The position numbers and the translations under genes were made by a program. Under the pieces are notes generated by a model. That model made no database searches. It was given only the letters and a program-made list of their open reading frames with translations, and was not told the origin of the DNA. Positions 1-43,521 of a stretch of DNA of 43,521 nucleotides are shown here, one piece after another. The DNA is taken from contig JAPYPT010000006.1 of NCBI GenBank assembly GCA_029937535.1, positions 1-43,521 on the forward strand, written 5' to 3'. The DNA comes from Alphaproteobacteria bacterium (GTDB lineage Bacteria > Pseudomonadota > Alphaproteobacteria > GCA-2731375). The stretch's first letter is position 1. Every line of letters begins with the position of its first letter.

Positions 1-1
1 G

Positions 2-352
2 AATACGCCACAAACCCATAATCTGGTGGTCTGTACCTTATGCTCCTGCTACCCCTGGCCGGTGCTGGGCCTGCCGCCGACATGGTATAAATCCGCGCCC
101 TACCGCTCCCGCGCCGTTATGGATCCCCGCGGCGTGCTGGCCGAATTCGGTACCGAAGTTGGCGGAGACGTCGCCATACGGGTTTGGGACAGCACGGCCG
201 AACTGCGCTATCTGGTACTCCCCGAACGGCCCGAAGGCACGGACGGGATGAGCCAGGAAGATTTGGCCGGATTGGTCACCCGCAATGCCATGATCGGCGT
301 CGAACTGGTGGCCACACCGCCATCGGATTCAGGGACGGAGGCCACATCATGA
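2..352 (+). CDS. nthA: Nitrile hydratase alpha subunit, C-terminal part (cut by window start)
   Basis: Catalytic metal-binding subunit of nitrile hydratase, which hydrates nitriles to amides in the cytoplasm. The reading frame is open from base 2, so the gene starts outside the window and only about 116 residues are visible. It contains the metal claw VCTLCSC, in which the cysteines (two normally oxidised after translation) and backbone amides bind the metal. Threonine in C-T-L-C-S-C is the cobalt-type signature; iron-type enzymes have serine there. The following [10 protein letters not shown] and YKSAPYRSR stretches are typical of the family. The stop codon overlaps the beta-subunit start (ATGA), so the two are translationally coupled. 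Thiocyanate hydrolase gamma subunit shares the claw, but the adjacent gene is a normal nitrile hydratase beta subunit, which favours nitrile hydratase. Confidence 0.93.
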
Positions 353-1020
353 ACGGGGTCCATGATCTAGGCGGCATGCACGGCCTCGGCCCCATAGACG
401 CGGAAGAAAACGAGCCAGTCTTTCATCACGAATGGCAGCGCCGCGTCATGGCTTTGTCCCTGGCCTCGGGCGCCATGGGCAAATGGAACATCGACATGGG
501 CCGCCACGCCCGGGAAAACCAGCCGCCCGAGCAGTATTTGCGCAATAGCTACTACCAGACCTGGCTGGTGGGACTGGAGAAGATGCTGTTGCAGGCGGGA
601 TTGGTGACGCCAGCGGAATTGGCCAGCGGAAAGTCCGCCGCCCCCCTGCCCGATGATCTGTCCGCCCGCGTGCTGCGGGCGGACAGGGTCGTACCCGCCC
701 TGAGCCGGGGCGATAATTTCACCATGGATGATGACGTACCGGCACTCTTCAAACTTGGCGACACGGTCCGCGTCTTGAACAACCACCCCACCGGCCATAC
801 CCGCGCGCCCCGTTACGCACGGGGCAAATGCGGCGTTGTCGAGCGCGACCATGGCGTCTTCGTCTTCGCCGACGAAAATTCCAAGGGCCAGGACAACCGG
901 GTGCCGCAACATATCTACAGCGTCAATTTCCCCGCCCGCGAACTCTGGGGCCCCGGCGCCGCGCCCAACGACTGCGTCCTCATCGATTTATGGGACGGCC
1001 ATTTGGAGGCTGCGGATTAG
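349..1020 (+). CDS. nthB: Nitrile hydratase beta subunit
   Basis: Non-metal partner subunit of nitrile hydratase, 223 residues. It starts with the family N-terminus [12 protein letters not shown] and the [12 protein letters not shown] segment. The C-terminal half, from about residue 125 ([11 protein letters not shown]), is the SH3-like barrel, with the conserved [13 protein letters not shown] stretch that packs against the metal site of the alpha subunit. The ATG at 349 overlaps the alpha stop codon by four bases, so this start is secure. The 3' end overlaps by four bases the end of a convergent minus-strand ACT gene. No activator/metallochaperone gene follows on the plus strand. Alpha-then-beta order is usual for iron-type enzymes but is also known for some cobalt-type ones. 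Confidence 0.95.
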
Positions 1021-1310
1021 GACAGCGGAGCCGGTTCCGACACCACGCGCATCACCGGGATGATGTTGCGGACGCGGTCGGCCAGATTGGCGACCTTGTT
1101 GGCCGGCAAGCCGGCAATAGCGATATGGATGTGCAGTTCGTCGCCATTCGTGCGTTTGCAGGTCACTTCGTCTGGGATCAGATCGCGCTGAGCGAACAAT
1201 TCCAGCACGCGGGACAAGGTCGATGCCTCGGCCTCCGCGTGGATCATGAAATGATAAGTGCCCGTATCTGGGCGGTCAGAAGGTTCAGCGCGTTCGGTTT
1301 GTGTAGACAT
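1017..1310 (-). CDS. Small ACT-domain protein
   Basis: A 97-residue protein that is essentially one ACT-like domain. The core HFMIHAEAEASTLSRVLELFAQRDLIPDEV has the beta-alpha-beta pattern seen in regulatory subunits such as the acetolactate synthase small subunit. ACT domains usually bind amino acids or other small ligands; no ligand can be assigned here. The ATG at 1310 is preferred over an in-frame TTG at 1319, with a GGAG about 11 bases upstream. The gene lies downstream of the luciferase-like oxidoreductase on the same strand and is preceded by a long hairpin with a U-tract (1342-1393), suggesting separate or attenuated expression. No catalytic large subunit is adjacent. Confidence 0.7.
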   Translation of the reverse strand: MSTQTERAEPSDRPDTGTYHFMIHAEAEASTLSRVLELFAQRDLIPDEVTCKRTNGDELHIHIAIAGLPANKVANLADRVRNIIPVMRVVSEPAPLS

Positions 1311-1341
1311 CTTCGGCAAGCTCCGGTCTCGGTTTCATCAT

Positions 1342-1393
1342 CGAAAAGCGACTTCCGTCCCGGCCATCGGTTATGGCCGGGCAGCGAAGTCGC
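1342..1393 (-). terminator. Interrupted long hairpin with U-tract upstream of the ACT gene (terminator or attenuator)
   Basis: Read on the minus strand, GCGACTTC (1393-1386) pairs with GAAGTCGC (1355-1348), and an inner CCCGGCCAT/ATGGCCGGG stem (1381-1373 with 1367-1359) closes a five-base loop. The stem is followed by TTTTCG at 1347-1342, as in an intrinsic terminator. It ends about 38 bases before the ACT ATG, so it could end upstream transcripts or act as a leader attenuator. The pairing is seen directly; the role is inferred. Confidence 0.6.
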
Positions 1394-1475
1394 CCGATAA
1401 TGAGTTGCGCCAGGCGCATATGCTTGCCGTTGCCGTTCATAGGGTGGCTGTATACGGAAATTCGGCATGAATGTC

Positions 1476-1514
1476 GAGCGGTCCACGGGACCCTTCATGC
1501 CCCGTGGACCGCTC
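1476..1514 (-). terminator. Perfect 14-bp hairpin downstream of the luciferase-like oxidoreductase
   Basis: GAGCGGTCCACGGG (1476-1489) is a perfect inverted repeat of CCCGTGGACCGCTC (1501-1514), with an 11-base loop. It lies about 35 bases past the stop codon of the minus-strand oxidoreductase. No clear U-run follows on either strand, so it may be a 3'-end protecting stem rather than a true terminator. Confidence 0.45.
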
Positions 1515-1548
1515 CTGTTGCCTTCCCGCCACAGGTGGTGATGTTGAA

Positions 1549-2556
1549 TTACGCGCTCCGGATGGCCGCGATGAAGGCGATACGTTCCTCGCGGTCCAGG
1601 GTAGCGTAAGAGGCCGCGGTGCGGTCGGCGATATGGCCATAGCGGGATTTGATCTGTTGGGCAATCGATGCCGCATCGCCCTGAACAGCGAATTTCTCCA
1701 GGACATCATCGCCAATCAATTCACCCATGTCTTCCCAGCGGCCCTGTTTCGACATGGCGTTCAGCTCGGGCTGCAATTCACCGGCATCGATTGAATCCAG
1801 CACCGGTTTATAGGCCGGGGTGGAACCGTAAAAGGCCACTTGCTGACGCATTTTGGTGGTTTCGGCGGCGATTTCCTTTTCATCCCGGCCCATGACCGAG
1901 AATACGGGATAGGCAATCTCGAAATCCGCGCGGGTTTTCCCGGCCTTTGCAAAGCCCCGTTCCAGCGCCGGCATGGTGACGTTTTCCAAATAGGCCTGCG
2001 TGGTAAAACCATGCACCAGCAGACCATCGGCGACCTCGCCCGCCACCTCCGCCATCAACGGACCCACGGCGGCCAAATAGACCTTGGGCGCGCCATATTC
2101 GTTGTTGGTCGGGGTGAAGAAGGGCGTCATCAGGGTGTGGGTATAGAATTTACCCAGGAATTCCAGCGGCTCGCCCTGGTGCCAACAGGCCCAGATCGCC
2201 CGCATGGCCAGGATCAATTCCCGCATCCGCGCGGCGGGGGAGGACCAGGGCATGGAATAGCGCTTGGTGATATGGGGCTTGATTTGCGAACCCAGGCCCA
2301 GGACGAAACGCCCCTTCGAGGCCGCGTTCAGATCATGCCCCACATTCGCCAGGGTCATGGGAGAGCGGGCAAAGGCCACGGCGATCCCCGTGGTCAGATC
2401 AATTTTTGTCGTCGATTGGGCTGCCAGCAACAGGGGCAGGAAGGGATCGTGGGCGGTCTCGATGGATTTCAAGCCATCGTAGCCCATCTCCTCCAACTCC
2501 TTGGCCTCCGCCCCGGCGGTATCGAGATCCGAGTTCAGATATGCATCGACTTTCAT
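1549..2556 (-). CDS. LLM-class flavin/F420-type oxidoreductase
   Basis: Luciferase-like monooxygenase family protein of 335 residues with a TIM-barrel fold. The family oxidises diverse substrates using reduced FMN or F420; the substrate is not readable here. The N-terminal half has LTTGIAVAFARSPMTLA, followed by GRFVLGLGSQIKPHI and the PKVYLAAVGPLMAEVAGEVADGLLVHGF segment, which are hallmarks of this class. The ATG at 2556 is chosen because GGAGGAG lies just upstream; the GTG at 2577 would place that ribosome site inside the gene. It follows the molybdenum-cofactor fusion gene by about 60 bases and may be the last member of the cox operon. Whether it uses F420 or FMN cannot be decided. Confidence 0.85.
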   Translation of the reverse strand: MKVDAYLNSDLDTAGAEAKELEEMGYDGLKSIETAHDPFLPLLLAAQSTTKIDLTTGIAVAFARSPMTLANVGHDLNAASKGRFVLGLGSQIKPHITKRYSMPWSSPAARMRELILAMRAIWACWHQGEPLEFLGKFYTHTLMTPFFTPTNNEYGAPKVYLAAVGPLMAEVAGEVADGLLVHGFTTQAYLENVTMPALERGFAKAGKTRADFEIAYPVFSVMGRDEKEIAAETTKMRQQVAFYGSTPAYKPVLDSIDAGELQPELNAMSKQGRWEDMGELIGDDVLEKFAVQGDAASIAQQIKSRYGHIADRTAASYATLDREERIAFIAAIRSA

Positions 2557-2576
2557 TTTGGCGTCTCCTCCATTCA

Positions 2577-2593
2577 CAGCCCCTGCGGGGCTG
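2577..2593 (-). promoter_or_regulatory. Short GC hairpin next to the ribosome-binding site of the LLM gene
   Basis: CAGCCCC and GGGGCTG form a 7-bp stem with a 3-base loop, ending about 7 bases before the GGAGGAG ribosome site of the downstream minus-strand gene. On the minus strand no U-run follows, so it is more likely an intercistronic processing or stabilising stem than a terminator. On the plus strand it is followed by TATTTTATT, but no plus-strand gene is present here. Confidence 0.35.
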
Positions 2594-2617
2594 GTATTTT
2601 ATTGCAGCACTATCGCG

Positions 2618-4243
2618 CTAATCCACGCCGACGGCGCGGATCGCGGTCAAGGCGTCGGGGGTGTCCACGTCAAGGAAGATACCGTCATCCTCCATGGGGA
2701 CTTCGACCAGATCATCCTCGTGTTCGCCGATCAGATGCTTGGCGCCGCTGTCGCCGCCCACATCCGCCATTTCAGCAAAGAACTGCGATCCAAACAGCAC
2801 CGGATTACCCCGTTTTCCCTGATAGGTTGGGACGCAAATGGCCCGGCCCTCGAGGGGATTAAAGGCGGCGATCAGGCGGTCAATGTGGAGGGGCGCAATG
2901 CGCGGCATATCGCCCAGCAGCACGATGACGCCGTCGATATCATCCGCTAACTCACCGACACCCCGTTGCAACGATGTGCTGAGGCCATCGGCGAAATCAG
3001 GGTTATGGACGACGGGTACATCGTAGTGCGCCAGGGCCGCCGCAACGATATCCGCCTCGTGACCGGTCACGGCGACAATGTGTTCAACTTGCGAGGCTTG
3101 CGCCACTTCCACCACGCGGGCCAGCATGGCCTTGCCGTCGATCTCCGCCAAAAGTTTGTTGGTGACGCCCATGCGGCGGGATTGGCCGGCAGCCAGGATC
3201 AGGGCGGCAATACTCGGCGCCTTGGGCGCGACCGCGGCGGCGCCCGCGCGCAGTTGCGGCCGGGAGGGGATTTCCTTCAACAAGCCGCCCGCCCCCATGG
3301 CGGTGATTTCGTCCCGACCCACGGGCTGATCGGCAAGCAAACGTTGCAGCACCCAATCAAACCCGTTCAGCTTGGGCGAACGGGCACAGCCCGGCAGTCC
3401 GATGACCGCGCGGCCGTCGTGCTCGGCCAGCAGCAGCAAATTGCCCGGATCCACGGGCATGCCGAAATGCTGGATCACTCCCCCTGCGGCAACGATGCCG
3501 CCGGGTACCTCGTCGCGCCGGTCGGTAATCGCCGACGCACCAAATATCAGGATCGGCTCCAGGCCCTGTTCCAGTTGCGCCTGAATAGCCAACGCGATCG
3601 CCTCCGCCGCGTGGGGGCAGCGCCGCTCGTCCGCCAGTTCACTGCCCAGGCGTTCCAGGCGGTCACGCAATACGCGGGAGGTTTTGTCCAGAACCTTGGC
3701 CTTGGTGCCTTCCAAGGTGGTCATGATCAACCCGGCCCGCCGCGGGCGGTAGGGCGCAATATGCAGCAACGGCGCACTGTCACCGGCGATGGCAATAGCC
3801 TGGTCGACCGCCGCGCGGGGTGCCGCAAAAGGTATGATTTTTATGGTGGCCAGCATTTGCCCCGCTTCGACTGCCTCGTTGGGGGCCAGGGTGGCGATGG
3901 TGATGGCTTCGTGAAGACGGTTTAACCGGTCAACCCGCCCGGGGTCGATCACCACGACGCCGGGGGCATCGGCATACAGATTACAGCGGCCCGTGAAAGC
4001 CGCCTGCAACCGGGCGCCATTGCCCTTGCAGGCCTTGGCGATGGCGTTGGCGGCCGTATCCTCGTCCACATCGCCCATCTCCAGGCGGGCGGCGATAACC
4101 TCGCCGACGCCGGCCTTGGCCAGGGCGGCGACGTCTTGGGCGGAAAGATAACGGCCCTTTTTCATGCGCAGGCCGCCCGCGGCCACCGAATGGGCCAGGA
4201 TGGCGCCTTCAGCCATCGCCAGGGGCGTGGGGCCGAATATCAT
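2618..4243 (-). CDS. Molybdopterin-binding domain fused to MobA/MocA-like nucleotidyltransferase
   Basis: A 541-residue two-domain protein. Residues 1 to about 335 are a MoeA/MogA-like molybdopterin-binding region, with GASAITDRRDEVPGG near 235-249 and GLPGCARSPKLNG near 282-294. From about residue 345 there is a nucleotidyltransferase domain with the loop LILAAGQSRRMG (348-359) and the GDMPR metal/nucleotide motif, as in MocA and MobA. By analogy with MocA it probably adds CMP to molybdopterin, making the MCD cofactor used by CO dehydrogenase-type enzymes. The start overlaps the preceding XdhC-like gene by ATGA. Position at the end of the cox cluster supports a role in maturing CoxL. CTP specificity is inferred, not shown. 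Confidence 0.88.
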   Translation of the reverse strand: MIFGPTPLAMAEGAILAHSVAAGGLRMKKGRYLSAQDVAALAKAGVGEVIAARLEMGDVDEDTAANAIAKACKGNGARLQAAFTGRCNLYADAPGVVVIDPGRVDRLNRLHEAITIATLAPNEAVEAGQMLATIKIIPFAAPRAAVDQAIAIAGDSAPLLHIAPYRPRRAGLIMTTLEGTKAKVLDKTSRVLRDRLERLGSELADERRCPHAAEAIALAIQAQLEQGLEPILIFGASAITDRRDEVPGGIVAAGGVIQHFGMPVDPGNLLLLAEHDGRAVIGLPGCARSPKLNGFDWVLQRLLADQPVGRDEITAMGAGGLLKEIPSRPQLRAGAAAVAPKAPSIAALILAAGQSRRMGVTNKLLAEIDGKAMLARVVEVAQASQVEHIVAVTGHEADIVAAALAHYDVPVVHNPDFADGLSTSLQRGVGELADDIDGVIVLLGDMPRIAPLHIDRLIAAFNPLEGRAICVPTYQGKRGNPVLFGSQFFAEMADVGGDSGAKHLIGEHEDDLVEVPMEDDGIFLDVDTPDALTAIRAVGVD

Positions 4244-4986
4244 TCCGCCGCCTTGGCCGCCGCCTTGGCCGCCGCCTTGGCCACCGTCTTGGCTACCGCC
4301 GAGGCCGGCCGGCGCAAGGCCCCGGTAATCTCACCCATGATGGAAATGGCTATTTCCGCCGGCGACTTGGCGCCGATGTCCAGACCCACGGGGCCATGGA
4401 TGCGGGCAAAATCGGCCTCGCCAAAACCTTCCGCCGCCAAGCGCTCCAAACGCTTGCCATGGGTGCGGTTCGAGCCAAGGCAGCCGATATAGAACACGTC
4501 CGTCCGTAAGACCTTGATCAGCGCCGGGTCATCCAGCTTGGGATCATGGGTCAGGGTGACAATGGCCGTGCGCCGGTCAGGCGCGAACTGGTCCACGCCA
4601 TCATCGGGCCAGGCATCGATGATGGTAACGCCGGGGAAGCGGTCTTGGGAGGCGAATTCCCGGCGGGGGTCGACAATGGCCACGTCATAGCCGGCCAGAA
4701 CCGCCATCTGCGACAGCGGCTGGGCGATGTGCACCGCGCCGACGATCAACATGCGCAAGGCCGGATTATGGACGTGGAGAAAGACCCTGCGGCCATCGGC
4801 CAACTCTACAATACCGCTTTTGTCCGCCACCATGACCCGTCGAGCGGCGGCAACCAGCTCATCGCCACCGGCAGTTTCCGCCGGATAAAGCAATTGCCCA
4901 TCGCCAGTGGCCATATCGGTAGCCAGAACGACCTGGCGCTTGGCCGCCCGGTCCAACAATAATTGCGCCAGAAGATCGGTTTTCAT
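4240..4986 (-). CDS. XdhC/CoxI-family maturation protein, C-terminal Rossmann-domain half
   Basis: A 248-residue homologue of the C-terminal part of XdhC/CoxI, which binds molybdenum cofactor and delivers it, sulfurated, to molybdenum hydroxylases. A Rossmann nucleotide-binding motif appears in MLIVGAVHIAQPLSQMAVLAGYDV, followed by DPRREFASQDRFPG and the conserved YIGCLGSNRTHGKRLERL segment. The ATG at 4986 is preferred over the upstream in-frame codon at 5091, which would overlap the preceding gene; a GTGAGG element lies ahead of it. The N-terminal XdhC domain is encoded separately, 22 bases upstream. The C-terminus ends in an Ala/Lys-rich tail encoded by a 12-bp tandem repeat. Confidence 0.88.
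   Translation of the reverse strand: MKTDLLAQLLLDRAAKRQVVLATDMATGDGQLLYPAETAGGDELVAAARRVMVADKSGIVELADGRRVFLHVHNPALRMLIVGAVHIAQPLSQMAVLAGYDVAIVDPRREFASQDRFPGVTIIDAWPDDGVDQFAPDRRTAIVTLTHDPKLDDPALIKVLRTDVFYIGCLGSNRTHGKRLERLAAEGFGEADFARIHGPVGLDIGAKSPAEIAISIMGEITGALRRPASAVAKTVAKAAAKAAAKAAE
4245..4292. repeat. 12-bp tandem repeat encoding an Ala/Lys tail
   Basis: Three exact copies of CCGCCGCCTTGG (4245-4256, 4257-4268, 4269-4280) are followed by one copy with two mismatches (4281-4292). The minus strand reads through it in frame as repeated A-K-A-A units at the extreme C-terminus of the XdhC-like protein. Such repeats expand and contract by slippage. Confidence 0.9.
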
Positions 4987-5008
4987 GTTCGCCTCACTCC
5001 ACTTCCCC

Positions 5009-5350
5009 TCACTCCACGGGCTCAATAAATATTTCGCATTTACCGCCGCAGGCCAATCCCACTTGCCAGGCGGTCTCGTCCGAGATGCCATAGTCGATCA
5101 GGCGGGTTTGACCGTCGGCGATGGTCTGGCGCGCCTCCGTTACCACCGCACCTTCAATACAGCCGCCCGAGACCGAGCCGACGAAATCGCCACTGTCATC
5201 GACCACCAACTGGCTGCCCACGGGACGCGGCGAAGAGCCCCACGTCGCCACCACCGTGGCCAGGGCGACACCCTTGCCAGCGGCTTTCCATTCAGCGGCT
5301 TTTTCCAACACCTTGTCGTGTTCAACGACGTCCGTGGTCATGGTTGTCAT
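5009..5350 (-). CDS. XdhC/CoxI-family maturation protein, N-terminal domain
   Basis: A 113-residue protein matching the N-terminal XdhC_CoxI domain. The segment GSSPRPVGSQLVVDDSG, followed by FVGSVSGGCIEGAVV, is the family hallmark, and the conserved GLACGGKCEIFIEP ends the domain. It presumably works together with the Rossmann-domain protein downstream as a split XdhC, inserting cofactor into CoxL. Its start overlaps the coxE stop codon (TGATG). A second in-frame ATG at 5341 is also possible. A split arrangement of this kind is common in aerobic CO-dehydrogenase-type clusters. Confidence 0.88.
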   Translation of the reverse strand: MTTMTTDVVEHDKVLEKAAEWKAAGKGVALATVVATWGSSPRPVGSQLVVDDSGDFVGSVSGGCIEGAVVTEARQTIADGQTRLIDYGISDETAWQVGLACGGKCEIFIEPVE

Positions 5351-6579
5351 CAGGCTGCTTCCATTCGGTTTGCTGTCCGCCGGTTTCCTTGCGGCCGGCT
5401 CAAAGCGTCCGCCAGATCCCCAAGAGAGGCAAGATTATGCACCGTGCGGAAATCATCCACATGGGGCAACAGGGCCTTGATGCCCTTGGATTTAGGCTCG
5501 AATCCGGAATAGCGCAAGAGCGGATTAAGCCAGATCAGGCGGCGGCAGGATTTGTGCAAACGCTCGATCTCATCGCCAATGCCCTCCCCCGCGTCCCGGT
5601 CCAGACCGTCCGAGATCATCAACACCACGGCGCCCTGACCCAAGACCCGGCGCGACCAGTTGGCATTGAAATCATGCAGACAATGGCCGATGCGCGTGCC
5701 GCCCGACCAATCCTCAACACCCTCGGAGACTTTCTCCAGCGCGATATCCACGTCGCGGTGGCGCAGATGCCGGGTGATATTGGTCAGCCGGGTGCCAAAG
5801 ACGAACGTATGGACCCTGTCCCGGTCATTGGTAATGGCATGCATGAAATGCAGGAACATACGGCTGTAGCGGCTCATGGAGCCGGAAATATCGCACCGCA
5901 CCCCCAAGGGCGGATGGCGATGCTTGGGAGAGCGGTGGCGCAACGGCACACTACCGCCGCCGCGCAGGCTGGCCCGCAGGCTGGCCCGCATATCCACGCG
6001 CCGGCCATGGGGGTCGGCGGCGAACCGGCGCGTGGGCACGGCCATGATGGGCAGGCGGATGCGGGCAATGATGGCGCGGGCCTGGGCAACCTCGTCCGCG
6101 CTCATGGATTCAAAATCCATCTCTTGGAGGACTTCCCGGGCGGAATAGGTCAGGGCGGCATCGAATTCGATCTCCTCCTCCGCCTCTTCCCTAGGCTGCT
6201 CCGCCCCCTCGCCCTTGGCCAGGGCCTCCGCCACCCGGCGGGAGAGAGCCTCGTTCCGGCTCTCGTCCGCCTCCACCTGCACCTGAGGCAACAGCGCGTG
6301 CAGCATGCGTTCCAGAATGCGCGGGTTGCGCCAGAATACGTGAAAGGCCTGGTCGAACAGTTCCCGGTGATCCTGGCGGTTGACGAAGACCGAAAACAGC
6401 GTCCAGTAAAAATCCTCCCGGCTGCCAACGCCGGCGGCGATCACGGCGCGCACGCCTTCCAGCACCCGGCCCGGCCCCAGGGGCAGGCCCGCCGCCCGCA
6501 AGACCCGGGCGAAATTCATGATGTTCTCGGCCAGTCTGTTGTGCTCGTCAGAGGCGTTATGTGCGGCGCTGTCGGTCAA
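5350..6579 (-). CDS. coxE: CoxE-like VWA-domain protein
   Basis: CoxE-family protein with a C-terminal von Willebrand factor A domain. The metal-ion-dependent adhesion site is seen as CDISGSMSRYSRMFLHFMHA (D-x-S-x-S), and a later acidic motif is MISDGLDRD. The N-terminal helical region (NFARVLRAAGLPLGPGRVLEG) is typical of CoxE. In Oligotropha, CoxE and the AAA+ protein CoxD help assemble the Cu/Mo active site of CO dehydrogenase. I place the start at a TTG (6579) that overlaps the coxD stop as TTGA; the longer frame to 6747 would lie inside coxD, and the first in-frame ATG is at 6519. The start codon is therefore the least certain part. Length from the TTG is 409 residues. Confidence 0.85.
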   Translation of the reverse strand: MTDSAAHNASDEHNRLAENIMNFARVLRAAGLPLGPGRVLEGVRAVIAAGVGSREDFYWTLFSVFVNRQDHRELFDQAFHVFWRNPRILERMLHALLPQVQVEADESRNEALSRRVAEALAKGEGAEQPREEAEEEIEFDAALTYSAREVLQEMDFESMSADEVAQARAIIARIRLPIMAVPTRRFAADPHGRRVDMRASLRASLRGGGSVPLRHRSPKHRHPPLGVRCDISGSMSRYSRMFLHFMHAITNDRDRVHTFVFGTRLTNITRHLRHRDVDIALEKVSEGVEDWSGGTRIGHCLHDFNANWSRRVLGQGAVVLMISDGLDRDAGEGIGDEIERLHKSCRRLIWLNPLLRYSGFEPKSKGIKALLPHVDDFRTVHNLASLGDLADALSRPQGNRRTANRMEAA

Positions 6580-7496
6580 TTGCCGGTCACCGACATTTCC
6601 CGCTTCACCTCTTCCAGGATCAAGGCGGCCTCGCTGCCCTGGATCTTCTGGATATCGTCCTGGTACTTCAAAATAGCGCCCAGGGTATCGTCGATCGTCT
6701 CCGGCTCCAGGACGATTTTGTTCAGCTCGGTCAGGGCGGTGGCCCAATCGATGGTTTCGGCTATGCCGGGCAGCTTGAACAGATCATGTTGCCGCAGACG
6801 CTGAATAAACGCCACCACCTGGCGGCTCAATATATCCTCGCAGTCCGGCACCTTGATGCGCAGGATGTCCAGCTCCCGCCGTGCGTCCGGGTAGTCAACC
6901 CAGTAATAAAGACAGCGGCGTTTCAAGGCGTCGTGGATCTCCCGCGTGCGGTTGGAGGTGACGATAACAATGGGGGGATGTTCTGCGGCAATGGTACCGA
7001 TTTCCGGGATGGTGATCTGAAAGTCGGACAGGACTTCCAGCAGGTAGGCCTCGAAGGCCTCGTCCGTGCGGTCCAATTCATCGATCAACAAAACCGGCGC
7101 GACACCTCCCTCCGTCTGCAAGGCTTGCAGCAAGGGCCGCTTGATCAAAAACTCGTCACGGAAAATATCCTGGCCCAGACGCTCCCGGTCGATCTCACCC
7201 GTGGCCTCGGCCATGCGAATTTCGATCATCTGGCGGGCGTAGTTCCATTCATAAACGGCGGAGGAGATATCAAGGCCTTCATAGCATTGCAGGCGCACCA
7301 GGGGACGGGACAGGGTGGCGGACAATACCTTGGCGATCTCCGTCTTGCCGACGCCTGCCTCGCCCTCGAGGAACAGCGGCCGGCCCATCTTCAGGGCCAG
7401 GAACAGGGTCGTGGCCAGACTGCGGTCGGCGATATAGTCACCCTGGGTCAACAGATCCAGGGTGGCGTCAATGTCTTTGGGAATGGCTGAGCTCAT
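6576..7496 (-). CDS. coxD: CoxD-like MoxR-family AAA+ ATPase
   Basis: A MoxR-type AAA+ ATPase of 306 residues. The Walker A motif GEAGVGKTE lies near residues 45-53, Walker B is PVLLIDELDRTD, and sensor-1 lies in IVIVTSNRTREIHDALKRRC. In CO dehydrogenase clusters CoxD acts with CoxE as an ATP-driven machine in post-translational maturation of the active site. The ATG at 7496 is chosen over an in-frame TTG at 7505; neither has a strong ribosome site. The 3' end overlaps the proposed coxE start, so the pair is coupled. An intrinsic terminator-like hairpin separates it from coxM upstream, so coxD may have its own promoter or be expressed at a lower level. Confidence 0.9.
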   Translation of the reverse strand: MSSAIPKDIDATLDLLTQGDYIADRSLATTLFLALKMGRPLFLEGEAGVGKTEIAKVLSATLSRPLVRLQCYEGLDISSAVYEWNYARQMIEIRMAEATGEIDRERLGQDIFRDEFLIKRPLLQALQTEGGVAPVLLIDELDRTDEAFEAYLLEVLSDFQITIPEIGTIAAEHPPIVIVTSNRTREIHDALKRRCLYYWVDYPDARRELDILRIKVPDCEDILSRQVVAFIQRLRQHDLFKLPGIAETIDWATALTELNKIVLEPETIDDTLGAILKYQDDIQKIQGSEAALILEEVKREMSVTGN

Positions 7497-7523
7497 ATTC
7501 GTCAAATTAGTTTAGTTGAAGCA

Positions 7524-7558
7524 TAAAGAAAAGGCGGGGAAGCCACTGCCCCCCCGCC
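7524..7558 (-). terminator. Rho-independent terminator between coxM and coxD
   Basis: On the minus strand, GGCGGGG (7558-7552) pairs with CCCCGCC (7539-7533), and the stem is followed by TTTTCTTT. It lies about 22 bases after the coxM stop codon and before coxD. It probably reduces or stops read-through from the structural genes into the maturation genes. Confidence 0.75.
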
Positions 7559-7580
7559 AGGTCGAAATTATATATGTGTG

Positions 7581-8363
7581 TTAACCGGCCGCGGCCACCG
7601 CACGCTTGGCCATGACGATAACCAAATGGGCACGGTATTCCGCACTGCCATGGATATCGGCATTGATATGGTCGGTGGGAATGGTGATCCCATCCAGCGC
7701 ATCAGCCGACCAGTTGGCCGATAACGCGCTTTCCAGCATCGGACCCCGGTGCGCGCAATCCGTGGCGCCGGTGACCGCGACACGGACACCATCCGCCGCC
7801 TGGGCGACGAAGACACCAACCAGGGCAAAACGGGATGCCGGGCTGGGGAATTTCGCATAAGCCGCCTTGGTGGCGTTCGGGAAGGTCACGCTCTTGATGA
7901 TTTCACCATCGTTCAGCGCGGTATCGAACAGACCGGTGAAAAAATCATCGGCCGCGATGTCACGCTGATTGGTGGTGATGGTGGCGCCCAGACCCAATGC
8001 CGCCGCCGGATAGTCCGCCGCCGGATCATTATTGGCCATGGAGCCGCCGATGGTGCCGCGATTGCGCACCTGGGCATCGCCGATGCCTTCCGCCACCGCG
8101 CGCAGGGCGGCGGGGACATCGGATGAACCAGCGACCTCGGCATGGGTGGTCGTGGCGCCGATGGTGACGCTGTCGCCATTGTTGGTGATACCCGAAAGAC
8201 CGGCGCCGGCCAGGGAGATCACGTCGGACGGGTTGGCCAGACGCTGTTTCAAGACCGGGATCAAGGTTTGTCCCCCGGCCATGACCGTACCGTCCGATGC
8301 CGCCGATAATTTGGCCGCGGCATCATCGATGCTGGAAGCCGATTGGAAGTTAAAGTCGTACAT
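7581..8363 (-). CDS. coxM: CO dehydrogenase-type FAD-binding medium subunit
   Basis: Flavoprotein subunit of a molybdenum hydroxylase, 260 residues, passing electrons from the iron-sulfur subunit towards the respiratory chain. The two FAD-binding motifs are present: AGGQTLIPVLKQRLA at about 29-43 and TIGGSMANNDPAADYPA at about 104-120. The latter contains the TIGG signature of the vanillyl-alcohol-oxidase-type FAD fold. The C-terminal CODH flavoprotein domain follows. It is slightly shorter than CoxM of Oligotropha. A strong GGGGAGG ribosome site precedes the ATG. The gene is third in an S-L-M order typical of form II clusters, with a terminator directly behind it. Confidence 0.93.
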   Translation of the reverse strand: MYDFNFQSASSIDDAAAKLSAASDGTVMAGGQTLIPVLKQRLANPSDVISLAGAGLSGITNNGDSVTIGATTTHAEVAGSSDVPAALRAVAEGIGDAQVRNRGTIGGSMANNDPAADYPAAALGLGATITTNQRDIAADDFFTGLFDTALNDGEIIKSVTFPNATKAAYAKFPSPASRFALVGVFVAQAADGVRVAVTGATDCAHRGPMLESALSANWSADALDGITIPTDHINADIHGSAEYRAHLVIVMAKRAVAAAG

Positions 8364-8382
8364 TTATCTATCCTCCCCTGGC

Positions 8383-10734
8383 CTAGCCGGCCGCCTGCGC
8401 GGCACGCCATACCACTTCCGGCGTGGCCGGCATATCCAGATGTTTCACACCCAAGGCATTGACGATGGCATTGATCACCGCCGGCGGCGCCGCAATGGCC
8501 CCGGCCTCGCCGCAACCCTTGACGCCCAATGGATTATGTTCGGGAACCGTTGGCGAATAATCCACGTCGAAGGACGGCAGATTGTCGGCGCGCGGCATGC
8601 AATAGTCCATGAACGAGCCTGTCACCAGTTGGCCATCGTCGCCATAGACGCAACCCTCCAGCAGGGCCTGGCCGATACCATGGGCCAGACCGCCATGGAC
8701 CTGACCTTCCACGATCATTGGGTTGACCAGCGTTCCGAAGTCGTCCACCGCCGTGTAGCGGACGATTTCTACGGTGCCCGTATCCGGGTCGATCTCCACC
8801 TCGCAGACATGGGCGCCCGCGGGGAATGAGAAGTTCAAGGGATCGAAGAAGGCAATCTCGTCCAACCCAGGCTCCACCCCTTCGGGATAGTTGTGGGGCA
8901 CATAGGCCGTGAAGGCCACTTCCGCGATGTTCATGGTCTTGTCGGTACCGGCCACCGTGAAGTTGCCATCGGCGAACTCAATATCGTCTTCCGCCGCTTC
9001 AAGGGTGTGGGCGGCGATCTTCTTGCCCTTGGCAATGATCTTGTCGCAGGCGTTAACAATCGCCACGCCGCCGACCGGCAACGAGCGGGAACCGTAGGTT
9101 CCCATGCCGAACTGGCCCTTGTCGGTATCGCCGTGCACCACCTCGACATTCTCGATCGGTACGCCGAGACGTTCCGTGATCAATTGCGCGAAGGATGTCT
9201 CGTGCCCTTGACCATGAGAATGGGTGCCCGTGAAGACCGTGACACTGCCCGTTGGGTTGAAGCGGACCTGGGCTGATTCCCACAGCCCGACGCCGGCGCC
9301 CAAGGAGCCGACAGCCGCCGAAGGCGCGACGCCACAAGCTTCAATGTAAGCCGAGAGGCCAATGCCCCGCCGCATGCCCCGCCCTTCGGCCTCCGCTTTC
9401 CGGGCGGCAAAGCCGTCGTAGTCGGAATTGGCCAGAGCCTTGGCCAGGCTGGCGTCATAATCGCCGGAGTCGTAGGTATGAACGACCGGCGTTACATAAG
9501 GCATCTGGTCGGCCTTGATGAAGTTGCGCCGGCGGATTTCCGCTGGGTCCAAATCCATCACCCCCGCCGACACATCGACCAGGCGTTCCAGCAGATAGGT
9601 CGCCTCCGGCCGGCCAGCGCCGCGCGCGGCATCCACCGGCGCCGTGTTGGTCATGACCGCCTTCATGTCGATATAGATCGCCGGCGTCGTATATTGCCCG
9701 GCCAGCAGGAAGGCATGGAACAGAGTGGAAATAGAGACCGAGAACAGTTGCAAATAGGCGCCCATGTTGGAATAAGAGGTAACTCGCATGGCCAGGAATT
9801 TGCCATCTGCATCCAGGGCCATTTCCGCCTTGGTCACGTGATCGCGGCCATGGGCATCACAGAGGAAAGCTTCCGAGCGGTCCGATGTCCATTTGACGGG
9901 GCGGTTGATCTTTTTCGCCGCCCAGGCGCAAACGGCCTCTTCGTTGTAGGTGAAGATTTTCGAGCCGAAGCCACCGCCCACGTCCGGCGCCACCACGCGG
10001 AACTTATGCTCCGGCGCAATGGCCATGAAGGCCGACATCACCAGACGATGCACATGGGGATTTTGCGAGGTGAGATACAACGTGGTCTCGTCGGTGCCCG
10101 AATTGTACTCGCCGATCGCTGACCGCGGCTCCATGGGGTTGGTCACCATGCGGTTGTTGATCAACTCAATTTCCGCCACCTTGTGGGCGGTAGCAAAGGC
10201 CGCGTCCACGGCCGCGCTGTCGCCGAACTCCCAATCCAATGCCAGATTGTTGGGGACTTCCTCGTGCAGTTGCGGCGCGCCGGCCTTATCGGCGCCATCG
10301 GTGGCGACCACACAGGCCAGTTCGGTATAGTCAACATTGACCAGTTCGGCGCCGTCCTTGGCCTGGGCCAGGGTTTCGGCGATCACCACGGCGACGGGAT
10401 CGCCGACGAAACGCGCCTTGTCGATGGTCAGCACGTTGCGCGGCGGCGCCTTGTTGACTTCGCCGCCCTTGCCCGCGACGGACATGCCGCAGACCAGGCC
10501 GCCGATGCCGTCATCGACCAGATCCTGGCCAACAAAGACCGCGACAACCCCCGGCGCCGCCTTGGCGGCGGAGATATCGATGGAATTGATGGTCGCGTGG
10601 GCATGCGGTGAACGCACCAGGCAGGCATAGGTTTGCCCCGGCCGGTTGATGTCGTCCGTATAGTTGCCCTTGCCGGTCAGGAACCGGTTGTCTTCCTTGC
10701 GCAATACACGTGCGCCAATGCCATTTTCAGCCAT
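8383..10734 (-). CDS. coxL: Form II CO dehydrogenase-type molybdenum large subunit
   Basis: Molybdopterin-binding catalytic subunit, 783 residues, of the xanthine oxidase/CO dehydrogenase family. Cofactor-binding motifs include GGGFGSK at about 253-259 and [15 protein letters not shown] in the C-terminal half. The catalytic base glutamate lies in [10 protein letters not shown] (Glu743). The active-site loop reads AARGAGR (369-375). Form I, proven CO oxidisers have AYxCSFR with the copper-binding cysteine, whereas form II has AYRGAGR. This is therefore a form II relative with an unusual Tyr-to-Ala change and no copper-ligand cysteine in the loop. Its in vivo substrate is uncertain; CO oxidation should not be assumed. 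It follows coxS by three bases. Confidence 0.93.
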
Positions 10735-10737
10735 TGA

Positions 10738-11205
10738 TCAGCCCCCCATGGTCTTGGCGGCTTGTTGCACCGCCTTGACAATATTGTGATAGCCGGTGCA
10801 ACGGCAGATGTTGCCTTCCAGCTGTTCGCGGATCGTGGTTTCGTCCGGGTTCGGGTTCTTGGCCACCAGATCGATGGCGCTCATCACCATGCCCGGCGTG
10901 CAAAAACCGCATTGCAGGCCGTGGTTGTCCTGGAACGCCTGTTGCATGGGATGCATTTCGCCGCCCTGCGCCAGACCCTCAATGGTGGTGACCTGGGCGC
11001 CTTCGGCCTCCAGAGCCAGCATGGTGCACGATTTCATGCTGTCGCCGTTAATATGCACCACACAGGCGCCGCACTGGCTGGTATCACAGCCCACATGCGT
11101 ACCCGTCATGTTCAAATTTTCCCGAAGAAATTGTACCAGCAGCGTGCGGCCTTCCACCTCGCCACTCACAGCTTGACCGTTGACGGTCATTGACACCGTT
11201 GCCAT
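10738..11205 (-). CDS. coxS: CO dehydrogenase-type [2Fe-2S] small subunit
   Basis: Iron-sulfur subunit of 155 residues carrying two [2Fe-2S] clusters that pass electrons from the molybdenum site to FAD. The plant-ferredoxin-like cluster is bound by Cys40, 45, 48 and 60 ([14 protein letters not shown]). The second is bound by Cys99, 102, 134 and 136 ([13 protein letters not shown] and [10 protein letters not shown]). All eight ligands are present and the length is normal. AGGGAGA precedes the ATG. It is the first of the three structural genes in the order S-L-M, and a hairpin terminator separates it from coxG upstream. Confidence 0.95.
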
Positions 11206-11249
11206 GCCTTATCTCCCTGTCGTTCGTTGCCGACTATGTATCTGGGTAG

Positions 11250-11271
11250 AAAACCGGCCCCATATGGCCGG
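11250..11271 (-). terminator. Terminator-like hairpin between coxG and coxS
   Basis: On the minus strand CCGGCC (11271-11266) pairs with GGCCGG (11259-11254), followed by TTTTCTACC. The stem is short but GC-only and is placed between the coxG stop and the coxS start. Efficiency is probably partial. Confidence 0.5.
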
Positions 11272-11361
11272 CCCCTCCCGGTGAAGGGGAGTGTTCCGTC
11301 TTGTCGCGCTTAGGTCAAGCCCGGATTGCCGCTATTGCCCCTTGAGTCGCAATTTTGTTAC

Positions 11362-11988
11362 TTAATCGCCACCCAACAGCACCAACACCGCCACCACGAT
11401 GATGACGACACCGCCCAGCCAGACCCAAGTCGGCAAGCCGCCGCCCTTTGCCTCGGCAACCGGCTCTGGTTTCGTAACAGGCGGTGCGGCGGCAGGTGCG
11501 GCGGGCGCCGCTGGTGCCGCGGGTGCGTCCTCGGCCGCGGAAGCCGTCGGTTCGGCCGCCAGTTCACCGAAGGTTTTGAAAAACTCCGCCGAGAGTTTGC
11601 GCGCCGTGCCATCGATCAGGCGGGAGCCGATCTGCGCCAGCTTGCCGCCCACGTTGGCGTCAACCTGGTAATGCAACATCGTGCCATCGCCATCCGCCAC
11701 CAGTTGGATCTTGGCGCCGCCCTTGGCGAAACCGGCGGGTCCGCCCTTGCCTTCCCCCTGTATGGTATAGCCGTTCGGCGGATCCAAATCGGACAAGGTG
11801 ACCTGGCCTTGAAACTTCGCCTTCACCGGTCCCACCTTGGCCGTCACCGTGGCGGTAAAGCTGTCATCGCCCACCGCTTCCAAGGCCGTGCAGCCCGGTA
11901 TGGAAGCCTTGAGAATTTCCGGATCGTTAAGTGCCTCCCAGACTCTGTCCCTGGATGCGGCTATGCGATATTCACCTGTCAGTTCCAC
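11362..11988 (-). CDS. coxG: CoxG-like SRPBCC protein with C-terminal membrane anchor
   Basis: A 208-residue CoxG-family protein. Residues 1 to about 145 form a START/Bet v 1-like (SRPBCC) domain, with ELTGEYRIAASRDRVWEALN at the start and GKLAQIGSRLIDGTARKL near its end. An Ala/Pro-rich linker follows, then a C-terminal transmembrane helix (GLPTWVWLGGVVIIVVAVLV). In Oligotropha, CoxG is needed to attach CO dehydrogenase to the cytoplasmic membrane, so here it probably links the CoxSLM complex to the respiratory membrane. The GTG at 11988 is preferred because AAGGGGGCG lies just upstream and the domain begins there; the in-frame codon at 12039 would add unrelated residues. It is the first gene of the cluster. 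Confidence 0.88.
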   Translation of the reverse strand: MELTGEYRIAASRDRVWEALNDPEILKASIPGCTALEAVGDDSFTATVTAKVGPVKAKFQGQVTLSDLDPPNGYTIQGEGKGGPAGFAKGGAKIQLVADGDGTMLHYQVDANVGGKLAQIGSRLIDGTARKLSAEFFKTFGELAAEPTASAAEDAPAAPAAPAAPAAAPPVTKPEPVAEAKGGGLPTWVWLGGVVIIVVAVLVLLGGD

Positions 11989-12056
11989 GTCGCGCCCCCT
12001 TATGTTTTTATGGCCGATGCAATATATCATTATTGACACGAATAGGGAGGATATGA

Positions 12057-12932
12057 ATGGCGGCGGTTCTGCTTTTGCTGGCTATCCTCGTCGTGGCTTT
12101 TCCAAACCCGACGGCGGCACAGGAAAGCGTCCGGTTCCACGCCCCGGACAGCCCGCCGACATTGCTGCAAAAACGCATGGCCAAAATGCGTGGGGAAGAG
12201 GCCAAGGGCGCGCCCGGTCTGGCCCTGCGCGGGCAGCTGAATATCCCGGCAACGGGCGCTGCTCCCTATCCCGCCTTGGTCCTGCTGCACGATTGCCGGG
12301 GCCTGACCGGCGCCATCGAAGACTGGGCCTACCGGTTAACGGGTTGGGGCTACATGACCCTGGTCGTGGATAGCTACGGGCCAAGGCGCCATCGTCCGGA
12401 TTGTAACCGCTATGACGCAATGGAATCCGTCGATCAGACTTTTGATGCCTTGGGCGCTTTGCAATATCTGCACCAGCGAAAAGACGTGGAACAGCGGCAA
12501 ATTGGCTTGATCGGCTGGTCCATCGGCGGCAGCAAGGTTCTTTCGGCCCTGAACCGGATCGGCGTCCAAAACCTATACAGTGAGAAATTTAGCTTCGGGA
12601 TTGCCTTCTATCCCTATTGCCTGACCGCTTCGGGGCCATTTATCGGTCCCTTGTTGATCCTGATCGGCGGCGGGGATGATTGGACAACGCCGCGGCGCTG
12701 CATAACACTACGTGACCAAAACGTGCGATCTGAGCATCCGCTCGACCTGACGATCTATCCGAAGGCCCATCATTTCTTCGACGATCCGGACATGGGCCCG
12801 CCGCGCTATCATGCGGCCGTTGAAAATCGGGAGAAATCGCCGACGCGGGGGGTGACATGGGGTTTCGATGCCTCTGCGTATGCCGCCGCCAAGGCGCGGG
12901 TCCGGGGTTTTCTCGCCAAGCAGAGAAAATAG
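12057..12932 (+). CDS. Secreted dienelactone-hydrolase-like alpha/beta hydrolase
   Basis: A 291-residue protein with an N-terminal signal peptide (MAAVLLLLAILVVAFPNPTA, probable cleavage after TAAQ). It has an alpha/beta-hydrolase fold of the dienelactone hydrolase family. The nucleophile elbow is GWSIGGS (Ser155), so the family's classical cysteine is replaced by serine. The likely acid is in GGGDDWT (about 205-210) and the likely histidine in KAHHFFDD (about 236-243). It is probably exported to the periplasm; the substrate is unknown. AGGGAGG lies six bases before the ATG. It is divergent from coxG, with under 70 bases between starts, so the promoters are close or overlapping. Confidence 0.85.
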   Translation: MAAVLLLLAILVVAFPNPTAAQESVRFHAPDSPPTLLQKRMAKMRGEEAKGAPGLALRGQLNIPATGAAPYPALVLLHDCRGLTGAIEDWAYRLTGWGYMTLVVDSYGPRRHRPDCNRYDAMESVDQTFDALGALQYLHQRKDVEQRQIGLIGWSIGGSKVLSALNRIGVQNLYSEKFSFGIAFYPYCLTASGPFIGPLLILIGGGDDWTTPRRCITLRDQNVRSEHPLDLTIYPKAHHFFDDPDMGPPRYHAAVENREKSPTRGVTWGFDASAYAAAKARVRGFLAKQRK

Positions 12933-12959
12933 GCGCGCCGGCAAAGTATCCGGCGCGCC
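12932..12959 (+). terminator. Perfect 10-bp hairpin between convergent genes
   Basis: GGCGCGCCGG (12932-12941) pairs perfectly with CCGGCGCGCC (12950-12959) across an 8-base loop, starting at the stop codon of the hydrolase gene. No T-run follows on either strand, but the location between convergent genes fits a termination or 3'-end role. Confidence 0.5.
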
Positions 12960-12982
12960 CATGGGTAGGTTTCCTAGACGTG

Positions 12983-13441
12983 CTATCCCCTGACGTAGTG
13001 CCGCCGAAAGCGGCGATTATTGCGGCGAAGCTTTCGGTCTTGGCGTTTGTGCCAGGCCTGATGCTTGCGCCAGCTGCGAAAAAACCGGTGTTTATGGCCA
13101 AAGCCTACCGGGCGGAAAACTTGCCGGCGATGGTTTTGCTGCCCGAAATGACTGGGATGATGCCGCTTTCGTGTGTTCTAGTAATGCCGTCCATGACGCC
13201 CACGGTGTTGTTTTTGCACTTTCAGGCGGCAGTCACCGGCATTGCAAATCAGCGCCAGGATGGGTTTTAGCAGCTTCACGGACTGGGTTTGCCGCACGGC
13301 AGCCGGTTTGTGATGCGCGGTTGCGGCAGGGCGATGTCCGTTGCCCCAAAGGATCCGTTTTCCGCGATCCTGGGCCACGCTGGGCAGGGCGATACAGATC
13401 AGAACGGCGGCGGTCAGGGCGGTGAGAATATGCTTTTTCAT
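12983..13441 (-). pseudogene. Small secreted, very basic protein interrupted by an in-frame TAG
   Basis: The upstream part encodes 87 residues starting with a clear signal peptide (MKKHILTALTAAVLICIALP, then SVAQ) preceded by AAGGAA. The frame stops at TAG (13180-13178) but continues in the same frame for 64 more codons, to a TAG at 12985-12983. The extension is strikingly rich in Arg, His, Lys and aromatic residues (for example FGHKHRFFRSWRKHQAWHKR) and continues the basic character already present just before the stop (KVQKQHRGRHGRHY). This suggests one gene of about 151 residues with a recent nonsense mutation, a sequencing error or read-through. I do not recognise the family. The short 87-residue form could also be the real product. 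Confidence 0.55.
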
Positions 13442-13636
13442 CGGATGTTCCTTTTCGTTGTGAACTGAATGATGAAAACATTCTGCCAGGGCGATGCTGA
13501 ACCGAGCCTGAGGGCGCGGTTCATCTGTTGTTCAGCTACCCGGGCAACATCGGATCGGGGGAACATTGTCTTTATGTTAACCATTAAGACCTACTGATAA
13601 CTCAGTATTTTGAGGTACCCGAGGGACCAGTGCGCC
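13442..13636. promoter_or_regulatory. Divergent intergenic region between the basic protein and sthA
   Basis: About 195 bases separate the two divergent starts. The half nearest sthA is A/T-rich, with a GTTAAC site, and must hold both promoters. A ribosome site (GAGGGA) lies ahead of sthA. No convincing -35/-10 pair was identified. Confidence 0.4.
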
Positions 13637-15052
13637 ATGACGAAATATGATTACGACATGATCTGCATCGGCAGCGGCCCAGCGGGCCAGCGGGCCGCCG
13701 TGCAGGGCGCCAAGCTGGGCAAGCGCATGGCCATTGTCGAAAAGGAACAGGTCGTGGGTGGCGTCTGTCTGCATACCGGCACCATTCCCTCCAAAACCTT
13801 CCGCGAAGCCGTATTGACCTTTGGCAAGGGCGGGCGGCGGGCATCCGACTTGCGGCGCCGGGCATCCGACATGAACGGCGGCAACCGCGACACGGTCACC
13901 GCCTCGCAATTGTTTGAACGGGTCGGCACCATCGTGGAGCGCGAGGAGCAGGTGCAGGACAGCCAACTGGGCCGGAACAATGTCGATGTCATCGTCGGCA
14001 CGGCGGCGTTCGAAAGTCCCCATGAACTGGTCATGACTTCTTCTAATGGACAACGCCGGGCCACGGCGGAGAACATCATGATCGCCGTCGGCACCACGCC
14101 CGCCACACCATCGGCAACCAAGCTTGACGGCCAGCAAATCCTGACCTCGGACGAAATATTCGCGTTGAAGGAAATGCCCCACTCCATGGTGGTGATCGGC
14201 TGTGGCGTCGTCGGCATCGAATATGCCTCCATGTTCGCCCTGATGGGCGTCGCGGTCACGGTGGTGGATGGCCGGGAGCGGCCGCTGGAATTTCTTGATC
14301 GCGAGATCATGGACGAGCTGGTGCATCAGATGCGCGACAGCAAGGTGGTGTTCCGTCTGGGCGAAAAAGTCGAAGCGGTTGAGGTGCGGGAGAATGCGCG
14401 GGGCCGCGTTGTCGTCTCGCTCGAATCCGGCAAGCGCCTAGTCGCCGACCTGGCTCTGGTCTGCGCCGGACGCGCGGGCTCAACGGACGCACTTAATCTG
14501 GAGGCCGCCGGTTTGAAGGCGGACGAACGCGGGCGCCTGACGGTTGACGAGACTTTCCGCACGGCCAAGAAACATATTTTCGCCGGTGGCGACGTTATCG
14601 GCTTTCCATCCCTGGCGGCAACCTCCTCGGAACAGGGCCGTCTGGCGGCCTGCAACGCCTTTGGCGTTGAGGTGGGGCCGATGCCAAGCAACTTCCCTGT
14701 TGGAATTTACTCCATTCCGGAAATTTCCATGGTCGGCGAGGCCGAGCACGAGCTGACGGCGAAAAAAATTCCCTACGAAGTTGGCCTTGCCCGCTTCCGG
14801 GAAATCGCCCGCGGTCAAATCCTCGGCGATGACACGGGTTTGTTGAAATTGATCTTTCATCGTGAAGACCACAGTCTCTTGGGCGCCCATACCATTGGCA
14901 CCGGCGCGACCGAGTTGATCCACATTGGACAATGCGTCATGGGCCTGGGCGGGGGCTTGGATTATTTCCTGCGGACCGTCTTCAACTATCCGACCCTGGC
15001 CGAATGCTACAAAGTTGCCGCCCTGGATGCGTATAACAAACTATCCTTGTAG
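13637..15052 (+). CDS. sthA: Soluble pyridine nucleotide transhydrogenase
   Basis: Si-specific NAD(P)+ transhydrogenase of 471 residues, a soluble FAD enzyme that balances NADPH and NADH in the cytoplasm. It has the FAD-binding GSGPAGQRAAVQGAKLG near the N-terminus, a second dinucleotide site VVIGCGVVGIEYASMFALMG, and GDVIGFPSLAATSSEQGRLA. The redox-active CxxxxC of dihydrolipoamide dehydrogenases is replaced by GGVCLHTGTIPSKTFREA: the second cysteine is threonine, as in SthA enzymes, so a disulfide reductase role is unlikely. The C-terminal dimerisation domain is complete. ATG 13637 is chosen for the GAGGGA ribosome site; an in-frame codon at 13610 is less likely. Confidence 0.93.
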   Translation: MTKYDYDMICIGSGPAGQRAAVQGAKLGKRMAIVEKEQVVGGVCLHTGTIPSKTFREAVLTFGKGGRRASDLRRRASDMNGGNRDTVTASQLFERVGTIVEREEQVQDSQLGRNNVDVIVGTAAFESPHELVMTSSNGQRRATAENIMIAVGTTPATPSATKLDGQQILTSDEIFALKEMPHSMVVIGCGVVGIEYASMFALMGVAVTVVDGRERPLEFLDREIMDELVHQMRDSKVVFRLGEKVEAVEVRENARGRVVVSLESGKRLVADLALVCAGRAGSTDALNLEAAGLKADERGRLTVDETFRTAKKHIFAGGDVIGFPSLAATSSEQGRLAACNAFGVEVGPMPSNFPVGIYSIPEISMVGEAEHELTAKKIPYEVGLARFREIARGQILGDDTGLLKLIFHREDHSLLGAHTIGTGATELIHIGQCVMGLGGGLDYFLRTVFNYPTLAECYKVAALDAYNKLSL

Positions 15053-15142
15053 GGTCTCCGCACGGGCGCCCGGCCCAGGGACCCGGCGGCATTGACCGCC
15101 CATTTCATCATCGGCAAAATTCTTGCTGTTATCCATGGCCCT

Positions 15143-15172
15143 TTGCTCAAACACCTGACACGATGGGATAAT
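15143..15172 (+). promoter_or_regulatory. Possible sigma-70 promoter of the gentisate genes
   Basis: TTGCTC (15143-15148) and GATAAT (15167-15172) resemble -35 and -10 boxes with an 18-base spacer. The predicted start is about 20 bases before the ATG at 15199. Confidence 0.35.
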
Positions 15173-15198
15173 TGAGCCACGGCAAGGGAGCCAGAACA

Positions 15199-16215
15199 AT
15201 GACATCTGATCCATCATTCTCGGACCGGGTCAAGGACCGAAGCGCCGTACCCCTGTGGGAAATATTCAGCGATGTTGTCTCTCCCAATCCCCGGCCGCTG
15301 CTCGATCCGCGCCTGTGGAAATACACGGACCTGCGCCCCTTGCTCATGGAATCCCTCGATGCGGTCGCGATCGAGGACGCGGAACGCCGTGTCTTGATCT
15401 TGTCCAATACGCCGGGCCACGGCATCACCCATTCGCTGTTCTGCGGTTTTCAGGTGGTGGGCCCCGGCGAGACCGCGCGCTGCCATCGCCACACCCAGGC
15501 CGCCGTGCGCTTCGTGGTCGAGGGCGGCAATGCCTTCACTGCCGTGGACGGTGAGAGGCTCTACATGAGCCGGGGAGATTTCATCACCACGCCATCATGG
15601 ACCTGGCACGAACATACCAATAATTCCGAGGCGCCGCTGATCTGGCTGGATGGCCTGGATGTGCCCTTGTCCAATTTCATGCAGGCAACTTTCGCCGAAG
15701 CGCACCCGGACGGCAACCAAGCCATCCTGCGGCCCGATGATGACAGCGTCCGCCGCTACGGCGCGGGCATGCTGCCGGCGGGGGAACTGCCCAGCCACAA
15801 ACATTCCCCGGTCTACAAATATCCCTACGAGCAATGCCGGGCCACGCTGGAAACACTGCGCGCGGGCCCGCTGGACCCGGTGCACGGCCTGCGCATGAAA
15901 TACGCCGATCCCCGAAACGGCGGCCATGTCATGCCCACCTTGGCGGCCTATCTGCAACTGCTGCCCAAGGGCTTCGCGGGCGGAGCGCTGCGCAATACCG
16001 CCAGCCAGGTGTTCTTCGTGGTGGAAGGCCAGGGCCGGACCGACATCGGCGGCGAGGTGTTTGAATGGTCTGAGAATGATGTGTTTGTCATTCCCAACTG
16101 GGTCTGGTTTTCCCATGCCGCCGACAACGATGCGGTCCTGTTCAGCTATTCCGACCGGGCCGCTTTGGAAAACCTGGGCCTCTGGCGTGAAATCGCGCGG
16201 GGCGAGGAGGCATGA
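15199..16215 (+). CDS. Gentisate 1,2-dioxygenase-like bicupin
   Basis: A 338-residue bicupin protein matching gentisate 1,2-dioxygenases, which use Fe(II) to open the ring of gentisate to maleylpyruvate. The first cupin carries the iron motif ARCHRHTQAAVRFVVEGG followed by the DFITTPSWTWHEHTNN segment with another His pair. The second cupin (SQVFFVVEGQGRTDIGG, then IPNWVWFSHAADN) is more degenerate, as usual. ATG 15199 follows AAGGGAG; the upstream in-frame codon at 15172 is less likely. The stop overlaps the next start by ATGA, coupling it to a fumarylacetoacetate-hydrolase-family gene as in gentisate operons. Related dioxygenases for salicylate or hydroxynaphthoate cannot be excluded. Confidence 0.85.
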   Translation: MTSDPSFSDRVKDRSAVPLWEIFSDVVSPNPRPLLDPRLWKYTDLRPLLMESLDAVAIEDAERRVLILSNTPGHGITHSLFCGFQVVGPGETARCHRHTQAAVRFVVEGGNAFTAVDGERLYMSRGDFITTPSWTWHEHTNNSEAPLIWLDGLDVPLSNFMQATFAEAHPDGNQAILRPDDDSVRRYGAGMLPAGELPSHKHSPVYKYPYEQCRATLETLRAGPLDPVHGLRMKYADPRNGGHVMPTLAAYLQLLPKGFAGGALRNTASQVFFVVEGQGRTDIGGEVFEWSENDVFVIPNWVWFSHAADNDAVLFSYSDRAALENLGLWREIARGEEA

Positions 16216-17063
16216 AACTCTGCCGTTTTGACGACAATCGTCTCGGCTTGATCGAGGATGACCGGGTGGTCGATGTCACGGCCGCCCTGGACAGCCTGCC
16301 GGCCTACCGCTGGGCCTTTCCCATGGGTGACCCGGTGATTGCCAATCTGGCGCAATTGGAACCCAGCATTAGGGAGCTGGCAAAAACCGGTAACCGATAC
16401 TCCCTCTCAAGTGTCGCCTTGCGGGCGCCGGTGGCCAATCCGGGCAAGATTATCGGCGCGCCCGTGAATTACCGCGCCCACAAGGAAGAAGCGGACGACG
16501 ACGAGGCCCTGAACCAGGGCAGCAGGGTCATGCCCATAGACGAGATCGGCCTGTTCCTGAAGGCCACGTCGGCGCAGGCCGGGCCGGGGGATGGCATTCG
16601 GTTAAGATTTTCCGACCGGCGCACGGATCACGAGGGCGAAATCGTCGCCGTGATCGGGCGGACGGTCAGCCAAATCGACGCCGGCGAAGCGATGGACGCC
16701 GTGGCCGGCTATACCCTCGGCCTGGATATGTCCGTGCGCGGCAAGGAAGACCGCAGCTTCCGCAAGTCCTGCGACAGCTATGCGGTGACGGGGCCTTGGT
16801 TCGTGACGGCGGACGAAATTGACGACCCAAACGTGATGGCGGTGGAGACATCCGTCAATGGAGAGCTGCGCCAGCAAGGGGATACCAGCCAGTTGATCAG
16901 ATCCATCGCCGAACTGGTCGCCATGGCATCGGCTTTCTACACCCTGCATCCCGGTGACCTGATCATGACCGGCACCCCCGCCGGCGTCGCTCCCGTGGCG
17001 CCCGGCGATATCGTGGAGGTTCGTTCAGCCCCGATCGGGACACTGCGGGTCGCGGTGTCGTAA
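16212..17063 (+). CDS. Fumarylacetoacetate hydrolase-family protein (probable maleyl/fumarylpyruvate hydrolase)
   Basis: A 283-residue FAH-fold protein. The catalytic core includes KIIGAPVNYRAHKEE, acidic metal ligands in DHEGEIVAVIGR, the YTLGLDMSVRGKEDRSFRKS stretch and the C-terminal GDLIMTGTPAGVAPV hallmark. Members cleave C-C bonds of beta-diketo acids using a divalent metal. Directly coupled to the gentisate dioxygenase, it most likely hydrolyses the ring-opened product to pyruvate plus maleate or fumarate. Which isomer it uses is not readable. No isomerase, CoA ligase or regulator of the pathway is adjacent. Confidence 0.85.
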   Translation: MKLCRFDDNRLGLIEDDRVVDVTAALDSLPAYRWAFPMGDPVIANLAQLEPSIRELAKTGNRYSLSSVALRAPVANPGKIIGAPVNYRAHKEEADDDEALNQGSRVMPIDEIGLFLKATSAQAGPGDGIRLRFSDRRTDHEGEIVAVIGRTVSQIDAGEAMDAVAGYTLGLDMSVRGKEDRSFRKSCDSYAVTGPWFVTADEIDDPNVMAVETSVNGELRQQGDTSQLIRSIAELVAMASAFYTLHPGDLIMTGTPAGVAPVAPGDIVEVRSAPIGTLRVAVS

Positions 17064-17070
17064 GCCTTGC

Positions 17071-17463
17071 TCAGGTGCCGGTTCCGGAACCGCCCTGAAT
17101 GCCCCAATGGCCGTCGATTTCAGTGATGATATAGAGGGAGTGGTAGGCACCGATCTCCGAACCATCCGCCCGCAGGCGGCGGAAATTGACGCTGACATGG
17201 GCCTTGGTGGGAATGGTGAAGATGGCCGCCATCTCATCGACAACGCTGTGGTGCCAGCCATCGGCCTTGGTCCGGTTGCGAAAATTGCCCAGATGATCCG
17301 CGCTGTCGTCGGGGTAATGGATCACGTTTCCCTTGGCGCCGATGCGAAAGTGGGGGAAATTGAGTGTCTCTTGCACGGCCTCCCCGTCCCCGGCGTTGAT
17401 GGCGGCGATATAGCGCGCCACCACATCGTAGGCTTTTTGCGCGACGGCTTCGTCAATCCGCAT
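17071..17463 (-). CDS. NTF2-like (SnoaL-type) protein
   Basis: A 130-residue protein with a cone-shaped NTF2/SnoaL-like pattern: helix KAYDVVARYIAAINAGDGEAVQETL followed by strands ending VSVNFRRLRADGSEIGAYHSLYIITE. The family includes small isomerases, hydroxylating dioxygenase beta subunits and binding proteins; no function is assignable. ATG 17463 overlaps the end of the upstream NTF2-like gene by 11 bases, so the two are co-translated and may form a heteromer. The gene ends convergently against the FAH-family gene, only seven bases apart. An in-frame codon at 17499 would deepen the overlap and is less likely. Confidence 0.75.
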   Translation of the reverse strand: MRIDEAVAQKAYDVVARYIAAINAGDGEAVQETLNFPHFRIGAKGNVIHYPDDSADHLGNFRNRTKADGWHHSVVDEMAAIFTIPTKAHVSVNFRRLRADGSEIGAYHSLYIITEIDGHWGIQGGSGTGT

Positions 17464-17941
17464 CGGATCTGCTCTCAAAGTCGGCAATGGTGTGAACATG
17501 GTTGATGATGATGGTGCGGTCCTGGAACAACCATTGGCCGGCCACCTTCACCAGCTTGTCTTCGTAGCGCCCGGCGCTGACGTTGATGACGTCGTCTGCA
17601 ATCAGCACGGCCGTGGAATCCAAATAGCATTCGGCGGTGGCCGTATCGCCCTGGACGATGACAAAGGGCACGGTGATGCGGTGCAGCCGGCAACGCCGCC
17701 CGGCCCGCACCCGTTTGTCGTAGCTTTCGTACCAGGCACGGATCGCCGCCCGCCCCTGGAATATCTCCGGGCCCTCGTGCGATGGCCGCAGGATCGCGTC
17801 CTCGGCGAACAGGGCGGCGATCTCCTCCGCCGTGCCCCGGTCAACTACATGACAATACTGGTTAAGCAGGGACAGTATGGCCAATTGATCCGCCACCGGC
17901 TGATCCGGCCCGCCTATCTGTTTGAATTCGGTTCTCGGCAT
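17453..17941 (-). CDS. NTF2-like (SnoaL/aromatic dioxygenase beta-like) protein
   Basis: A 162-residue protein of the SnoaL-like superfamily. The N-terminal helices (LAILSLLNQYCHVVDRGTAEEIAALFAEDA) and a FQGRAAIRAWYESYDKR helix are typical, followed by the curved sheet ending AGRYEDKLVKVAGQWLFQDR. Members with this pattern often act on polyketide or aromatic intermediates, or resemble beta subunits of ring-hydroxylating dioxygenases without the alpha subunit. It overlaps the next NTF2-like gene and lies opposite the gentisate pair, which may hint at a role in the same aromatic pathway. That link is inference. Confidence 0.78.
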   Translation of the reverse strand: MPRTEFKQIGGPDQPVADQLAILSLLNQYCHVVDRGTAEEIAALFAEDAILRPSHEGPEIFQGRAAIRAWYESYDKRVRAGRRCRLHRITVPFVIVQGDTATAECYLDSTAVLIADDVINVSAGRYEDKLVKVAGQWLFQDRTIIINHVHTIADFESRSDAD

Positions 17942-17952
17942 TGCCTATCCTT

Positions 17953-20100
17953 CTAAGTCACGCTCTCGCCAACAACGGTAAATTCACGGAGGTCATGTAC
18001 GTCGCACGAGATGTACTCATTTTTTTTCTCCGGCGTACCGTTGGGGTTGCGATAGATATGCATCCTGAAACGCTGCCCTCGCATAATACCGTCTGATCTG
18101 ATCCAGAGATCCCCACCATCGAGCGACATTGATCCCGCAACATCAAATTCGCCGAAGTGACCTTTCCATTCACCGTTTCCGGTGCTGCTCATTTTATACG
18201 GACCCATGGCTTGGCCAATGCCCTCGATCCGATGGCCGAAATACAGCGTCTTGATTTCCGCTCCGGTCAACAGGTCTTCTTCCCGGCCTTCGAAGCCAAA
18301 CGGCCATTCCGGCATGCCGGCCAGACGAAAGCCCTCGATATCGTGCTCCAGTTGCTCGGTTCGGCGGAGAAAACTGAAATAGAGATAATAGAACGCCCGA
18401 TTGACGGCCGGCCATGCTGCCCTGACATGGTCCATCGCCGCTTGCGCCGCCTCCGCCTGGCCCAGGTAGGCATGGGAAGCCGCCATGGGCAGGGTTGTCC
18501 ATACCGGTAAGGAATCAGGCAATTGTTCCCGCGTTTCCGCACATGTGGCGATGGCGTTTTCATACTGCCGCAGTCTGTATTGCAACCAGCCAATACCGAT
18601 TTTAAGTTCCGGTCTTGGCCGCGGCTCAAGACGCAATCCTTTTTCCAGCGCCGAAGCTGCCGCGAAAGGCTCGCCGGCGGCCACATGGACTTCGGCAAGT
18701 CTGAAATATCCCCTCGCGCCATTTGGATTTAACTGGACCGCTATTTCGGCGGCCCGGATTGCCTCGGAATGTTCATGCTGAAACAGATTGATCCATGCCA
18801 GCGTGATATGGGCGAGAGCATTTTCAGGGTCGAGGGCCAGGGCCCTGGCGGTATGTTGCCGGGCACGGGCCAAAGCCGTCGGCGCGGGCAGGATTTGGAC
18901 AAACCCCTCCGACCAAATTATCGCCGCCAAATTCGCATATCCCGCATAGGCTTCGGCAAAACTCGGGTCGATATCAATGGCCTGTTCGAACAGTGACAGA
19001 GCCTCCACCAAACCCTGGGGTGCGCGTCGCAGGGCAGCCCGCGCCTTCAAAAGCAATTCATAGGCCCGTGGATTATCGGTCGGAGTCCGATTGACGCGGG
19101 TACGCTCCGCCGGAGTCAGTTCCACTTTCATGGCGGAGACGATCCGTGCGCCCACATCATCTTGCAGTCCGAATATGTTCGAGATATCGCCGTCGAAGCG
19201 TTCGGCCCAAAGGTGGCCACCGGTGGTGGCATCGATCAACTGAGCATTGATGCGCACCTGATCGCCGGCGCGGCGGACGGAGCCTTCCAGCACGAAACGG
19301 ACGCCTAATTCATGGGCGATGGTGCGCACATCCACCTGCTTGCCTTTGTAGGAAAAGGCTGAGTTCCGCGCGATGACAAATAGACCGCCAATCTTGGAGA
19401 GGTCGGTAATCAAATCCTCGGCCAGACCGTCGGCGAAATAGTCCTGGTCCGGATCGCCGGACATATTGTCGAACGGCAGCACCACGATGGACGGCTTGTC
19501 GGGTAATGGCAAAGGTGATGGTGGTTGTGGTGGCGCCGGAGCGGCGGCGATTTCGGGAGGCGTGGCCTCCGGCGCGGCGGCCAAGGACCAGCGCCAGATC
19601 TGGATCGGGCGGGCGATATTCTTGACGTCGTGCGCGCCGCCGTCCGTCCAGGCCATATCAAGACGGTCGCGGACCTGGCGGTAGGCATCGTCCGACAGAA
19701 CAACACCGTTGGGTTCGCACAGATTTTCCAGGCGCGCTGCCACATTGACGCCGTCGCCCAGCAAATCATCACCCTCGGCAATCACATCGCCCACGTTGAC
19801 GCCGATACGAAACAGGATCTGCCGCTCCGGCGCGATGGCCCGGTTGCGTTCGGCCATGCCTTCCTGAATGGCGATGGCGCAGCGCACCGCCTCGACGGCG
19901 GAGGGAAATTCCAGCAGCAGGCTGTCACCGGCGGTATTGGCGATGCGCCCGCCATGCCGGTCGATTAACTCATTGATCAATTCGGTACGATGGGCGCGAA
20001 AGGCGCTCAGCGTGCCTTCCTCGTCCTGGCCGATCAGACGGGAATAGCCCGCTATATCAGCGGCGACGATGGCGGCCAGCCGGCGGTTTTCCCGTTGCAT
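17953..20100 (-). CDS. Class III adenylate/guanylate cyclase fused to TolB-like and TPR domains
   Basis: A 715-residue multidomain protein. The class III cyclase domain (about 5-175) has both metal-binding aspartates: Asp15 in AADIAGYSRLIGQDEEGT and Asp59 in NTAGDSLLLEF. It also has the GDGVNVAARLENLCEPNG segment, so it looks catalytically competent. A Pro/Ala-rich linker leads to a TolB/FlgO-like domain starting LPDKPSIVVLPFDNMSGDPD, then tetratricopeptide-like repeats (about 340-560) and a C-terminal stretch I cannot assign. Such proteins probably make cyclic nucleotides in response to a signal sensed by the TolB-TPR part. ATG 20100 is chosen over an in-frame codon at 20124. No transmembrane helix is evident. 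Confidence 0.88.
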   Translation of the reverse strand: MQRENRRLAAIVAADIAGYSRLIGQDEEGTLSAFRAHRTELINELIDRHGGRIANTAGDSLLLEFPSAVEAVRCAIAIQEGMAERNRAIAPERQILFRIGVNVGDVIAEGDDLLGDGVNVAARLENLCEPNGVVLSDDAYRQVRDRLDMAWTDGGAHDVKNIARPIQIWRWSLAAAPEATPPEIAAAPAPPQPPSPLPLPDKPSIVVLPFDNMSGDPDQDYFADGLAEDLITDLSKIGGLFVIARNSAFSYKGKQVDVRTIAHELGVRFVLEGSVRRAGDQVRINAQLIDATTGGHLWAERFDGDISNIFGLQDDVGARIVSAMKVELTPAERTRVNRTPTDNPRAYELLLKARAALRRAPQGLVEALSLFEQAIDIDPSFAEAYAGYANLAAIIWSEGFVQILPAPTALARARQHTARALALDPENALAHITLAWINLFQHEHSEAIRAAEIAVQLNPNGARGYFRLAEVHVAAGEPFAAASALEKGLRLEPRPRPELKIGIGWLQYRLRQYENAIATCAETREQLPDSLPVWTTLPMAASHAYLGQAEAAQAAMDHVRAAWPAVNRAFYYLYFSFLRRTEQLEHDIEGFRLAGMPEWPFGFEGREEDLLTGAEIKTLYFGHRIEGIGQAMGPYKMSSTGNGEWKGHFGEFDVAGSMSLDGGDLWIRSDGIMRGQRFRMHIYRNPNGTPEKKNEYISCDVHDLREFTVVGESVT

Positions 20101-20212
20101 CAAATTCCTCTCCCGTGGCGTCATTTTAGAACAATGGCGGCCGAAATCCAGCCATGCCGTAGATTCCTACCCGGTTTCTCTTGCGCTGTTGTCAGAGCTG
20201 TCTATGATCCCG

Positions 20213-20304
20213 GCCATTGCGGGGGGAGCCACCACGGTGGCTGAGAGGTTCCTAATCCCAGGGCGACCCCTTGAACCTGATCCGGTTTGTACCGGCGGAG
20301 GGAC
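20213..20304 (+). ncRNA. TPP (THI-box) riboswitch
   Basis: The conserved THI-element order is visible: GGGGGGAGCC (20221), a stem-loop made of AGCCACC/GGTGGCT, the CTGAGA box (20240-20245), a variable arm, ACCCCTTGAACCTGATC (20266-20282), a short CCGGTTTGTACCGG hairpin and GGAGGGA. The element ends eight bases before the thiZ ATG, and its GGAGGGA is also the ribosome-binding site. TPP binding should therefore hide the ribosome site and repress translation, with no room for a separate terminator. Confidence 0.95.
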
Positions 20305-20311
20305 GCGTCTT

Positions 20312-21067
20312 ATGTCTGCCCAGAAATTCGAGACAATGATGGCCGCGCCGTCCATTGGCATCGCGCTGCGCGGCGGTACCCTGGCATTTGGCGAGAAAAT
20401 GATTTTCGCCGGTTTGGATTTGGATATTCCGGCGGGCCGGACCAGCTGTCTTTTAGGACCATCCGGCGTCGGCAAGTCGTCTCTGTTGCGTCTGATAGCC
20501 GGCATCTCACCCGAGGCAAGCGCCCGAAGCCTGACGGCCAGCGATGGCGGCCCCCTCGCCGGCCGCATCGCCTATATGGATCAACGTGATTTACTGTTGC
20601 CCTGGCTATCCGTGCTGGACAACGTCACCCTGGGGGCCCGGCTGCGTGGAGATCGGGCCGACCGGGATTGGGCAATGACATTGCTACGGCGGGTCGGTCT
20701 GGAAGAGGACGCCCAAAGCCTGCCCGCCGCTTTGTCGGGCGGCATGCGCCAACGCGCGGCCCTGGCGCGGACCCTGATGGAAGACCGCGCCGTGGTCCTG
20801 ATGGACGAGCCGTTTTCGGCGGTGGACGCATTGACCCGTTTGCGGCTGCAAGATCTGGCCGCGGAATTGTTGGCGGGGCGTAGTGTCCTGTTGGTAACCC
20901 ACGATCCGTTGGAGGCCTTGCGCCTCGGCCATCGAATTTTGGTATTGCGTGGTGACCCGGCCCGGCTGGGCGAAGCGTTGGAGCCGGCGGGCCTGCCGCC
21001 GCGTCCAGCCTCGGAGCCAAACTTGCACGCTCTTGCGGCGGGCATCCTGCGCGATCTGGCCGGATAG
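20312..21067 (+). CDS. thiZ: Thiamin-precursor ABC transporter, ATP-binding protein
   Basis: An ABC ATPase of 251 residues. It has Walker A GPSGVGKSS (49-57), the Q-loop near YMDQRDLLLPWL, the signature LSGGMRQRAALAR, Walker B AVVLMDEPFSAVD and the H-loop VTHDPLEAL. Together with the permease and binding protein that follow it should energise uptake of a pyrimidine precursor of thiamin (for example formylaminopyrimidine or HMP). The ATG at 20312 is fixed by the riboswitch-borne ribosome site; the open frame to 20069 runs through the riboswitch and is not coding. The stop is immediately followed by the permease start. The TPP riboswitch is the strongest evidence for the substrate class. Confidence 0.92.
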   Translation: MSAQKFETMMAAPSIGIALRGGTLAFGEKMIFAGLDLDIPAGRTSCLLGPSGVGKSSLLRLIAGISPEASARSLTASDGGPLAGRIAYMDQRDLLLPWLSVLDNVTLGARLRGDRADRDWAMTLLRRVGLEEDAQSLPAALSGGMRQRAALARTLMEDRAVVLMDEPFSAVDALTRLRLQDLAAELLAGRSVLLVTHDPLEALRLGHRILVLRGDPARLGEALEPAGLPPRPASEPNLHALAAGILRDLAG

Positions 21068-21847
21068 ATGCAAGCCGTGCAATCCCTCGGGCGCGCGCTG
21101 ATTTCCCTCGCCCTGCTGTTGGCGGGCTGGCAGACATTGGTCTGGGTGACGGAAGTGGAGCCATTCATTTTGCCGGGGCCATGGCTGGTGCTGCTCAGCT
21201 TGGCCACTCATTTGGAACTAATCGGCGGACATGCCGTCATCACCTTGCTGGAGATCATCCTCGGGCTGATCTGCGGCAGCGCCCTCGGCATGACCAGCGC
21301 CGTCAGCCTCAGCTGGTTTCCCGGGCTGCGGCGCTGGCTGCTGCCGTTGCTGGTGGTCGCCCAGGCAATCCCGGTATTCGCCCTGGCTCCCGTGCTGGTG
21401 CTATGGCTCGGCTATGGCCTGGCCTCGAAAGTGATGATGGCCAGCCTGATCATCTTCTTTCCCGTTACCACCGCCTTTCTGGACGGTCTGCGGCGGACCG
21501 AACCGGGTTGGCTGGATCTGGCCCGGACCATGACGGCCGGCCAGCGCCGGTCGGGCCGCTGGGCCACGCTGCGCCATATCCGTATTCCCGCCGCCCTGCC
21601 CGCCTTGGCTTCCGGCCTGCGCGTGGCAACCGCGGTGGCGCCCATAGGCGCCGTGGTGGGGGAATGGGTCGGCTCCTCCGCCGGCCTGGGATACCTGATG
21701 TTACACGCGAACGGGCGCATGCAGATCGACCTGCTGTTTGCCGCCCTGTTCATACTGGCGGCCATGGCCGTGACAATTTTCTTTTCAATGGATTGGCTGT
21801 TGCGGCGCTTGTTGCCGTGGCAGCCGGACACCCTACCAACCAACTAG
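21068..21847 (+). CDS. thiX: Thiamin-precursor ABC transporter, permease
   Basis: Inner-membrane permease of 259 residues with about six transmembrane helices. The cytoplasmic coupling loop (EAA-like motif) is visible around ARTMTAGQRRSGRWATLRHIRIPAALPALASG. It belongs to the SsuC/TauC/ThiX type of BPD permeases. Its start directly abuts the ATPase stop (TAG then ATG) and the binding protein follows by 13 bases, so the three form one riboswitch-controlled operon in the order Z-X-Y. Confidence 0.9.
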   Translation: MQAVQSLGRALISLALLLAGWQTLVWVTEVEPFILPGPWLVLLSLATHLELIGGHAVITLLEIILGLICGSALGMTSAVSLSWFPGLRRWLLPLLVVAQAIPVFALAPVLVLWLGYGLASKVMMASLIIFFPVTTAFLDGLRRTEPGWLDLARTMTAGQRRSGRWATLRHIRIPAALPALASGLRVATAVAPIGAVVGEWVGSSAGLGYLMLHANGRMQIDLLFAALFILAAMAVTIFFSMDWLLRRLLPWQPDTLPTN

Positions 21848-21860
21848 GAGACGACCTACC

Positions 21861-22808
21861 ATGCGACGTTACATTGCCCTGCTTTCCCTTACCATTTACC
21901 TGGGCGCATTGCCCATCCCCTCTGCCCTGGCGGCGGATAAACTGACCGTGATACTTGATTGGTTCGTCAATCCCGATCACGCCACCCTGTTGATCGCCCA
22001 GGAACGGGGTTATTTTGCGGACGCCGGCCTGGAGGTGACGTTGATCGCGCCGGCGGATCCCAACGACCCACCCAAACTGGTGGCCGCGCGCAAGGCCGAT
22101 CTGGCCATCTCCTATCAGCCGCAATTGCACGTGCAGGTCGACCGGGGCCTGCCCTTGCGCCGTGTCGCCACGCTGGTCTCGACGCCGTTGAACAGCCTCG
22201 TGGTGCTGGCCGACGGACCGATTAAATCCATCGCCGATCTGAAGGGCCGCAAGGTCGGATTTTCGGTTGGCGGCTTTGAAGACGCCCTGCTGTCCGCGAT
22301 GCTTGGCCGGGTGGGTCTGAGCCTGAAGGACGTCACCTTGATCAACGTCAATTTCTCCCTCTCGCCGGCATTGATATCCGGGCAGGTGGACGCGGTTATC
22401 GGGGCGTTCCGCAATTTTGAACTGAACCAGATGGATATTGTTAACCGTCCCGGCCGCGCCTTTTTCGTGGAGGAAGAGGGCGTGCCGGCCTATGACGAGC
22501 TGATCGTTGTCGCCCATGCCGACCGTCTGGGAGACGACCGGATAAAACGGTTTGTCGGCGCCCTGGAGGCCGCGGCGCAATTCCTCGTCAATCACCCGAA
22601 AGAAAGCTGGGCCTTGTTCATCAAGGACCGCAAGGAATTGAATGATGAACTGAACAAACGCGCCTTCCGCGATACCTTGCCCCGCTTTGCCCTGCGTCCC
22701 GCGGCTCTGGACCACGGCCGTTACATCCGCATGGCGCGGTTCCTCAAGGATCAGGGCCTGATCAGCAAGGTTCTGAGCATCGAGAAATACGCCGTTGAAC
22801 TGCGGTAA
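21861..22808 (+). CDS. thiY: Thiamin pyrimidine precursor-binding protein (NMT1/THI5-like)
   Basis: A periplasmic binding protein of 315 residues with signal peptide MRRYIALLSLTIYLGALPIP, cleaved about ALAAD. The mature start KLTVILDWFVNPDHATLLIA and DLAISYQPQLHVQVDRGLP are characteristic of the NMT1/THI5-like ThiY group, which binds N-formyl-4-amino-5-aminomethyl-2-methylpyrimidine or related pyrimidines. It completes the thiZXY operon. AGGAGACG precedes the ATG. The exact ligand (formylaminopyrimidine or HMP) cannot be decided from sequence alone. Confidence 0.9.
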   Translation: MRRYIALLSLTIYLGALPIPSALAADKLTVILDWFVNPDHATLLIAQERGYFADAGLEVTLIAPADPNDPPKLVAARKADLAISYQPQLHVQVDRGLPLRRVATLVSTPLNSLVVLADGPIKSIADLKGRKVGFSVGGFEDALLSAMLGRVGLSLKDVTLINVNFSLSPALISGQVDAVIGAFRNFELNQMDIVNRPGRAFFVEEEGVPAYDELIVVAHADRLGDDRIKRFVGALEAAAQFLVNHPKESWALFIKDRKELNDELNKRAFRDTLPRFALRPAALDHGRYIRMARFLKDQGLISKVLSIEKYAVELR

Positions 22809-22844
22809 GCGAAAAGGTCTCGCCGGCGCCAGGGCAAAAAAATC

Positions 22845-22937
22845 TAGAGCAACCCGCATTCAATTGAATGCGGATAAGTTGCTCTACCTTAAAGGTTTCA
22901 GCGCATGGCCTCGCGTTCAATTGAACGCGATATGCGC
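22845..22937. repeat. Pair of nested palindromic hairpins (REP-like element / bidirectional terminator)
   Basis: Two hairpins share one design: an outer stem around a perfect palindrome centred on CAATTG. Hairpin 1 pairs TAGAGCAA (22845-22852) with TTGCTCTA (22879-22886) around the 20-bp palindrome CCGCATTCAATTGAATGCGG (22854-22873). Hairpin 2 pairs GCGCAT (22901-22906) with ATGCGC (22932-22937) around a 20-bp palindrome at 22911-22930. The second ends inside the stop codon of the convergent cold-shock gene. The location between convergent genes fits a bidirectional terminator. The repeated architecture resembles REP/BIME units of bacterial genomes. Confidence 0.85.
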
Positions 22938-23596
22938 TAGACGAACACGATCTCGGCCACCAGGGGACCCTTGGGGCCATTGCCGATACGGATTTGCAGC
23001 GCCTGGCCCGGCAATAGATCATCTGTGCCAAACCGGCGCAGGGTTTCGATGTGAATAAAAACATCGTCGGTGTCTTCGCCGCGGGTGACAAAGCCGTAGC
23101 CCTTGACCCGGTTGAACCATTTCACGGTGGCGTCGACAAAATCGCCTTCCGCCTCGACCAAGGCCGGACGGGCCTCTTCCGCCAGGCGGACCAGCCTGGG
23201 TGGCGGCACCAGGGCGTTGGTGTCGTCGGTCGAAATGACCCTGGTTGCCTGTTGTCCCCGCTCCCGCTGAACAACTTCGCAAACGACGGCGGTACCTTCA
23301 AAAATCACTTCAACACCGGCATCGCGCAGAATGGATTTATGAATAAGCACGTCGCCTGAATTGTCACTGGGAACAAAGAAGCCGTAACCCTTCACGGCAT
23401 CGAACCATTTGACCAGGCCGTCCTTGACCTCGCCAGCAGGCTCAACACTTGCAGCGTCGGTGATATCTGTTTCGACAATGTCGGACGTGCGATGTTCGAC
23501 ATTCAGCTTCGCAACGTTGTCACCGCCCTGATTGCCGTGATCGCTGCTGTTTGGATCACTTTTCTGATCGTCAAGATTTGTTACATTTAAAGCCAT
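22937..23596 (-). CDS. Two-domain cold-shock protein
   Basis: A 219-residue protein with two cold-shock domains, which bind single-stranded RNA or DNA. Domain 1 (about 58-122) has [12 protein letters not shown] and DVLIH; domain 2 (about 154-219) has [12 protein letters not shown] and DVFIH, so both RNP1- and RNP2-like motifs are intact. An acidic, polar N-terminal extension of about 55 residues precedes the first domain. Duplicated cold-shock proteins of this length are typical of alphaproteobacteria. Its stop codon lies within the palindromic element downstream. It is probably an RNA chaperone or transcription antiterminator; which RNAs it binds is unknown. Confidence 0.92.
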
Positions 23597-23917
23597 AAGA
23601 CTCGCTTCCCCTTGCGAGTACTCGCCCCCTAAACAAGCCGACTACTCACCTTGCAATTACGAGTTAACCAAACCCTAACATATTACTCTACCGACGACAA
23701 ACAAGTCTTGGCAACCTATAATTGTTATAAAGAGCGTCCAAGGCACGGAAAAAACAACTTGTGTGCGTCCGAATTTTGAGCCAATTGGGCATCTGATTGC
23801 GCTTTCCGCTGGCCTTGGCGGTCTTAGCCATACTAACCTTTCAAAAGTTCGAATCAGGCACGGCATAAAAGTATTGTGAACGTTGACGGCAAAGAGGACG
23901 GTGAAAAAGACGGCGGA
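23597..23917. promoter_or_regulatory. Divergent intergenic region between the cold-shock gene and the Mrp operon
   Basis: About 280-320 bases, clearly more A/T-rich than the flanking genes. It must hold the cold-shock promoter, and its untranslated leader may form part of cold regulation. It also holds the promoter of the antiporter operon. I see no further gene and no convincing promoter boxes. Confidence 0.4.
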
Positions 23918-24412
23918 ATGTCAGGCTACCGTCCGATCATTCATGGTATCGGGCTATGCGTGGCGCTTGCGGCATGTTGGCTGTTGTTGTCGGGCTATTT
24001 TCAGATATTGCTGCTCGCTCTGGGCGCCGGATCGGTTGCTTTCTGCGTCTGGATCGCCATGCGCATGGACCTGCTCGACCATGAGGGCGTGCCCCTGCAA
24101 ATTACCTGGGCGGCGCTACGTTATTTTCCATGGTTGATGTGGGAAATCGTCAAGGCCAATATCGATGTTGCAAAGCGGGTGATCGACCCCGCCCTGCCCA
24201 TCGCGCCCAGTTTGTTTGATGCGCCGGTCAGTCAGAAAACCGACCTGGGACAAGCCCTGTATGCCAATTCCATCACCCTGACGCCCGGCACGGTCGCCGT
24301 CGATTTGGACCACGGCGTGATCCGGGTCCACGCCCTGCATGATGATGCCGCCGACGGCGTCCTTGATGGTGAAATGGACGCACGTGTCCGGGCGGTGGAG
24401 GGGCCGGGATGA
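23918..24412 (+). CDS. mrpE: Mrp-type Na+(K+)/H+ antiporter subunit E
   Basis: MnhE/MrpE family membrane protein, 164 residues from the ATG at 23918. Two to three N-terminal transmembrane helices (GIGLCVALAACWLLLSGYF and onward) are followed by the conserved YFPWLMWEIVKANIDVAKRV region and SITLTPGTVAVDLD, both diagnostic of MrpE. A GTG at 23876 would add 14 hydrophilic residues; neither start has a clear ribosome site. It is the first gene of a tightly overlapping operon. Subunit E sits at the edge of the Mrp complex and is needed for its stability or activity. Confidence 0.88.
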   Translation: MSGYRPIIHGIGLCVALAACWLLLSGYFQILLLALGAGSVAFCVWIAMRMDLLDHEGVPLQITWAALRYFPWLMWEIVKANIDVAKRVIDPALPIAPSLFDAPVSQKTDLGQALYANSITLTPGTVAVDLDHGVIRVHALHDDAADGVLDGEMDARVRAVEGPG

Positions 24413-24693
24413 TGTTCACCGTCACAACCTTCGCCGTATTGATCGCCTTGGGCATCGCGCTGGTCCGCGCATTTCTAGGCCCAACGGTGTTCGACCGTAT
24501 CCTGGCCGTGAATTCCGTCGGCACCAAGACCGTGTTGTTGATTGCCATCCTCGGCTTTCTCACGGGCCGGCCGGACTTTCTGGATATCGCCATCGTCTAC
24601 GCGCTGATCAATTTCATTGGCGTGGTCGCGGTGCTGAAGTTTGTCAAATACGGCGACATGGCGTCTTCAGGCGACGGCGGGGAGCCAACATGA
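24409..24693 (+). CDS. mrpF: Mrp-type antiporter subunit F
   Basis: MnhF/MrpF family, 94 residues with three transmembrane helices. The segment RAFLGPTVFDRILAVNSVGTK is the family signature, and the third helix spans DIAIVYALINFIGVVAVLKF. It overlaps both neighbours by ATGA, so translation is coupled along E-F-G. It is a small structural membrane subunit of the antiporter complex. Confidence 0.93.
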   Translation: MMFTVTTFAVLIALGIALVRAFLGPTVFDRILAVNSVGTKTVLLIAILGFLTGRPDFLDIAIVYALINFIGVVAVLKFVKYGDMASSGDGGEPT

Positions 24694-25076
24694 TCCAACT
24701 GGTAATGGATATTCTGAGCTGGCCGTTACTGATGGCCGGCTCCGCCTTTGTGCTGATCGGCGCATTTGGCATTTGGCGTTTGCCGGATTTCTATAGCCGG
24801 CTGCATCCCGCCGGTTTGACCGACACCATGGGCGCGGGCCTGATCCTGCTGGGTTTGCTGCTGCAGGCGGAAGCCGCCATGGTGGCCATCAAATTGCTGA
24901 TCATTGCGGTCTTTTTGCTGTTCACCTCGCCGACCACGGGCCATGCCACGGCGCGCGCCGCCCTGGCCGCCGGGCTGCGGATCTGGCAGGCGCCCGGTCA
25001 TGGCAAGGCTGACGGCAAGGCCGGCGCGGCCGGTTCGGGGACTGAAAGTTCCACACCCGGGGATGATGGCGCATGA
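24690..25076 (+). CDS. mrpG: Mrp-type antiporter subunit G
   Basis: MnhG/MrpG family, 128 residues with three transmembrane helices. GAFGIWRLPDFYSRLHPAG and DTMGAGLILLGLLL are diagnostic. A hydrophilic Gly/Ala/Lys-rich tail follows helix 3. The ATG overlaps the subunit F stop (ATGA) and the stop overlaps the next gene by four bases. Small stator-like subunit of the Mrp complex. Confidence 0.93.
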   Translation: MIQLVMDILSWPLLMAGSAFVLIGAFGIWRLPDFYSRLHPAGLTDTMGAGLILLGLLLQAEAAMVAIKLLIIAVFLLFTSPTTGHATARAALAAGLRIWQAPGHGKADGKAGAAGSGTESSTPGDDGA

Positions 25077-25669
25077 TCATAACCCTGGTCGATATTGCCC
25101 TGTTGACCTTCATGGGCGCCACGGCCTTTGCAATTCTGCGTCTGCGGAGCCTATTCGCGGTGGTCATGCTGTCGGGCGTCTACAGCTTGTTGGCCGCCTC
25201 CATGTTCGTGGCCCTGGACGCCGTCGATGTCGCCTTTACCGAAGCCGCGGTCGGCGCCGGGATCTCCACGGTGTTGATGATGGCGACACTCGCCCTGACG
25301 GGGGAGCGGGAACGCCCCTCGCGGCACACACCGTATGTGCCCCTGGCGGTGGTTCTGATTACCGGCGCCGCCTTGATTTACGCCACCTTCGACATGCCGC
25401 CCTTCGGGGCGGCGGATGCGCCCGTGAACCTGCACGTGGCGCCCCGTTATCTGAATGACAGCTTCGCCGAAGTCGGCTTGCCCAATGTCGTGACCTCCGT
25501 TCTGGCCTCTTATCGCGGTTATGACACCTTGGGCGAAGTGACGGTGATTTTCACCGCCGGGGTGGCGGTCATGTTGTTGCTGGGCGGACGCAAGGGTGAC
25601 GATGCCGGGATCAAGAACGAGCCGCCGGAAGATGACACCGGCGCCGATGACGGCGGGAGTGCGGCATGA
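25073..25669 (+). CDS. DUF4040/MrpA C-terminal-like subunit
   Basis: A 198-residue membrane protein corresponding to the C-terminal part of MrpA, not to a full-length MrpA. The DUF4040-like part (about 1-85) has LRSLFAVVMLSGVYSLLAAS and DVAFTEAAVGAGISTVLMMA. A second part (about 90-180) with YRGYDTLGEVTVIFTAGVA resembles MbhE/MrpA-extreme-C. In hydrogenase-linked antiporters these regions are separate small subunits MbhD and MbhE. In complex I terms it corresponds to a NuoJ-like region on the ion path. It overlaps subunits G and B by four bases each. Confidence 0.85.
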   Translation: MIITLVDIALLTFMGATAFAILRLRSLFAVVMLSGVYSLLAASMFVALDAVDVAFTEAAVGAGISTVLMMATLALTGERERPSRHTPYVPLAVVLITGAALIYATFDMPPFGAADAPVNLHVAPRYLNDSFAEVGLPNVVTSVLASYRGYDTLGEVTVIFTAGVAVMLLLGGRKGDDAGIKNEPPEDDTGADDGGSAA

Positions 25670-26082
25670 GACACCATCGCGTCCTGCGCATCATCTCCAA
25701 GCTGTTGATCCCCTTCATCATGCTGTTTGCCCTGTATGTACAGTTTCACGGCGATTTCGGTCCCGGCGGCGGCTTTCAGGCGGGCGTCATATTCGCCTCG
25801 GCCTTTATCCTGTATGGCCTGATATTCGGGCTGGAAAATGCCCGCAAGGTGGCCCCGCCCAGCGTGGTGACCCGTTTGATTGCAGCGGGCGTATTGATCT
25901 ATGCGGGCACCGGCTATGCCGGTCTTATCGGCGGCGCGAATTTTCTCGACTACAACGTCCTTGGCGCGACCCCGGTGGCCGGGCAGCATCTGGGTATTCT
26001 GGTGATTGAATTCGGCGTCGGCACGACGGTGGCGGCGGCCATGATCACGATCTTTTTTCTGTTCGCCGGGCGGGAACGCTAG
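25666..26082 (+). CDS. mrpB: Mrp-type antiporter subunit B (MnhB domain)
   Basis: MnhB-domain protein of 138 residues with four predicted transmembrane helices. The hallmark FHGDFGPGGGFQAGVIFASA is present, and IEFGVGTTVAAAMITIFF is the last helix. The ATG overlaps the preceding stop by four bases, and the next gene starts on the base after its stop codon. Corresponds to MbhF in membrane-bound hydrogenases. Confidence 0.92.
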   Translation: MRHHRVLRIISKLLIPFIMLFALYVQFHGDFGPGGGFQAGVIFASAFILYGLIFGLENARKVAPPSVVTRLIAAGVLIYAGTGYAGLIGGANFLDYNVLGATPVAGQHLGILVIEFGVGTTVAAAMITIFFLFAGRER

Positions 26083-26442
26083 ATGCTGCAGGTGGTGCTG
26101 GAACACTACAATTACTGGATCGCCATTCTGCTGATGATGGTGGGATTTTACACCGTCGTGGCGCGGGGCAACCTGGTTAAGAAACTGGTGGGCCTGAACA
26201 TCTTCCAAACCTCGGTGTTCCTGCTCTATATCTCCATGGCCAAGGTGACGGGCGGCACGGCGCCAATCCTCGATGACCGCTTCCAGGTCTATTCAAATCC
26301 GCTCCCCCATGTACTGATCCTGACCGCCATCGTGGTTGGCGTCGCTACCACGGCCCTGGGTCTGGCCCTGGTCGTGCGCATTCGGGAAAGCTACGGCACC
26401 ATCGAGGAAGACGAGCTGGACCTGATGGACGGCGAAACGTGA
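26083..26442 (+). CDS. mrpC: Mrp-type antiporter subunit C (NuoK-like)
   Basis: MnhC/MrpC protein of 119 residues with three transmembrane helices, homologous to NuoK of complex I. KKLVGLNIFQTSVFLLYIS and PLPHVLILTAIVVGVATTAL are diagnostic. Conserved acidic residues on this subunit take part in ion transfer in the family. The stop codon overlaps the GTG start of the following D-type subunit. Confidence 0.93.
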   Translation: MLQVVLEHYNYWIAILLMMVGFYTVVARGNLVKKLVGLNIFQTSVFLLYISMAKVTGGTAPILDDRFQVYSNPLPHVLILTAIVVGVATTALGLALVVRIRESYGTIEEDELDLMDGET

Positions 26443-27929
26443 ACGCGCTGTTGCCCCATCTGCCTGCCTTGCAGGTGGTCGTCCCCCTGGTTGCGGCACC
26501 CCTGTGCCTGCTGGCCGGCCGGGGCGGCCTGGCCTGGATCATTGCTTTCTTGGCCGCCGCCGCCGCCACGGTGACCGCCGCCATCCTGGCCTATCAAACC
26601 CTGCACAATGGCCCCATCAGCTATGAAATGGGCGGCTGGGCGCCACCCTGGGGCATCGAATACGTGGTCGACACGGCAAACGCGTTCATTTTGCTCCTCG
26701 TCGCCGGCATCGCCACCGTGGTCCTGTTGTTTTGCTATACCTCCGTCGGCAAGGAGATCAGGGCCGGCCGTCAGCATTTGTTTTACTGCATGTACACTCT
26801 ATGCCTGACCGGCCTATTGGGCATTGCGATCACCGGCGATGCCTTCAATGTCTTTGTGTTTTTGGAGATTTCATCGCTCTCCAGCTATGCCCTGATCGCC
26901 ATGGGCGGCCAGCGCAAGGCATTGACGGCGGCCTTTCAATATCTGGTCGTGGGGACCATTGGCGCGACCTTTTTTCTGATCGGGGTCGGCCTGCTGTACA
27001 TGATGACCGGCACCCTGAACATGGCCGACCTAGCAACCCGCATCCCGGCCATCCAGGACAGCCGCCCCGTGCTGGCCGCCTTCGCCTTCATCACCGTCGG
27101 CCTGGCCCTGAAGGCGGCCCTGTTCCCCCTGCATCTATGGCTGCCGAACGCCTATGCCTTCGCGCCTTCGGGGGTTTCAGCCTTTATCGCGGCGACGGCC
27201 ACGAAGGTTTCGCTGTACGTCCTCCTGCGCTTTACCTTCACGGTGTTCGGGGCCGATATCGCCTTTCGCAACCTGTCCCTCAATTTGGTGCTGTTGCTGC
27301 CGGCGGTGATCGCCATGTTCGCCGGCTCCTTTTCCGCCATCTTCCAGCGCGATATCAAACGCATGCTGGCCTATTCCTCGGTGGCGCAAATTGGCTACAT
27401 CACCCTGGCGATCGCGCTCGCCTCCCACGCCGGGATACAGGCCGCGATGATCCACATTTTCAATCACGGCCTGATGAAGGCGGCCCTGTTCTGTGCCATG
27501 GGCTGCATTTTTTACCGCATCGGCTCCACACGGATTGACCAGATTGCCGGTCTGGGCCGGGAAATGCCCTGGACCTTCGCGGCCATCGCCGCCGCCGGCT
27601 TGAGCCTTCTGGGCGTGCCCCTGACCGCCGGTTTTATTTCCAAATGGTATCTGGTGCAGGCGGCGCTGCAGTCCGATATGTGGTGGTTGGTCGTCCTGAT
27701 CGCGGTCAGCTCCATGCTGGCGCTGGTTTATGTCTGGCGTCTGGTGGAGGCGTTGTATTTCAAGGAGCCGCCGCCAGGGCGCGGGACGGTGGCGGAGGCG
27801 CCGCTGTCCATGTTGCTGCCGACGCTTCTGCTGGCGGGCGCCAATATCTATTTCGGCCTGGACACCCGCCTGCCGATCGAGATGACCGACAGTGCGGCGA
27901 CCCTGTTGTTGCGGGGGCAGGTCTGGTGA
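26439..27929 (+). CDS. mrpD: Mrp-type antiporter subunit D, first copy
   Basis: Proton-pumping antiporter-like subunit (proton-antipo_M family) of 496 residues with about 14 transmembrane helices. Key residues are present: the TM5 glutamate in FVFLEISSLSSYALIAMGG (Glu143), the TM7 lysine in LALKAALFPLHLWLP (Lys225) and the TM8 lysine in AATATKVSLYVLLRF (Lys256). It starts at a GTG overlapping the subunit C stop and ends overlapping the GTG of the second D-like gene. It is the best match to classical MrpD among the three copies. Confidence 0.9.
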   Translation: MNALLPHLPALQVVVPLVAAPLCLLAGRGGLAWIIAFLAAAAATVTAAILAYQTLHNGPISYEMGGWAPPWGIEYVVDTANAFILLLVAGIATVVLLFCYTSVGKEIRAGRQHLFYCMYTLCLTGLLGIAITGDAFNVFVFLEISSLSSYALIAMGGQRKALTAAFQYLVVGTIGATFFLIGVGLLYMMTGTLNMADLATRIPAIQDSRPVLAAFAFITVGLALKAALFPLHLWLPNAYAFAPSGVSAFIAATATKVSLYVLLRFTFTVFGADIAFRNLSLNLVLLLPAVIAMFAGSFSAIFQRDIKRMLAYSSVAQIGYITLAIALASHAGIQAAMIHIFNHGLMKAALFCAMGCIFYRIGSTRIDQIAGLGREMPWTFAAIAAAGLSLLGVPLTAGFISKWYLVQAALQSDMWWLVVLIAVSSMLALVYVWRLVEALYFKEPPPGRGTVAEAPLSMLLPTLLLAGANIYFGLDTRLPIEMTDSAATLLLRGQVW

Positions 27930-29398
27930 GCAGTTGGCTGATCATATTGGCCCTGGGCCTGCCGCTGTTCGCGGCCCTGTGGATCTGGTTCCTCGGTAAA
28001 TCCCCCAATCAGCGGGAAGCCATCACGCTGATCTCCGCCGTCGCCCTGTTGCTGGTGGTGCTGGCGATCCTGCCGCTGGTGCTGGCCGGCCTGCCCGTGC
28101 GCCTCGAGCTGTTGGCGCCCGTGCCGGGGTTAAGCTTGGCGTTCGCGGTCGAACCATTGGGAATGATTTTTGCCTGCGTGGCCTCGTTCCTGTGGATCGT
28201 CAACTCGGTGTTTTCCATCGGCTACATGCGCGGCAACCAGGAACCGCGCCAGACCCGGTTTTATGTCTGTTTCGCCATCGCCATCGCCGCCACCATGGGC
28301 CTGGCCTTCGCCGAAAATCTTTTCACCCTGTTCGTCTGTTACGAGGCGCTGACCCTGTCGACCTACCCCCTGGTCACCCATCACAAAAACGATGAAGCCC
28401 GGCGGGCGGGGCGTACATATCTTGGCATCCTATTGGGCAGCTCGGTTGTCTTGTTGTTGCCGGCGATTATCGCCACCTGGGTTCTGACGGGCAGCATTAC
28501 CTTCACCCCCGGTGGCGTCATGGCCGGCAAGGTGGCGCCGGTGATCGGCGGCATATTGTTGCTGCTGTATCTCTACGGCATCGGCAAGGCGGCATTGATG
28601 CCCCTGCACCGCTGGCTGCCGGCGGCCATGGTGGCGCCGACGCCGGTGAGCGCCCTGCTGCATGCCGTGGCGGTGGTCAAGGCCGGGGTTTTCACCGTTG
28701 TAAAGGTCGTGGTCTATATCTTTGGCCTGGACTATTTGCGCGATCTGGCGATGGCCGACGTAGCCTTGTATCTGGCCGGCTTCACCATTCTCACGGCCTC
28801 CATCATCGCCCTGCGGCAGGATAATCTGAAGCGGCGGCTGGCCTATTCCACGGTCAGCCAGTTGTCTTATGTCATCCTCGCCGCCTTGATCCTTTCGCCC
28901 TTGTCGACCATGGGCGCGGCCCTGCATATCGCCGTGCATGCGTTCGGCAAGATCACCCTGTTCATGGCCGCGGGCGCTATCTATACCGCCGCGCACAAGG
29001 TCAATGTCAGCCAGTTGGACGGCATCGGCAGGCGCATGCCCTGGACCATGGGGGCCTTCGCAATTGGCGCGATCTCTATGATTGGGCTGCCCCCCGCTGC
29101 CGGGTTCCTGTCGAAATGGTACATGCTGCTGGGCGCGCTGGAGGTGGAGCAATGGTTCGCGGTCGCGGTCATCGTGGCCTCGACATTGCTGAACGCGGCT
29201 TATTTCCTGCCCATAATTTATGCCGCCTTCCTTAAACCGGAAGTATCCGACGGCCATGCCCCTGGGCGTACACCTGAACATGGCGAAGCCCCCTTTCCGA
29301 TTGTTCTGGCGTTGGTGACCACGGCATCGGCAACCATATTATTGTTCCTCTTTCCGGGCCCGGCGTTGGAGTTGGCCGGTATGTTGGTGGGACGATAG
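27926..29398 (+). CDS. Mrp-type antiporter subunit D-like protein, second copy
   Basis: A 490-residue paralogue of the pumping subunit, starting at the GTG that overlaps the previous stop. The apparent frame upstream to 27644 is inside the first D gene and is not used. Conserved ion-path residues are intact: Glu140 in FVCYEALTLSTYPLVTHH, Lys221 in GIGKAALMPLHRWLPAA and Lys252 in HAVAVVKAGVF. The GKAALMPLHRWLP form is closer to NuoL/MrpA-N than to MrpD, so this copy may fill the pumping role that MrpA's N-terminal domain has in ordinary Mrp complexes. That role is inference. Confidence 0.88.
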   Translation: MSSWLIILALGLPLFAALWIWFLGKSPNQREAITLISAVALLLVVLAILPLVLAGLPVRLELLAPVPGLSLAFAVEPLGMIFACVASFLWIVNSVFSIGYMRGNQEPRQTRFYVCFAIAIAATMGLAFAENLFTLFVCYEALTLSTYPLVTHHKNDEARRAGRTYLGILLGSSVVLLLPAIIATWVLTGSITFTPGGVMAGKVAPVIGGILLLLYLYGIGKAALMPLHRWLPAAMVAPTPVSALLHAVAVVKAGVFTVVKVVVYIFGLDYLRDLAMADVALYLAGFTILTASIIALRQDNLKRRLAYSTVSQLSYVILAALILSPLSTMGAALHIAVHAFGKITLFMAAGAIYTAAHKVNVSQLDGIGRRMPWTMGAFAIGAISMIGLPPAAGFLSKWYMLLGALEVEQWFAVAVIVASTLLNAAYFLPIIYAAFLKPEVSDGHAPGRTPEHGEAPFPIVLALVTTASATILLFLFPGPALELAGMLVGR

Positions 29399-29409
29399 GA
29401 GTGAACGCA

Positions 29410-29655
29410 ATGGACAAGAAACACTGGCTAGAACGCCCCGAGACCATTGTTAAGCTGTGGCGTGGCGGCTGGGTGCTGCTGGCTATCCTGGTGTTGGCGG
29501 AGTTCACCTATCACCCCCATCCCTATTTCGTGATCGACGGCTGGTTTGGTTTTCACGCCGCCTATGGCTTGCTGGCCTGCATCGCCATGGTGTTGTTCGC
29601 CAAACTGCTGGGCGTCTATTTGAAACGCGGGGAGGATTATTACGACCGTGATTGA
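29410..29655 (+). CDS. Small two-helix membrane protein of the antiporter operon
   Basis: An 81-residue protein with two predicted transmembrane helices (about 18-36, WVLLAILVLAEF, and about 48-68, AYGLLACIAMVLFAKLLGVY) and a charged C-terminus (KRGEDYYDRD). ATG 29410 is chosen because TAGGAG lies eight bases upstream; a GTG at 29401 is inside that region. The end overlaps the third D-like gene by eight bases, so it is part of the operon. I do not recognise a named family. Its location between two pumping subunits suggests a linker or accessory subunit. Confidence 0.75.
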   Translation: MDKKHWLERPETIVKLWRGGWVLLAILVLAEFTYHPHPYFVIDGWFGFHAAYGLLACIAMVLFAKLLGVYLKRGEDYYDRD

Positions 29656-31336
29656 GGCCGTGCATTTCCCCCCTGCCCTGATCCTGTTCGCGGGCGCCTT
29701 CCTGCTGCCGTTCCTGCGCGGCACGCCCCGCCACGCGATTGCCTTGGCCGCGCCCCTGCTGACCCTGTGGGCGGTCTGGGGGGTGCCCGACGGCGTCGCC
29801 CTGGGCCTGCCGTTCATGGAGTATCAGTTGCAGGTGGTGGAAGGGGATAGGTTGAGCCGTCTGTTCGGCACCATTTTCACCATCATGGCCTTCACGGGCA
29901 CCCTGTTTTCCCTGCGTCAGGGAAGCCGTTTGGAACTGCCCTCCGCCTTCGTCTATGCGGGCGGCGCGGTGGGCGTGACGTTCGCCGGCGACATGATCAC
30001 CATGTTCATCTTTTGGGAGCTCATGGCGGTCGCCTCCACCGCCGTGATCTGGTCCCAGGGGGGGGCGACGGCCTATCGCGCCTCCATGCGATACGTGCTG
30101 GTACATCTGTTCGGCGGCGTGGTTCTGATGGCGGGCATCGTCGGCGTGGTGGCGCAGACCGGCTCCATTGAGTTCGGGCCCATGCAGACGGACAGCCTGG
30201 CGACCTGGCTGATCCTGATCGGCTTTTTGGTCAACGCCGGCGCACCGCCGTTCTCGGCCTGGCTGCCCGATGCCTACCCCGAGGCCTCATGGTCGGGCAC
30301 GGTCTTTCTTTCCGCCTTCACCACCAAGACGGCCGTGTATGTTCTGCTGCGCGGTTTCCCCGGCGCCGAGATCCTGATCCCCATCGGCAGCTATATGATT
30401 TTCTACGGCATCATTTATGCCCTGCTGGAAAACGACATGCGGCGGATCCTGTCCTATTCCATCATCAATCAGGTCGGCTTCATGGTGGTGGGCATCGGTA
30501 TCGGCACGGAATTGACCTTGAACGGCGCCGCCGCCCATGCCTTCACCCACATCATCTACAAGGCCCTGTTGTTGATGTCGGCGGGCTCGGTGCTGTTGAT
30601 GAGCGGCGGCGTGCGCCGCTGCACGGACCTGGGCGGCCTGTTCAAGACCATGCCGTACACGGCCACCATGGGCATCATCGGCGCCCTGGCGATTTCGTCG
30701 TTTCCCTTTACCTCCGGCTTCATCTCCAAATCGATGATCGCTCAGGGGGCGGCGGATCAGCGTATGTTCTGGGTCTGGATGGGGCTGGCGGCAGCCTCGG
30801 CGGGGGTCTTCCTGCATGCGGGCATTAAATATCCCTGGTATGTATTTTTTCAAAAGGATTCCGGCCTGCGGCTGCAGGACCCGCCACTGAGCATGAAGTT
30901 GTCCATGGGGCTGTTCGCGTTTCTGTGTATCGGTTTGGGGGTGAACCCGGAACCGCTGTACGCCATTTTGCCCTACCCGGTGGACTACGTGCCCTACACC
31001 ACCGGCCATGTGGTCACCATGCTGCAATTGTTGCTGTTTTCCGGCCTGGCCTTCTTCATCATGCTGCCCTACATGAAGCGGACCCTGACCATCACCCTGG
31101 ATTTCGACTGGCTGTATCGAAAGCTGTTCCGTATCGCCGCCCGCGAAGCGGCCGAGCGTTCGGCAACGGCCCATACGGCTGCCTTCGAGGACGCCGAGAA
31201 ACGCCTCGCGCAATTGATTGCGCGCATATTCCGCACCCACGGCCCGCACGGCATCCTGGCCCGGACCTGGCCCACGGGCAGCATGGTCCTCTGGGCCGCC
31301 GTATTATTGGCGGTGTCGTTGCTGATTTATTATTAA
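29648..31336 (+). CDS. Mrp-type antiporter subunit D-like protein, third copy
   Basis: A 562-residue pumping-subunit paralogue starting at a GTG overlapping the small membrane gene. The TM5 glutamate is kept in FIFWELMAVAS (Glu124) and the TM8 lysine in SAFTTKTAVYVLLR (Lys227). The position of the TM7 lysine is asparagine: GFLVNAGAPPFSAWLP (Asn196) where the other copies have LKAALFPLHLWLP and GKAALMPLHRWLP. The C-terminus is extended, with LDFDWLYRKLFRIAAREAAE, an amphipathic stretch and a final helix, reminiscent of the long C-terminal extension of NuoL-like subunits. It is the last gene of the operon. It may be a structural or altered-coupling subunit. Confidence 0.87.
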   Translation: MIEAVHFPPALILFAGAFLLPFLRGTPRHAIALAAPLLTLWAVWGVPDGVALGLPFMEYQLQVVEGDRLSRLFGTIFTIMAFTGTLFSLRQGSRLELPSAFVYAGGAVGVTFAGDMITMFIFWELMAVASTAVIWSQGGATAYRASMRYVLVHLFGGVVLMAGIVGVVAQTGSIEFGPMQTDSLATWLILIGFLVNAGAPPFSAWLPDAYPEASWSGTVFLSAFTTKTAVYVLLRGFPGAEILIPIGSYMIFYGIIYALLENDMRRILSYSIINQVGFMVVGIGIGTELTLNGAAAHAFTHIIYKALLLMSAGSVLLMSGGVRRCTDLGGLFKTMPYTATMGIIGALAISSFPFTSGFISKSMIAQGAADQRMFWVWMGLAAASAGVFLHAGIKYPWYVFFQKDSGLRLQDPPLSMKLSMGLFAFLCIGLGVNPEPLYAILPYPVDYVPYTTGHVVTMLQLLLFSGLAFFIMLPYMKRTLTITLDFDWLYRKLFRIAAREAAERSATAHTAAFEDAEKRLAQLIARIFRTHGPHGILARTWPTGSMVLWAAVLLAVSLLIYY

Positions 31337-31574
31337 TTGGAGTATTATCACAGGAAATAGAATGAAACTTATGCATGCGGAAATTCAATCGATAGTTTTG
31401 TTATCTGACCAATAATGACATGATCCGTTCCTTAATTTTAATTTGGCCTCTTAACTCTGGATCTCGACCAAAAGCGTTCAATAATGCTATATTTCAAATT
31501 CGCGCTTTGCTCTTGTTAGAGAAAACAAATGATATTAGGTAATTCAGGTAGCTGGCGTTTTAGGGGAGAAATTT
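31337..31574 (+). promoter_or_regulatory. A/T-rich intergenic region ahead of the low-GC gene island
   Basis: About 238 bases of clearly lower GC than the antiporter operon. The composition change begins right after the mrp stop codon, marking the likely left edge of an acquired segment. AGGGGAG (31562-31568) is the ribosome site of the next gene. I see no gene, tRNA or target-site repeat in it. Confidence 0.45.
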
Positions 31575-31862
31575 ATGCCTGAGAACGAACCCTCAGTACT
31601 TGCCGATTTAGCAGAATCGGCATTTGGACCCGACGTAGCAGAAATTTATTCCAATACCTATTACATGAGCGTCACTGATTTCGATATCCGCCTTGCATTT
31701 GGTACTCTGAAATCGTCGGCGAATGGTACCACCTCGATAAATCGTATAACGACCGCAGTCCATCTTGATTACAAGCTAGCCAAGGATCTTGTTAAGAACA
31801 TGGAGAAAATGATCGAGATATACGAAGCGGTATATGGACCAGCAGATATAATCATCAGATAG
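31575..31862 (+). CDS. Small DUF3467-like protein
   Basis: A 95-residue protein of low-GC composition. The pattern PDVAEIYSNTYYMSVTDFDI followed by RLAFGT and, later, TAVHLDYKLAKDLVKNMEKM resembles DUF3467 proteins, in which a YxNxxxVxxxxxDFxLxFG strand pair is followed by a helix that ends in xxYExxxGP. No function is known for that family. AGGGGAG precedes the ATG. It is first in a run of three same-strand genes with nine bases to the next. The family match is by pattern recognition only. Confidence 0.65.
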   Translation: MPENEPSVLADLAESAFGPDVAEIYSNTYYMSVTDFDIRLAFGTLKSSANGTTSINRITTAVHLDYKLAKDLVKNMEKMIEIYEAVYGPADIIIR

Positions 31863-31871
31863 AAAAACCAA

Positions 31872-32456
31872 ATGCACCAGCGAGCCATAGCGTCTGCAAT
31901 TCAGGACTATCAAAATAATTTTGCCGAGGCAAAATCCAGTACACTTGGTAAATCAAGATTCTCTCGTGATGGCGTCAACTATATTGTTGCAACGCCGCGA
32001 ATTTCTACTGTGAACCGTGCCGGGATTTCACCGGCTCATGGATTTGTTAGTCAGTTCGCCCGGCTTCATGTCCAACCGATCGATGGATGGCTTGACACCG
32101 CGCTTGTTGAACTATCTGAAGCAGATGATGAATCTGTTGAAGAGGAGTTCGCGCCGTGCTCCGACTTGGCCAAAACAAACGCTGCGACAATATTGGCAGA
32201 TTTAGCGAATTTTATCTTGATTGCACCAACAGTGTATCCAACATCAGATCAGGAAATTGCCATACAATTCCGTCCTGATGGTAGTAGAGCCTCGGTGCTC
32301 ATACTGTGTGATTCCTCCGGTGGCGGCGTTTGTTTTTCCTTTATCGAAGGAAAAAATCGACGGGCGCGGTTTGACGACGCCGCTGATCTACCAGCAGGAT
32401 TTGTGGTGGCGGAACTACTGAGGCTAAATGTAGCGCCCTCAGATGCCGAAAATTAA
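31872..32456 (+). CDS. Uncharacterised protein of the low-GC island
   Basis: A 194-residue hypothetical protein. The N-terminal part (QFARLHVQPIDGWLDTALVE) and a C-terminal part (IAIQFRPDGSRASVLILCDS then GGGVCFSFIEGKNRRARFDD) look like two small beta-rich units. There is no signal peptide, transmembrane helix or recognised catalytic motif. It lies nine bases after the DUF3467-like gene and overlaps the next gene by 14 bases, so the three are probably one transcript. Codon use and A/T content differ from neighbours, which suggests transfer. Confidence 0.7.
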   Translation: MHQRAIASAIQDYQNNFAEAKSSTLGKSRFSRDGVNYIVATPRISTVNRAGISPAHGFVSQFARLHVQPIDGWLDTALVELSEADDESVEEEFAPCSDLAKTNAATILADLANFILIAPTVYPTSDQEIAIQFRPDGSRASVLILCDSSGGGVCFSFIEGKNRRARFDDAADLPAGFVVAELLRLNVAPSDAEN

Positions 32457-32868
32457 GAGCCTACCCCCGCTAAATACAAAAGATGTTCTTGGGCGCGGCA
32501 TCTTCTCCGGGCGCAGAGCAAAACGGGCAGCAAACAACAATATCAGCCACGATCTTTTTCTCGAAGCAGAAGGTGCATTCAGCCTTTCTGTAGATCGATT
32601 AGATCATGAATCCAACGAAACCATGGCCGAAATCGGCGACCGCACGGCATCACTCAGAAATAAGAAATTTTTTGGGTGGGCGACGGTAACCGTGACACAA
32701 GCTTCGGAAGGTGATCGATCAGTCCAAGAAACACCAAAATTGGATAACATTTTTCATGCAGATATATTTCTTAATATTCCAGCTGGTTCGGAAAGGCGTG
32801 ACCAAGAGAAACAACAGGCAAACGAACTGGCTGCCGTTGCCAAATGGCGACAACGTCCGACCGACTAA
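32443..32868 (+). CDS. Uncharacterised protein paired with the preceding gene
   Basis: A 141-residue soluble protein of unknown family. Recognisable segments are an N-terminal basic motif (GRGIFSGRRAKRAANN), a central FSLSVDRLDHESNETMAEIG and a C-terminal KKFFGWATVTVTQASEGDRS followed by NIFHADIFLNIP, with a charged helix at the end. The His/Asp in HADI and the SVDRL motif look like conserved functional positions, but this cannot be tested here. It overlaps the previous gene by 14 bases, indicating translational coupling and a shared function. Confidence 0.7.
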   Translation: MPKIKSLPPLNTKDVLGRGIFSGRRAKRAANNNISHDLFLEAEGAFSLSVDRLDHESNETMAEIGDRTASLRNKKFFGWATVTVTQASEGDRSVQETPKLDNIFHADIFLNIPAGSERRDQEKQQANELAAVAKWRQRPTD

Positions 32869-32955
32869 TTTATCCAAAGTTGGCAATTTTCCATACTATG
32901 TTCAGAATCATGAAAGTCACGATCGGTATTGGAAAAACCGCTGAGATTTGGAAGT

Positions 32956-33453
32956 TCAGCCGTTCGAGATTCGGCAGGAAATTTGCCAGCTGACTTGTCC
33001 GTTGCCCGATAACTTATCGTAATTCAGGCGTTCTTTCTTTGCCTGTTTTCGCAGTAAGGCGTCCAGTTGGTCACGAATTTCCGGGTCCAGATCATCCGCT
33101 TCCAAGGTAATCGTCATGGGCAGCTTTTTGGTCCGCTTCGCCGCCGGCCGTATCGCCGGCTTGGCGGCTGTTTTGTTCTTTCCCTTGCTGAAGATGCCAT
33201 CCCAACCGGAACGGTAATCGTCCGTTGAAACGGATGAAAAATAGCTTATGGGCCGGCTGGAGGCGGAGGACGCCTTGGCGCCACCATTACTACCGCCGCT
33301 GTCACCGCTGTCGCCGCTGTTGCCATCACCACCGTCGCTGTCGGTGGACGGTTTTGTCTCGGTGGAATCCGCTTTCGCGGTTTCTGCCTTCGGTGCCGGA
33401 CTCTCAGCTTTTTTGGGTTTCGTATCCGTCTGGGTCTTGGGTTTTGTTGCCAT
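32956..33453 (-). CDS. Protein with Lys/Ser/Gly-rich disordered N-terminus
   Basis: A 165-residue protein. The first 65 residues are low complexity: a Lys/Pro/Ala/Thr-rich stretch, then an Asp/Gly/Ser-rich run (DSDGGDGNSGDSGDSGG), likely disordered. The C-terminal 55 residues (from about PMTITLEADDLDPEIRDQLD to the end) form a conserved-looking folded unit rich in charged residues. No signal peptide or membrane segment. Composition returns to the usual high GC, so the island ends before it. Function unknown. Confidence 0.65.
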   Translation of the reverse strand: MATKPKTQTDTKPKKAESPAPKAETAKADSTETKPSTDSDGGDGNSGDSGDSGGSNGGAKASSASSRPISYFSSVSTDDYRSGWDGIFSKGKNKTAAKPAIRPAAKRTKKLPMTITLEADDLDPEIRDQLDALLRKQAKKERLNYDKLSGNGQVSWQISCRISNG

Positions 33454-33592
33454 CTTCGTCTACATACCGATTACTTAAATGTGAGGTTGGATTGTTCGGA
33501 CCCCTTTATCAACATTGCCGCCTTGGGCTCAAGCAAAATCTGACGCCGGCACGCTCCAGCGCGCGCCCTCAGGCCGCCGCTATCAAACTTTG

Positions 33593-34651
33593 CTATTCCG
33601 CAGCCTTCATGGTTCGATACTTCGCCCCGGCCCGAACCTGGCCCACTTGGTGATCGATGCCGCTGCGGCCGCCTTGGTTCTCGTAGACCTGGATTTCGGG
33701 CACGTCCGGGCGTTTGCCGGGAACATCGAGCCACAGGCGCATGAGGTGGCGTTCGCCGTCCGGGCCGTCACCATTCTCGAATTTTGTCCGGGCATGCAGG
33801 GTGGTGCGGTTGTTCATGAACAGGGCATCGCCCTGGCCCAGGCGCAGGCGATAGCTGTTGTCCCGGGCGCAGGCGTCGAAATAATCCAGCGCGGCAACTT
33901 CCTCGTCCGTCAGGGGCACGCCGCGTTCCTCGGCCCCGTTCTGCAAAATTTCGCGCACATAAAACACCGAGGTGTTGCCTTTCAGGGTGGAAAACACGGG
34001 CACGGCGTGGGGCGTGACGGCCTCGGCCTCGGGGGCCTGTTCGCCGCGCCGATGATAGGGGAACCCGCGATAGTAGATGGGCAGATATTCCGGATGCTCG
34101 GCCGCGATCTGGTTGTGCATGGCCAGCGCGCTTGCGATCACGGAAACGCCCCCCCGTGCCGCGGGCCGATAGCAGAACAATCCCGCCACCTGGGCCAGAT
34201 CCGTGTGCAAGCGCAGCTCTCGGGCGGAAGTATAGCCCCGCGCATCCTCCTCCTCGCCCGGCTTGGTCAAGTCCTGCACATGACCCAGCACATCGCCCAT
34301 GGCGCTTTGCGAGACGGCGATGCCAAAGTGCGTGCCGATGCCCCAATACATCATGGCCATGTCTTCGGCGCTGTAACGGTCCGCCGGCAGGCCGCGCAAG
34401 ACGACCATGCCGCGCCCGAACATCAACTCTTCCAGGATCCCCGCCAAATGGTCATCCAGGTCGGGATGGCGAAAATGCGCCGGCTCGATTTCAACCAACG
34501 ACAATCCCGCCTCCTTAACGGCGGCGAGCCGCTGCTCCAACGCCGCCACGTGCAGCGGATCGAGGTGGACCGAAATCATGTCCACGCTGTCAAAATCCGA
34601 CGCCGTCCAGGCTTGTGGGTACGTGAATGTCTCCGTCGCTATCTGTGTCAT
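33593..34651 (-). CDS. TauD/TfdA-family Fe(II)/2-oxoglutarate dioxygenase
   Basis: A 352-residue member of the TauD/TfdA family. The iron triad is visible: H-x-D in RLHTDLAQVAG, and the distal His in NRTTLHARTKF; the 2-oxoglutarate-binding Arg is probably in GERHLMRLWLD. GGGGAGG precedes the ATG. The N-terminal segment VLRGLPADRYSAEDMAMMYWGIG is typical of the clade. Members hydroxylate small molecules using 2-oxoglutarate and oxygen; the substrate cannot be predicted. All catalytic residues are present, unlike the truncated relative at 38809-39498. Confidence 0.85.
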   Translation of the reverse strand: MTQIATETFTYPQAWTASDFDSVDMISVHLDPLHVAALEQRLAAVKEAGLSLVEIEPAHFRHPDLDDHLAGILEELMFGRGMVVLRGLPADRYSAEDMAMMYWGIGTHFGIAVSQSAMGDVLGHVQDLTKPGEEEDARGYTSARELRLHTDLAQVAGLFCYRPAARGGVSVIASALAMHNQIAAEHPEYLPIYYRGFPYHRRGEQAPEAEAVTPHAVPVFSTLKGNTSVFYVREILQNGAEERGVPLTDEEVAALDYFDACARDNSYRLRLGQGDALFMNNRTTLHARTKFENGDGPDGERHLMRLWLDVPGKRPDVPEIQVYENQGGRSGIDHQVGQVRAGAKYRTMKAAE

Positions 34652-34741
34652 GGCCGCCTCCCCTATTCATCACCGATTATACATAACTTTTCGGCGATAT
34701 GGGGCGGATCATTTTCAGATCTATTGGCCCACCGATATTTG

Positions 34742-35041
34742 TCAGGCAGCGGGGCGGCCGGCTTTCTTGGTGAGGTCTTCCCATGACTGGCCGGTCGCGA
34801 TAACGCAGGTGCCGCCATTGGGTTTGGTGTAGATCATGGTCCAGCTACCGCCTTTCGAAGCCAGTATCTCGATCAGGGTGCCATTACTGGATAGGCCTAG
34901 CGACACCGGCTGTTCGGCGTAGTCCTTGCCCAATTTCAGCAATATCTTGTCCCGCTCGCCGCAGGGCACGCGTTGTGCCTGGGCAAGGCTGGGCGCCAAA
35001 GCGACAGCGGCGGCAGCAGCGGCGATCAAAATGCGTAACAT
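34742..35041 (-). CDS. Small secreted protein with two cysteines
   Basis: A 99-residue protein with a clear signal peptide (MLRILIAAAAAAVALAPSLA, cleavage probably after QAQ). The mature part of about 76 residues contains two cysteines (VPCGERDKILLKLGKDY and GGTCVIATGQSWE) that probably form a periplasmic disulfide. AAGGGA precedes the ATG. It has the look of conserved small periplasmic proteins of alphaproteobacteria, without a known function. The inverted-repeat element lies 80 bases upstream of the start. Confidence 0.75.
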   Translation of the reverse strand: MLRILIAAAAAAVALAPSLAQAQRVPCGERDKILLKLGKDYAEQPVSLGLSSNGTLIEILASKGGSWTMIYTKPNGGTCVIATGQSWEDLTKKAGRPAA

Positions 35042-35764
35042 GTTTCCATCCCTTCAGGCTTGATCCGGGCGTGATGAACGCCGCGAATTATGCAACAGAT
35101 TTATGCCGGCCTAGGCGAAGTATATCGGGAGCGGTCTTGTTGGAGGGGGCGAAGCCATAACGATACTCATACTCGGATACGCAACTCGGATACTCTTTAC
35201 ATAGGAATTGTGGCTTCCAATCCCGCTCCCGATAATTTGAAACAGATACTACGCAACAACCTAAGTCCAACACGGGTACTCAACGCAACAACAGGAGGTT
35301 TTTTGAATATCTAAACAAACAATCTCCGAACTAACTTGAGCATTATGGCAATAAAGGTAATAATAAATAGTTAACGTTCTGAGAAAAATTGTTAACACGA
35401 AATAATTGATGTTAAAAATTCGAAATTTCACATGAATTACACAAAGTCACAAAAATGTTATTCTTATGTAATCAAATTTACACGGAATTTAATGTTACAA
35501 AATTGACATATTAGCGGAAATTAGCTGATTTTTCCAATCCAGCGATAAATTTTTCTTGTTTTTGTAACGTGACCCCGGAACGCCGAATGTTGGCTCCTCG
35601 ATTGACTTTCCACGTAGTTTCCAAGGAATTCGTCATATGCCGATGGCTCACGGGAAAAAAATCACAGAATTTTGGCCCCGGTGGGTTCTCCTACATCGAC
35701 CGAAACGGCATTCCGTTGCTACAATGGGGCAATTCAATTCGTCCAAACGGGGAGATATCGGCAA
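35042..35764. other. Long non-coding, mostly A/T-rich region upstream of adhC
   Basis: About 720 bases without a convincing gene. It holds a 112-bp inverted-repeat element (35123-35234, listed separately), then roughly 35290-35570, an extremely A/T-rich stretch (44 G/C among the 180 bases at 35341-35520, about 24%). This contrasts with about 60% GC elsewhere. Two GTTAAC palindromes (35370-35375 and 35391-35396) lie 21 bases apart. The final part runs into the ribosome site (GGGGAG) of adhC. Short open frames here show no coding signature. Confidence 0.6.
35123..35234. repeat. 112-bp element with 12-bp terminal inverted repeats
   Basis: TATCGGGAGCGG (35123-35134) is a perfect inverted repeat of CCGCTCCCGATA (35223-35234). 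Inside, GAAGCCA (35151-35157) is a perfect inverted repeat of TGGCTTC (35211-35217). The loop carries two direct copies of ACTCGGATAC (35171-35180 and 35184-35193). It could fold as one long RNA hairpin or be a small mobile or MITE-like sequence. No clear target-site duplication flanks it. Confidence 0.75.
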
Positions 35765-36874
35765 ATGGAAGTACGGGCAGCCGTGGCGCACAAGGCAGGC
35801 GCGCCGCTTACCATCGAAACGGTTCAACTGGATGGTCCCCGGGCCGGCGAATGCCTGGTGGAGATCAAGGCCAGCGGGGTCTGTCATACCGACGCCTTCA
35901 CCCTATCGGGAGATGATCCGGAAGGCCTGTTTCCCGCCATCCTGGGCCACGAAGGCGCGGGCGTGGTGGTCGAGGTCGGCGCCGGCGTGACATCCCTGGC
36001 GCCAGGTGACCACGTCATCCCCCTCTACACACCGGAATGCCGGCAATGCGAATTCTGCACGTCGGGCAAAACCAATCTGTGCGGCGCGATCCGGGAAACC
36101 CAGGGCCAGGGTCTGATGCCCGACGGCAGCTCCCGCTTCAGCCTGGGCGGCGACCAAGTCTTTCATTACATGGGCACCTCCACCTTTGCCCAATATTCGG
36201 TGATCCCGGAGATCGCCCTGGCCAAAATCCGCTCGGATGCCCCGTTTGACAAGGTCTGTTACATCGGCTGCGGCGTCACAACAGGCATTGGCGCCGTCAT
36301 TAACACTGCCAAGGTTGAAGCCGGCGCCAATGTGATCGTCTTCGGCCTGGGCGGCATCGGGTTGAACGTTCTACAGGGCGCCCGCATGGTCGGGGCCAAT
36401 ATGATCATCGGTGTTGATACCAACCCGGGCAAACGCGACTTGGCGGAAAAATTCGGCATGACGCATTATGTTAACCCAGCCGAGCTTGGCGGCGATCTGG
36501 TCCCCCACCTGGTTGAAATGACCAAGGGCGGAGCCGATTACTCGTTCGAATGCATCGGCAATGTGGAGGTCATGCGCCAGGCACTTGAATGCTGCCACAA
36601 GGGTTGGGGCGAAAGCATCATCATCGGCGTTGCCGGTTCGGGCCAGGAAATCAACACCCGGCCGTTCCAACTGGTCACCGGCCGGGTCTGGCGCGGCACC
36701 GCGTTCGGCGGCGCCAAGGGCCGCACGGATGTGCCGCGGATCGTGGATTGGTACATGGATGGCAAGATCAACATCGACGACCTGATCACCCACACCATGC
36801 CGCTAGAGGAAATCAACAACGCCTTCGACCTGATGCACGCGGGCAAGTCAATCCGCAGCGTGGTGACTTTCTAG
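35765..36874 (+). CDS. adhC: S-(hydroxymethyl)glutathione dehydrogenase / class III alcohol dehydrogenase
   Basis: Zinc-dependent class III alcohol dehydrogenase of 369 residues, which oxidises S-hydroxymethylglutathione (the formaldehyde adduct) with NAD. It has the catalytic zinc ligands in [14 protein letters not shown] and LGHEGAGVV, the four structural-zinc cysteines in [15 protein letters not shown], and the NAD-binding [18 protein letters not shown] with the class-typical VDTNPGKR. The ATG at 35765 is chosen by homology ([12 protein letters not shown]) and a GGGGAG ribosome site; an in-frame codon at 35672 would add unrelated residues. No S-formylglutathione hydrolase or regulator is adjacent. 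Confidence 0.93.
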
Positions 36875-36907
36875 AACGTGTCGAAGGTAAGCAGTTTTTT
36901 CAGCACT

Positions 36908-38611
36908 CTATTGTTCGGACAAACCGGCCTTGCGTAGCCCGCTTGCCAATCGCTCGCTGTCCCGTGCGGATTGAAACGGCCAGCCGCTGACGATGTCCGA
37001 CAATGTTGGAGATGCCGACCGTCCGCGCAGATTGACATAACGTTTCATGGTATCGGCAGCGTCGGCCTGGCGGCCCAACTGGCCATAGGCTGCCGCCAGC
37101 GGGATTAACAGGGCAGGATTTTCAGGATTGTTCTTGGCGGCGCGCGCCAAATATTTCGCCGCATCGCCAAAATGTTCCTCACAGTAGCTGGCGACACCAA
37201 GGACGTAGGAATAATAGGTCGGATAATGAGGGTCGAGCCGCATTGCTTTTCGGACCAATTCGACCGCTTCGCCCGCCCGCCCCACCATAATGAAGGCCCC
37301 GGCCAGGGTGACATAGCCGTCGGCGTTGTTGGGATCCAGCGCGATGCTGGCTTCCGCCTCGGCAATGGCTTTCCCATAGCGTTGGTTTTGGCGATGGACC
37401 TCGGAGGCGACCTGATGCGCCAACGCCGTTGGCCGGGCCAGCGCCTGGGCTAGAAAGTGCATGGCCTTTTTCCGCGCGGCACGCCGCGTCAGACCGAGGT
37501 TCTCATGCCAACCCTTTTCCCAGCTTTCCCAATAGGTCGATGCCAACGCGGCATAGGCACGGCCATAATCCGGATCGAGTTCGATGGCTTTGGTAAAAAA
37601 GGCGAGCGCCTCGACGATGGACTGCGGCGTTCTCCTGCGCAGGCGCGACCAGCCTTGCAGAAAGCGGTCGTAGGCGGCCAAATTCGTGGTTTCCTTGCTG
37701 CTCAGCCGGTTTTTCTCACCCGCCGTAAGCTGCAATCGCAGCGCCGAAACAATTCTCGCGGTGACCTTGTCCTGCAAGGCGAAAACATCCTCCATGGAGC
37801 CATCGTAGCGTTCGGCCCAAAGATGCTCCTGGGTCGTGACATCGATCAATTGCGCGGTAATGCGGATATTTTGGCCGGCGCGGCGGACCGAGCCCTTGAG
37901 GATATGACGGACCCCCAACTTTTTGCCAACCGTTTGCGCATTCTGCCCGGGATCGAGGGAAGCCTCATGGGCGATGACAAACAGACCGGAAATTTTCGAA
38001 AGATCGGTGCTAATATCCAATGCGATGCCGTCGGCAAAGTATTTTTGCGTCTTGTCATCGCTCAGGTTGGAAAAGGGAAGAACGGCGATTGAGGGCTTGT
38101 CGGGTAGCCCATAAGCCGTTCTGGCCGGCTCCTCGTGTCTGGAAATCTCCGACTTTTGCCACCACCAGACGCCGCTGCCGGCAATGATGATAAAAATGAT
38201 CGCCGCCAGCATATATTTGCGCCAAGGACCGTCGGCACGGCCAATTTTTGGCGCAAATTCGGCGTCGGGTAATTCCGTTTCGGGATCTTCATAGCTATCT
38301 TGGTAAACTTCGACATCACCGACGAAACGGAAACCGCGGCGTGGAATAGTGCGGATAAATTCCTGCCTTTTCCCATTATCGCCGATCGCCTGGCGCGCCA
38401 GTTTAATCGCCGAACTCATGGCCCATTCGGAAACGACCCGCCCGTCCCAAATGACACGGTTGAGTTCTTCCTTGGTGATCAAGCGGTCCCGGTGTTCCAC
38501 CAAATAGAGCAGCAGCGAAAATACCTGAGGCTCAACGGCCACAGGTGTTGCGCGTCTTCGCAGCTCATGGCGAACGGGCTCCAGTTCGCAGTCACCAAAT
38601 AGATAACTCAT
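36908..38611 (-). CDS. Winged-helix regulator fused to TolB-like and TPR domains (CadC-type topology)
   Basis: A 567-residue protein. An N-terminal OmpR/CadC-type winged helix (about 1-100) has VEPQVFSLLLYLVEHRDRLI and FIRTIPRRGFRFVG. One transmembrane helix (YMLAAIIFIIIAGSGVWWW, about 135-155) anchors it, and the C-terminal TolB/FlgO-like domain (LPDKPSIAVLPFSNLSDDK onward) with TPR repeats should face the periplasm. This is the topology of CadC-like one-component membrane regulators. GGAGGGGGG sits just before the ATG at 38611. The TolB/TPR half closely resembles that of the adenylate cyclase at 17953-20100. No target promoter could be identified. Confidence 0.87.
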   Translation of the reverse strand: MSYLFGDCELEPVRHELRRRATPVAVEPQVFSLLLYLVEHRDRLITKEELNRVIWDGRVVSEWAMSSAIKLARQAIGDNGKRQEFIRTIPRRGFRFVGDVEVYQDSYEDPETELPDAEFAPKIGRADGPWRKYMLAAIIFIIIAGSGVWWWQKSEISRHEEPARTAYGLPDKPSIAVLPFSNLSDDKTQKYFADGIALDISTDLSKISGLFVIAHEASLDPGQNAQTVGKKLGVRHILKGSVRRAGQNIRITAQLIDVTTQEHLWAERYDGSMEDVFALQDKVTARIVSALRLQLTAGEKNRLSSKETTNLAAYDRFLQGWSRLRRRTPQSIVEALAFFTKAIELDPDYGRAYAALASTYWESWEKGWHENLGLTRRAARKKAMHFLAQALARPTALAHQVASEVHRQNQRYGKAIAEAEASIALDPNNADGYVTLAGAFIMVGRAGEAVELVRKAMRLDPHYPTYYSYVLGVASYCEEHFGDAAKYLARAAKNNPENPALLIPLAAAYGQLGRQADAADTMKRYVNLRGRSASPTLSDIVSGWPFQSARDSERLASGLRKAGLSEQ

Positions 38612-38756
38612 GCCCCCCTCCAAACGCGCACCGCTTGGGATAAGGCACAGTCAAGCAATCATCACGTTAATGTCAAGCCACCTCCAAGCGGCCGATTTTC
38701 CGACGGCATATAATATTCCCGATTTCCCGCGTCTAACTGGAGCAAAGGATATTGGT

Positions 38757-38993
38757 ATGGACCAGCACTGGAGACTAACGAAAAGCGCAATATTTGGCCT
38801 AATTGGCGCTATATTGGCTTGGGCGCCCAACGCCACCGCCCTGCAAACGTTGCCAGATACAGGGAACGCCGGCCATCGGGATGCAGCCGCACCATGGGCT
38901 GATCGACCGGGGGCACGCGGGCCAGCTCTTCCGGCTGCATGGGCGGTAGGTTCTTCAGGGCCCGGGAATATTGAAAGGAATGCCGCGCCTTGA
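38757..38993 (+). pseudogene. Orphan signal peptide of a gene truncated at a junction
   Basis: ATG 38757 follows AAAGGA and begins MDQHWRLTKSAIFGLIGAIL, then AWAPNATALQ, a classic signal peptide with a likely A-T-A cleavage site. After about 38845 the frame is simply the antisense of the TauD-family gene on the other strand, so it codes nothing recognisable and ends at 38993. This looks like the 5' end of a secreted-protein gene that lost its body in a deletion or rearrangement. A TATAAT (38709-38714) lies upstream. Confidence 0.5.
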
Positions 38994-39498
38994 GGCCGGC
39001 CAGCCGTTCCTTCATATCATCCGGCAAGGCCTCATACGCCGCGAACATATTGGCGAACAGGGTTTCGCCGCCCGTCTCCGTTACGTCGACCCCGTGTAGA
39101 ACAGCGCCCAGGCTGGGTATCGCAAGGTAGGAGCCGTCAGTGTGCCAAAGCTGGGTCAGGGACTGATAACGCGCCGTATCGCTCTCCACCGGCAGGATCA
39201 CGTCGTTTTCATCCACATTGGAAACCCGGTAGATCTCCGGCAGATAGGCCGCACCCATGTCACTTTGCGGGAATACTTCAAGATCGGAGAAATTTCGGCT
39301 GAACCGGACATGTTGCGCATCGCTGATATCGGCGTCAGGGAAGACAAGAACATGATGGGCGGTGAAGGCGGCCCGTAGAGCGGCCAGGGTCTCGCCATTC
39401 AAGGGTTTCGATAGATCAGCGCCACGCACCTTGGCGCCGATGGCCGGGTGCAATTTATCGATCTTCATGTCCGTCGCATTTGTAAAATCGGTTGCCAT
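38809..39498 (-). pseudogene. 3'-truncated TauD/TfdA-family dioxygenase
   Basis: About 229 residues match the N-terminal part of TfdA-type dioxygenases. KIDKLHPAIGAKVRGADLSK is at the start and the H-x-D iron pair is in QLWHTDGSYLAIPSLGAVL. Homology runs to RRSLYLATFAGR and then stops: the last eight codons are antisense of the signal-peptide frame opposite. The distal iron histidine and the 2-oxoglutarate-binding arginine, normally within the next 60 or so residues, are missing, so the enzyme should be inactive. ATG 39498 is used; a later ATG at 39468 is possible. Confidence 0.75.
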
Positions 39499-39531
39499 GT
39501 CCAATAATCCAACGAAAGAGAGGAATTCGCC

Positions 39532-40311
39532 ATGATATTCGCTAAATCATTCGCCGAGGTCAGTCCCGACCGGTTCGTGGGCAAGCTGTTCAACGGTCAC
39601 ACCTATGCGCGAACCAATTACCTGGGCACGGACACCTCGCACCGGGACACCCCCCAGGCGCTGTTGGTGGAGCAATCGGCGAATTCAGTGATTCCGCCGC
39701 ATTTTCACGGCATCGACCAATTCCAGGTCGTGGTCCATGGCGGCGGCATGTTGGGCAAGCACGCGGTCAAGCCGGTCTGCGTTCATTACGCCAACGCCTA
39801 TTCGGGCTATGGCCCCCTGAACGCCGAGGACGAGGGCATTTTCTATTTCACCCTGCGCGCCCAGTCCGAACCCGGCGCATTTTTCTTTCCCGAGGGACGG
39901 AAATTTCAAAAGCCCAACGCCCGGCGCAATCTGACGGCGGATGTGGATGTGTTACCCGATGACGGCACACTGGCCGCGATGGACGGCATCGAACAGGAGG
40001 TCATCCTGCCGGCCGAGGATGGCGGTCTGGCGGCATGGTCCCTGCGCATGGGGCCGAACCTGGATTTCACCGGGCCGGACCCGGCCTTGGGCGGTGGACA
40101 ATATTACATCGTCATGAACGGCAACCTGGTCCATGACGGCGCGGACTACGAAAAATGGTCCTGCATTTTTGTCGAGCCGCCCGAAGACGGCCTTGCCGTC
40201 CACTCGGGGCCATCCGGCTTGGAAGTCCTTATTCTGCAATACCCTTTCTGGGAAAAGGGCACGGTTCTGGTCAGCGATGCACCGCTCTTTGCGGAAGACC
40301 GCGTGGACTAG
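39532..40311 (+). CDS. Cupin-like protein of unknown function
   Basis: A 259-residue protein with a cupin-type metal motif, VIPPHFHGIDQFQVVVHGGG (H-x-H then a distal Glu/Gln region). A second half (GQYYIVMNGNLVHDGADYEKWSCIFV) looks like a second cupin barrel, so it may be a bicupin. AAGAGAGGA precedes the ATG. It diverges from the truncated dioxygenase, which suggests a former functional pair. No substrate or named family is recognised. The stop overlaps by four bases the end of the convergent YeeE-type gene. Confidence 0.75.
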   Translation: MIFAKSFAEVSPDRFVGKLFNGHTYARTNYLGTDTSHRDTPQALLVEQSANSVIPPHFHGIDQFQVVVHGGGMLGKHAVKPVCVHYANAYSGYGPLNAEDEGIFYFTLRAQSEPGAFFFPEGRKFQKPNARRNLTADVDVLPDDGTLAAMDGIEQEVILPAEDGGLAAWSLRMGPNLDFTGPDPALGGGQYYIVMNGNLVHDGADYEKWSCIFVEPPEDGLAVHSGPSGLEVLILQYPFWEKGTVLVSDAPLFAEDRVD

Positions 40312-40754
40312 GTGTCCGCGGCGACCACGGGCGGCGCGCGGAACCGGGAGAACAAATTAAGCCGGGCCAAATAACTGCCGGCAATCAGCGCCAGGACGAA
40401 TAATGCCATTTTCGGGTCCAGGAATGCCAGTGAGGCGATCGCCGGCCCTGGGCACAGTCCCGAGAGACCCCATCCGGCGCCAAACATCACCGCGCCGGCA
40501 ACGAGGCGCAGATCGATGTCCCGCCGCGTCGGGAGATGAAAACCACCGCCCAAAAGCGGCCCGCGCCGTTTCAGGATGGTGCGGAAGGCCAAAACCGTCA
40601 CCGCCACGGCCCCGCCCATGACGAAAATCAGGCTGGGATCCCAATTTCCGGTCACATCGAGAAAACCAACGACCTTCGCCGGGTTCACCATGCCCGAGAC
40701 GGTCAGACCGAGACCAAAAATAATACCGCAAATCAGGGGGATGATATGACGCAT
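40308..40754 (-). CDS. YeeE/YedE-type (DUF6691) membrane protein, second of pair
   Basis: A 148-residue membrane protein with about four helices. GIIFGLGLTVSGMVNPAKVVGFLDV and GAGWGLSGLCPGPAIASLAF, with a conserved cysteine in LCPGPA, are typical of the half-size DUF6691 partners of YeeE/YedE proteins. These families transport sulfur compounds such as thiosulfate, with cysteines along the path. It starts four bases after the stop of its partner, so the two probably form a heteromer equal to one full-length YeeE. Confidence 0.87.
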   Translation of the reverse strand: MRHIIPLICGIIFGLGLTVSGMVNPAKVVGFLDVTGNWDPSLIFVMGGAVAVTVLAFRTILKRRGPLLGGGFHLPTRRDIDLRLVAGAVMFGAGWGLSGLCPGPAIASLAFLDPKMALFVLALIAGSYLARLNLFSRFRAPPVVAADT

Positions 40755-40758
40755 GGAT

Positions 40759-41205
40759 CTAGCCCCCCAAGCCGAGACGCAGGGCCGCCACCACCAATCC
40801 CGCAGTGCCCATGAAGATGAGCGTCGCCGTCAGGGAGCGCCGGGAAAGCCGGCCCAGGCCACAGACGCCATGACCGCTGGTACAGCCCGACCCCAGTTGC
40901 GTGCCATATCCCACAAGCAGGCCGGCGAATACCAAAACAGCCGTTTGTGTGTTTTCAGATAGACCGAACGGATTGATGTCGATGCCGCTTATATCGCCGC
41001 CAAGGACAGCATATGCGCCGGCCCCCAGGACGAGGCCCGCAAGGAACAAAACCCGCCACAAGCGGTCGCCATTCTTGAAGCTGAGCATACCGCCCAGAAT
41101 ACCGCTGATGCCGGCAATCCGCCCCATGGCAGCCAACATAATGACGGCCGACAGGCCAATCAGCAGCCCACCGAGTAACGCCGGCAGGGGCGTAAAATTC
41201 TCCAT
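40759..41205 (-). CDS. YeeE/YedE-type membrane protein, first of pair
   Basis: A 148-residue membrane protein with about four helices. The hallmark GSGCTSGHGVCGLGRLSRRS, containing two conserved cysteines, marks the YeeE/YedE sulfur-transport family. It is followed directly by the DUF6691 partner, the usual order of this two-gene unit. No sulfurtransferase, rhodanese or regulator is adjacent. Substrate assignment (thiosulfate or other reduced sulfur) rests on the family only. Confidence 0.88.
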   Translation of the reverse strand: MENFTPLPALLGGLLIGLSAVIMLAAMGRIAGISGILGGMLSFKNGDRLWRVLFLAGLVLGAGAYAVLGGDISGIDINPFGLSENTQTAVLVFAGLLVGYGTQLGSGCTSGHGVCGLGRLSRRSLTATLIFMGTAGLVVAALRLGLGG

Positions 41206-41537
41206 TCCGCGTATATTTCCAATCTTAGTTCATATGATGGTAGCGAAGTCGTCGTCGATGGGATCAAAAACCGAACATGATCGCCGTCCCAATAACTAAA
41301 ATGGGCTAATATTTGGTAACGACCAGCCGATAATTCAAACCCTCAAAAAATATTAGGTTCCAGTGCCCAGGAAGCGCTGGCTTGCATCTTTGAAAGCGGC
41401 AAATGACGAAACCTGGCGATCTTTATCAAAGGGCTAATTATGGCATGCGAAGTTGATCTATTTTTGATGGCGCCGGTTCGGCTGCCGCTCGGATGGGCTG
41501 AAACAGGAGAAAAAATTTCCGCTGGTTTGGTCCTGGT
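41206..41537. other. Intergenic region holding a gor-like 5' fragment
   Basis: About 330 bases without a gene. Positions 41440-41481 resemble the first 43 bases of gor (42636-42678): starting at an ATGGCAT, about 37 of 43 bases match with one deletion, and GGCGCCGGTTCGG is shared exactly. The one-base deletion breaks the frame. Upstream and downstream of this block no similarity is evident. The remainder is A/T-richer and holds the promoter side of the YeeE pair. Confidence 0.5.
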
Positions 41538-42482
41538 TCAGTTCCGAACGGCAGCCAGAATATCGTCAACAATGCGATCCAGATCATGGGTCGGCCGCCA
41601 ACCCCACTCTTCCCGCGCTCTGCTATCATCCAGGGGCCGGATCATTTCATCCAATACCGCCAGAATTTCCGGATCAGGTTCGAAATCAATTTTCGCGCCG
41701 GGAATCTTAGCCCGCACGGCCTCGACCAATTCCCCCGCGCTTGGGGTCGGCTTCACGCCGTCGATCAGATAGTTCACTGCCCTGATGCCCGCCAGCGGAG
41801 CTTGGGCCAGGCGAATGGTGGCCTCCGCCGCCTCCGTGACGTACATGATGGGCATGGCGGTATCGGGCCGGACCCAAATGGTAAAGGGTTCACCGCGGGC
41901 AGCATGTTCTATGGCCCAGGATGTATACTGCGCCACGCTTGGCGTGGTGACACCGGGGCCGATGATGGAGGGATAACGAAGGCCGCGAAAATCCAGGCCA
42001 TGCTTGCGCTTGTAAAACAACCCCATATGTTCGCCAAAGGCCTTGGTCGCGCCATAGAATAGCGCCGGCCGTTGAAGGGTTTGATCGTCTATGGGGCCAT
42101 CGGGCTTGTCATAGCCATAAGTGCCCATGGAGGAGGCGAAGATCACCTGCTCCACATCCAACAGCCGGGCCGCCTCAAGCACATAGAAAGTCCCCATGGC
42201 GTTGGTCTGAATGGCGCTGGCCGGGTCCGCATCGGAGGGTACGGACAGCATGGCGCCCAAGTGATAAATCACCCGTGGCCGCGCCGTCTTCACCGCATCC
42301 AGGACATGGCTGAAATTGCCGACATCACCGGCCACCGCCGTAACCTGACCGGCCAGATCACCCAAGCGGCCGGGCGATGGATTGCGGCTGAACACGGTGA
42401 TCTCCGCTTCACCTTCAATCAATAATTGTCTGGCCACTTCCAGACCGACCAATCCCGCCCCGCCTGTAATCAACACACTCAT
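41538..42482 (-). CDS. NAD(P)-dependent epimerase/dehydratase-family protein
   Basis: Extended short-chain dehydrogenase of 314 residues. The Rossmann motif is SVLITGGAGLVGLEVARQLL near the start. The catalytic Ser lies in FASSMGTYG and the YxxxK in FYGATKAFGEH. The C-terminal segment SRAREEWGWRPTHDLD is typical of sugar-nucleotide epimerases and of UDP-galactose-epimerase-like L-threonine dehydrogenases. The substrate cannot be fixed. The ATG at 42482 is chosen because the Rossmann motif begins there; the in-frame codon at 42506 lies upstream. It diverges from gor. Confidence 0.85.
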   Translation of the reverse strand: MSVLITGGAGLVGLEVARQLLIEGEAEITVFSRNPSPGRLGDLAGQVTAVAGDVGNFSHVLDAVKTARPRVIYHLGAMLSVPSDADPASAIQTNAMGTFYVLEAARLLDVEQVIFASSMGTYGYDKPDGPIDDQTLQRPALFYGATKAFGEHMGLFYKRKHGLDFRGLRYPSIIGPGVTTPSVAQYTSWAIEHAARGEPFTIWVRPDTAMPIMYVTEAAEATIRLAQAPLAGIRAVNYLIDGVKPTPSAGELVEAVRAKIPGAKIDFEPDPEILAVLDEMIRPLDDSRAREEWGWRPTHDLDRIVDDILAAVRN

Positions 42483-42635
42483 GTTGTCCGCCCCACCAAT
42501 GATCAAGAGATGAAAATCTAGAGATCAGGCGGAAAAAATTCAATCTCTCATCCTTGTGAAGGCAGGCCCCCCTGGATTGGAATCCCGAAAGCCTTATATT
42601 GCGGAAACCAAGGACACTTAATCTGGGGATGTGGG

Positions 42636-43521
42636 ATGGCATACGATTTTGATCTATTTGTAATTGGCGCCGGTTCGGGGGGCGTCCGCGCGTCGCGTAT
42701 CGCCGCCACACACGGCGCCAAAGTGGCGATCGCGGAGGAATACCGCTATGGCGGCACCTGCGTTATTCGCGGCTGCGTGCCAAAGAAGCTGTTTGTCTAT
42801 GCCTCCCATTTCGCCGAGGATTTCGAGGATGCGGAATCTTATGGCTGGACGGTGGAGAAACCCAGTTTCAGTTGGCAAACCTTGCTGGCCAACAAGGACC
42901 GGGAAATTGACCGTCTGAACGGCATCTATATCAACCTTCTGGATGGTGCGGGCGTGCGCCGTTATGACGGGCGGGCCCGGTTGCGGGATGCCAATACGAT
43001 CGAAATCGGTGATGACGTGGTTACCGCCGAACGCATTCTGCTGGCCACGGGCGGCACCCCCACCTTCCCCGATTTGCCGGGCATCGAACACGCCATCAGT
43101 TCCAACGAAGCCTTTCACCTCGATGCCTTGCCCAGCCATGTCACCGTGGTGGGGGGCGGATATATCGCCGTGGAATTCGCCGGTATCTTCAATGGTCTGG
43201 GCTGCGACGTGACCCAACTATACCGCAGCGAACAAATCCTGCGTGGCTTTGACCGGGATGTGCGCGACCATCTGGCTGGGGAGATCCGCAAGAAAGGCAT
43301 CGACCTCCGCACCGAGACCAACGTCACCGCCATTGAGAAAACAGACCAAAATTCTGGGGGCGGCTATCGCGTCACCTTGACCAATGGCGAGACCATGGAT
43401 ACCGGTCTGGTGATGTACGCCACGGGCCGTCACCCCAACAGTGGTGATCTGGGCCTGGAGGCCGTGGGCGTGGAATTGACCAAGGGCGGCGCGGTAAAAG
43501 TGGATGACTGGTCGCAAACCA
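42636..43521 (+). CDS. gor: Glutathione-disulfide reductase, N-terminal part (runs off the window)
   Basis: The first 295 codons of glutathione reductase, an FAD/NADPH enzyme that reduces oxidised glutathione in the cytoplasm; no stop occurs before the window end. FAD motif GAGSGGVRASRIAATHGAKV is followed by the redox-active CxxxxC in GGTCVIRGCVPKKLF, specific to this enzyme type. The second dinucleotide site is VTVVGGGYIAVEFAGIFNGLG, with ATGRHPN before the interface domain. The ATG at 42636 gives the normal family N-terminus MAYDFDLFVIGAGSGG. Together with adhC it gives this window two glutathione-dependent functions. Confidence 0.93.
   Translation, partial: MAYDFDLFVIGAGSGGVRASRIAATHGAKVAIAEEYRYGGTCVIRGCVPKKLFVYASHFAEDFEDAESYGWTVEKPSFSWQTLLANKDREIDRLNGIYINLLDGAGVRRYDGRARLRDANTIEIGDDVVTAERILLATGGTPTFPDLPGIEHAISSNEAFHLDALPSHVTVVGGGYIAVEFAGIFNGLGCDVTQLYRSEQILRGFDRDVRDHLAGEIRKKGIDLRTETNVTAIEKTDQNSGGGYRVTLTNGETMDTGLVMYATGRHPNSGDLGLEAVGVELTKGGAVKVDDWSQT

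Follow-up and report, generated by a model that had tools for sequence, protein, structure and literature searches.

The A/T-rich island studied here, which lies in the window (the whole 43,521-nucleotide stretch of alphaproteobacterial DNA that was analysed), is in our reading one example of a mobile cassette of three translationally coupled genes, A-B-C, that is widespread and whose most likely role, at what we judge to be about an even chance, is anti-phage and would be exerted through an abortive-infection or toxin-antitoxin-like mechanism that protects bacteria or prophages. The island was acquired horizontally, and the cassette is found again in many phyla, within prophages and next to anti-phage genes already known, which makes it probable that it forms part of an undescribed immunity system. 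The sequence-only reading had proposed a small module with a defence, toxin-antitoxin-like or regulatory role; mobility, recurrence, presence on viral contigs and the company of defence genes all agree with a module of this kind, and from the same setting we infer its defence function. The features of the insert are collected in Table 1.

Table 1. Features of the acquired insert, in window coordinates.
Feature	Coordinates	Strand	Basis
Whole horizontally acquired insert	31336..32957 (1,622 bp)	.	Empty site in G009/L075; GC 0.445, z -5.7
Non-coding leader, presumed promoter-bearing	31337..31574	+	No ORF assigned
Gene A, 95 aa, DUF3467, proposed sensor or stabiliser	31575..31862	+	Pfam PF11950; phrog_7919; 9 nt before B
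Gene B, 194 aa, with a conserved domain of ~110 aa at its C-terminus; proposed adaptor or neutraliser	31872..32456	+	Profile at second-gene position in all cassette loci
Gene C, 141 aa, proposed effector	32443..32868	+	15-sequence alignment; confident model without PDB match; 16 loci

The insert is bordered by an antiporter gene on one side and a convergent gene for a 165-residue protein on the other, and its GC content contrasts with the 0.602 ± 0.027 of all other 1,622-bp windows of the stretch, the lowest of which stands at 0.517; the island had rightly been described as A/T-richer. We searched 11 genomes of the genus, and the closest of them, whose antiporter is 93% identical, has an empty site: there the antiporter gene and the convergent 165-residue gene directly adjoin. 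Alignment of this locus to the window shows the entire insert to be absent, with the flanks meeting within ~1 base. This clean empty site in the nearest relative establishes the horizontal movement that had earlier been surmised. The start first given for the island was correct to within 1 base, whereas its end, placed at 32950, fell 7 nt before the mapped junction; the three ORFs of 95, 194 and 141 residues are present where they had been reported, the last two overlapping by exactly 14 nt. No terminal repeats or target duplication were seen at the insert ends. In the leader, promoter-like matches at positions 31389 and 31464 are weak and their count is within shuffle expectation, and Rfam and tRNA scans gave no match. 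Elsewhere in the window, a second A/T-rich stretch (34750-35900, GC about 0.48-0.50), without a long ORF except that of a 99-residue secreted-looking protein (34742-35041, minus strand), may be a decayed insert.

A four-sequence profile of C, scanned over a GTDB genome collection of 84,980 species, recovered 16 loci, which by the organism names in their record titles belong to at least seven phyla and span several classes of Proteobacteria, Nitrospirales, Vicinamibacterales, Dehalococcoidia, Cyanobacteria, Planctomycetia, Atribacteria and Syntrophaceae. B stands immediately 5' of C at all 16 loci, and a gene in the A slot lies 5' of B at 14, the exceptions being L044, which has no A, and L049, which is decayed; B is frameshifted at L056 and C at L059. 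Genes of this set usually overlap their neighbours by 1-4 nt. Gaps and GC were measured for 18 cassettes drawn from the window, chromosomes and viral contigs: the A-B gaps run from -29 to +10 nt and the B-C gaps from -34 to +6 nt, with -4 the commonest value, and cassette GC lies below flanking GC at 17 of the 18 loci. The window cassette itself has the B domain in its second gene and a C-family gene overlapping B. By these profile matches, B and C are shown to be a conserved pair in many phyla.

Gene B has no confident match in Pfam or NCBIfam, and the sole PADLOC signal of the window cassette links B to the C-terminal region of PDC-M32A, at E 0.031. The B-domain profile matches the window B at E 6e-38, a value that reflects its inclusion in the profile by construction; the unbiased link is that obtained with the window B alone, which found other genomes at E 5e-23 to 1e-14. 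Six of 385 genomes sampled from the class carry B, counting the window's own and one marginal case, and none of 14 other genomes of the order does; a scan of the genome collection with B as a single sequence gave no match. Four further genomes were found via B, among them G323, in which a 134-residue gene, B and C follow in the same order and are equally tight. In G137 (L003) no C occupies the slot after B, and a fragment of DUF4411 (PIN-like) lies ~220 nt downstream (L003:2061-2354).

A second route to the cassette runs through the NCBIfam family TIGR04255, described there as 'sporadically distributed', whose model gave 22 matches in 18 genomes of the class. The window-type B domain profile, iterated over 6,051 translated frames of the collected loci, took in the second gene at 12 of these 22 loci (L026, L028, L029, L031, L033-L036, L038 and L041-L043) and at six of seven viral-contig loci (L067-L071 and L073), with L072 reached at E 0.0024 and zero off-target matches among the 6,051 frames. 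The co-occurrence in unrelated genomes that the sequence-only reading had named as its check is thus seen along both routes. The window's own genus holds one TIGR04255-B-C cassette (L033, in G007). In the window's own genome a TIGR04255 gene is cut by a contig end (L037, G000:C458:3-380), so that this genome may carry a second, canonical cassette.

Gene A had been called DUF3467-like, and it passes the Pfam gathering cut-off for DUF3467 by just 0.9 bits (25.9 against 25 bits, E 1e-5); it also matches phrog_7919, a PHROG of unknown function, at E 4.5e-5, and has no PDB sequence match. Slot A is held by TIGR04255 at L053-L059 and L012, by an unrelated family of ~235 residues (the A7 alignment) at L003 and L045-L048 and, less surely aligned, at L051 and L052, and by a 134-residue orphan at L050. 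DUF3467 was seen in this slot once, in the window only, in the place usually taken by TIGR04255 or A7. Homology of TIGR04255 to A7, and of DUF3467 to TIGR04255, was rejected on hhalign probabilities below 1%, and the L050 protein was rejected as a DUF3467 relative since it scores no higher than shuffles against the DUF3467 profile. On these family assignments, slot A is shown to be exchangeable between unrelated families. What stands of the proposed recurring three-gene set is therefore the B-C pair with an A-slot gene, and not DUF3467 itself, which does not recur. Neither B nor C adjoins the other DUF3467 genes that the class yielded. At L065:387-1277, a DUF3467 gene lies directly 3' of an HTH gene resembling a toxin-antitoxin antitoxin, and DUF3467 may be a partner in other toxin-antitoxin-like modules too. 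A model of the TIGR04255 protein of L058 (pLDDT 89.9) has TBP-like and helix-grip folds as its best PDB matches, at TM values of at most 0.36 that are too weak to use.

Gene C, which is 45-49% identical to the C proteins of L002 and L004, has no match in Pfam, NCBIfam, PADLOC or PDB and no recognisable toxin or enzyme fold. A model built from 15 sequences reached pLDDT 93.8 and pTM 0.86; Foldseek found nothing better than E 0.6 for it in the PDB and a single match of note, with TM 0.42, among viral structures. Six residues invariant in the 15-sequence alignment (R18, S49, R52, D101, N102 and H105) fall on or beside successive strands of the model and form a candidate binding or active site. 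The C profile route led to G517, where TIGR04255 (E 4e-35), B and C stand in order. Among the TIGR04255 loci, the third gene is recognised by the window-type C profile surely at L029 and near threshold at L033, L041 and L042; the next best matches of that profile (L070, L032, L073, L031 and L035) are all third genes, and window-type C genes are among the next best matches of the prophage-type C profile. The kinship of window-type and prophage-type C rests on these reciprocal third-gene matches. A 91% probability from their direct comparison was discarded because the set was contaminated by the window-type L067; without that sequence, a single comparison gave a nearly full-length alignment at E 0.0018 with a probability of only 15%. 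As judged from these profiles, the link of C to the TIGR04255 loci is thinner than that of B.

Known defence genes were detected by PADLOC and Pfam near about four of the 16 C loci by raw count, and the vicinity to such genes that had been proposed as a further check is to this extent observed. The PADLOC neighbours comprise type I restriction enzyme, methyltransferase and specificity genes, HmaB and HmaC, DrmD and DrmA, and HEC-05, and Pfam adds GmrSD. The neighbour scan was pooled and its matches were assigned to loci by sequence inference; so assigned, an Hma-like pair begins 23 nt past C at L045, HsdR and a TIR-like gene lie nearby at L047, and a DISARM-like helicase and GmrSD lie nearby at L049. 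At the cyanobacterial L055, by the same assignment, HsdM and HsdS stand before A and GmrSD and HsdR after C, which would place this cassette within a type I restriction-modification operon. In the same stretch (L055:1-11600), a Cas12k-like gene lies 3 kb upstream of the cassette. Apparent HsdS and restriction-subunit fragments are found just 5' of A at L057 and L054, and toxin-antitoxin genes just upstream of the L058 cassette.

At about ten of the 16 loci the neighbours are mostly ordinary, for example transporters, redoxins and purE. Ordinary neighbours at several loci, together with the lack of a domain of known defence activity and the raw nature of the defence-neighbour count, would suit an operon of ordinary function (metabolism, stress or regulation) that is frequently lost and gained again, in which case its vicinity to defence genes would mean that both collect in variable regions. 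We consider this improbable, because the cassette is very sporadic, as seen in the distribution of B across the class, its GC falls under that of the flanks at nearly every locus measured, and both the prophage placement and the L055 insertion inside a type I restriction-modification operon speak against such an operon.

In the predicted viral contigs of IMG/VR, seven loci were recovered with the TIGR04255 profile; all have A-B-C in order (C is cut by a contig end in L071), and several are flanked by integrase, terminase, portal or head genes. The L073 cassette lies between terminase-like and portal-like genes and that of L070 before head genes, so positioned that both look like accessory genes within phage modules. 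Such settings, and the match of DUF3467 to a PHROG of unknown function, could point to a cassette that serves the prophage or mobile element and has no part in immunity, whether as a phage life-cycle regulator, an element-limited superinfection control or an anti-defence set. Most members, however, are chromosomal with no phage genes around, and a search of 50,697 annotated phage records, at its given sensitivity, turned up no cassette, so that we attach little likelihood to this explanation. Viral scans with the window-type families gave no match, and the E. coli genomes held no near relative of the L068 cassette.

Other partners of TIGR04255 came to light in the same searches. On the Vibrio parahaemolyticus plasmid CP063527.1 (L102, 158-2105), TIGR04255, a 179-residue protein and a zeta-toxin-family P-loop protein are encoded in a row, and the latter two genes overlap; the analogy is loose, since the B profile fails to recognise the protein in the B slot. 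On Crinalium, Thermus and Vibrio plasmids alike, the genes that partner TIGR04255 in the B and C slots were rejected as B or C, having no match to either profile. At L024, L025 and L040, an HTH protein and then a protein bearing the conserved motif 'QTCDIVR' come after TIGR04255, which apparently belongs to a different three-gene set there. At L022 and L023 its partners are again others, proteins of ~214 and ~225 residues that resemble neither B nor C by profile.

These observations also bear on whether the cassette could be a plain stabilising, toxin-antitoxin-like addiction module with C as toxin, B as antitoxin and A as helper, and with no anti-phage role. Three small overlapping genes that are mobile and sporadic would fit such a module, as would the toxin-antitoxin genes just 5' of the L058 cassette and the standing of other TIGR04255 genes with XRE-type HTH genes or zeta toxin. 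Known addiction modules are mostly plasmid-borne, though, and plasmid searches with window-type B and C gave no match; no toxin family is recognised in the cassette, and its setting in or beside restriction-modification, Hma- and DISARM-like genes fits defence better. We therefore regard an addiction module as rather unlikely and retain anti-phage immunity as the preferred reading.

The closest named system by sequence is PDC-M32, a phage-defence candidate in PADLOC-DB that consists of the proteins M32A and M32B; its occurrence in Sinorhizobium prophages is reported in PMC12429752. Over its last ~100 residues PDC-M32A aligns with the B domain (E 2.3e-5 with the B of L002 and 1.1e-6 with that of G083), whereas the N-terminal ~250 residues of M32A are unmatched by A or B, and whole-library scans gave no M32B match for A, B or C of the window or its relatives. 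The window B covers only positions ~253-358 of the M32A profile, in place of the 375-384 positions of a full-length match. With the TIGR04255 family the cassette shares the B domain, which comes next in 12 of 22 class loci and seven of seven viral loci and is then followed by C-like third genes; the window differs in having DUF3467 in its first slot. A literature search returned PDC-M32, named as a candidate, and no description of the cassette, no defence assay and no mention of TIGR04255, with DUF3467 named only in an unrelated context.

The nearest worked-out parallel is CmdTAC, where capsid protein, as it is newly synthesised, draws the chaperone CmdC away from the antitoxin (PMC11618068). 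Both have three small co-transcribed genes, a characteristic of toxin-antitoxin-chaperone systems, both are mobile, and both would combine an effector, here a candidate, with two control proteins under the same proposed logic. We do not claim membership: no SecB-like chaperone is recognised by sequence, a SecB-like fold was rejected for the TIGR04255 occupant of slot A because no SecB occurs among the 50 best PDB folds of the L058 model, and nothing marks C as an ADP-ribosyltransferase or RNase.

Co-translation argues that A, B and C form a complex, and we would guess at the following division of labour. C would be the effector, its conserved R/S/R/D-N/H cluster being a candidate ligand or active site; B would be an adaptor or neutraliser that holds C; and A would be the exchangeable part, a sensor or stabiliser that might set C free once infection displaces it, as in CmdTAC (PMC11618068). 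That A changes while the B-C core stays conserved suggests that A faces a changing partner, hence its assignment as sensor or stabiliser. C is favoured as effector on account of the zeta toxin in the third slot on the Vibrio plasmid, and because other TIGR04255 genes precede an HTH gene and then a different kind of third gene. The L044 locus, which keeps B and C intact and open with A gone, implies that A is not an obligate antitoxin and that, if C is harmful, B alone must suffice to hold it.

A broader possibility, which we advance tentatively and hold to be short of likely, is that the cassette represents an undescribed class of modular anti-phage immunity, present across bacterial phyla and in prophages. 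Its B-C core, conserved and with a new effector fold, would connect to infection sensors that can replace one another (TIGR04255, DUF3467 and two or more further unrelated proteins), and the TIGR04255 sensor would in turn serve other effectors, including a zeta-toxin-like kinase. If the anti-phage reading of the cassette holds, it would give a shared context and a testable role to TIGR04255, to the B domain (which also ends PDC-M32A), to a C family without a solved fold and to some DUF3467 proteins. It would add a widespread mobile immune cassette to the known list, and its interchangeable first gene would amount to a natural experiment on wiring one effector core to different triggers.
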